From an uncultured Flavobacteriales bacterium (GTDB lineage: Bacteria > Bacteroidota > Bacteroidia > Flavobacteriales_D > Parvicellaceae), in assembly GCA_905480225.1 (NCBI GenBank), contig CAJQPO010000126.1, positions 1 through 38,525 on the forward strand: a stretch of DNA of 38,525 nucleotides, in the 5' to 3' direction. The position numbers and the translations under genes were made by a program. Below are positions 1 through 38,525 of this stretch, piece by piece; within the stretch, counting starts at the first letter, position 1; each line of letters starts with the position of its first letter. The notes beneath the pieces are model-generated. The model was not told the origin of the DNA and ran no database searches. It saw only the letters and a list, made by a program, of their open reading frames with translations.

Positions 1-993
1 CTGTATGAATATTGGCTTCTCTTCAAGCCGCGAATTGAAATTTTCACGCCTGGCCACTATTACTGGATAAATCAAAAAATAATATAGAATAATAATAGCA
101 CAGAGGCCAATAATGGAAAGGTTAACCAGCCAGTGCATCTCTGGGCCATATCGTGAAATAAAAGCCTCAATAAATCCTGCTACAATCATAAAAGGAGATA
201 AGCCAATCATAATTTTCATACCTCTTTTGGCTCCAAGCAATAAAGACTGTGCCCGCGTCATTGAGCCTGGAAAAAGGATCGAATTTCCAAGAGTGATTCC
301 TGCTGCTCCCGCAATAATAATGGCAGAAATTTCAAATGTTCCGTGCAACCAAATTGTTAGCATGCATACTGCGAAATATCCTTTAAACTTATAAAATGCA
401 AGAAACGAACCAAGCAAAATTCCATTATACACCATGAAAAATCCGGTTCCAATAGAAATCAACATTCCCATTACAAAGGCCAAAAAAGAGACGCGTAAAT
501 TGTTAATCACCAACGAAAAAAACATGGTCGTTTCATCCTGGGTTTGATAGACACTTATTGGTTTATTGTAAGCGATGCATTCTTCTTCATATGCAACTCT
601 TCCTTCTCCAGCAATAATGTCAAGGAAAAAAGGGTTGTCTATTGTTGAACTCCAACCAATAATGAAGCCAACCAGGGTAACGACTAATGAGGTAATTAAA
701 GCTTTCCTCACCCGGTACATCTCCAGCGGTAGGCTTTTTTTCCAAAATTGAATAACCTTGCTGAAAGAGTCCCTCTTTTTTCGATATAATTGATTATAAA
801 CTTTCTGTGCTAATCCATTAAGATAAACCCTTACTGTTCTTTTTGGATAATGCGTGCGAGCATAGCTCAAGTCATCCGTGAGTTCAACAAATAGACTGCT
901 AAGCTCATCTGGATCTTTTTTGTTTTGGTGATACATTTGCTCAAACTTGTGCCATTTTTCTTTATTTTGTTTGATGAATGAGGTCTCTTTCAT
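1..993 (-). CDS. SpoIIM (DUF95) family integral membrane protein, 3' end cut by window edge
   Basis: The frame is open from an ATG at 993 to base 1 without a stop, so 331 residues are visible and only a short C-terminal tail is missing if the protein has the family's usual length of about 320-335. The N-terminal 90 residues are charged and soluble and carry the family motif DDLSYARTHYPKR, followed by YLNGLAQ. From about residue 110 there are several hydrophobic segments (for example ALITSLVVTLVGFIIGWS and the glycine-rich GAAGITLGNSILFPGS), typical of the SpoIIM/DUF95 membrane domain. The SpoIIM name comes from sporulation, but in Bacteroidota the protein occurs in non-sporulating species beside an RDD protein, often with MoxR/DUF58 genes. 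That neighbourhood is remembered, not seen here. It diverges from the RDD gene with a 62-base gap. The biochemical role is unknown; a membrane or envelope function is inferred. Confidence 0.88.
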   Translation of the reverse strand, partial: MKETSFIKQNKEKWHKFEQMYHQNKKDPDELSSLFVELTDDLSYARTHYPKRTVRVYLNGLAQKVYNQLYRKKRDSFSKVIQFWKKSLPLEMYRVRKALITSLVVTLVGFIIGWSSTIDNPFFLDIIAGEGRVAYEEECIAYNKPISVYQTQDETTMFFSLVINNLRVSFLAFVMGMLISIGTGFFMVYNGILLGSFLAFYKFKGYFAVCMLTIWLHGTFEISAIIIAGAAGITLGNSILFPGSMTRAQSLLLGAKRGMKIMIGLSPFMIVAGFIEAFISRYGPEMHWLVNLSIIGLCAIIILYYFLIYPVIVARRENFNSRLEEKPIFIQ

Positions 994-1055
994 TTTAGGC
1001 CTTAATTTGAGCGATTATTAAAGGTAATATTATATTGAATAAAAGTTAGAATCAA

Positions 1056-1871
1056 TTGAAAACGATAGACATTGTTACTTCCAATAATGTTACCATCCAA
1101 TATGAGCTGAGCTCAATTGCCAAACGATTTGTTGGGTTACTTTTGGATATGGTCATTTGGTGGACCTATTTGGGGATTGTCATTTATGTTTCTACATTAA
1201 TATTTGTTGGTGTAACTAGTTTAGCGCCAGAACAGGTGACCTGGAATACCTGGGGGGCGTCATCAAACAACTCCTATTGGATATATCTCCTGGTAGCAAT
1301 CCTTTCGTTAATTCTGGTTACCATTATTTACATTCCCGTATTTTTTTATCGTTTTTTAAGCGAATACTTATTCTCTGGCAGAACGGTAGGGAAAATGGCC
1401 ACAGGGGTACGTGTGATTAAAGTCAATGGCGAAATTCCCTCTTTGACAGACTACTTTCTTAGATCGTCATTTATGCTGATTGATTATTGGATGTCTTTGG
1501 GTTCATTTGGGTTTTTGACCGCTTCCAGTTCTGATAGAAATCAACGTATTGGAGACATGGTTGCCGGAACTGTTGTAATTCAAGTAAAGCCGACCATAAA
1601 TTATACGATTCACGATATACTTTCAATAAAAACAGCTGAAAATTATACACCCGAATATCCTGGTGTAACGTCGCTGACAGACGACGATATGTTACTGATA
1701 AAAAATGCGATTCAAAGAGTACGAAAATTTCCAAATAAAAATCACAAAAAATTAATCGTTGACTTAGCACAAAAATGTCAAAATGTACTGGCTCTTGAAA
1801 AAATACCGGACAACAAGCTTACCTTCCTTAAAACTTTACTCCAAGACTACATTGTATTAACACGATCATAA
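1056..1871 (+). CDS. RDD family membrane protein
   Basis: 271 residues. The start codon is TTG at 1056; it is chosen because the resulting N-terminus (MKTIDIVTSNNVTIQYELSS) fits the family start and no in-frame ATG gives it. An N-terminal beta-like stretch is followed by the first helix with the RDD signature (AKRFVGLLLDMVIWW, R and D of the motif), a second helix around residues 75-100, and the third RDD segment GRTVGKMATGVRVIKVNG with NQRIGDMVAGTVVI near residue 165. The C-terminal 80 residues are soluble and helical. RDD proteins are small polytopic membrane proteins; some are linked to ion exchange, but the substrate here is unknown. The gene diverges from the SpoIIM-family gene and its stop overlaps the rsmI start by one base (TAATG), so it is probably co-transcribed with rsmI. 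Confidence 0.88.
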   Translation: MKTIDIVTSNNVTIQYELSSIAKRFVGLLLDMVIWWTYLGIVIYVSTLIFVGVTSLAPEQVTWNTWGASSNNSYWIYLLVAILSLILVTIIYIPVFFYRFLSEYLFSGRTVGKMATGVRVIKVNGEIPSLTDYFLRSSFMLIDYWMSLGSFGFLTASSSDRNQRIGDMVAGTVVIQVKPTINYTIHDILSIKTAENYTPEYPGVTSLTDDDMLLIKNAIQRVRKFPNKNHKKLIVDLAQKCQNVLALEKIPDNKLTFLKTLLQDYIVLTRS

Positions 1872-2542
1872 TGGCGAAACTGTATATAGTTCCTACTCCT
1901 ATTGGCAACCTGGGTGATATTACCTACAGAGCTATCGAAGTTCTGAAAAATGTAGCGATGATCTTGGCAGAAGATACTCGAGTAACCAAGAAATTACTTC
2001 ATCATTATGATATTTCTACTCCACTGCGTTCGTATCATCAACATAATGAACACAAAATAATTGATGAATTAGTATTAAAAATTCAAATGGGAGATCAAAT
2101 GGCAATCGTATCTGATGCCGGAACACCGGGCATTTCAGACCCTGGTTTTTTATTGGTAAGAAAGTGCAAAGAGAATGGAATAGACATCGAATGTCTTCCT
2201 GGTGCGACCGCACTAATACCGGCAATTATAAATTCTGGCATTCCCTCAGACCGATTCTATTTTGAAGGATTCTTGCCTCAAAAAAAGGGCCGAAAATCCC
2301 GTATCGAGACATTGCTAAACTTTGATAAAACTGTGGTGCTTTACGAGTCTACGCACCGCATTTTAAAATTGTTAAAAGAAGTTAAGGAAGTTGCCCCTTC
2401 AAGACAAATTTCCGTATCTAGAGAGTTAACTAAAAAATTCGAAGAAAATGTTCAAGGTACCGCACAACAATTGCTACTACATTTTGAAACAAACTCCACA
2501 AAGGGAGAATTTGTGGTGGTTATACAGGGCAATAAAGCCTAG
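1871..2542 (+). CDS. rsmI: 16S rRNA (cytidine-1402-2'-O)-methyltransferase RsmI
   Basis: This enzyme methylates the ribose of C1402 in 16S rRNA using S-adenosylmethionine, tuning the ribosomal P site. At 223 residues it is complete for the short Bacteroidota form; E. coli RsmI is longer. The tetrapyrrole-methylase fold is clear. It opens with LYIVPTPIGNLGDITYRAIEVL, has AEDTRVTKKLLHHY, then the nearly invariant SDAGTPGISDPGF near residue 80, LPGATALIPAIINSGIP, and FEGFLPQKKGRK with YESTHRI. The start overlaps the RDD stop by one base. The next gene, a lipoprotein, begins inside its 3' end in another frame. Confidence 0.96.
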   Translation: MAKLYIVPTPIGNLGDITYRAIEVLKNVAMILAEDTRVTKKLLHHYDISTPLRSYHQHNEHKIIDELVLKIQMGDQMAIVSDAGTPGISDPGFLLVRKCKENGIDIECLPGATALIPAIINSGIPSDRFYFEGFLPQKKGRKSRIETLLNFDKTVVLYESTHRILKLLKEVKEVAPSRQISVSRELTKKFEENVQGTAQQLLLHFETNSTKGEFVVVIQGNKA

Positions 2543-3143
2543 TCTTCTTGCCTGTGTCTTTTTATTTTCGTTGGTTTCCTGTTCTCAAAAAACGCATGTA
2601 AATGATTTTACCTTTCAAGCAGGCGATATCATTCTACAAGCCCTGAACTCTTCTCAATGTCAAGCGATCAGGGAAGCTACAGACAACTATTATTCACATT
2701 GTGGAATCGTTTTGGAAGACAAGGAAGAACTTGTTGTTTATGAGGCCGTAGGACCTGTTAGAAAAAGTGAACTGAAAAAATTCACAATGGCTGGAATTAA
2801 TGGACACTTTGTTGTGCTTCGTTTGCTTGAAGGTAAAGCATTCAATATCCTATCTGCGCATTCTTATTGCAATAAGGAATTAGGTAAAAAATACGACTGG
2901 TTTTTTAATTGGGATGACGCTGAAATATATTGTTCTGAGCTAGTCTGGAAAGCATATAAGGCTGCTGGAATAGAAATATGTGCGCCCAGGCCACTGATCG
3001 ATTATAATCTTTCGTCTGCTAATGTGCAAGCTGTTTTGAAGCAACGTTATGGCGCGAAAATACCAAAAGAAGAATTGATGGTGGCACCAAGTGATCTATT
3101 TTCTTCACCTTTACTTCAAATTGTGTACGAAAATAAAAAATAG
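2511..3143 (+). CDS. YiiX-like permuted papain-fold (NlpC/P60 superfamily) lipoprotein
   Basis: With the TTG at 2511 as start the product is 210 residues with a clean lipoprotein signal: a short basic N-terminus, a hydrophobic stretch SLLACVFLFSLVS and the lipobox Cys at residue 24. The frame also opens at an ATG at 2448, but that would put about 30 polar residues before the hydrophobic core, so the later start is preferred. The catalytic pattern of the YiiX/YebB group is present: His63 in YSHCGIVLE and Cys141 in YCSELVWKAY, with Cys after His in the chain order as expected for circular permutation. Relatives are thought to act as amidases or cysteine hydrolases on cell-wall or lipid substrates; the substrate here is not known. 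It overlaps the rsmI 3' end by 32 bases and is probably in the same transcript. Confidence 0.82.
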   Translation: MWWLYRAIKPSLLACVFLFSLVSCSQKTHVNDFTFQAGDIILQALNSSQCQAIREATDNYYSHCGIVLEDKEELVVYEAVGPVRKSELKKFTMAGINGHFVVLRLLEGKAFNILSAHSYCNKELGKKYDWFFNWDDAEIYCSELVWKAYKAAGIEICAPRPLIDYNLSSANVQAVLKQRYGAKIPKEELMVAPSDLFSSPLLQIVYENKK

Positions 3144-3148
3144 GTTTT

Positions 3149-4165
3149 ATGAAAGCAGCCGTACTAGTGCGTAAAGGAGATCCTATGAATGCATTTCAGA
3201 TTCAAGAGGTGCCTATACCGAAACCAAACGAAAATCAAGTCTTGATCAAAATATCTGCATTTGGACTTAATTTTGCAGACGTAATGGCTCGAAATGGGCT
3301 TTACCGTGATGCGCCACCAATGCCCGCGATTCTGGGATACGATGTTGTTGGAGAAGTTATCGAAATCGTGAATGATAAAGATCAGCATCTTTTAGGGAAA
3401 CGAGTGGTAGCCATGACCCGGTTTGGAGGGTATGCTGAATACGCTATTACCGATGCGCGAGCCTGTGCAATCATTGCAGATTCTACACCTTCTGCTGTAG
3501 CAGCAGCGTTAGCAACTCAATACTGCACGGCATACAGAGCTGCGTGTGAAGCTATTCATTTATTTAAAGACGACCACATTCTGATTCATGCAGCTGCAGG
3601 CGGAGTAGGAACAGCACTCAGTCAAATTGCAAAACAAAAAGGATGCATAATCTATGGAACTGCAGGCAGCAATGACAAGTTCGATTATATGCGGGAAAAT
3701 GGTGTTGATTTCCCAATTAATTATCGCACCCAGGATTATCGTAAAGAAATACAAAATCAAGGCCATAATCTGCAGGTTGCTTTTAACTCAATAGGTGGTT
3801 CTACCTTTAAAAAAGATTATCAGCTACTCGAAAAGGGAGGCACTTCTGTAATATACGGTGTTGCTGAAAGATCGGGAAAGAAGGGTGGAGCATTAGCTAC
3901 ACTTCAACTAGCTTGGAAGTTTGGTGTAATGTCCCCTATTCAATTCCTAGTCAACTCTAAGGGGGTTATTGGGGTTAACATGCTTCATATTGCGGATCAC
4001 CAGCCATTAATCATACAGAGATGTTTAAAAGCAGTAGTGGAAATGACGGAAAGCAACTTACTCGAACCCAGAATTGGTGGTGAATTTGGTATTCATGACA
4101 TTGGAAAGGCCCATGCCTTTTTGGAAAGCAGACAATCCGTTGGAAAAATTACCGTTTCTTGGTAA
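3149..4165 (+). CDS. Zinc-free MDR-family NADPH:quinone reductase-like oxidoreductase (VAT-1-like)
   Basis: 338 residues, a full-length medium-chain dehydrogenase/reductase. The GroES-like N-terminal domain contains the quinone-reductase landmarks VLIKISAFGLNFADVMARNGLYRDAP and GYDVVGEV. The Rossmann domain carries HAAAGGVGTALSQIAKQKG near residue 148, which binds NADPH, followed by GTAGSNDKFDYM. The paired Cys/His ligands of zinc alcohol dehydrogenases are absent, so it is a zinc-free reductase. The LLEKGGTSVIYGVAERSGKKGG stretch resembles the VAT-1/MECR-like branch. Substrate specificity cannot be read from the sequence. It starts 5 bases after the YiiX-like gene and ends convergent to the HemD-like gene. 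Confidence 0.88.
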   Translation: MKAAVLVRKGDPMNAFQIQEVPIPKPNENQVLIKISAFGLNFADVMARNGLYRDAPPMPAILGYDVVGEVIEIVNDKDQHLLGKRVVAMTRFGGYAEYAITDARACAIIADSTPSAVAAALATQYCTAYRAACEAIHLFKDDHILIHAAAGGVGTALSQIAKQKGCIIYGTAGSNDKFDYMRENGVDFPINYRTQDYRKEIQNQGHNLQVAFNSIGGSTFKKDYQLLEKGGTSVIYGVAERSGKKGGALATLQLAWKFGVMSPIQFLVNSKGVIGVNMLHIADHQPLIIQRCLKAVVEMTESNLLEPRIGGEFGIHDIGKAHAFLESRQSVGKITVSW

Positions 4166-4217
4166 TCAGAAAAATAAAGAAGCTAAACCCGCTCCTTTAT
4201 TCATTAACTTTCTGATT
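4164..4217. repeat. Inverted repeat spanning a convergent gene junction
   Basis: A perfect 9-base inverted repeat, AATCAGAAA at 4164-4172 and TTTCTGATT at 4209-4217, brackets the gap between the MDR gene stop and the stop of the HemD-like gene. The 36-base loop is long and there is no adjacent T-run, so it is a weak candidate for a bidirectional terminator and may be chance. Confidence 0.3.
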
Positions 4218-4965
4218 AAATACTTTTCTTTTTAGCCTTGACAAATTTTTCAATTGCCATCGTCATTGAAGGAAATTCAGGTTGTGGAGCTCTAACGTCA
4301 ATTCGTAGCCCCGCATTTTCTACAGCTGTCGCAGTAGTATTACCGTAAACCGCTATTTTAGTTCCATTTTGCTCAAACTTCGGGAAATTTTTAAACAAAG
4401 ACTCGATACCCGATGGACTGAAAAACACCAACATATCGTACTTTACATCCTCTAAGTCCGACAAATCACTACAAACTGTTTTGTACAACGTAGCATTAGT
4501 GAAGTTTAATCCTAATGCTTCTAATTGTTGCGGGATTATTTTACGTTGTATATCTGAACATGGAACAAGAAATTTTTCATTCTTGTTTTTCTTTAAAATA
4601 TCAGTCATGTCCGCAATTGTTCTATTGCCATGAAAGATTTTTCTTTTCCTGTAAACAACGTATTTCTGCAAATAATATGCAACGGCTTCTGAAATACAAA
4701 AATACTTCATGCTATCCGGAACTGTAAACCTCATCTCTTCAGCAATTCTAAAGTAATGATCAACTGCATTCCTGCTTGTTAAAATGATTCCTGTATGCTC
4801 AATAAGATTGATTCGTTCCTTTCTAAAATCTTGCCCATTAATTCCCTCAACATGAATAAATGATCTAAAATCAATTTTCAGTTTATATTTTTCAGCGAGG
4901 GAAAAATAAGGTGACTTTTCGTTTTCTGGTCTAGGCTGTGACACCAAAATAGACTTTACACTCAT
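4216..4965 (-). CDS. Free-standing uroporphyrinogen-III synthase-like (HemD) protein
   Basis: 249 residues with the two-lobed HemD layout. It opens with ILVSQPRPENEKSPYF and has an early TGIILTSRNAVDHYF, matching the HemD 'TS.NAV' motif. The middle has KFLVPCSDIQRKIIPQQLEALG, and the C-terminal lobe has DMLVFFSPSGIESLF and KIAVYGNTTATAVENAGL. HemD closes hydroxymethylbilane into uroporphyrinogen III in the cytoplasm. A second HemD-like domain is fused to HemC at 8327-9856, so the division of labour is unclear. In Bacteroidota this stand-alone version is commonly beside DUF4271 (remembered context). It lies 42 bases after that gene here and probably shares its transcript. It may be a moonlighting or diverged paralogue; the family is recognised with confidence, the exact role less so. 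Confidence 0.85.
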   Translation of the reverse strand: MSVKSILVSQPRPENEKSPYFSLAEKYKLKIDFRSFIHVEGINGQDFRKERINLIEHTGIILTSRNAVDHYFRIAEEMRFTVPDSMKYFCISEAVAYYLQKYVVYRKRKIFHGNRTIADMTDILKKNKNEKFLVPCSDIQRKIIPQQLEALGLNFTNATLYKTVCSDLSDLEDVKYDMLVFFSPSGIESLFKNFPKFEQNGTKIAVYGNTTATAVENAGLRIDVRAPQPEFPSMTMAIEKFVKAKKKSI

Positions 4966-5007
4966 CTACTTTCCTTTTTAAAGTGATTAATACTTTACTG
5001 TGGTCAG

Positions 5008-5811
5008 TTACGAATCCGCGCCCGTTAATAGTTTTATGGCTATAATTATTGGCGAAATTTCGAAGGCGCAAAGGTACAAAAATAAATACAACCAAGGAAC
5101 AGATTGACGTATAGAAATTCCTACCGTCTTTAAAATCCTGTAAAAATAAAGCAGAATAAACAGACTAATTGCCACATATATAAGGTCCGTTTTATAGTTA
5201 ATGTCAATGTATGTTATCAGCACCACTAGCGGCAAAAGTACCAAACCCACGTTTTGGCAAAACAGCAAAATATTATGCTGGTATTCCATCAAACCTTCAT
5301 TCATTCCGATTATGAACTGAATTAGCCTCGTGCAAAGCAATTTCAATCCGTAAAATCCGATAATAAATAAAACAATCTCATAAGCATACAATCCCTTACA
5401 AAAATTAACACCCGGATAATCCAATATGTTGATTGCATAATGCAACAGTATCGCCGACATAACAATAAAGTTTCCCAACAAAAAAAGTGCTGAAGCGCTT
5501 GCAAAAATTTGTCCATCTTTAAACGGCTGTATCACCGATTTCCCTCTATAAAACGAAGCAATAATGAATCGAAATTTAGCTGTCTGCCGAACTTTTATGA
5601 CTACAAGTAAGAGCACACAAAACAATAAACAAGTGAAAACAGTGAGGTTACCAGAAAACTCACCTTTCATACTAGGTATGGGCTCGGAGTAGAGCATTTG
5701 AATCCCAAATCCACTGTCATCCGCAAGGACTTGGTTAAAATTCTCAATACTAATGACTCTATCGGTGTAATTATCTATGATATGGCTTCGCGTTTTGTGG
5801 CTTCTTAAAAT
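5008..5811 (-). CDS. DUF4271 family integral membrane protein, probable non-ATG start
   Basis: The first in-frame ATG is at 5697, giving 229 residues (start MLYSEPIPSMKGEFSG). The frame stays open for 38-39 more codons up to a stop at 5815-5817. The upstream peptide looks coding: it reads HIIDNYTDRVISIENF and then ADDSGFGIQ, running straight into MLYSEPIP. The first usable codon would be ATT at 5811 (or ATC at 5814), giving about 267 residues, and a TAnnTTTG -7 element lies just upstream at 5828-5835. I therefore give the longer form. Six or seven hydrophobic helices follow (LTVFTCLLFCVLLLVVI, ALFLLGNFIVMSAILL and so on), with the basic loop KFRFIIASFYRGKS after the first. The function of DUF4271 is unknown to me. 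The HemD-like gene follows 42 bases downstream. Confidence 0.82.
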   Translation of the reverse strand: MLRSHKTRSHIIDNYTDRVISIENFNQVLADDSGFGIQMLYSEPIPSMKGEFSGNLTVFTCLLFCVLLLVVIKVRQTAKFRFIIASFYRGKSVIQPFKDGQIFASASALFLLGNFIVMSAILLHYAINILDYPGVNFCKGLYAYEIVLFIIGFYGLKLLCTRLIQFIIGMNEGLMEYQHNILLFCQNVGLVLLPLVVLITYIDINYKTDLIYVAISLFILLYFYRILKTVGISIRQSVPWLYLFLYLCAFEISPIIIAIKLLTGADS

Positions 5812-5827
5812 GATTTATTTGCTAAAA

Positions 5828-5835
5828 CAAAAATA
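5828..5835 (-). promoter_or_regulatory. Candidate -7 element (TATTTTTG) for the DUF4271/hemD-like operon
   Basis: The minus strand reads TATTTTTG, an exact match to the Bacteroidota -7 consensus TAnnTTTG. No good TTTG/TTG is found at the expected 19-21 base spacing, so the -33 side is weak. Transcription would begin around 5824. That leaves a leader of about 13 bases if translation starts at 5811, but about 127 bases if it starts at the ATG at 5697. Confidence 0.4.
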
Positions 5836-5907
5836 GAAATCATAGCGTATTTCACTATATATTGAAACAGACAGTTATAAACACTACCAACGAAAGCACA
5901 TTTTGGC

Positions 5908-5915
5908 TACTTTTG
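5908..5915 (+). promoter_or_regulatory. Candidate -7 element (TACTTTTG) for the acyl-CoA dehydrogenase gene
   Basis: TACTTTTG matches the Bacteroidota -7 consensus exactly and lies 19 bases before the ATG at 5935, so the leader would be short. No TTG occurs at the ideal distance upstream, so the -33 element is weak or absent. Confidence 0.4.
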
Positions 5916-5934
5916 CGCTGAATAAATCAAACCA

Positions 5935-7113
5935 ATGAGTACAGATAGATTTGAAGCCCACGATTATTACCTAATGGATGAGCTATTAACTGAAGAGCAC
6001 AAACTAATAAGAGAAGCTGCCCGAGCCTGGGTTAAAAAAGAAGTCAGTCCAATAATTGAAGATTGTTTCGAAAAATGTGATTTTCCGAAGCATCTCCTCC
6101 CGGGATTAGGAGAAATTGGTGCATTTGGACCTTATATACCAGAAGAATATGGCGGTGCTGGATTAGATCAAATTTCATACGGTCTTTTAATGCAAGAACT
6201 GGAAAGGTGTGACTCGGGTCTAAGATCTACAGCTTCCGTTCAAAGTTCATTGGTCATGTATCCGATATGGAAATATGGTTCTGAAGAGCAAAAGAAAAAG
6301 TTCTTACCCAAACTTGCCTCGGGTGAATGGCTTGGATGTTTTGGGCTTACTGAACCTGATCATGGATCAAATCCAGGTGGAATGGTTACCCATTTTAAAG
6401 ATGCTGGAGACCATTATGTATTGAATGGTGCAAAAATGTGGATTTCAAACTCGCCGATTTCACAAGTTGCTGTTGTTTGGGCGAAAGATGAGTCCGGTAG
6501 AATTCATGGTCTTCTTGTAGAACAAGGAATGGAAGGATTTACCGCTCCAGAAATGCATGGCAAACACTCACTTAGGGCATCTATCACGGGCGAGCTAATT
6601 TTCGACAACGTTATGGTGCCTAAAGAAAACTTATTACCAGGCAGAAGTGGACTTGGAGCGCCACTTTCCTGCCTAGACAGTGCTCGTTATGGAATCGCAT
6701 GGGGAGCAATTGGTGCTGCAATGGATTGTTACGATTCTGCACTAAGGTATGCACAGGAGAGAATACAATTTGACAAACCAATCGCAAGCTTTCAATTAAT
6801 TCAAAAAAAGCTTGCAGAAATGGTTACAGAAATTACAAAGGCACAACTTCTTACGCACAGACTGGGAACACTGCGTGATGAAGGTAGAGCGACTTCTGCT
6901 CAAATTTCAATGGCTAAAAGAAACAATGTTGAAATGGCTATAAATATTGCAAGAGAAGCAAGACAAATTCACGGTGCAATGGGAATAACCAGCGAGTACA
7001 GCATCATGCGACACATGGCGAATCTTGAGTCTGTTATTACCTATGAGGGCACACATGACATTCATCTATTAATTACCGGAATGGATGTCACTGGGATTCC
7101 TGCGTTCAGCTAG
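5935..7113 (+). CDS. gcdH: Glutaryl-CoA dehydrogenase-like acyl-CoA dehydrogenase
   Basis: 392 residues, full length for the family. It should oxidise glutaryl-CoA (and decarboxylate it to crotonyl-CoA) with FAD, a step of lysine and tryptophan degradation. Visible landmarks are LLTEEHKLIREAARAW at the N-terminus, PEEYGGAGLDQISYGLLMQELERCDSG with RSTASVQSSLV, and the FAD-domain stretch CFGLTEPDHGSNPGGM. KMWISNSPISQVAVVWAK and the C-terminal ITYEGTHDIHLLI follow; the catalytic base is Glu371. The PDHGSNPGGM and TYEGTHDIH forms are characteristic of the glutaryl-CoA group rather than butyryl-CoA dehydrogenases. It is a single gene with its own -7 element. Its last 45 bases overlap, antisense, the 3' end of the GT87 gene. 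Confidence 0.9.
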   Translation: MSTDRFEAHDYYLMDELLTEEHKLIREAARAWVKKEVSPIIEDCFEKCDFPKHLLPGLGEIGAFGPYIPEEYGGAGLDQISYGLLMQELERCDSGLRSTASVQSSLVMYPIWKYGSEEQKKKFLPKLASGEWLGCFGLTEPDHGSNPGGMVTHFKDAGDHYVLNGAKMWISNSPISQVAVVWAKDESGRIHGLLVEQGMEGFTAPEMHGKHSLRASITGELIFDNVMVPKENLLPGRSGLGAPLSCLDSARYGIAWGAIGAAMDCYDSALRYAQERIQFDKPIASFQLIQKKLAEMVTEITKAQLLTHRLGTLRDEGRATSAQISMAKRNNVEMAINIAREARQIHGAMGITSEYSIMRHMANLESVITYEGTHDIHLLITGMDVTGIPAFS

Positions 7114-8301
7114 TTCTAGGGGGGTGCACAGGCTGTAAGGAATAATAAACAATAAATTGGCAATCGTTACCAATTTTATGCCGTTGTAAAATTCTCTGAA
7201 GTGCCCTAAATACATTCCTGCATTAAAAGCTAAAAAACAGAGCGCAAAGACGACTAACAAGCGCTTGTCGCGCGCCCTGTAAGTTCCCTGTTTTTGATAA
7301 AAATAATAGACGAGATAAATAACAGCGGGCCATAACATCAATAAAGAATAATTCTGTTGATGTGGGAATATTAAAGGGATGACTAAAAACAAGTAACCCA
7401 ATTCCCAAAGCTGGTGTAAATTGGATGTTCTTATAAAAGGCCTTGTCCTTAAAAAGAAAAAAGTGAATCCGACTAGACCTAAACGAAAAGTATTAATAAT
7501 CCAGCCTATTTCCTCCTCGTTTAGTTGATTTAAAAATAGGGGAGATTGTTGCAATACATCCAAATGGAACATGGCAGTTATCAGCGCAGGTATACCCGCA
7601 TGCGCAAAATCCAATATATGCCGTTGTTCTATAGGGTTAATGTTTCCCCACCAGCCTTCTAATAAAAGTTGATTGTATTCATACCCTAAAAATATTACGG
7701 GTAAATACAACAATACAACGGAACATATCACAATAGAAATGACGCTTCTGAATTCTCCTCGATAAAGTAAGTAAGGAATCAATACCAGAGGCAATAGCTT
7801 TATATTTATTCCAATTGCCAATAACAGTCCTCCCTTAATTTTATTCCCTTTTTTAATATTGTATAGTCCTTCAAGGGATATCCATAAAATAAAAATGGTG
7901 AGCTGATGAAAATGAAGGTTGTCAAAAATGAACCGAAATACAAAGACAATGGAAAGAATTAAAATTAATCGCTGCCATTTCGCAGGTACTGTTGATTCCG
8001 GGAAATAGCCTTTCAATAATTGTCCTACCCTGAAAACTAAACCGACGTTGAGTAAAAGCCAAAATACATTAACCCAATACTCAGATAAATACGTGAAAGG
8101 GATCAATAATACTGCAAAAACAGGACTGTAATAATAATAAAGCCACGTTTGATAAACGGTTGTATAAATGTTTTTTTGGTCGAGTATGTCAGTCGCCGCC
8201 GATAAAAAAATATTCATGTCACACACCCTATCCGCATCAATCAATACATATACAACTACTGCAATAACCAATAATATTTTCCAGATGTAATTTCTAAACA
8301 T
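7069..8301 (-). CDS. GT87 (DUF2029) family membrane glycosyltransferase
   Basis: Starting from the ATG at 8301 the product is 410 residues. The frame extends to 8346, but that would overlap the upstream gene and adds a poor N-terminus. Around ten hydrophobic segments are spread along the chain. After the first helix comes DADRVCDMNIFLSAATDIL with KNIYTTVYQTWLYYYYSPVFAVLL, typical of polyprenyl-phosphate-mannose-using GT-C enzymes of family GT87. NIKLLPLVLIPYLLYRGEFR further on is the other recurring GT87 motif. The acceptor is unknown; a role in envelope glycolipid or glycan synthesis is inferred. It follows the hemC/hemD fusion by 25 bases, probably as the last gene of that operon. The last 15 codons lie antisense to the conserved end of the acyl-CoA dehydrogenase gene. 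Confidence 0.85.
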   Translation of the reverse strand: MFRNYIWKILLVIAVVVYVLIDADRVCDMNIFLSAATDILDQKNIYTTVYQTWLYYYYSPVFAVLLIPFTYLSEYWVNVFWLLLNVGLVFRVGQLLKGYFPESTVPAKWQRLILILSIVFVFRFIFDNLHFHQLTIFILWISLEGLYNIKKGNKIKGGLLLAIGINIKLLPLVLIPYLLYRGEFRSVISIVICSVVLLYLPVIFLGYEYNQLLLEGWWGNINPIEQRHILDFAHAGIPALITAMFHLDVLQQSPLFLNQLNEEEIGWIINTFRLGLVGFTFFFLRTRPFIRTSNLHQLWELGYLFLVIPLIFPHQQNYSLLMLWPAVIYLVYYFYQKQGTYRARDKRLLVVFALCFLAFNAGMYLGHFREFYNGIKLVTIANLLFIIPYSLCTPLELAERRNPSDIHSGN

Positions 8302-8326
8302 ATTCTTCACGATGTGCGAATTCAAT

Positions 8327-9856
8327 TCAACACAATATACCATCAATCATGGACATAAAAGAAGCAGCATGTGAACTTGTTGATTGGATATTGAGTTCCG
8401 CTAATCTTCTTTGAGTGGACGGACCAATTGCAATAATCCTAGCGTCTTTAGGCAACTGATTAATTTTAAAAAAAGAATCAACATTAGATGGGCTAGTAAA
8501 TAAATAATAATCTGAGTTCTCCACCTGCTTAGGTTCCTCTATTGTTTCGTACGCAACTACATCAAATACTTGTTTAGAAGGCAAGGATTTTTGAATTGAC
8601 CTTTTACTTTTATTGCTCATTGGAAAACAAACTAAATCTGACCCTAAAGTTGATTGAAAACTTTCAGCAACGACTTCGGGCATGCCATCACCAATAAACT
8701 CACAAGTAACATGCAATTTTGCAGTTTGCGCAGTTTGTGCTCCCATTGCTCCAAATTTGCGGTCCAAACTACCGCCATTATCAAAATAAGCTTGTACACT
8801 GTTCGATGATGTGAAAAATACCCACGTTGTTTTAGGAAATTGTACTGATTTTACGCGAGCAGTAATCTGACTTTCAGCAATTAACCTCATTCCATTGGCT
8901 GAACAATATCTTATTAAAAAATGATTTGCTGGAAGATTGTGGCTTAAATATACAGTGATATTAAGCTTGCTTTTTAAACTTTCAACTGCCTTTATTGCTA
9001 GTGTTTTGAAATCACCTGAAACCTGAATTCTTCTCGGCATATTGTTCCAGTCTTTTGCCATAGATGCCCACAGGTTGTATTGCTCTCCATCGAAATTAAC
9101 AAATACCCCTAAAGGCAATTGGCAACCTCCATCAAAGAGGTTCAGCACCTTGCGTTCAATTTCAGTAATTATCCAGGTCTCCTCGTCAGTTAATTTTTCA
9201 AGAATTACTTTTAATTCTGCCTCTTCATCTCTAATTTGTAGAGCCAAAGCTCCTTGAGCTGGTGCAGGAATAAATTCAGTTGGTTCTAAATCAAAAACCA
9301 CAAACTCTTTTAAATCGATCTCTAGCCGATTTAAGCCGGCTTTTGCAAGCATTATTGCATCATAAGCTCCTGATCTTAGCTTGTTAATCCTGGTAGGTAC
9401 ATTACCTCTCAAATCTTTTAGCACCACATCTGGTCTAAATGCTCTTATTTGATTTTTTCTTCGAGCGGACGAAGTACCTATAATTCCGTTTTCTTTTACG
9501 CCATGCACCATTAAAGGAGAATAACTTTTTTTAGCAATTAGTAACACATCCACTGGGCTTTCGCGCTTAGGAATCGCAGCAATAACCAATCCTTTTGGTT
9601 GCGTTGTTTCGAGATCTTTGTGTGAGTGAACGGCAATGTCAATTTTACTTGAAAGCAACTGCTCCTCTATTTCTTTGGTGAAAAACCCTTTGCCTTCAAG
9701 CTTATCAAAACTCAAATCTTGTACTCGGTCTCCTTGTGTTTCTATAATGGTAATGGTAGAATCATATCCTAAATCCGCTAGCTTCGCTTGAACATATTTA
9801 GCTTGCCAGAGTGCTAGATCACTACCTCGAGATCCAATGATAATGGGCCGGTGCAT
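8327..9856 (-). CDS. hemC: Hydroxymethylbilane synthase fused to a uroporphyrinogen-III synthase domain (HemC-HemD)
   Basis: 509 residues. Residues 1 to about 297 are porphobilinogen deaminase: IIGSRGSDLALWQAKYVQ, IDIAVHSHKDL with catalytic Asp81, IIGTSSARRKNQIRAFRP, LKDLRGNVPTRINKL, and FDGGCQLPLG where Cys245 binds the dipyrromethane cofactor. From about 300 onward comes a HemD-like domain (VFFTSSNSVQAYF, YYLFTSPSNVDSFF, RIIAIGPSTQRRLAELN). The fusion would polymerise four porphobilinogens to hydroxymethylbilane and close it to uroporphyrinogen III in one polypeptide. HemC alone is about 300 residues, so the length fits a fusion. It shares a TAATG junction with hemA. A second HemD-like protein is encoded at 4216-4965. 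Confidence 0.92.
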   Translation of the reverse strand: MHRPIIIGSRGSDLALWQAKYVQAKLADLGYDSTITIIETQGDRVQDLSFDKLEGKGFFTKEIEEQLLSSKIDIAVHSHKDLETTQPKGLVIAAIPKRESPVDVLLIAKKSYSPLMVHGVKENGIIGTSSARRKNQIRAFRPDVVLKDLRGNVPTRINKLRSGAYDAIMLAKAGLNRLEIDLKEFVVFDLEPTEFIPAPAQGALALQIRDEEAELKVILEKLTDEETWIITEIERKVLNLFDGGCQLPLGVFVNFDGEQYNLWASMAKDWNNMPRRIQVSGDFKTLAIKAVESLKSKLNITVYLSHNLPANHFLIRYCSANGMRLIAESQITARVKSVQFPKTTWVFFTSSNSVQAYFDNGGSLDRKFGAMGAQTAQTAKLHVTCEFIGDGMPEVVAESFQSTLGSDLVCFPMSNKSKRSIQKSLPSKQVFDVVAYETIEEPKQVENSDYYLFTSPSNVDSFFKINQLPKDARIIAIGPSTQRRLAELNIQSTSSHAASFMSMIDGILC

Positions 9857-11094
9857 TAGTCCTTAGTAAGCTGTTCGTCGAGAAGTATGTCCTTGGCTAT
9901 TTTCATTGGTCCAGCGATATACTTCTTCTCCATGTATTCAATTACTTTATCTAGAACTTCCTTCGACTCCTTGTTCAGCCCATCCAGTTCTCTGGCGAAT
10001 ACTGTTTCAAAGGCCATTTCCTTAATCTCTTTAACTAATTGAGGAACTTGGCTCATGGCTTTTTCAACCTGTCTTTCACGATAAGTGTTTCTGAAATCTT
10101 CCAAGTTGTGCTGAATGATTTTATCACAAAGAACCAGCTCTTTCTCTCGTTCTTTTAGGTTTTTATCGGCAATTGCACGCAAATCTTCAATGCCAATCAT
10201 CTTCACATTATTTCGATCTGCGATTATTCGGTCAAAATCATTCGGTATAGCAAGGTCTATGACCACTTTTCGGCCTTTATCATTACCAAGTAGGTTTGTA
10301 TAAAGCTCCTGGGAGAAAATATATTGCGACGACCCTGTACAAGAAACGATAATGTCAAACCCTGTTGAGTGATTTTGTAATTCTGCCAACGGCCTATTTT
10401 CGCACCCAAGATTTTTTGCCAAGCCATCTCCATTTTTCATCGTTCTGTTATAAATAATGAAATTATTGAAGCCATGTTTCTGGAGAAACTTACACATGTT
10501 GGTGCTTGTTTTGCCGGCCCCCACAACAAGCACTCTCGCGTCTAGGGGAATATTTAAGTCGACGATTTTTCTATACGCCAGCGAAACAATGCTAACAGGT
10601 TTTGTAGCTACATTGGTTTGTGTATATACTTCTTTCGCAGCTTCAATTGCCTTTTCAACGACAATTCTAAGGGTGTCACCAGTTAAACCAAATGATTTAG
10701 ATTGCTCAAAAGCAGTTCTAACCTGCGTAATGATTTCTCGTTCTCCTAAAACCAAAGAATCGATACTAGATGCAACTCGAAACAAATGACTAATGGCATC
10801 AACTCCCTCATGATACTCCGCATATTGGCAGGCAAATTGCAATTGCGTTTCATCCATGTTGGGATTAAAAGAATGAAAGAAATTAAGCAAACAATCATCA
10901 TCCACACTAGTCGGAGATGTAAATATAAACTCAACCCTATTACAAGTTGATAAATACATCAACTCCGTGATATCCGTTTTTTTGACAAGGTTTTCTAACC
11001 TAGACTGAATTTGAGAATCATCAACATGAAATTCTCCAATTTTATCCAGCTCTACAGACTTGTGCGTTAGTCCTATTATTTTAATCTCGTTCAA
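9856..11094 (-). CDS. hemA: Glutamyl-tRNA reductase HemA
   Basis: 412 residues. It reduces glutamyl-tRNA(Glu) to glutamate-1-semialdehyde with NADPH, the first committed step of the C5 heme pathway. The N-terminal catalytic domain has IIGLTHKSVELDKIGEF and YLSTCNRVEF with nucleophile Cys51. The signature VLGEREIITQVRTAFEQS follows. The NADPH domain has RVLVVGAGKTSTNMCKFLQ and IVSCTGSSQYIF with VVIDLAIPNDF. The C-terminal part (roughly residues 300-412) is the helical dimerisation domain. It is the first gene of the minus-strand operon hemA - hemC/hemD - GT87. A -7 element lies at 11117-11124 with a direct repeat behind it. Confidence 0.96.
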   Translation of the reverse strand: MNEIKIIGLTHKSVELDKIGEFHVDDSQIQSRLENLVKKTDITELMYLSTCNRVEFIFTSPTSVDDDCLLNFFHSFNPNMDETQLQFACQYAEYHEGVDAISHLFRVASSIDSLVLGEREIITQVRTAFEQSKSFGLTGDTLRIVVEKAIEAAKEVYTQTNVATKPVSIVSLAYRKIVDLNIPLDARVLVVGAGKTSTNMCKFLQKHGFNNFIIYNRTMKNGDGLAKNLGCENRPLAELQNHSTGFDIIVSCTGSSQYIFSQELYTNLLGNDKGRKVVIDLAIPNDFDRIIADRNNVKMIGIEDLRAIADKNLKEREKELVLCDKIIQHNLEDFRNTYRERQVEKAMSQVPQLVKEIKEMAFETVFARELDGLNKESKEVLDKVIEYMEKKYIAGPMKIAKDILLDEQLTKD

Positions 11095-11116
11095 AGGCTT
11101 GTTGATCTGATTGACA

Positions 11117-11124
11117 ACAAATTT
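11117..11124 (-). promoter_or_regulatory. Candidate -7 element (TAAATTTG) for hemA
   Basis: The minus strand reads TAAATTTG, matching TAnnTTTG, 23 bases before the hemA ATG. There is no TTG at the ideal -33 spacing; that position is occupied by the direct repeat at 11141-11161. Confidence 0.4.
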
Positions 11125-11140
11125 AAATACAACTTACCTC

Positions 11141-11161
11141 ATATTGTCATACTATTGTCAT
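11141..11161. repeat. Tandem 10-base direct repeat upstream of hemA
   Basis: TATTGTCATA occurs twice, at 11141-11150 and 11152-11161, with one base between, giving an 11-base period of about one helical turn. The repeat covers the region where a -33 element for hemA would lie, so it could be a regulator site. No known operator is recognised. Confidence 0.4.
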
Positions 11162-11193
11162 AGTTCTAGCTACGCACATAATAAATAGAGATT

Positions 11194-11209
11194 CCGACGT
11201 CAAAGTCGG
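11194..11209. repeat. Short inverted repeat in the hemA/lipoprotein intergenic region
   Basis: CCGAC-GTCAAA-GTCGG, five-base arms with a six-base centre, lies 57 bases before the small lipoprotein start. It could be an operator or a leader hairpin; arms this short can arise by chance. Confidence 0.25.
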
Positions 11210-11266
11210 TTAAATTGCTAACTTGGAGTAATAAATAAACTTATTAATTAACTAAATTTTACGAGT

Positions 11267-11416
11267 ATGAAAAAGATTTTAATGATGTTAGCAATTTGTG
11301 GAGCTGTTTCTTTTACAATGGCATCGTGTGGTGGTGGTGAAGAGCCTGCAGCAGAAGAAACCCACGCAGAAGGTGAAAATCATGATGATCATGACCACGG
11401 AGATGGTGGACATTAA
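11267..11416 (+). CDS. Small His/Asp-rich lipoprotein (49 residues)
   Basis: This is a short gene that length cut-offs would miss. MKKILMMLAICGAVSF is a textbook signal sequence, followed by the lipobox MASC with Cys21 as the lipidated residue. The mature part is only 29 residues: a GGG linker, an acidic stretch and a tail ending HDDHDHGDGGH with five His and several Asp. Such tails can bind divalent metals (Zn, Cu, Ni); metal binding here is inference from composition only. It stands alone between hemA and sdhB, transcribed divergently from hemA, and a good terminator (11444-11467) follows 27 bases after the stop. The terminator supports it being a real monocistronic gene. No family assignment is possible. 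Confidence 0.75.
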   Translation: MKKILMMLAICGAVSFTMASCGGGEEPAAEETHAEGENHDDHDHGDGGH

Positions 11417-11443
11417 TTTACAAATTACTTAACTGGTTTATTA

Positions 11444-11467
11444 GGGGGTCGCTTGGCTCCCTTTTTT
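11444..11467 (+). terminator. Rho-independent terminator after the small lipoprotein
   Basis: GGGGGTC-GCTT-GGCTCCC forms a seven-pair stem (two G-T pairs) with a four-base loop and is followed by a six-T run. The T-run is on the plus strand, so it serves the lipoprotein gene. Its end overlaps the sdhB stop codon by two bases. Confidence 0.7.
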
Positions 11468-12236
11468 ATTCTTCTGAATGTATCGTCGCCTTCAAGAATT
11501 CTCGATTCATCCGAGCAATGTTCTCTAAAGATATTCCTTTCGGGCATTCCACTTCACAAGCACCTGTATTTGTGCAATTTCCAAACCCTTCGTCATCCAT
11601 TTGGTTCACCATGTTAAGCACCCGCTCTTCACGCTCTACCTGGCCTTGAGGCAAAAGAGATAATTGAGAAACTTTTGCCGAAACAAACAACATCGCAGAA
11701 GCATTTTTACAACTCGCAACGCAAGCACCACAACCAATACATGTTGCTGCATCAAAAGCTTTATCCGCATCCGCTTTTGGAATTGGAAGCGCATTTGCGT
11801 CTTGCGTATTACCAGAGGTATTTACCGATACGAATCCCCCAGATTGTATAATTCTATCGAAAGCCGATCGATCCACTACCAAATCTTTAATTACTGGGAA
11901 CGCTTTTGCTCTAAACGGTTCTATATAAATGGTATCACCGCTATTGAACTTACGCATGTGCAACTGACATGTAGTCACTCCACGATCTGGGCCGTGCGGT
12001 TCTCCATTAATGTGCAACGAGCAACTGCCACAAATGCCTTCCCGACAATCGTGATCAAATGCAACGGGCTCTTTATTTTCGGAAATTAGTTGTTCATTCA
12101 GAACATCCATCATCTCTAAAAAAGACATGTGCTCTGAAATATCTTTTATTCTGTATGTTTCAATTTTCCCTTTTGAATTAGCATCTTTTTGACGCCATAT
12201 TTTCAGGGTTAAATTCATGCCTTTTGTTGTTGCCAT
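11466..12236 (-). CDS. sdhB: Succinate dehydrogenase/fumarate reductase iron-sulfur subunit
   Basis: 256 residues from the ATG at 12236; an ATG at 12218 (MNLTLKIW) is an equally plausible start and matches the family better. It carries electrons from the flavin to quinone and heme. The [2Fe-2S] ligands are in [15 protein letters not shown] and the later TTCQLH. The [4Fe-4S] and [3Fe-4S] ligands are in [35 protein letters not shown]. This is the long Bacteroidota/Chlorobi-type subunit. It is the last gene of sdhCAB, 39 bases after sdhA. Confidence 0.96.
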
Positions 12237-12275
12237 TATGTTGATGTCTTAATGAAAAGAACTCTAATTTGTTTT

Positions 12276-14276
12276 CTATTTATAGCTTCTTTGCTTCAGT
12301 TCAATGTTGCTAAATTTTAATTCCTCCTTGTGCAGTTTTGGTTCAGATGGGCTAACTCCAAATTCCCAAGCTGAAACAAATGCAAAATTGTCATCGTCTC
12401 TTTTTGCTTCTCCGTCTTCTGTTTGAGATTCATCACGAAAATGACCTCCGCACGACTCTTCTCGATGCAATGCGTCATGTGCAAAAAGTTCACCCAGCTC
12501 AATAAAGTCAGCTACTCTCGCAGCCTTTTCTAATTCTGGATTAAACTCGAACATTCCTCCAGGAACCTTCACGTTCTTTTCGAAATCTTCTCGAATTTGC
12601 TGTATTTCAGCTATTGCAGATTTCAAGTCCCCCTCGTTTCTTGCCATTCCACATTTCTCCCACATCACTTTTCCAAGCTGTTTGTGAAAATAATCAACAG
12701 ATTTAGAACCATTATTGTTAATCAATTTCTCTAGTCTTTTTTGAACTGCATTTTCAGCCTCTTCAAACTCAACTGAATCTGTCGAAATAGCGCCTGTTCG
12801 AATATCGTTCGCTAAATAATCCCCGATCGTATAAGGAAGAACAAAATAGCCATCCGCTAATCCTTGCATGAGCGCGGAAGCACCAAGACGATTCGCTCCG
12901 TGATCGGAGAAGTTAGCTTCGCCTGCAGCATAGCAACCGGCTATAGAGGTCATTAAATTATAATCTACCCAAAGTCCGCCCATAGTGTAATGAACCGCTG
13001 GGTAAATTTGCATTGGTGTTTTATACGGATTATCATCTGTGATTTTTTCATACATCTGAAATAAATTCCCGTACTTATTCTCTATCACTTTTTCGCCCAG
13101 CGCTTTTATTTTATTCTCACTTGGGTTAGAAATCCCTTCGACTGTTGCGACCTCTTTCCCATACCTCAATATAGCCGCAGAAAAATCTAGATAGACAGCC
13201 TCCCCAGTTTCATTAACTCCAAATCCAGCATCACATCTCTCTTTTGCAGCACGTGATGCCACATCTCTTGGCACAAGGTTTCCAAAAGAAGGATAGCGCC
13301 TCTCTAAATAGTAATCTCTTTCTTCTTCGGTCAGTTCCGTTGGCTTTTTCTTTCCAGTTCTGATTGCCTCCACATTTTCAATCGATTTTGGAACCCAAAT
13401 TCTTCCATCATTTCTCAACGATTCAGACATGAGGGTTAATTTTGACTGATAGTCTCCAGATCTTGGAATACAAGTTGGATGGATTTGTGTGTAACACGGG
13501 TTCGCGAAAAAAGCTCCTTTTCGATGTGCTCTCCAAGAAGCAGTAGCATTGGAACCCATCGCATTTGTTGAAAGATAAAAAACATTACCATAACCTCCTG
13601 TTGCCAAAACAACAGCATGAGCAGAGTGTCTTTCTATCTCTCCAGTAACTAAATTCCTTGCAATTATACCTCTTGCTTTACCTTCAACAATTACCAATTC
13701 GAGCATCTCATGCCTATTGAACATTTCAATCTTGCCCTTACCAATTTGTCGACTCATTGCTGAATACGCACCCAAAAGAAGCTGTTGTCCTGTTTGCCCT
13801 TTTGCATAAAAAGTTCTTGAAACCAGTACACCACCAAAAGATCTGTTATCTAATAAGCCACCATATTCTCTTGCAAAAGGCACACCTTGAGCAACACATT
13901 GATCAATAATATTCGTTGAAACTTCTGCTAATCGATAAACATTAGACTCGCGTGCTCGATAGTCTCCTCCTTTTACGGTATCGTAAAACAAGCGGTAAAC
14001 AGAATCTCCATCGTTTTGATAATTCTTAGCGGCATTAATTCCTCCTTGAGCAGCGATAGAATGCGCCCTTCTTGGTGAATCCTGAAAACAAAACGATTTC
14101 ACCTTATAACCAAGCTCCGCAAGAGAAGCGGCAGCTGATCCACCAGCTAATCCTGTACCGACTACGATAACATCGATTAGTCGCTTATTTGCTGGGTTAA
14201 CAACATTGATGTTGTTCTTGTGATTTGTCCATTGTTCATCAATGGGGCCTGTTGGGCATTTCGAATCTAAAGCCAT
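12276..14276 (-). CDS. sdhA: Succinate dehydrogenase/fumarate reductase flavoprotein subunit
   Basis: 666 residues. It oxidises succinate to fumarate (or the reverse) with covalently bound FAD at the cytoplasmic face of the membrane. The dinucleotide fold is [18 protein letters not shown]. The flavin-linking His is in [13 protein letters not shown]. The active site is marked by [23 protein letters not shown], the catalytic-Arg stretch [15 protein letters not shown], and [43 protein letters not shown] closes the FAD site. Length and motifs match the class-B enzyme that works with a single fused cytochrome b. It is the middle gene of the operon, nine bases after sdhC. Confidence 0.97.
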
Positions 14277-14285
14277 ATCTATTCC

Positions 14286-15095
14286 TTAAGCTTGAGTAAC
14301 ATATAAATAAATAGGAATCGCAGCAAAAACAAATGGCACAACAAACGAAAAAGCCATTCCTGCTAATTTTATCATTCCGTTGTATCTTTTGTGATTTATT
14401 CCTAACGACTGAAAGGCACTTGCAAATCCATGTGAAAGGTGAAACGCCACTGCAAGCATTGCTATTGCGTACAAAATCATCATGAGCAGCGCAGTTACGC
14501 CATTTTCTGTTTTACTAAAAAAGTCTTTTGTTACTTTGGCTAAATCTCTCATTGCAAGCCCCATGTCTGTTTTATTGATAAACACATGTTGCTTTCCTTC
14601 TACCTTTTGTAAATACGAATTAACTTGTTCAATTCCGTCTGCTGTGTAATAATTTCCAGCTTCATTCAGTTGAACGGGAAATTCATTATCATAATGCATA
14701 GGAGCCCAAAAATTTATTAAGTGAACGACAATAAAGACCAGCAGCAAGGTACCCATCCAGCCCATCGTTCTAGAACTAAACTTAGCATTTTTATCTGGAC
14801 GATTATACGTATAGTTTGTTGATCGAGCGCTACGATTATTAATGACTAATAGTAGGGCGAGAACTACATGAACTCCTATTAATATTTTAGTTATCCAAGC
14901 CACCGTTTGGACTATTGGATTCGAAGACATAAACTCTGCATACTCATTAAACTTCACCGTGCCATCCCAACCACCAATAAATAGTTGAAGATTACCCAGT
15001 AGATGTCCGACAAGAAATAAACAGAGAAAAAGACCGGTCAAAGCCATCAGCCACTTCTTGGCAATAGATGACTTTAAAATTGCAGATATACTCAT
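14286..15095 (-). CDS. sdhC: Succinate dehydrogenase cytochrome b558-type subunit
   Basis: Membrane anchor of 269 residues from the ATG at 15095 (start MSISAILKSS). A TTG at 15125 is in frame, but the -7 element covers it, so it cannot be the start of this transcript. Five hydrophobic helices are visible: WLMALTGLFLCLFLVGHLLG, VAWITKILIGVHVVLALLLV, GTLLLVFIVVHLINFW, ALLMMILYAIAMLAVAFHLSHG and LAGMAFSFVVPFVFAAIPIYLY. His residues in helices 1-4 (GHLLG, GVHVV, VVHLIN, FHLSHG) are the expected ligands of two b hemes, as in di-heme class-B quinone oxidoreductases. First gene of sdhCAB, with the strongest promoter on the minus strand of this window. Confidence 0.93.
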   Translation of the reverse strand: MSISAILKSSIAKKWLMALTGLFLCLFLVGHLLGNLQLFIGGWDGTVKFNEYAEFMSSNPIVQTVAWITKILIGVHVVLALLLVINNRSARSTNYTYNRPDKNAKFSSRTMGWMGTLLLVFIVVHLINFWAPMHYDNEFPVQLNEAGNYYTADGIEQVNSYLQKVEGKQHVFINKTDMGLAMRDLAKVTKDFFSKTENGVTALLMMILYAIAMLAVAFHLSHGFASAFQSLGINHKRYNGMIKLAGMAFSFVVPFVFAAIPIYLYVTQA

Positions 15096-15122
15096 GCTGG
15101 AAATTGAATTTACATTTCTAGA

Positions 15123-15154
15123 CAAAAGTAATCGCCAACGAATGCAATATCAAA
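15123..15154 (-). promoter_or_regulatory. Bacteroidota-type promoter of sdhCAB (TTTG-N20-TACTTTTG)
   Basis: On the minus strand a -33 TTTG (15151-15154) is separated by exactly 20 bases from a perfect -7 TACTTTTG (15123-15130). The predicted transcript begins near 15119, about 24 bases before the sdhC ATG at 15095. Confidence 0.72.
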
Positions 15155-15303
15155 TCATTAAACGATAAATCGCTTATTTATAATTGTTCTTTATAGTGGC
15201 AAGGCACCGTTTTTCTCTTTTCACTTTCACAATCCACAGCCTATCTCTGTAAACCCTTTGTCTTTTCCATGCGATTTGTAACTTAGCAATCTAACTAGGA
15301 AGA

Positions 15304-16617
15304 ATGAAATATAATAGAATTGCCAAAGACTTGTATGAGGATAATAGAAAAAGGTTTGTAGATCAATTACAACCTAATTCTATAGCTGTTTTTAATTCAA
15401 ACGACATTGTTACTACCAGTGCAGATAGTACGATGCCATTTGTTCAGCATCGCGATATTCTCCATTTATCAGGTGTTGATCAAGAGGAAAGTATTTTGAT
15501 CATCTTTCCCGATTGTCAAAATAAAAAGCATCGAGAAATCCTATTCTTGAAAGAAACCAATGAGCACATTGCAGTTTGGGAAGGGGAAAAACTCACTAAA
15601 AAGGCAGCATTCGAAACAAGTGGAATTCGCACGGTTTACTGGCTGGATCAATTTCCAACGGTTTTTAAAGGACTAATGTCCGAAGCTCAAAACATATATG
15701 TCAATACAAACGAACATACCCGCGCCAATACAGAGGGAGAATCCAGAGAAGACAGATTCATTTCATGGTGTAAAAAAGATTACCCTGGGCACACCTACAA
15801 AAGGAGTGCGCCTATTATGCACCGAATAAGGTCAGTGAAACATCCGCTTGAAATTGAATTAATGCAACACGCTTGTAATCTGACAGAAAAAGCGTTTCGA
15901 AGAATAATGAATTTTCTTAAACCTGGTGTGTGGGAATACGAAATTGAAGCTGAAATTATGCATGAATTTTTACGCAATCGGTCTAGAGGTTTTGCATATA
16001 CCCCTATCATTGCATCGGGTGCAAACGCTTGCGTTTTGCATTATATCGAAAACAATCAACAATGTAAAGACGGAGATGTCATTTTATTTGATTGGGCCGC
16101 TGAGTATGCTAATTATGCTTCAGACATGACCCGATGTCTTCCTGTCAATGGAATATTTACATCCAGACAAAAGGCAGTATACAATGCTGTTTTAAAAGTA
16201 AAAAATGAAGCTACAGCGATGTTAACTCCTGGGGTAATGCTTGCAGATTATCACGTTGAAGTTGGTAAACTCATGGAGTCTGAGCTTTTGGGATTAAACT
16301 TAATTAGCGAAACTGACATCAAAAATCAAGACCCATCCTGGCCCGCCTATAAGAAATACTTTATGCACGGAACTTCTCATTTCATTGGTCTTGACACCCA
16401 TGATGTTGGCCTTTGGACAGAGCCAATTCAAGCGAATAACGTATTTACCGTAGAACCAGGAATTTATATCCCCGAAGAGAATCTTGGTATACGCTTAGAA
16501 GATGACGTGGTGGTCCAGGAAACAGGAGCTCCGTTTAATCTAATGGGTAACATCCCTATTGAAGCTGAAGAAATCGAAGAGTTGATGAATACCTCGAATG
16601 TCATACAGGAAGCATAA
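15304..16617 (+). CDS. pepP: Xaa-Pro aminopeptidase (aminopeptidase P family)
   Basis: 437 residues. It removes an N-terminal residue followed by proline, using two Mn(II) ions, in the cytoplasm. The N-terminal creatinase-like domain has FVQHRDILHLSGVDQEES. The pita-bread C-terminal domain shows the metal ligands in order: Asp in LFDWAAEYANYASDMTR (both Asp), His in FMHGTSHFIGLDTHDVG, Glu in FTVEPGIYIPEE and Glu in IRLEDDVVV. RIRSVKHPLEIELMQHACNLTEKAF is the usual linker motif. No signal peptide. The 3' end overlaps the alpha/beta hydrolase start by 20 bases, so the two are translationally linked. Confidence 0.94.
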   Translation: MKYNRIAKDLYEDNRKRFVDQLQPNSIAVFNSNDIVTTSADSTMPFVQHRDILHLSGVDQEESILIIFPDCQNKKHREILFLKETNEHIAVWEGEKLTKKAAFETSGIRTVYWLDQFPTVFKGLMSEAQNIYVNTNEHTRANTEGESREDRFISWCKKDYPGHTYKRSAPIMHRIRSVKHPLEIELMQHACNLTEKAFRRIMNFLKPGVWEYEIEAEIMHEFLRNRSRGFAYTPIIASGANACVLHYIENNQQCKDGDVILFDWAAEYANYASDMTRCLPVNGIFTSRQKAVYNAVLKVKNEATAMLTPGVMLADYHVEVGKLMESELLGLNLISETDIKNQDPSWPAYKKYFMHGTSHFIGLDTHDVGLWTEPIQANNVFTVEPGIYIPEENLGIRLEDDVVVQETGAPFNLMGNIPIEAEEIEELMNTSNVIQEA

Positions 16618-17386
16618 ATTTGAAGGGATTAATTTTCGATTATCAGGCGAAGGAGACCAAGTCGTTGTTTTCCTTCACGGATTTTTGGGTGATTTAACCA
16701 TCTGGAATAGCTTTGCAGGCGAATTAAAAGATAACTATACTGTGCTTCAAGTTGACCTTCCTGGCCATGGATTGTCGGATACTTTTGGCCCTGTTCATAG
16801 TATGCCCTTTATGGCTGAAAAAATCATTGCCCTCATCGATTATTTGGCTTTGACACCCGTTCATCTTGTGGGTCACTCAATGGGTGGATATGTTGCACTT
16901 TCAATTACTGAACAATCTTTGAATCAAATAGCTTCAATTACCTTACTAAACTCCAATTGTAACGACGACTCGCCACAAAAACAAAAAGACAGGATTCGAG
17001 CGATTCGGTTAATCGAATTGAGCCCAGAACTGTTTGTTAGTGAAGCAATAAACAACCTATTCATGCCAAAAAACCTTACCCAGTTTGGTGATGAGATTAT
17101 GCTTTTAAAAAACGCCGCATTAAAAATAGCCAGCACTGGCGCTGCTCCTGCATTAAGAGGCATGGCGGAACGAAAAGACATGACTTCAGCTTTAACGGAA
17201 CTGGAGATTCCAATATTATTCCTTGCAGGCAAGTATGACAATGTAATTCCAATAAATTCCATCCAAAACAATGCGAAAAAATCCGGAGCACAACTTCATG
17301 TTTTAAAACAGACCAATCACATGGCATTTCTAGAGGAGCAAAGCGCGACTCTACAAGCACTTTGCTCTTTCTGGCAAAATTGCTAG
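16598..17386 (+). CDS. Alpha/beta-fold hydrolase (MenH-like)
   Basis: 262 residues, a full single-domain alpha/beta hydrolase. The oxyanion-hole motif is VVFLHGFLGDLTIW, then VDLPGHGLSD, the nucleophile elbow VGHSMGGYVAL with Ser94, acid Asp214 in LAGKYDNVIP, and His241 in QTNHMAFLEE. The arrangement and size resemble MenH (SHCHC synthase of menaquinone synthesis) and YbfF-type esterases, but no motif here separates these, and no other men genes are nearby, so the substrate is open. The start codon lies inside pepP and the stop is three bases from the convergent PorE-like gene. Confidence 0.85.
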   Translation: MSYRKHKFEGINFRLSGEGDQVVVFLHGFLGDLTIWNSFAGELKDNYTVLQVDLPGHGLSDTFGPVHSMPFMAEKIIALIDYLALTPVHLVGHSMGGYVALSITEQSLNQIASITLLNSNCNDDSPQKQKDRIRAIRLIELSPELFVSEAINNLFMPKNLTQFGDEIMLLKNAALKIASTGAAPALRGMAERKDMTSALTELEIPILFLAGKYDNVIPINSIQNNAKKSGAQLHVLKQTNHMAFLEEQSATLQALCSFWQNC

Positions 17387-17388
17387 AA

Positions 17389-19701
17389 CTATTTTACAGA
17401 AGCCTTGAAAAACTGAAACTTACCATACTTCTCAGCCCCAGTTTCAAAATCTCCCTTATAATACGGACCGTGACAACCCGATTTTCTATTCACAATAACT
17501 CGGTCAAATGCTATTCCTCTTGCCTCCAAGGCTGTCTTTATTGCTAACTCTCCATCTTCTAACCTTTTTGCGGCTAAACTTCTATTTGTTTTAAAGGTCT
17601 TGGTTGGTACCGAAGATGCACATCCTTCAAGGTTTAGTGTTAATTTTCCTGTCTGTTCAAAAATGGCTACTGCCTTCTCCACAAATAAAGTGAGTTCTCT
17701 TTCTTCTGCTGTTACCCCTCTTTTATTGTAGCCATAGAATTTTTGGAATGTTCCTGGTTCAACAACAACAACTGCCAACTCTCTACATGTAATGTTGGAA
17801 GTATATTCTTTTACTATGTTATCATTACCATCAATCAATATAATCTTTGCCTTTCCACAGAGCGCTGGGTCATGCAGCTTTAGGCGGAAGGACGGCTGAT
17901 CTTTAGGTGAAATGGCTTCGTATCTAAACTCACCAAACTCATTCGTCAAGTCTTGATAGACTAGCTCCTTGTTTGGGTTTAGAACCTCAACATCAGCCCC
18001 ACCGTAGATAACATCTTCAACAATCAATTGGTATGTCCAATCATTAGTGTCGGCTACACTTACAATTTGAATTCCTTCACAATCTGCTTCTATTTCTTGC
18101 AGCTCTAATTTAATATCTGATTTAGTTATCAATCTACCCACCTCATGGTATTCCTCATCGGTAGCAACATTAATATTTTCATCTGCTATTAATCCTTTGT
18201 ACTCGTATTCAATGGTATATTCTCCAGGATTTAAAACAATTAAAAACCGTCCTGTTGACTTATTGGCCTTGTACTCTCCAATAATGTCATCAGTTTTTCG
18301 ATCATATACGCTAATCAACACATCGGTAACAACTGCTCCAGTCTGGTCCTTGATACAACCTTTATAGACAATAAGGACCTTCTTTTTTTCGTCCAACATG
18401 TCTATCATGTAAATGTCTTGATCTCCTTTTCCGTCCTCTCTGTACGATGAGAAAAATGCTCTAGTCCCATCAGCAGTTGGTATAAAGAAAACATCTTCAC
18501 CAACCGTATTTATTGGATATCCCAAATTCCTGGGTTCTGACCATGAACCATCCGCTTGAAGTTCAGATGCAAATACATCAAAGCCACCCATTGCGTCATG
18601 ACCTTGAGAAGAAAAGTAAAGCGTCTTGCCATCAGGGTGCAAATAAGGTCCCTCTTCATCAAACGGTGTATTCACCATATTCCCAATATTCTGCACATTA
18701 GCCCATGCACCATTAGGCAATTTTTTCATTAAATATATGTCCCTGCCTCCGACGCCTCCTGGCCTATCAGACACAAAAACAATCACACTACCGTCTGCAG
18801 AGAGGCCAGCATGCGAATCCCAATATTCCGAATTAATCTCAGCTTCCAATGGTTTTGGTTCACTCCAAGCCTCTCCTTGCAAATAGGATTCATAAATTGT
18901 TCCTCCTCCTATTTCATCGAACTTATACAAAAACATATGCTGACCATCTGGGGACACATAAATACACGCCTCATGACCATCTAAATTGAGCTCATCAATT
19001 GGCTTAGGTTCGCCCCATCCATTTTCAGTTTTAGCTGAAACATAGACGTCTTCTCGATAGGCGCCGTCTTCATCGTCTTTCTGACCACCCATACTTCCAT
19101 GTCTTCTTGATGTAAAAAACAGTAAACTCTCATCGGCAGTGATTATCGGGCGATAATCAGGGTATTTCGTATTGATAGCGTCATTTAGCGCGTGCAATTC
19201 AGCATGCACTGGATTATCATACAGTTTTTTGGCATTCCTACTTAATCGCAAGTCTCTATTTATTGCCTCAATGGCCTCCGTATTATCAACATTTAAAACC
19301 TCTTTGTATTCTGAATACTTCGCAATAGCCTCATCAAATTGATAGTTAGCATGATACGCTTTTCCTAAAAACCAAACTACTTCTACTGGAGCATTCTTTT
19401 CTTTGTGATTTTTTGCCTTATAATAAGCCGTTAGGTGCTCCTGACAATCTTCATAATAAAAAATTGCTTTGTTTTTTTCGTATTGACTTTGTAAATAACA
19501 ATAGCCAATGATTGATCTAACATTTGCATTTCCATCATACTTCTTGTCTATGTCAAGAAAAGCTTCTAAAGCTAAGTCGTACTTCTCGTCATCTAAGAAC
19601 TCGTATGCAACGTAAAAATCAGTTTTATAACTTTGAGCAGAGACCCTGCAGATGGTCAGTAGTAACAATGCTAATACTGCCGGCTTAAGTAATGTTTTCA
19701 A
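17389..19701 (-). CDS. PorE-like periplasmic protein: TPR, PD40 propeller, carboxypeptidase-regulatory-like and OmpA-like domains
   Basis: 770 residues; the start is TTG at 19701, since the frame closes just upstream. MKTLLKPAVLALLLL with VSAQ is a type I signal peptide. Residues about 25-160 are TPR-like helices. About 185-440 is a PD40/WD40-like propeller with blades such as DYRPIITADESLLFFTSRR, SHAGLSADGSVIVFVSDRPGG and GPYLHPDGKTLYFSSQGH. About 440-530 is a carboxypeptidase-regulatory-like beta domain (GCIKDQTGAVVTDVLISV). About 650-770 is OmpA-like. This order matches PorE, a type IX secretion-associated protein of Porphyromonas. The OmpA part is degenerate: the peptidoglycan-contacting Asp of 'GHTD' is replaced (LEGCASS), though Arg in LAAKRL remains. 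An envelope scaffold role is inferred; several paralogues of this type usually exist per genome. Confidence 0.82.
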   Translation of the reverse strand: MKTLLKPAVLALLLLTICRVSAQSYKTDFYVAYEFLDDEKYDLALEAFLDIDKKYDGNANVRSIIGYCYLQSQYEKNKAIFYYEDCQEHLTAYYKAKNHKEKNAPVEVVWFLGKAYHANYQFDEAIAKYSEYKEVLNVDNTEAIEAINRDLRLSRNAKKLYDNPVHAELHALNDAINTKYPDYRPIITADESLLFFTSRRHGSMGGQKDDEDGAYREDVYVSAKTENGWGEPKPIDELNLDGHEACIYVSPDGQHMFLYKFDEIGGGTIYESYLQGEAWSEPKPLEAEINSEYWDSHAGLSADGSVIVFVSDRPGGVGGRDIYLMKKLPNGAWANVQNIGNMVNTPFDEEGPYLHPDGKTLYFSSQGHDAMGGFDVFASELQADGSWSEPRNLGYPINTVGEDVFFIPTADGTRAFFSSYREDGKGDQDIYMIDMLDEKKKVLIVYKGCIKDQTGAVVTDVLISVYDRKTDDIIGEYKANKSTGRFLIVLNPGEYTIEYEYKGLIADENINVATDEEYHEVGRLITKSDIKLELQEIEADCEGIQIVSVADTNDWTYQLIVEDVIYGGADVEVLNPNKELVYQDLTNEFGEFRYEAISPKDQPSFRLKLHDPALCGKAKIILIDGNDNIVKEYTSNITCRELAVVVVEPGTFQKFYGYNKRGVTAEERELTLFVEKAVAIFEQTGKLTLNLEGCASSVPTKTFKTNRSLAAKRLEDGELAIKTALEARGIAFDRVIVNRKSGCHGPYYKGDFETGAEKYGKFQFFKASVK

Positions 19702-19839
19702 AATAGTTTTTATTTATGAATACCTTCAAACCCCGAAGATATTTCATTTATTGTAATTGAAACAAAAAAGGACTTGTGAACTGTCGAATTTGGTTGCTTT
19801 TTTATTATTTAACACCATACCGAACATGGTAATTTAACA

Positions 19840-19865
19840 AAAAAGGCCTCTAGTGAGGCCTTTTT
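19840..19865. terminator. Perfect bidirectional terminator-like hairpin in a divergent gap
   Basis: AAAAAGGCCTC-TAGT-GAGGCCTTTTT: eleven perfectly paired bases, a four-base loop, a T-run on one side and an A-run on the other, so it can work in both directions. It is not at the end of any visible gene, because both flanking genes are transcribed away from it. Confidence 0.75.
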
Positions 19866-19876
19866 AGGAAGAAAAT

Positions 19877-19894
19877 GTGCTTTTTAGAAAGCAC
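19877..19894. repeat. Small perfect hairpin next to the terminator
   Basis: GTGCTTT-TTAG-AAAGCAC, seven paired bases with a four-base loop, eleven bases after the terminator-like hairpin. It could be part of a small RNA or an operator. No other support. Confidence 0.4.
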
Positions 19895-20118
19895 TTGAGC
19901 ATGGAAAAAATGAAATGCTATTAACCAAATAAATAATTACCATGAAACTACAAAAATGTCTGAGCTATGCATACTTGATGTATTAGTTGTTATCCTTAAA
20001 TATACAACCTAAATACGTTCTGTAACTGCATCAATGTAGTACAGGCTAACATCAATTAAGAAGAGGCTTAGTAATTCGATTTAACGGCAATCTTATTTTT
20101 CTTACATTGTTTTCTGTA

Positions 20119-20886
20119 ATGATTAGAACCTTAATCGTAGATGATGAACTTCTTGCAAGAGAGAACCTGAAATTATTACTCTCAGATTTTTGCGAGAATG
20201 TAGAAGTTATTGGCGAAGCCGACTCCGTCGACGCCGCAATTGAAGCTATTACCAAACTAAAACCTGCCCTCGTTTTCCTAGATATTAGAATGCCTTCAGG
20301 TGCAGAGGGGTTTGAATTACTAGAAAGAATAGACTCCAAGGACTTTGTAGTAATCTTCGTTACAGCATTTAAAGACTATGCAATCAAAGCGTTTAATGCG
20401 AACGCAATCCATTATATTCTGAAACCAATAGACATTGAAGATTTACAAAATGCATTAAAAAAAGTTGCTGAGTACTTTAAAATGAAGAGATCACTGCCCC
20501 TTAAAGACTTTAATTATGCGCAGCTGCTGGAAAATCTAACCTTGTCATTAAAAAAAGATTCCCCTGATCGAATCGCCATTCATCATAGCAAAGGAATTAA
20601 GCTTGTTGAGATAACAGACATTATCAGGCTACAAGCAAGTGGTAATTGTACCCACATTTACTTTAAAAACAGCAGCTCTTATTTAGACACACGCACACTC
20701 AAAACCTACGAAGACCTATTGCCAGCCTATTTTGTAAGGATTCACAAATCTCATATAGTTAACGTAAACGCTGTTGAAGAATACGTACACACGGATGGAC
20801 ATCGAGTTATTTTAAATGATAACAGTACAGCGCCAATTAGCAGGGGCAAACTCTCAGAATTTCTTACCCATCTGAAACGAATGTAG
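20119..20886 (+). CDS. LytTR-family response regulator (first of a tandem pair)
   Basis: 255 residues from the ATG at 20119; a TTG at 20107 is in frame but adds nothing. The receiver domain (1-120) has the acidic pair in LIVDDELLARENL, phospho-acceptor Asp55 in VFLDIRMPSGAEGFEL, the conserved Thr in VTAFKDYA and Lys in YILKPIDIEDL. The C-terminal LytTR DNA-binding domain (about 150-255) has IRLQASGNCTHIYF, RIHKSHIVNV and the end motif PISRGKL. It should bind DNA as a transcription factor when phosphorylated. The neighbouring regulator at 21005 is clearly paralogous, and the sensor kinase lies after that, so all three probably form one signalling unit. Confidence 0.92.
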   Translation: MIRTLIVDDELLARENLKLLLSDFCENVEVIGEADSVDAAIEAITKLKPALVFLDIRMPSGAEGFELLERIDSKDFVVIFVTAFKDYAIKAFNANAIHYILKPIDIEDLQNALKKVAEYFKMKRSLPLKDFNYAQLLENLTLSLKKDSPDRIAIHHSKGIKLVEITDIIRLQASGNCTHIYFKNSSSYLDTRTLKTYEDLLPAYFVRIHKSHIVNVNAVEEYVHTDGHRVILNDNSTAPISRGKLSEFLTHLKRM

Positions 20887-21004
20887 TTTAATCAATACAG
20901 CACGTCGTTCAGTCATTGAAACATACACTTTAGTAAATCCTTCGACCCTTTTCAAAAAAAATAGGCTTACTTAAAGCAATGTTCAACCTAAAACCCCCTT
21001 TCTT

Positions 21005-21760
21005 ATGAAAATAAATGCGCTAATTGTTGACGATGAATACAACTGCAGAAATAATCTCGAGATTTTGCTCAAAGATTTTTGTTCCAATGTGAATATTGTT
21101 GGTCAGGCAGAATCAGCAGAAGAGGCTAGAACAATGCTAGAAACTCATCGACCTAATTTAATCTTTCTAGACATTGCAATGCCCGAGGAGGATGGGTTTT
21201 CTTTTTTAAGATCACTCGAAAAAAGAGATTTCGCGGTAATATTTACAACTGCTCATAATGAGTATGCATTGAAGGCATTCAAAGAACACGCAATCGATTA
21301 TCTTGAAAAGCCAATTAATATAGATGAGCTAACCACCGCCGTAAAAAAAGCAGAAACACTTATTGAAAACTCTGAATCACAAGACGACATTCTAAATGCC
21401 ATCCTACAAAAAGCACTAAAGCTGAACTCATCAGCAAAAATAAGCATCCCCACTAGAGATGGTTATGTTATTGTTGATGAAACCGAAATTGTTCATCTTG
21501 AAGCAAGTGATAATTACACGATGATTTTTTTAACCTCCGGACGGAAACATTTAAGCAGTAAAAACATTAAAGTTTATGAAGAAAATCTAGACCATTTTCG
21601 TTTCTTTCGAACGCATAAATCGCACATCATAAACATGAAAGATCATTTACGCGAATTTTCAAGGTCGAATGGCAATGTGGCCTTATTAACAGATGGAAAG
21701 ACCGTGCCTATTTCAAGAAGAAAATTATCAGACTTTATTGGTCGGATTAATACATTCTAA
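21005..21760 (+). CDS. LytTR-family response regulator (second of a tandem pair)
   Basis: 251 residues, same layout as the preceding regulator: ALIVDDEYNCRNNLEILL, phospho-acceptor Asp56 in IFLDIAMPEEDGF, TTAHNEYALKAF, YLEKPINIDEL, then a LytTR domain with VHLEASDNYTMIF, RTHKSHIINM and PISRRKL. Long shared stretches with the first regulator (LIVDDE, LL.DFC.NV, FLDI.MP, KSHI.N) point to tandem duplication. The DNA-contact region has diverged, so the two may have different targets. Its stop overlaps the kinase start by one base (TAATG), which makes it the likelier direct partner of the kinase. Confidence 0.92.
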   Translation: MKINALIVDDEYNCRNNLEILLKDFCSNVNIVGQAESAEEARTMLETHRPNLIFLDIAMPEEDGFSFLRSLEKRDFAVIFTTAHNEYALKAFKEHAIDYLEKPINIDELTTAVKKAETLIENSESQDDILNAILQKALKLNSSAKISIPTRDGYVIVDETEIVHLEASDNYTMIFLTSGRKHLSSKNIKVYEENLDHFRFFRTHKSHIINMKDHLREFSRSNGNVALLTDGKTVPISRRKLSDFIGRINTF

Positions 21761-24756
21761 TGACCAAATTACTTCTGACCTGTTGCCTTATATGCTGTTG
21801 CATTAGTATATTCTCTCAGCAATACAGTTTCATTCAGTACTCAAGGCCTGAAGGTTTGCCCCAAACCCAAATAAGCTCTATAACACAAGACGCGAGAGGA
21901 TACTTGTGGATCGGTACAGTTGGTGGGGTAAGCTGCTTTAATGGAATTGAGTTTAAAAATTACTCGAAAGCAAACGGATTGCTCGACAATCAAGTAAATT
22001 GCTTGTTAGTAGACGATGCGAATCGAATTTTGTTGGGGAACAATGGAGGAATTTCAATCATTGATGGTAAAAGCATCTACCAATGCCACTTTCCAAAAGA
22101 ATTAAATAGTACCAGTGTTCGCTGCATGCTCATCAATGAAGGCTATCTCTACATGGGCTCTCGTTCGAATGGGCTTTTTAGATGCCCACTAGAAAGCCTT
22201 TCGGATACAATTACCCAAATTCAAAAAATTGGTCAGCAAAAACTCCGGATAAGAGATTTGCTACTTTTTGAAAATAAAATCCTTGTTGCCAGTATAAATG
22301 GCTTAAAGCAAGTTTCGGGAACCTCATTAACTTCCTTCAAACAAGAATTTGACCTTTTAAACGTCGGCAACATTGCCTCAAAAGATGAACATCTTTGGAT
22401 AAGCACAATACAAGCGGGAGTTTTGCATCATTTTGATTCGAAAACAACCGTATTCAACGAAGAAAATGGGGGAATCCGAACAAACAAAACCAAAAGCATC
22501 ATCATTGATAACAAAGGCAATCCATGGGTTGGAACAAGAACAGGTTTAGAGCGTCTTAAGAACGACGTCTTCACTTCATTTAAAACAGATAATGGCTTAT
22601 TAAATGATAATATCAAAGTAGTATTCGAAGACAATGAAGGGAACATTTGGGTCGGCTCTGACGGTGCTGGAATATTTAAATTCTCTGGAGACCGATTTGT
22701 AGCACTTACCGAAGACGATGGAATCGCCAGTAATCTGATTATGTCTTTTGCCGAAAATGAATCAGGGATGTGGATAGGCTCATATGGTGGAGGCATTAGC
22801 AACTACTTCAATAAGGAGGTCAAGAATTATACCTCTTCCAATATGTTTTCCAGTTCTCTGATATGGTCCAGTATCGTGGATGACAAAAACAACATCTGGT
22901 TTGGTACCTCAAGTGGAATTACAATCAAAGATGATTTAGGTGTACATCCGTTTCTAATCGATCGCATAATAGACAATGTCAGAATAACCAGCTTAGCTAA
23001 TCACAATGAGAAAATTTTCATTGGGCACAGAGACGGGATAGCTTATTATTACAAGGACTCTGTTACACATTTAAAACAAGACATAAAAAGTGTCAGGTCA
23101 TTACTTTCTCTGCCCGATAGCAGCTTGTTAGTTGGATGCGCTAATGGCATGTATACCTACAAGAACAATACCTTCAAAAAAATCAAAATAGACAATGAAG
23201 CTGAACTTTATCCAATCTATTCTATCGCGTATGTAGATCCTAATCACCTCTGGGTAGGGAATTCGAATGGATTATTTTTGATTTCAGATGGAAGTGCTAA
23301 AAAATATTCGCTCGGCCCCTCTGCTGGCCACAACTTTATTAATTTTTTGCTGCTCGAAAACGATACGGTATTGTGGGCAGGAACTAATCACGGCCTGAAT
23401 GAGATTAACATTGCTTCTTTTACCAATGAGGACGGGATAATTTATCGTAATTACACTCCGGATGATGGAGCTCGAAGCTACGAAACCAATCTGAATGCAG
23501 CATTTAAAAGTAATTCGGGAACTTTGTGGTTTGGCACAATAAACGGTGCACTAATGTTTGATAGGCGTAACGTTCAGACAAAAAATAAAGCCTACGTTCC
23601 TCTGTTAAGCATCTCTCAAATTCAGCTATCACTTAATAATACAAACTGGGATAATTATTCTACGGAATATACAGAACTGAATCAGCTCCCAGTTAATTTA
23701 AAATTGCCACATCAAAAAAACCACTTAACATTCCATTTCATTGGTGTATCGCATAGTTTTCCGAAACAAGTGAAGTACCAAACCAGACTTGATGGTTTTG
23801 ATGAAAATTGGAATCCCATGTCTCAAACTAGATTTATTACCTACTCCAATCTTCCTCCTGGTAGCTACACTTTTAAAGTAAAAGCAACAATTAATGAAAA
23901 GACCTGGTCAAAAGAACAATCTTTTACATTCATAATTACCCCCCCTTTTTGGAAAACTTGGTGGTTCATTAATTTTCTAACACTCGTTGGATTATCTATT
24001 ATTCTACTAATATACAGGAGTAGGCGCCGAATAGTGGAAAGTAGAAGAACAACAGAAAAGTTAATTTACAAAACAAGACTTTTAAATTTGGAGCAACAAT
24101 CACTTAATGCCAGTATGAATAGGCATTTCATTTTTAATGCTTTAAACTCAATCCAATACTATATTAACCGGCAAGACAAATTAGCTGCTAATCGTTACTT
24201 AAGTAGTTTTGCCAAACTGATTCGCAAAAACCTCGATTCATCTAGCTCTCCAGATAATTTAGTAGCGCTCTCGGAAGAGTTGGAAAGACTGGACTTGTAC
24301 ATTTCTCTAGAGCACATGAGGTTTCAAGATAAATTTGAATACGAAATAACAATTGATCCAACAATTGACACCTCTTCTATCAGAGTACCTGCAATGTTCT
24401 TACAACCCTACGTTGAAAACAGCATCTGGCATGGTGTCCTACCGATGAAAAGTACCGGAAAAATTGAAGTAAAAATTGTCAAGACGACAGATGAAATAAA
24501 ATTCTCAATCGAAGACAATGGAATAGGAATTGAAAAATCCCTTGCAAAAAAAGGAACATTAAGTCATTCACATGATTCAAAAGGGATGAAAATAACAAGT
24601 TCAAGAATAAATGTGTTGAGAACATTGACTAAGCGCAATATTCAAATAATTGGACCGTTTGAAGTAAAAGACAAAAATGATGAGACCATGGGAACCAAAG
24701 TTGAAATTGTCTTCTCGTTAGAACAAAACACGGTTTTTACTAAAATTAAGGACTAA
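21760..24756 (+). CDS. Beta-propeller (Reg_prop/Y_Y_Y) sensor histidine kinase of the LytS type
   Basis: 998 residues. An N-terminal signal (LLLTCCLICCCISIFSQ) is followed by a long periplasmic region of two-component propeller repeats, each ending in W.G. patterns: YLWIGTVGGV, PWVGTRTGLERL, NIWVGSDGAGIF, MWIGSYGGGIS, NIWFGTSSGI, LWVGNSNGLF, TLWFGTINGAL. A Y_Y_Y domain (about 650-730, YQTRLDGFDENWNPMS, YSNLPPGSYTFKVKA) leads into one transmembrane helix at about 733-752. The cytoplasmic part is a His_kinase (LytS-type) domain with phospho-acceptor His789 in MNRHFIFNALNSIQYY, N-box PYVENSIWHG, EDNGIGI and the SKGMKITSSRI glycine region. It lacks the receiver and AraC domains of Bacteroides hybrid systems. 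It senses an unknown extracytoplasmic signal and probably phosphorylates the two upstream LytTR regulators. Confidence 0.92.
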   Translation: MTKLLLTCCLICCCISIFSQQYSFIQYSRPEGLPQTQISSITQDARGYLWIGTVGGVSCFNGIEFKNYSKANGLLDNQVNCLLVDDANRILLGNNGGISIIDGKSIYQCHFPKELNSTSVRCMLINEGYLYMGSRSNGLFRCPLESLSDTITQIQKIGQQKLRIRDLLLFENKILVASINGLKQVSGTSLTSFKQEFDLLNVGNIASKDEHLWISTIQAGVLHHFDSKTTVFNEENGGIRTNKTKSIIIDNKGNPWVGTRTGLERLKNDVFTSFKTDNGLLNDNIKVVFEDNEGNIWVGSDGAGIFKFSGDRFVALTEDDGIASNLIMSFAENESGMWIGSYGGGISNYFNKEVKNYTSSNMFSSSLIWSSIVDDKNNIWFGTSSGITIKDDLGVHPFLIDRIIDNVRITSLANHNEKIFIGHRDGIAYYYKDSVTHLKQDIKSVRSLLSLPDSSLLVGCANGMYTYKNNTFKKIKIDNEAELYPIYSIAYVDPNHLWVGNSNGLFLISDGSAKKYSLGPSAGHNFINFLLLENDTVLWAGTNHGLNEINIASFTNEDGIIYRNYTPDDGARSYETNLNAAFKSNSGTLWFGTINGALMFDRRNVQTKNKAYVPLLSISQIQLSLNNTNWDNYSTEYTELNQLPVNLKLPHQKNHLTFHFIGVSHSFPKQVKYQTRLDGFDENWNPMSQTRFITYSNLPPGSYTFKVKATINEKTWSKEQSFTFIITPPFWKTWWFINFLTLVGLSIILLIYRSRRRIVESRRTTEKLIYKTRLLNLEQQSLNASMNRHFIFNALNSIQYYINRQDKLAANRYLSSFAKLIRKNLDSSSSPDNLVALSEELERLDLYISLEHMRFQDKFEYEITIDPTIDTSSIRVPAMFLQPYVENSIWHGVLPMKSTGKIEVKIVKTTDEIKFSIEDNGIGIEKSLAKKGTLSHSHDSKGMKITSSRINVLRTLTKRNIQIIGPFEVKDKNDETMGTKVEIVFSLEQNTVFTKIKD

Positions 24757-24812
24757 TTTTATTGAATATCAATGGTTTTTCACTATTTTTGAATATTAGG
24801 GTTCGCTCTACC

Positions 24813-25157
24813 ATGAAGGAATTTATAAAAATATTGTTGTTTATGCTGACCGTGATTGTTCTCGGTTCGTGCACAAAGGTTGCTCCTTTGTCTCCAAGCA
24901 TTACCCCTGATAATCAGGAAGAGAATGATTTTGTTTTAAAGAATAGCGATGCAGACTTTGGCAATTCTGAAGATTCAGATAATGGATCAGGCACAATCAC
25001 AGACCCAGATGACGACGGAGATGATGGTATTGGCAACAATGGCGATGTAATAACAGACCCAGATGATGACGATGACGAAATTTTCGACAATGATGGGCGA
25101 TTAGGAGGTGATGATGATTCTAACGATGACAACAAAGACCCCATAGATAAAGGATAA
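24813..25157 (+). CDS. Asp-rich acidic lipoprotein
   Basis: 114 residues from the ATG at 24813; an earlier in-frame TTG at 24762 would add 17 residues before the signal and is rejected. MKEFIKILLFMLTVIVLGSC gives a signal peptide with lipobox Cys20. The mature chain is low complexity and extremely acidic, with two related segments (TITDPDDDGDDGIGNN and VITDPDDDDDEIFDN) and an Asp/Asn/Gly tail. The composition recalls Ca-binding Asp-rich linkers, but no defined EF-hand or dockerin loop is present. It is 56 bases after the kinase on the same strand and may be co-transcribed. The function is unknown and the family is not recognised. Confidence 0.7.
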   Translation: MKEFIKILLFMLTVIVLGSCTKVAPLSPSITPDNQEENDFVLKNSDADFGNSEDSDNGSGTITDPDDDGDDGIGNNGDVITDPDDDDDEIFDNDGRLGGDDDSNDDNKDPIDKG

Positions 25158-25159
25158 AA

Positions 25160-25282
25160 TTATTCTCTAATAATATACAAGTTCAATTTCTTTTTTTCAC
25201 AATCATTCTTTACACCTCTAAAGGATATGTAATGTGCTTTTTTTATCTTTAAAAGGGCATTCTTCTCGCCGTTAATTGTCAT
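25160..25282 (-). CDS. Possible 40-residue basic small protein or remnant
   Basis: On the minus strand a frame opens with ATG at 25282 and ends three bases from the lipoprotein stop, giving 40 residues (start MTINGEKNALLKIKKAHYIS). The frame stays open for about 14 more codons upstream without a Met. The peptide is Lys-rich with one Cys and looks protein-like, but a run of this length can occur by chance in AT-rich DNA. No promoter was seen. It may be a gene remnant. Confidence 0.22.
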   Translation of the reverse strand: MTINGEKNALLKIKKAHYISFRGVKNDCEKKKLNLYIIRE

Positions 25283-25378
25283 ATAGTTAATCCTAAAGAC
25301 TAAAAGGGTGAATTGTAGCGTTCCATTTTACAATTTCAAATTGGCTTTATTCACCAATAATATTAGAAATTAATATAC

Positions 25379-26935
25379 ATGTCTAATACCGTATCAGATC
25401 ATTTACACCAACTAATCAAGTCGCTGTCAAAAGCTGAAAAGAGATATTTTAAAATTTACTCCAAACGCCATACAATTGGAGATAAAAATAACTACTTATT
25501 ACTTTTTGACGCTATTGAAAAGCAAACTGACTATAATGAAGATGCTGTTCTTAAGAAGTTTAAAAACGAGGCATTCATTAATCGATTTTCTATTACAAAA
25601 ACAAGACTTTACGATCACGTGCTGAAAAGCCTCGACGCTTTTCATTCGAATAGTTCTGTTAATGCCCAACTCAAAAGACAAATACACTACGCTGAGATTC
25701 TTTACAAAAAATCGTTATACAAACAGAGTTCGAAACAATTAAAAAGCGCCAAAAAAATTGCTTACAAGTACGAAAAACATACGACACTTCTGGAGATTTT
25801 TATGTGGGAGAAGCTGTTAATTGAAAAAGATAATTACACCCATACAAAATCAAAAGAACTTCAAGAAATTCTTAACGAAGACCGACTAACAATAGAGAAA
25901 ATCGGCAATTACGTTCAATTTTGGAATGTGAAGAGTCGACTTTTTCAAATCTTGCATCAGCAAGGCCGGGCTAGAAGCGCTGATGAGCTTGAAAAATTTA
26001 AAAGTATTATTGATACTGCTTTGCTAAAAAGTGAAGACAAAGCATTATATTTTGAAACAAAATATTTATTTCACCACATTTACAGCGCCTATTTTTTTGC
26101 CGCAAGAGATTACAAGCAATGCTATGTACATTTAGGCAAATTGTTATTACACATAGACTCGAATAAGGATCAATTCAAAGAAGAGCCTAATATATATTTT
26201 TCAGTACTCACTAATATAATCTATGTCACAAGCCAGTTAAATGACTACAAGCAATCCTTTCATTATCTAGAACAATTACGAGCACTTCCTGAGGCTCTGA
26301 GACTAAACTCGAATGAAGACCTGGATATTAAACTATTTTCATCTACCAACAGTATTGAATTGACACTTTACGCCATCACTGGACAATTTGAAAAAGGCAT
26401 CAATCTTGTACCCCAAATTGAAGAAGGTTTCAGGCTTTACGGCGAAAAAATCAACAACGTTAGAAAGGCCTATATAGAAGCCAACATAACCATTTTGTAT
26501 TTTTGTAAAGAAGAGTTCAATGCTGCTTTAAAGTGGAGCAATCAAGTGCTTAATAATGCAGATATCGACAAAACACTAGATATATTTTGTTTCACACAAA
26601 TTCTTAATCTGTTAATTCATCTTGAGCTCGAGAACTACAGACTTGCTCCTTATGCTTTAAAATCAGCGCACCGTTATTTAAAAACTAGAAACCGGACCTA
26701 TCAATTCGAAACCGTTATGCTGAATTTTATTGGAAACAAATTAAAAAGCAAATCGGTAGATGAAGATGATCTACTTTACCAAAACCTATCTGAAAAACTA
26801 CAAAAACTGCAGGCTGATCCCTTTGAGAAATCAGCTTTTGAATACTTTAATTTTGTTGCTTGGGTGAAAAGCAAGATGGAAAAAACTTCATTTGAAACGA
26901 CAATAAAAAAAGAATTAGGCAAGGTTAGTCTTTAG
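25379..26935 (+). CDS. Conserved-type large helical protein of unknown function
   Basis: 518 residues without signal peptide or membrane segment, so cytoplasmic. I do not recognise a named family. It starts LHQLIKSLSKAEKRYFKIYSKRH and continues with basic, Tyr/Lys-rich amphipathic helices of TPR-like rhythm (for example HYAEILYKKSLYKQSSKQLKSAKKIAYKYEKH broken into repeats, and later YKQCYVHLGKLLLHI and FNAALKWSNQVL). The overall look is an all-alpha solenoid, suggesting a scaffold or protein-binding role; that is inference from composition. It follows the two-component cluster by about 220 bases and converges on thiL with an 11-base 3' overlap. Similar proteins from related marine Bacteroidota are expected but not verified. 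Confidence 0.8.
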   Translation: MSNTVSDHLHQLIKSLSKAEKRYFKIYSKRHTIGDKNNYLLLFDAIEKQTDYNEDAVLKKFKNEAFINRFSITKTRLYDHVLKSLDAFHSNSSVNAQLKRQIHYAEILYKKSLYKQSSKQLKSAKKIAYKYEKHTTLLEIFMWEKLLIEKDNYTHTKSKELQEILNEDRLTIEKIGNYVQFWNVKSRLFQILHQQGRARSADELEKFKSIIDTALLKSEDKALYFETKYLFHHIYSAYFFAARDYKQCYVHLGKLLLHIDSNKDQFKEEPNIYFSVLTNIIYVTSQLNDYKQSFHYLEQLRALPEALRLNSNEDLDIKLFSSTNSIELTLYAITGQFEKGINLVPQIEEGFRLYGEKINNVRKAYIEANITILYFCKEEFNAALKWSNQVLNNADIDKTLDIFCFTQILNLLIHLELENYRLAPYALKSAHRYLKTRNRTYQFETVMLNFIGNKLKSKSVDEDDLLYQNLSEKLQKLQADPFEKSAFEYFNFVAWVKSKMEKTSFETTIKKELGKVSL

Positions 26936-27971
26936 CTCCCATCCCGTCCCATCCCTGCGCTTTCAATTCAACGGAAACACCATTTTTTGTTATCATATTT
27001 AATCCCGCTGTTTTTGCCGTAATGTGTCCGATTATAGATAAATCCTGATTGCTTTTTATTTTATCGTAATCTTCCAAAGTAATTGTAAAAAGCAGCTCAT
27101 AATCTTCTCCTCCACTTAAAGCACAAAGTGTTGGATCCAAATTAAAGTCCCTTGCCAGTTGATAGGTGGTTGGGTCAATGGGGATTTTATCCTCGTACAA
27201 CTCAACACCTACGTTGGATTGGTCACAGATGTGTTTAATTTCTGAAGACAACCCATCTGAAACGTCTATCATACTTGTTGGGCAAATATCTAGATCCGCA
27301 AGTAGTTTAATGATGTCTTTCCTTGCCTCTGGCTTAAGCTGTCTTTCCAAAATGTAATCATGTCCATCTAAATCCGGCTGCATATTTGGATTGGCTTTCC
27401 AAACTTCTTTTTCTCTATTCAAAAGCTGAAGCCCCAAATAGGCTCCTCCAAGATCTCCCGACAAGACCAATAAATCTGTTTCTTTTGCCCCGCTTCGCTG
27501 GACTGCCTTCCCTTTGACCACCTCACCAATGGCCGTAATAGAAATAATTAAGCCCGCGTTGCTTGTGGTGGTGTCTCCACCAATGATATCAACTCCATAG
27601 ATTTCACAAGCCAAAACCATTCCCGAATAGAGCTCTTCAATTGCTTCTACAGAATATTTTGAAGAAATGGCTAAACTAACCGTTACCTGACGAGGTTGTG
27701 CATTCATGGCATAGATATCCGAAACATTTACAACAATTGACTTATAACCCAGATGCTTTAATGGACTGAATGCCATATCGAAATGAACTCCTTCTACAAG
27801 CATATCGGTTGAAACTACCATTTCTCGGCCTTCATAATCTAAAACTGCACCATCATCCCCGATTCCAATTACGGTCGATGAATTACTATGCTTAATACCA
27901 GATGTTAGGTGTTTAATTAATCCAAATTCACCAAGATCTGCCAAATCCGTTCTTGTAGTCTTTTCTTGCAT
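26925..27971 (-). CDS. thiL: Thiamine-monophosphate kinase ThiL
   Basis: 348 residues. It phosphorylates thiamine monophosphate to thiamine pyrophosphate with ATP and Mg in the cytoplasm. The metal- and nucleotide-binding motifs are in order: GIGDDGAVL, VVSTDMLVEGVHF, VNVSDIYAMNAQP, IIGGDTTTS, LSGDLGGAYLGLQLL, MIDVSDGLSSEI and SGGEDYELLFT, with the closing GWDGMG. Length is typical. It is a single gene, divergent from the suf operon across 208 bases, with a -7 element at 28021-28028 and an 11-base convergent overlap with the helical protein gene. No thiamine riboswitch was seen upstream. Confidence 0.96.
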   Translation of the reverse strand: MQEKTTRTDLADLGEFGLIKHLTSGIKHSNSSTVIGIGDDGAVLDYEGREMVVSTDMLVEGVHFDMAFSPLKHLGYKSIVVNVSDIYAMNAQPRQVTVSLAISSKYSVEAIEELYSGMVLACEIYGVDIIGGDTTTSNAGLIISITAIGEVVKGKAVQRSGAKETDLLVLSGDLGGAYLGLQLLNREKEVWKANPNMQPDLDGHDYILERQLKPEARKDIIKLLADLDICPTSMIDVSDGLSSEIKHICDQSNVGVELYEDKIPIDPTTYQLARDFNLDPTLCALSGGEDYELLFTITLEDYDKIKSNQDLSIIGHITAKTAGLNMITKNGVSVELKAQGWDGMGAKD

Positions 27972-28020
27972 AACGTTTTCTTTGCTAAAACTTACTCGCT
28001 TTTGTACTTCAATTTGCGTG

Positions 28021-28028
28021 CAAAGATA
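28021..28028 (-). promoter_or_regulatory. Candidate -7 element (TATCTTTG) for thiL
   Basis: The minus strand reads TATCTTTG, matching TAnnTTTG, 49 bases before the thiL ATG. No TTG is seen at -33 spacing. The palindrome at 28060-28075 lies upstream of it. Confidence 0.38.
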
Positions 28029-28059
28029 GTCATCTGATTTGTCGAGTTGACCACTAATA

Positions 28060-28075
28060 TTAGCTTTAAAGCTAA
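28060..28075. promoter_or_regulatory. Perfect 16-base palindrome upstream of the suf promoter
   Basis: TTAGCTTTAAAGCTAA is fully self-complementary over 16 bases. It lies just upstream of the suf -33 element and about 32 bases upstream of the thiL -7 element, so it is a candidate operator for either gene. Confidence 0.45.
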
Positions 28076-28080
28076 ATTAC

Positions 28081-28111
28081 TTGTTTCCATACCACTTTTG
28101 TGGTATTTTTG
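28081..28111 (+). promoter_or_regulatory. Bacteroidota-type promoter of the suf operon with overlapping inverted repeat
   Basis: A -33 TTG (28081-28083) is followed after exactly 20 bases by a perfect -7 TATTTTTG (28104-28111). Between them and overlapping the -7 by three bases lies the perfect inverted repeat ATACCAC-TTTT-GTGGTAT (28089-28106). A dimeric regulator bound there would block polymerase. The leader to the sufA ATG would be about 65 bases. Confidence 0.65.
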
Positions 28112-28179
28112 TGGCCAATTAAGTTCTTATTTAAAACGAGTCTAAATAATGTGCTCGTTTTTAAAATAGAAAACCGTGT

Positions 28180-28503
28180 ATGATAACAGTAACAGATGAT
28201 GCGAAAGATCGCGCTTTGGAGCTTATGTCCGAAGACCAAAAAGAAGGTCAATTCATTAGGGTTGGCGTAGAAGGCGGGGGATGCTCTGGCCTTATGTACC
28301 AATTAGAATTTGACAATCAACTGTCAGAAAATGACAAAGAATTTGAAAATAATGGCGTTAGGGTCGTCGTAGACAAAAAGAGTTTTCTCTATTTAATCGG
28401 TACCACATTGGACTATTCTGGTGGTCTTAACGGCAAAGGGTTTGTTTTTAAAAATCCTAATGCAGACCGGACTTGTGGTTGCGGAGAATCATTTTCGATT
28501 TAA
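28180..28503 (+). CDS. sufA: A-type iron-sulfur carrier (SufA/IscA/HesB family)
   Basis: 107 residues, typical length. It accepts assembled Fe-S clusters from SufBCD and passes them to client proteins. The three conserved cysteines are Cys35 in VEGGGCSGLMY and Cys99/Cys101 in the C-terminal DRTCGCGESF. First gene of the suf operon, 15 bases before sufB. Confidence 0.95.
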   Translation: MITVTDDAKDRALELMSEDQKEGQFIRVGVEGGGCSGLMYQLEFDNQLSENDKEFENNGVRVVVDKKSFLYLIGTTLDYSGGLNGKGFVFKNPNADRTCGCGESFSI

Positions 28504-28518
28504 GATAAATCAAAAGAC

Positions 28519-29964
28519 ATGGCATACACTGAAGAAGACTTAAAAGAAGAACTGAAGGGTAAAGAATACGAATTTGGCTTTACAACAGACATTGAGTCTG
28601 ATAAAATTTCTGTCGGGTTAACGGAGGACACGATTCGTTTAATCTCTGAAAAAAAGAATGAACCCGATTGGCTTTTGTCTTACCGATTGAAAGCTTTCAA
28701 TGTTTGGCAAGCAATGAACGAACCAGAATGGGCACACGTGCATTACAACAAGCCGGATTTCCAAGCCATTTCTTATTACGCTGCACCCAAACAAAAAAAG
28801 GTTTTAGAAAGTCTCGATGAAGTTGATCCCGAATTGCGTAAAACCATGGAGAAACTCGGAATTTCTTTAGAAGAGCAAAAACGACTATCTGGTGTAGCAG
28901 TAGACTTTGTGATGGATTCCGTTTCGGTTGCTACTTCTTTTAAAGAAAAGCTAGGAGAACTAGGTATTATTTTTTGCTCTTTTGGCGAAGCAGTTCAAAA
29001 TCATCCAGATTTAATTAAAAAGTACATGGGGTCCGTTGTTCCCATGACCGATAATTTTTATGCCGCACTTAATTCAGCCGTTTTTACCGACGGCTCATTC
29101 TGTTATATTCCAAAAGGTGTTCGCTGCCCAATGGAGCTTTCTACTTATTTCAGAATCAACGAATCAGGAACCGGGCAATTTGAAAGAACCTTAGTTGTCG
29201 CTGATAAAGGTAGCTATTGCAGTTATCTTGAAGGGTGTACAGCGCCTCAAAGAGACGAAAATCAGCTGCACGCTGCAGTTGTCGAACTCATTGCCCTAGA
29301 TGATGCAGAAATAAAATATTCAACTGTTCAAAATTGGTACCCAGGTGATGATAAAGGCGTAGGTGGCGTATTCAATTTTGTAACAAAACGTGGCCTCTGT
29401 GAGAGAAATGCAAAAATATCTTGGACGCAAGTCGAAACTGGGTCCGCAGTTACCTGGAAATACCCGTCATGCATTTTGAAAGGTGATAACTCAATTGGTG
29501 AATTTTATTCAGTAGCTGTTACGAATAACTTCCAACAAGCAGATACCGGTACTAAAATGCTTCATATCGGCAAGAATACTCGAAGTACAATCATTTCTAA
29601 AGGAATTAGTGCAGGCAAAAGTCAAAACTCATATCGAGGATTGGTTAAAATTGGTAAAGATGCTCAAAACGCGAGGAATTTTTCGCAGTGCGACTCCTTA
29701 TTGATGTCTGATCGCTGCGGCGCACATACATTTCCCTATATAGAGTGTGACAATCCATCGGCAAAAGTTGAACACGAAGCAACTACCTCGAAAATAGGGG
29801 AAGATCAAATTTTTTATTGTTTACAACGAGGCATAGACGAAGAAAAAGCCATCGGCCTGATTGTAAATGGTTATGCAAAAGAAGTTTTAAATAAACTTCC
29901 AATGGAATTCGCTGTTGAAGCGCAAAAACTATTGGAAATATCATTGGAGGGATCTGTAGGATAA
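28519..29964 (+). CDS. sufB: Fe-S cluster scaffold subunit SufB
   Basis: 481 residues, full length. With SufC and SufD it forms the scaffold on which Fe-S clusters are built. Landmarks are [35 protein letters not shown], the beta-helix core with [18 protein letters not shown], the [17 protein letters not shown] stretch and [22 protein letters not shown], whose first Cys corresponds to E. coli SufB Cys405, needed for cluster assembly. [21 protein letters not shown] contacts SufC. Six bases separate it from sufC. Confidence 0.97.
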
Positions 29965-29970
29965 GAAAAC

Positions 29971-30735
29971 ATGTTAAAAATAAACAATTTACACGCCTCG
30001 ATAGAGGGAAAAAAGATACTAAACGGAATTACTCTTGAAGTAAACGCCGGTGAAATTCATGCAATTATGGGGCCTAACGGTTCTGGAAAATCCACTCTGG
30101 CATCGGTAATCGCGGGGAAAGAAGAATATGAAATTGAAAGTGGAGAAATCCTTTTTAACGATGAGCAACTTGCTGATCTAAAACCAGAAGAAAGAGCACG
30201 AGAGGGTGTTTTTCTTGCTTTTCAATATCCCGTTGAAATTCCTGGTGTGAGTAATATCAATTTTCTTCGTACTGCCTTAAACGAAAAAAGGGCACACCAA
30301 GGACTTGAACCAATGGCAGCTAAAGAATTTTTAACCTTGGTTAAAGAAAAGGCTGCGCTTGTTCAATTAGACGACAAATTAAAGAATCGATCTGTCAATG
30401 AAGGATTCTCAGGGGGCGAGAAAAAACGAAATGAAATCTTCCAAATGGCCATGCTCAATCCAAAGCTAGCTGTACTTGACGAAACTGATTCTGGGCTAGA
30501 TATTGATGCACTGAGAATCGTTGCTCATGGTGTAAACACATTGAAATCCGCAGAAAACGCCACTATTGTAGTCACTCATTATCAACGACTGCTGGATTAC
30601 ATCGTCCCAGACTTTGTCCACGTTTTATACAATGGTAAAATTGTTAAAACAGGTGGTAAAGAGCTTGCTTTAGAGCTTGAGGAAAAGGGCTACGATTGGA
30701 TTAAACAAGAATTAGGAGAGGAAATAAAAGTATAA
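29971..30735 (+). CDS. sufC: Suf ATPase SufC
   Basis: 254 residues. This ABC-type ATPase powers conformational change of SufBCD. Walker A is GPNGSGKST, the Q-loop is AFQYPVEIPGVSN, the signature is NEGFSGGEKKRNEIFQM, Walker B is LAVLDETDSGLDIDAL and the H-loop is VVTHYQRLLDYI. There are no membrane segments; it is a soluble ABC protein, as expected. The sufD ATG follows one base after its stop. Confidence 0.97.
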   Translation: MLKINNLHASIEGKKILNGITLEVNAGEIHAIMGPNGSGKSTLASVIAGKEEYEIESGEILFNDEQLADLKPEERAREGVFLAFQYPVEIPGVSNINFLRTALNEKRAHQGLEPMAAKEFLTLVKEKAALVQLDDKLKNRSVNEGFSGGEKKRNEIFQMAMLNPKLAVLDETDSGLDIDALRIVAHGVNTLKSAENATIVVTHYQRLLDYIVPDFVHVLYNGKIVKTGGKELALELEEKGYDWIKQELGEEIKV

Positions 30736-30736
30736 A

Positions 30737-31969
30737 ATGGAAGAAGCTGTAACTAAAAAAAATCGGTTCTTATCCAATCTAACCGCAGGAAATTCAGTCC
30801 ACTCAGATGCTGCGCTCAAAGAACTCGAACACTTGGAGTTTCCGAATAGAAAAACCGAAGACTGGAGGTACACTCGTGTCGCTTCACTTATTAATAAACA
30901 CCTTCGAGAAAGCGCCGTATTACCGGAAACAGAAAATTTTAATATCCCTCAATTACAATCATATAAAATTGTTTTTTCTAATGGGAACCTGATCAGAAAT
31001 GATGTAGCTAATAATAACCGTGTCACCATAAAGAACCTAGAGACCTCAGATCTTCTTTTGAATAGTCAAGCAAGCCTAGATGAAATCTTCACCACTATCA
31101 ATACTGCTTTTACGCATGGTGGAGTATACATTCACCTTGATAAAAACACGATACTAGACAAACCCATTGAAATTATTCACCTAATAGATGGGCAAAATAC
31201 TTTTGCCCAAATTCGAAAACTAATCGTTTTGGAACAAGGTGCTGAAGCACAAATAGTAGAAGGGTATTATGCGTCTGAAAAGGGATTGTCATTCACAAAT
31301 GCGGTCTCAGAAATCATTGTGAAAAATAATGCTAAACTCCATGTAGATAAAGTTCAATATGAATCTGAAGAGCATTGGCATATAAATTCGGAATACGTTT
31401 ATCAAGAAAGCAATTCGAATTTTACAATTAACACCATTACTCTTAATGGAGGAACAGTAAGAAATGGCTTAAATATTTCAGTTGACGGCAATAACTGCGA
31501 AACGAATCTCAATGGGCTTTATTTATTAAAGGGCAATCAACATGTAGACAATCACACAAAAGTGGATCACAAACAGCCACATTGTACCTCTTCTGAGCTT
31601 TATAAAGGAATGATTGATGATCAAGCGACTGGTGTTTTTAACGGTAAAGTTTTCGTAAGGGAAGACGCACAAAAGATTGAAGCATTTCAACAAAACAGCA
31701 ACATCTTATTGTCACAAAATGCCAGTATGAATGCAAAACCAGAACTGGAAATTTATGCTGATGATGTAAAATGCAGTCATGGCTCAACAACCGGACAATT
31801 TGATGATGAGGCCTTGTTCTATTTAAAATCTCGAGGGATCAGTGAGAAAAATGCACACGCATTAATGGCTGCTGGTTTTGCAGAAGATGTTTTAGTCAAT
31901 GTTACCAATGAGTTTGTGAAGCTGCACATTAACGAATTACTCAAAGAGAGGTTTGATTGGGAATTCTAG
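30737..31969 (+). CDS. sufD: Fe-S cluster assembly subunit SufD
   Basis: 410 residues. Partner of SufB in the SufB-SufC2-SufD complex. The N-terminus has LEFPNRKTEDWRYTRV, a family hallmark, and the C-terminal part has DDVKCSHGSTTGQFDDEALFYLKSRGI, with the His matching E. coli SufD His360, implicated in cluster formation. The middle is a beta-helix similar to SufB but shorter. Order and spacing fit a single suf transcript. Confidence 0.95.
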   Translation: MEEAVTKKNRFLSNLTAGNSVHSDAALKELEHLEFPNRKTEDWRYTRVASLINKHLRESAVLPETENFNIPQLQSYKIVFSNGNLIRNDVANNNRVTIKNLETSDLLLNSQASLDEIFTTINTAFTHGGVYIHLDKNTILDKPIEIIHLIDGQNTFAQIRKLIVLEQGAEAQIVEGYYASEKGLSFTNAVSEIIVKNNAKLHVDKVQYESEEHWHINSEYVYQESNSNFTINTITLNGGTVRNGLNISVDGNNCETNLNGLYLLKGNQHVDNHTKVDHKQPHCTSSELYKGMIDDQATGVFNGKVFVREDAQKIEAFQQNSNILLSQNASMNAKPELEIYADDVKCSHGSTTGQFDDEALFYLKSRGISEKNAHALMAAGFAEDVLVNVTNEFVKLHINELLKERFDWEF

Positions 31970-31971
31970 CC

Positions 31972-33186
31972 ATGGAAGTAACTCAAATACGTACTGATTT
32001 TCCGTTACTTTCTAGAAAAGTACATGGGAAACCACTTGTTTATTTAGATAATGGTGCGACGACTCAAAAGCCGCAAATCGTAATTGATGCCATTACCGAT
32101 TACTACACAGAATACAATAGTAATATTCATCGCGGTGTGCATCACCTAAGCCAGTTAGCTACGGAAAAATATGAAGGAGCCCGTAAAACTATACAGCAAT
32201 TTATTGGTGCACAATTTTCTCATGAAATTATTTTCTCTCCTGGAACAACAAGCAGCATCAATTTAGTTGCTTCATCATGGGGCAGAGCTAATGTTTCTGC
32301 GGATGATGAGGTATTGATCTCCGCCATGGAGCACCACAGTAATATCGTCCCTTGGCAAATGTTATGTGAGGAAAAAGGGGCGAAGCTTAAAGTAATTCCC
32401 ATGAATGATAATGGGGAGTTAATAATGGAACAATTTGAATCCTTGCTCTCCAGCAAAACTAAAATTGTTGCTATTAACCACATATCCAACACATTAGGAA
32501 CAATTAACCCCATTGAGGAAATCATTGCGATGGCACATGATAAAGGGTCCTTAGTTCTTATTGACGGCGCCCAAAGTATTGCTCATATGCCCATAGATGT
32601 CGTAAGTTTAAATGCCGACTTTTATGTCTTTTCTGGGCATAAATTATTTGGTCCAACCGGAGTAGGAATTCTTTATGGCAAAGAAGCTATTCTGAACGAA
32701 ATGCCCCCCTATCAAGGAGGTGGAGATATGATCAAGTCTGTTAGTTTTGAAAAAACTACCTACAACGAACTGCCGCATAAATTCGAGGCAGGAACACCCA
32801 ATATTGTTGGCGGAATTGGACTTGGAAAAGCAATAGAATACATCAATGAAATAGGATTTGATTTCATTATTGAACAAGAAAGCCAATTAAAAAATGCAGC
32901 CACCAACATGCTAGAGTCCATTGAAGGTGTCAAAATTATTGGGCAAGCACAACAGAAAGCATCGGTCATTTCTTTTACCATAAACGGATTCCACCCGCTT
33001 GATGTAGGAACCATCCTTGATCAGCTGGGAATTTCTATTCGCACCGGGCATCATTGCACTCAACCCATTATGGACTTTTACAATATCCCAGGAACCATCA
33101 GAGCATCTTTTGCTTTTTACAATACCCTGGAAGATATTGAAAAGTTAAGAGCAGGTATTTTAACAGCAAAAACAATGTTAAGCTAA
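31972..33186 (+). CDS. sufS: SufS-type cysteine desulfurase
   Basis: 404 residues from the ATG at 31972; an in-frame TTG at 31957 lies inside sufD and is rejected. This PLP enzyme takes sulfur from cysteine and hands it to SufE. Motifs are RTDFPLLSRKVHGKPLVYLDNGATTQKP at the start (family-typical, broken here only by wording), HHSNIVPWQ, LVLIDGAQSIAHMPIDV, the PLP Lys224 in VFSGHKLFGPTGVG and the persulfide Cys362 in RTGHHCTQP. Group II (SufS) type. TAATG junction with sufE. Confidence 0.96.
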   Translation: MEVTQIRTDFPLLSRKVHGKPLVYLDNGATTQKPQIVIDAITDYYTEYNSNIHRGVHHLSQLATEKYEGARKTIQQFIGAQFSHEIIFSPGTTSSINLVASSWGRANVSADDEVLISAMEHHSNIVPWQMLCEEKGAKLKVIPMNDNGELIMEQFESLLSSKTKIVAINHISNTLGTINPIEEIIAMAHDKGSLVLIDGAQSIAHMPIDVVSLNADFYVFSGHKLFGPTGVGILYGKEAILNEMPPYQGGGDMIKSVSFEKTTYNELPHKFEAGTPNIVGGIGLGKAIEYINEIGFDFIIEQESQLKNAATNMLESIEGVKIIGQAQQKASVISFTINGFHPLDVGTILDQLGISIRTGHHCTQPIMDFYNIPGTIRASFAFYNTLEDIEKLRAGILTAKTMLS

Positions 33187-33605
33187 TGACTATTGAAGAT
33201 ATAGAACGTGAAATAGTTGATGAGTTTGACTTGTTCGAAAGTTGGCTCGAGAAATACGAATACCTCATTGAATTGGGAAAAGACCTGCCACTTATAGAAA
33301 GTTCGGAACAAACAGATGAAAACTTAATCGCAGGATGTCAGTCAAGGGTTTGGCTTCACGCAAAACTGGCGGAAGGATTGCTTGTCTTTACCGCTAATTC
33401 TGACGCAATAATTACGAAAGGAATCATTTCGTTGTTAATAAGAGTTCTTTCTAATCAAAATGCGGCAGATGTATTGGGTGCCGAATTGAAATTCATTAAT
33501 GAAATAGGTTTGACGGAACATTTATCACCTACACGATCCAATGGATTAGTAAGCATGGTTAAACAAATGAAGAATTATGCTTATACATTTTCCAACACGA
33601 AATAA
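33186..33605 (+). CDS. sufE: Sulfur acceptor protein SufE
   Basis: 139 residues. It receives persulfide sulfur from SufS and stimulates it. The active Cys51 is in LIAGCQSRVWL, the family signature, preceded by LIELGKDLPLIE. It starts on the last base of the sufS stop region (TAATG), indicating translational coupling, and sufT begins one base after its stop. Confidence 0.95.
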   Translation: MTIEDIEREIVDEFDLFESWLEKYEYLIELGKDLPLIESSEQTDENLIAGCQSRVWLHAKLAEGLLVFTANSDAIITKGIISLLIRVLSNQNAADVLGAELKFINEIGLTEHLSPTRSNGLVSMVKQMKNYAYTFSNTK

Positions 33606-33606
33606 A

Positions 33607-33918
33607 ATGGACAAGAAAGACCTAGAAAATACAGTAATTGCGGTACTTAAAAGTGTTTATGACCCAGAAATACCGGTCGACATTTTTGAACTTGGCCTAA
33701 TTTATGAAGTCAAAATTGACGACGATTTTAATGTGAAAATTGACATGACACTCACCTCGCCTAACTGTCCAGTTGCAGACTCTTTGCCCAAAGAAGTTGA
33801 AGACAAAGTACGAGGCATAGAAGATGTTAAAACCGCAAAAGTAGAGATCGTTTTTGATCCACCTTGGGACAAAGAAATGATGAGTGAGGAGGCGCAACTT
33901 GAATTGGGACTTTTATAA
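33607..33918 (+). CDS. sufT: SufT / MIP18 (DUF59) family Fe-S assembly protein
   Basis: 103 residues from the ATG at 33607 (start MDKKDLENTV); an ATG at 33577 inside sufE is in frame but unlikely. The domain motifs are VYDPEIPVDIFELGLIYEV and MTLTSPNCPVADSLP with the conserved Cys, ending FDPPWDKEMMSEEAQLELGL. SufT-type proteins assist Fe-S maturation of some targets. TAATG junction with the DUF2480 gene. Confidence 0.93.
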   Translation: MDKKDLENTVIAVLKSVYDPEIPVDIFELGLIYEVKIDDDFNVKIDMTLTSPNCPVADSLPKEVEDKVRGIEDVKTAKVEIVFDPPWDKEMMSEEAQLELGLL

Positions 33919-34424
33919 TGGATGAAGGAATTGTAAATAAAGTAGCACAAAGCGGTCTTATTCAATTTGACTTGTCAAAACATTGGCCTGATATCTCTTC
34001 AATTGAGTACGACATTGCGGCTGATCTTTGGCAAGGCATCGCCCTTAAGGAAAAGACATTTCGTGAAAAATTGAAAGAAACAGATTGGCAAATATACCAA
34101 GGTAAATATGTTGCTTTGAATTGCTCAATTGAGGCCATTATTCCAACCTGGGCTTTCATGCTAATTGCTAACTACCTTATTCCGGTTGCTGAAAAAATAA
34201 CCTTTGGCACCATGAGAGAGCTCAATAATGCCGTTATAGCTGAAGTAATTAATCAATTAGACCTTGAGCCTTATCGTGACGGGCGCATAATAATTAAAGG
34301 ATGTTCAAATCTGGATATAGACGATTCTGCTTATGTCTTGCTTATGTCAAAGCTTCAACCTGTTGCAAAATCAATCATGTTTGGAGAACCTTGCTCTACG
34401 GTGCCCTTATTTAAGCGAAAATAA
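33918..34424 (+). CDS. DUF2480 family protein, last gene of the suf operon
   Basis: 168 residues. Recognised as DUF2480 from the opening IVNKVAQSGLIQFDLS, the motif ALNCSIEAIIPTWAFMLIANYL and the end GCSNLDIDDSAYVLLMSKLQPVAKSIMFGEPCSTVPLFKRK-type region (KLQPVAKSIMFGEPCSTVP). It is soluble, with three Cys residues that could bind metal or be redox active. The location after sufT, with a one-base overlap, is typical of Bacteroidota suf operons (remembered context) and suggests a role in Fe-S maturation. No biochemical function is known to me. Confidence 0.88.
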   Translation: MDEGIVNKVAQSGLIQFDLSKHWPDISSIEYDIAADLWQGIALKEKTFREKLKETDWQIYQGKYVALNCSIEAIIPTWAFMLIANYLIPVAEKITFGTMRELNNAVIAEVINQLDLEPYRDGRIIIKGCSNLDIDDSAYVLLMSKLQPVAKSIMFGEPCSTVPLFKRK

Positions 34425-34483
34425 AACTGCTTTAGCTCATCTCAAGTTGGAATAGCAAGTATAAAAACGAGTTCTTCCAGATT

Positions 34484-36385
34484 TTAATAGGCCCTTATGT
34501 TTTTCCCCTCCATGTAATTAATAAATGATTTATTAACTACTTTGTTACCTCCTGGCGTTGGATAATTGCCTGTGAAATACCAGTCTCCAGTGTGGTTAGG
34601 ACAAGCCTGGTGAAGCTCTTCAATAGATAAATAAATTATTTTGAGTTCACTTTCTAAGTCTGGCGGTGTAAGTAATTCAGAAATCTTATTGGAAATTTCA
34701 TCCGCTGAGAATTTCGAATAAATTTCCTTGACGTAATTTTTAATCTGCTCTTTCGGTAGATGCTCCTGTGCTTTACATTTATCATATACCTCATCCAATA
34801 CATTCATTAACTTACGTTCTTTCAAAAGTGCTACTGCCGCCTCGAAAGCAATGAAATCTCCCATCTTTGCCATGTCTATTCCATAGCAATCTGGATACCT
34901 GATTTGAGGTGCAGAAGATGCAATAACGATTTTTTTCGGCCCCAAACGATCCAATATCCTTACAACGCTTTGCTTAAGGGTTGTCCCGCGAACAATAGAA
35001 TCGTCAATTACAATTACATTGTCTTGACCCCTTCTAACTGTGCCGTACGTAATGTCATAAATGTGCGCCACCATGTCATCTCGACTATCATCTTGCGTAA
35101 TGAAAGTCCTTAGCTTGGCATCTTTAATCAATAATTTTTCGATTCTAGCGCGCATTTGTAAGACACCTTCAATTTCTCCATCAGTCGGCGAATTCCCTAA
35201 AGCTAATATTTTCCTTTTCTTTATTGCGTTTAAGTGTTCTTCCGCTCTTTTAATCATTCCATAAAAAGCTGTTTCCGCTGTATTCGGAATAAAAGAAAAA
35301 ACAGAATTCTCCAAATCAAAATCAACTTCCTTTAAAGCCGAATCACAAACTAAATTACCCAGCTTCATTCTTTCTTGGTAAATGTCTTTGTCGCTCCCTC
35401 TCGAGAAATAAATACGCTCAAAAGAACAGGCTTTCTTTTCTAATGGTTCCCTTACTTGTCTTTCTGATACTGTACCGTCTTTCTTAATGATTAGCGCATG
35501 TCCTGGTGCTAACTCGTTAATTTGCTCCCATTGTAAATTAAATGCCGTTTGAATAACTGGCCTTTCACTTGTAACAACTGCAATTTCATCATCTTCATAC
35601 CAAAATGCTGGACGGATTCCACTCGGGTCTCTCAAAACAAAAGCATCTCCATGGCCCACTAATCCCGCCATTGCATAGCCGCCATCCCAGTCTACAGCAG
35701 AGCGTTCTAAAATGCGCTGAATATCTAGTTCTTTCGAAATTAAATCTGAAATCTCTTGATAAGACTTTCCTTCTTGTTTGAATTTTTTGAAGAGCTCTTC
35801 ATTTTCTTCATCTAAAAAATGCCCAATTTTTTCTAAAACAGTTACGGTATCCGACTTTTCTTTTGGATGCTGACCGATCTCGACCAGTAAATTGAACAAT
35901 TCATCAACATTGGTTAAATTGAAATTTCCGGCAACAACCAAATTCTTAGTCCTCCAATTATTTAACCTCAAAAAGGGATGACAACTTTCGATAGAATTCT
36001 TGCCATAAGTACCGTACCGTAGATGACCCAAAAACAACTCTCCACTAAATGCCTCATTAGCGCGTAAATAATCACAGTCTTTTAATAACGCTGGAGAAGT
36101 TTTCTCCAAATTTTTAAACCTTGAGTTAATGTGATCAAATACTTCTTGAATGGGCTTTGAACCTATAGAACGTTGCCGGCTAATGTATCTTTTACCTGGC
36201 TCTACATTAAGCTTGATATTGGCCACTCCTGCACCATCTTGCCCTCGATTATGCTGTTTTTCCATTAGCAGGTACAGCTTATTTATACCATATAAAGCAG
36301 TTCCATATTTATCTCGATAATATTCTAATGGTTTTTTTAATCTTAAGAGCGCAATCCCACACTCATGCTTAATAGCATCACTCAT
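34484..36385 (-). CDS. Long PurF-like amidophosphoribosyltransferase paralogue
   Basis: 633 residues against 470-510 for standard PurF. The N-terminal glutamine amidotransferase domain begins MSDAIKHECGI, so Cys9 becomes the nucleophile after removal of an eight-residue propeptide (as in the B. subtilis NEECG). Arg123 (GHLRYGTYG) and Asp179 are in place. The oxyanion-hole 'HNGNLTN' motif reads AGNFNLTN at 152-159, so the Gly position is Phe155. The PRPP domain has ILALGNSPTDGEIEG and the PRPP loop NVIVIDDSIVRGTT (456-469). The C-terminal 90 residues are an extra tail. It would make phosphoribosylamine in purine synthesis, or a related amide transfer. Bacteroidota commonly carry this long form beside a canonical PurF (remembered). 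It is a single gene, convergent with the suf operon. Confidence 0.85.
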   Translation of the reverse strand: MSDAIKHECGIALLRLKKPLEYYRDKYGTALYGINKLYLLMEKQHNRGQDGAGVANIKLNVEPGKRYISRQRSIGSKPIQEVFDHINSRFKNLEKTSPALLKDCDYLRANEAFSGELFLGHLRYGTYGKNSIESCHPFLRLNNWRTKNLVVAGNFNLTNVDELFNLLVEIGQHPKEKSDTVTVLEKIGHFLDEENEELFKKFKQEGKSYQEISDLISKELDIQRILERSAVDWDGGYAMAGLVGHGDAFVLRDPSGIRPAFWYEDDEIAVVTSERPVIQTAFNLQWEQINELAPGHALIIKKDGTVSERQVREPLEKKACSFERIYFSRGSDKDIYQERMKLGNLVCDSALKEVDFDLENSVFSFIPNTAETAFYGMIKRAEEHLNAIKKRKILALGNSPTDGEIEGVLQMRARIEKLLIKDAKLRTFITQDDSRDDMVAHIYDITYGTVRRGQDNVIVIDDSIVRGTTLKQSVVRILDRLGPKKIVIASSAPQIRYPDCYGIDMAKMGDFIAFEAAVALLKERKLMNVLDEVYDKCKAQEHLPKEQIKNYVKEIYSKFSADEISNKISELLTPPDLESELKIIYLSIEELHQACPNHTGDWYFTGNYPTPGGNKVVNKSFINYMEGKNIRAY

Positions 36386-36389
36386 GTTA

Positions 36390-36421
36390 CAAAATTACTT
36401 TAATTTCTCTGTTTAACCCAA
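36390..36421 (-). promoter_or_regulatory. Candidate promoter of the PurF-like gene (TTG-N21-TAATTTTG)
   Basis: On the minus strand a -33 TTG (36419-36421) and -7 TAATTTTG (36390-36397) are 21 bases apart. The -7 ends only four bases before the ATG at 36385, so the message would be nearly leaderless. If that is not tolerated, the element is not the real promoter. Confidence 0.4.
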
Positions 36422-36636
36422 CATTTTTACCAACAGGTAAAATCAAATAGGTTGTATGTAAGCCTCCCTAAGAAATTAATCCGTCCCCGCTTTTAACCGT
36501 CAGTTTGAAGAGAGCATTTAAATAAAATTCCTTGCACAATTATTGCTATTATTTGACTTAATGACAACTATTTATCTATTTTCTCGTCTAAAGTTTACTT
36601 TTACACTTAGCACTTAAGAACGTTTGCTCTACTTTT

Positions 36637-38525
36637 ATGCGACTATTGTCTATCACCATACTGTTATTAGCCCTTCCTTTAACTAACTGGGCACATGGTG
36701 ACATTAAGTTTCCTTTTGTTGAAAACAAAGGACAATGGGATAATCGAATTTCATTCAATGTTACCCTTCCTAGTGGAAATTTATTTCTTGAAAAAAGAGG
36801 ATTTACATACCACTTAATGGATCGCTCTTACATTAAGAGTCTGCACACTTTAAATCCCAAAATAATTCCTGACTCTGTTCAATCACATGGTCTATTTGTT
36901 GAGTTTCAAGAAGCGAATGAAGCCGTAGAGTTCATTAAGCACAATGAATCTGCACATTATTATAATTACTTAATTGGTCCTCAATCAAAACATGTCAAAA
37001 ATGTTCGAGGATATCAAAAGGTTACTTATAAGGAGCTATATGACGGCATCGACTTAGCCGTCTATTTAACACCTTATGACTATTTAAAATATGACTATAT
37101 TCTTGCTCCAGGTGCAGACCCCAAACTCATCAAAGCCAAGTATTCTGGTGCCAATTCAATCTATTTAAAAAACGGCCACCTCATTATTGAAACTTCAGTA
37201 ACTGAAATTGTAGAACAATCCCCCATTGCCTATCAATATATCGATGGAAAAAAAATAGATGTCCCCTGTCGGTTTCATCTCCAGAAAAATGTGCTGAGCT
37301 ATGAATTTCCTAAAGGATATGATCAATCAGTGGAATTGGTTATTGACCCGCTGCTAATTTTCTCCTCATTTACTGGCTCAAGTGCAGATAATTTTGGATT
37401 CACAGCAACGTATGATGATGCAGAAAATACATATGTAGGCGGCATTGTTTTCAGTACTGGCGCTTATCCTACTACTTCTGGTGCATTTCAGACAGCATTC
37501 AATGGCAGTGTTGCGGGAAGTACAGACATCGGAATTAGTAAATTTAATCCTGACGGTAATAATTTAATTTATTCCACCTATATCGGTGGAGCAATTGGAA
37601 GTGACGCTCCGCATTCCTTAGTTACTAATAGTAATCATGACCTTTTCATTCTAGGAACAACTACGTCAAGTGATTTTCCTACAAGCACGGGATGTTTCCA
37701 GCCTGTTTTTGGTGGAGGCACAGCAGCAACCCCCGCAAGCTCTGGCATGAATTACGCTAATGGTTCTGATATTATTGTGTCTCGATTGAGCTCAGATGGA
37801 ACTACATTAATTGCTGGTACTTTTATTGGAGGAAGCAGTAACGACGGTTTAAATGAAGCAGCTAACCTCGCATTCAATTACGGTGACCCTTTCCGAGGAG
37901 AAATAATTCTCAACGCTAGTGAAAAGCCTATCGTAACCACAACTACAAGCTCAGCTGACTTCCCTATTACCTCAGGAGCACCTCAAGCCACTTATGGTGG
38001 TGGTTCTTCAGATGGATGTGCATTTCGTTTAAATGCGACATTAAATACGCTTGAATGGTCAACCTTTATTGGTGGGTCGAACGAAGATTCTGGGTATGGA
38101 ATTCAACTGAATTCAGCTGGCGACATGTACATTACCGGAGGTACTGCAAGCCCCGATTTAAATATAGCTGCAAGTGCACACCACCCTGCTCATGCTGGAG
38201 GAATTGATGGTTACCTAGTTCGATATGATGCTGCAGGAACCACTTTATTTTCTAGCACCTTTATTGGAACACCTGCCTACGATCAAACTTATTTCGTACA
38301 GGTCGACATGAACGATGACATCTATGTAATTGGCCAAACTGAAGGCTCCTATCCCGTATCTCCAGCCTGCTATAATAATCCTAACTCGGGACAATTCATT
38401 CAGAAATACACGGCTAATTTAACAACCTCAATTTGGAGTACCGTCATTGGCACAGGGTCTGGTCAAGTTGATTTTTCACCTTCTGCATTTTTAGTGAATG
38501 ATTGTGGCCTGATTTACATCTCTGG
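36637..38525 (+). CDS. Large secreted SBBP beta-propeller protein, 3' end cut by window edge
   Basis: Open from the ATG at 36637 to the window end, 629 complete codons with no stop. The signal peptide is MRLLSITILLLALPLTNWA. A DUF7948-like N-terminal domain (FPFVENKGQWDNRISF, LEKRGFTYHLMD, VTYKELYDGIDLAVY) is followed by ELVIDPLLIFSSFTGS and then repeated blades of the SBBP type: LIYSTYIGGAIGSDA, GTFIGGSSNDG, EWSTFIGGSNEDSGYG, FSSTFIGTPAYDQ, with VGGIVFSTGAYPTT and ILGTTTSSDFPTS partner strands. Family members usually exceed 900 residues and end in a type IX secretion sorting domain or a gliding-motility C-terminal domain; that part is outside the window. A cell-surface or secreted adhesin-like role is inferred. 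Confidence 0.88.
   Translation, partial: MRLLSITILLLALPLTNWAHGDIKFPFVENKGQWDNRISFNVTLPSGNLFLEKRGFTYHLMDRSYIKSLHTLNPKIIPDSVQSHGLFVEFQEANEAVEFIKHNESAHYYNYLIGPQSKHVKNVRGYQKVTYKELYDGIDLAVYLTPYDYLKYDYILAPGADPKLIKAKYSGANSIYLKNGHLIIETSVTEIVEQSPIAYQYIDGKKIDVPCRFHLQKNVLSYEFPKGYDQSVELVIDPLLIFSSFTGSSADNFGFTATYDDAENTYVGGIVFSTGAYPTTSGAFQTAFNGSVAGSTDIGISKFNPDGNNLIYSTYIGGAIGSDAPHSLVTNSNHDLFILGTTTSSDFPTSTGCFQPVFGGGTAATPASSGMNYANGSDIIVSRLSSDGTTLIAGTFIGGSSNDGLNEAANLAFNYGDPFRGEIILNASEKPIVTTTTSSADFPITSGAPQATYGGGSSDGCAFRLNATLNTLEWSTFIGGSNEDSGYGIQLNSAGDMYITGGTASPDLNIAASAHHPAHAGGIDGYLVRYDAAGTTLFSSTFIGTPAYDQTYFVQVDMNDDIYVIGQTEGSYPVSPACYNNPNSGQFIQKYTANLTTSIWSTVIGTGSGQVDFSPSAFLVNDCGLIYIS

Follow-up and report, generated by a model that had tools for sequence, protein, structure and literature searches.

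A conserved dyad at the suf promoter of a Flavobacteriales bacterium, its pairing with a predicted Fur box, and a candidate NarL/LuxR-type regulator

The suf promoter and its palindromes

The window analysed here is the whole 38,525-nt stretch of contig CAJQPO010000126.1 (assembly GCA_905480225.1) from an uncultured member of the Parvicellaceae, with a G+C content of 38%. It contains a suf operon headed by a sufA-type gene, and the region that separates this operon from a divergent thiL-like gene holds the suf promoter and the dyad-symmetric sequences listed in Table 1. A first-pass annotation of this DNA had described two perfect palindromes together with a promoter of the form TTG-N20-TATTTTTG, one of the palindromes reaching into the -7 box. 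Both palindromes are present and the promoter reads as described; the last three bases of the promoter palindrome, dyad A, are the first three of the -7 box. The annotation placed both palindromes correctly but omitted a more conserved element, dyad B.

Table 1. Features at the suf locus (window coordinates)
Feature	Position	Strand	Basis or remark
sufA-type gene (Fe-S_biosyn family) at the head of the operon	28180..28503	+	open reading frame list and domain match
Remaining suf operon, frames read as sufB, sufC, sufD, sufS and sufE	28519..33605	+	names by eye from translations
thiL-like gene, divergent from suf (AIR synthase-related domains)	26925..27971	-	thiL name by eye
suf promoter -33 element, TTG	28081..28083	+	direct reading; the -7 box follows after 20 nt
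suf promoter -7 box, TATTTTTG	28104..28111	+	shares three bases with dyad A
Dyad A, ATACCACTTTTGTGGTAT, core TACC-N8-GGTA	28089..28106	.	proposed NarL-type regulator site; conservation
Dyad B, TTATTTAAAACGAGTCTAAATAA, predicted Fur box	28127..28149	.	15/16 match to TATTTAGA-N5-TCTAAATA
16-bp palindrome, TTAGCTTTAAAGCTAA	28060..28075	.	judged probably chance, outside the system; conservation ends at G002

As bare sequence, neither palindrome is above chance. Perfect 7-4-7 repeats number 8 in the window compared with a mean of 5.3 in 30 dinucleotide shuffles, and perfect 16-bp palindromes number 2 compared with a mean of 0.87 in the same number of shuffles. Because such palindromes are expected by chance in the window, the question becomes one of conservation, and it is conservation that decides.

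In G002, the nearest relative (SufA 98% identical), the 16-bp palindrome carries a single mismatch, and in G001, the third genome of the genus, it is gone. Across 87 sufA upstream regions it scored no better than reversed sequence, except in its own genome and in G002. The earlier suggestion that it might serve thiL was not borne out in this comparison, and it was rejected as a thiL operator for lack of conservation beyond G002. It is probably a chance occurrence.

Conservation of the two dyads upstream of sufA

A sufA match was found in 90 of the 100 relatives sampled, and the upstream region was usable in 87 after a motif filter had dropped L060, L094 and L095. The core of dyad A, ATACC-N8-GGTAT, scored at least 9 of 10 in 42/87 sufA upstream regions, as against 0.4 expected from dinucleotide shuffles, and in 34 of these 42 its right arm runs directly into TAnnTTTG. 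When 395 genomes of the class were searched, 44 had the embedded form, ATACC-N8-GGTATTTTTG. Among 27 new loci with the embedded form that were read, 16 (own locus included) were sufA promoters in which a Fur-box-like dyad follows, and the sufA promoters with this form include families outside the order. Conservation of the promoter palindrome at sufA thus extends well past close relatives, so that for this palindrome the first-pass annotation withstands its own refutation test (lack of conservation upstream of sufA in close relatives), and sequence comparison lends good support to the reading of dyad A as an operator.

Dyad B, TATTTAGA-N5-TCTAAATA, is more conserved than dyad A: it was found at a score of at least 14/16 in 69 of the 87 relatives and in none of the shuffles. 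An exact text search with its sequence returned one matching paper, which concerns the Fur box of Riemerella anatipestifer. That box is ATTTAGAATTATTCTAAAT, and gel shifts were performed on chosen promoters with whole promoter fragments, as described in the available part of the paper (PMC5609570). Dyad B is of the same sequence type and likewise stands at iron genes in the same order, whereas dyad A is a separate sequence that goes unmentioned in the available part of that source; suf is listed there as iron-regulated and is not among the Fur boxes given in that part (PMC5609570). The feoAB genes of R. anatipestifer are under Fur regulation according to the part available of another paper (PMC10434265), and a different, classical box is quoted for this species in the accessible text of a third (PMC7976709). 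The own genome has one match to the FUR family (E 9e-25, G000:C33). Dyad B is thus a predicted Fur box, which would give classical iron repression.

B-type sites elsewhere in the order lie at genes reading as nuoA, nqrA, cytochrome oxidase and a cytochrome c/ACIII-like operon (names by eye); at L233, L234, L238, L240, L242, L244 and L247-L249 such dyads stand upstream of these respiratory genes, which use iron and do not take it up. Neither G085 nor G087 (family f9, genus g37; 98-99% complete) gave a Fur-family match; their sufA upstream regions are without dyad A, and dyad B is eroded in both.

The gaps between dyads A and B at suf fall at 8-12, 16-17 and 20-22, with no single helical phase. 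In the sufA upstream regions L066, L085 and L089-L091, the -7 box under dyad A has decayed; a second -7-like box is found about 40 nt downstream of the dyad, and the Fur box stands between the two. The suf promoter may have shifted in these genomes while dyad A was kept. With this arrangement in L089 and L090, where the second box is 40 nt further along, a repressor role of dyad A at suf is less than certain.

Dyad A at iron-uptake genes and its spacing to the -7 box

The search for other copies of the palindrome that the first-pass annotation had called for yielded a second near-perfect dyad A in the own genome, at a TonB receptor and accompanied by a Fur box. Near-matches in the same genome on C17, C19 and C122 lie within coding frames and were rejected. 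A further survey covered the six near-complete genomes of one genus (f8/g16), where 16 chosen sites were read and four that fell in coding frames were set aside. Besides suf, these six genomes all have a non-coding dyad A at feoAB, and TonB receptors with a non-coding dyad A were likewise found in six f8/g16 genomes; at L279 the feoAB dyad lies within a short predicted frame at feoA. Other sites of dyad A are at genes reading as imelysin, DUF4856, DUF6607 and a CbiX-like lipoprotein operon (names by eye). Matches in a cysM-like frame in four genomes (L218, L219, L225, L453) reflect conservation of coding sequence and were not taken as operators.

The distance from the end of dyad A to TAnnTTTG (-7) was 22 nt at 28 distinct sites (of which two, L218 and L453, lie in the cysM-like coding frame and are to be discounted), 21 nt at 2 sites and 23 nt at none, in a sample much of which had been picked for a good A site and not for its spacing. 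The control with reversed arms gave no sites at any gap to the -7 box. Dyad A at uptake promoters is usually near a Fur box, and the position of dyad B at promoters is variable, unlike the exact spacing of A to -7. Placing the centre of the -7 box at -7 would put that of dyad A at about -42, the position of a class II activator. This 22-nt geometry at uptake genes suggests an activator site rather than only the operator of a repressor; the dimer that binds A is likely to be an activator at uptake promoters because a repressor needs no single exact spacing.

Taken with the sites at sufA, these sites point to dyad A as an old conserved control site that is shared by suf and iron-uptake genes and paired with a Fur box. 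The earlier proposal of an operator for an undescribed iron or Fe-S regulator remains the best reading, given that the other conserved sites are iron-uptake promoters. It missed the fixed 22-nt geometry at uptake genes.

Candidate binders of dyad A

Dyad A can be read in 7-2-7 form as TACCACT-TT-TGTGGTA, two inverted heptamers 2 bp apart with the ends TACC and GGTA, and position frequencies show that these TACC/GGTA arms are conserved. The palindromic 7-2-7 site of Escherichia coli NarL, TACCCCTAAAGGGGTA, is described in the available part of one paper as a 16-bp inverted repeat with the same ends and spacing, TACC-N8-GGTA (PMC4549865). That source also has a 7-2-7 site near -43 activating napF and yeaR, which resembles dyad A at the uptake genes, and a site at the start repressing frdA, which resembles dyad A at suf (PMC4549865). 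The NarL heptamer is given as TACYYMT in the accessible text of PMC4886647. Dyad A does not match this full heptamer, its fifth base being A in most sites (0.66 at position 6 of dyad A) and not C or T, so dyad A is said to share the layout only and is not called a NarL site. Its inner heptamer bases differ from those of NarL sites, and its targets are iron genes, not those of nitrate respiration. Because the 16-bp core has the 7-2-7 layout TACC-N8-GGTA, we infer that A is bound by a dimer of NarL/LuxR type.

An uncharacterised protein of this type, Cys3-LuxR, is encoded in the own genome upstream of the TonB receptor that bears dyad A, with one small gene between them. Like NarL it has a receiver and a GerE domain (PF00072 and PF00196, both above the Pfam cut-offs); it differs from NarL in its conserved cysteines and in an acidic pocket that is atypical for a response regulator (by eye). 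A fold search matched it to ordinary full-length response regulators, and its closest solved relatives by both sequence profile and fold are VraR/LiaR (4gvp, 5hev; 30-31% identity in the fold alignment). VraR and LiaR are regulators of cell-envelope stress, a role other than the one proposed for Cys3-LuxR, for which no NCBIfam model reached its cut-off. The predicted model has a mean pLDDT of 81 and places the third cysteine in a low-confidence linker.

Five families or proteins were profiled as possible binders (Rrf2, DtxR, Fur, Crp and Cys3-LuxR) over 88 genomes, the 87 above and G096 restored, of which 43 have dyad A at suf (A+ genomes). Searched within the order, Cys3-LuxR has orthologs in 42/43 A+ genomes when partial matches (G026, G038, G063, G077) are counted as present; these are counts of genomes, uncorrected for kinship, and the one A+ genome without it, G025, has a completeness of 74%. 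Eight A+ genomes (G000, G008, G015, G043, G080, G083, G086, G097) have Cys3-LuxR as the only match of its kind at E<=1e-10, with the A score of G080 resting on a doubtful site. Family f13, represented by six genomes, shows distant paralogs at most, and A at suf is missing from all six; this joint absence may represent one loss event. Cys3-LuxR also occurs in 34 genomes without A at suf. Four genomes (G001, G003, G011, G024) have lost A at suf and kept it at the uptake promoter beside the Cys3-LuxR gene.

Orthologs were read from a subset of the genomes with Cys3-LuxR, 70 in all, with frames found by the HTH. Two cysteines are invariant in 70/70 and a third is present in 57/70. The 13 that miss the third cysteine comprise ten genomes (g4, g9) without A at suf, G008 and G015, in which A is kept, and G049, whose sufA region is unusable. 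The Asp at reference position 56, the candidate phospho-acceptor, is invariant (70/70), and the DNA-reading helix is nearly so, including in genomes that have lost A at suf. Within 250 nt upstream of the Cys3-LuxR gene, 41/70 have a Fur box scoring 14/16 or better, as do 36 in a further set of 80 loci; dyad A was not found upstream of Cys3-LuxR's own gene, with a best score of 8/10 over 30 loci.

Other features of these loci were also observed. The small gene between the Cys3-LuxR gene and the TonB receptor with dyad A in the own genome (L226 2435-2836, minus strand; C98) encodes a protein of 134 aa that matched no Pfam or NCBIfam model and looks like a lone degenerate receiver domain. At L405 and L410 (3699-3716), a feoA-like gene with a dyad A promoter directly follows the Cys3-LuxR gene. 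The record L390 (CP034120.1), titled Glaciecola amylolytica, encodes a Cys3-LuxR with 98% identity to the Fluviicola chungangensis protein; this title appears to be mistaken.

Several other explanations of dyad A have to be weighed. One is that an A+T-rich promoter yields such palindromes by chance; it agrees with their counts in the window, which are as expected, and holds for the 16-bp palindrome (28060-28075). As a general account it is barely credible, and for dyad A it is refuted, given that both arms of dyad A are kept at sufA over many families, that the left arm lies outside any promoter element, and that the 22-nt spacing peak appears at other genes. IscR (Rrf2 family) and DtxR are classical regulators of suf or iron uptake, and IscR at suf and isc operons offers the likeness of an Fe-S- or iron-responsive regulator at an Fe-S assembly promoter. 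That one of the two binds A, as in other bacteria, would agree with the presence of each in part of the A+ genomes: Rrf2 was above cut-off in 18 of the 43 and DtxR was present in 33. However, Rrf2 is missing in 25/43, DtxR in 10/43, and the six f8/g16 genomes with dyad A, which are 99-100% complete, have neither. The own genome is among the 25, with no Rrf2 above cut-off and two weak matches (E 2.5e-4 and 7.3e-4), and the site itself differs from that of IscR; the first-pass annotation had already observed that the promoter palindrome is unlike the 25-bp IscR type-1 site, and we agree. These absences refute an IscR or DtxR-type repressor as a general explanation, and it is very improbable. Crp-type HTH proteins are missing in 3/43 A+ genomes, and IscR/Rrf2, DtxR and Crp were each rejected as the binder of A on account of such absences.

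Fur is the only iron regulator found in all A+ genomes (43/43), A and B co-occur at iron promoters, and in the available part of PMC5609570 the gel shifts used whole promoter fragments, all of which would agree with Fur binding A as a second type of site. We nevertheless think this improbable, as A and the Fur box have no common core, most f13 genomes have a full-length Fur-family match yet no A, and A stands at a single fixed distance from -7, whereas the position of B varies. A more serious contender, to which we give a substantial probability somewhat below even, is that another unrecognised iron or Fe-S regulator (e.g., of XRE, MarR, AraC or CsoR type) binds A and that Cys3-LuxR is a bystander in the Fur regulon. 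Dyad A is clearly an operator in this comparison, the profiling covered only five families or proteins, and Cys3-LuxR has a wider distribution than A at suf. Against this, the NarL-like layout of A, the co-occurrence profile and the closeness of gene to site (in G000, G002 and G001, and at feo in g2) all point to Cys3-LuxR, which would then be the likeliest candidate for the binder of dyad A.

The reading we prefer, at a probability just short of even, is that suf has a composite iron-responsive promoter with Fur on dyad B and the NarL/LuxR-type Cys3-LuxR on dyad A. As iron falls, Fur would leave dyad B and Cys3-LuxR would be made. Bound at about -42, Cys3-LuxR would activate the uptake promoters; at suf it would sit on the -7 box and restrain or tune transcription. 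The A-binding dimer is likely to be a modulator at suf, probably a repressor, as it would cover the -7 box there. The cysteines of Cys3-LuxR may carry an iron or Fe-S signal; they may bind iron or a cluster, or form a disulfide. Weighing against this reading are the 34 genomes with Cys3-LuxR and no A at suf, the near-constant DNA-reading helix in genomes without A at suf, the loss of the third cysteine in the A+ genomes G008 and G015, the mismatch to the full NarL heptamer and the lack of A upstream of the Cys3-LuxR gene.

In the open-licence literature, suf control in Bacteroidota is hardly described, and a search of it for suf regulation in this phylum and for the letters of dyad A returned nothing on point. 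It is conceivable, although we consider it rather doubtful, that Bacteroidia govern Fe-S assembly and iron uptake with a second iron regulator beside Fur, a NarL-type response regulator that has become an iron or Fe-S sensor with cysteine ligands, acts on TACC-N8-GGTA, activates uptake promoters and occludes the -7 box of suf. Such a protein would be a functional equivalent of IscR drawn from an unrelated protein family. With an operator, a small regulon of fixed geometry and one named candidate, suf control in Bacteroidota becomes tractable. If it is true that a cysteine-bearing NarL-type protein senses iron or Fe-S, it would be a new family among the Fe-S regulators.
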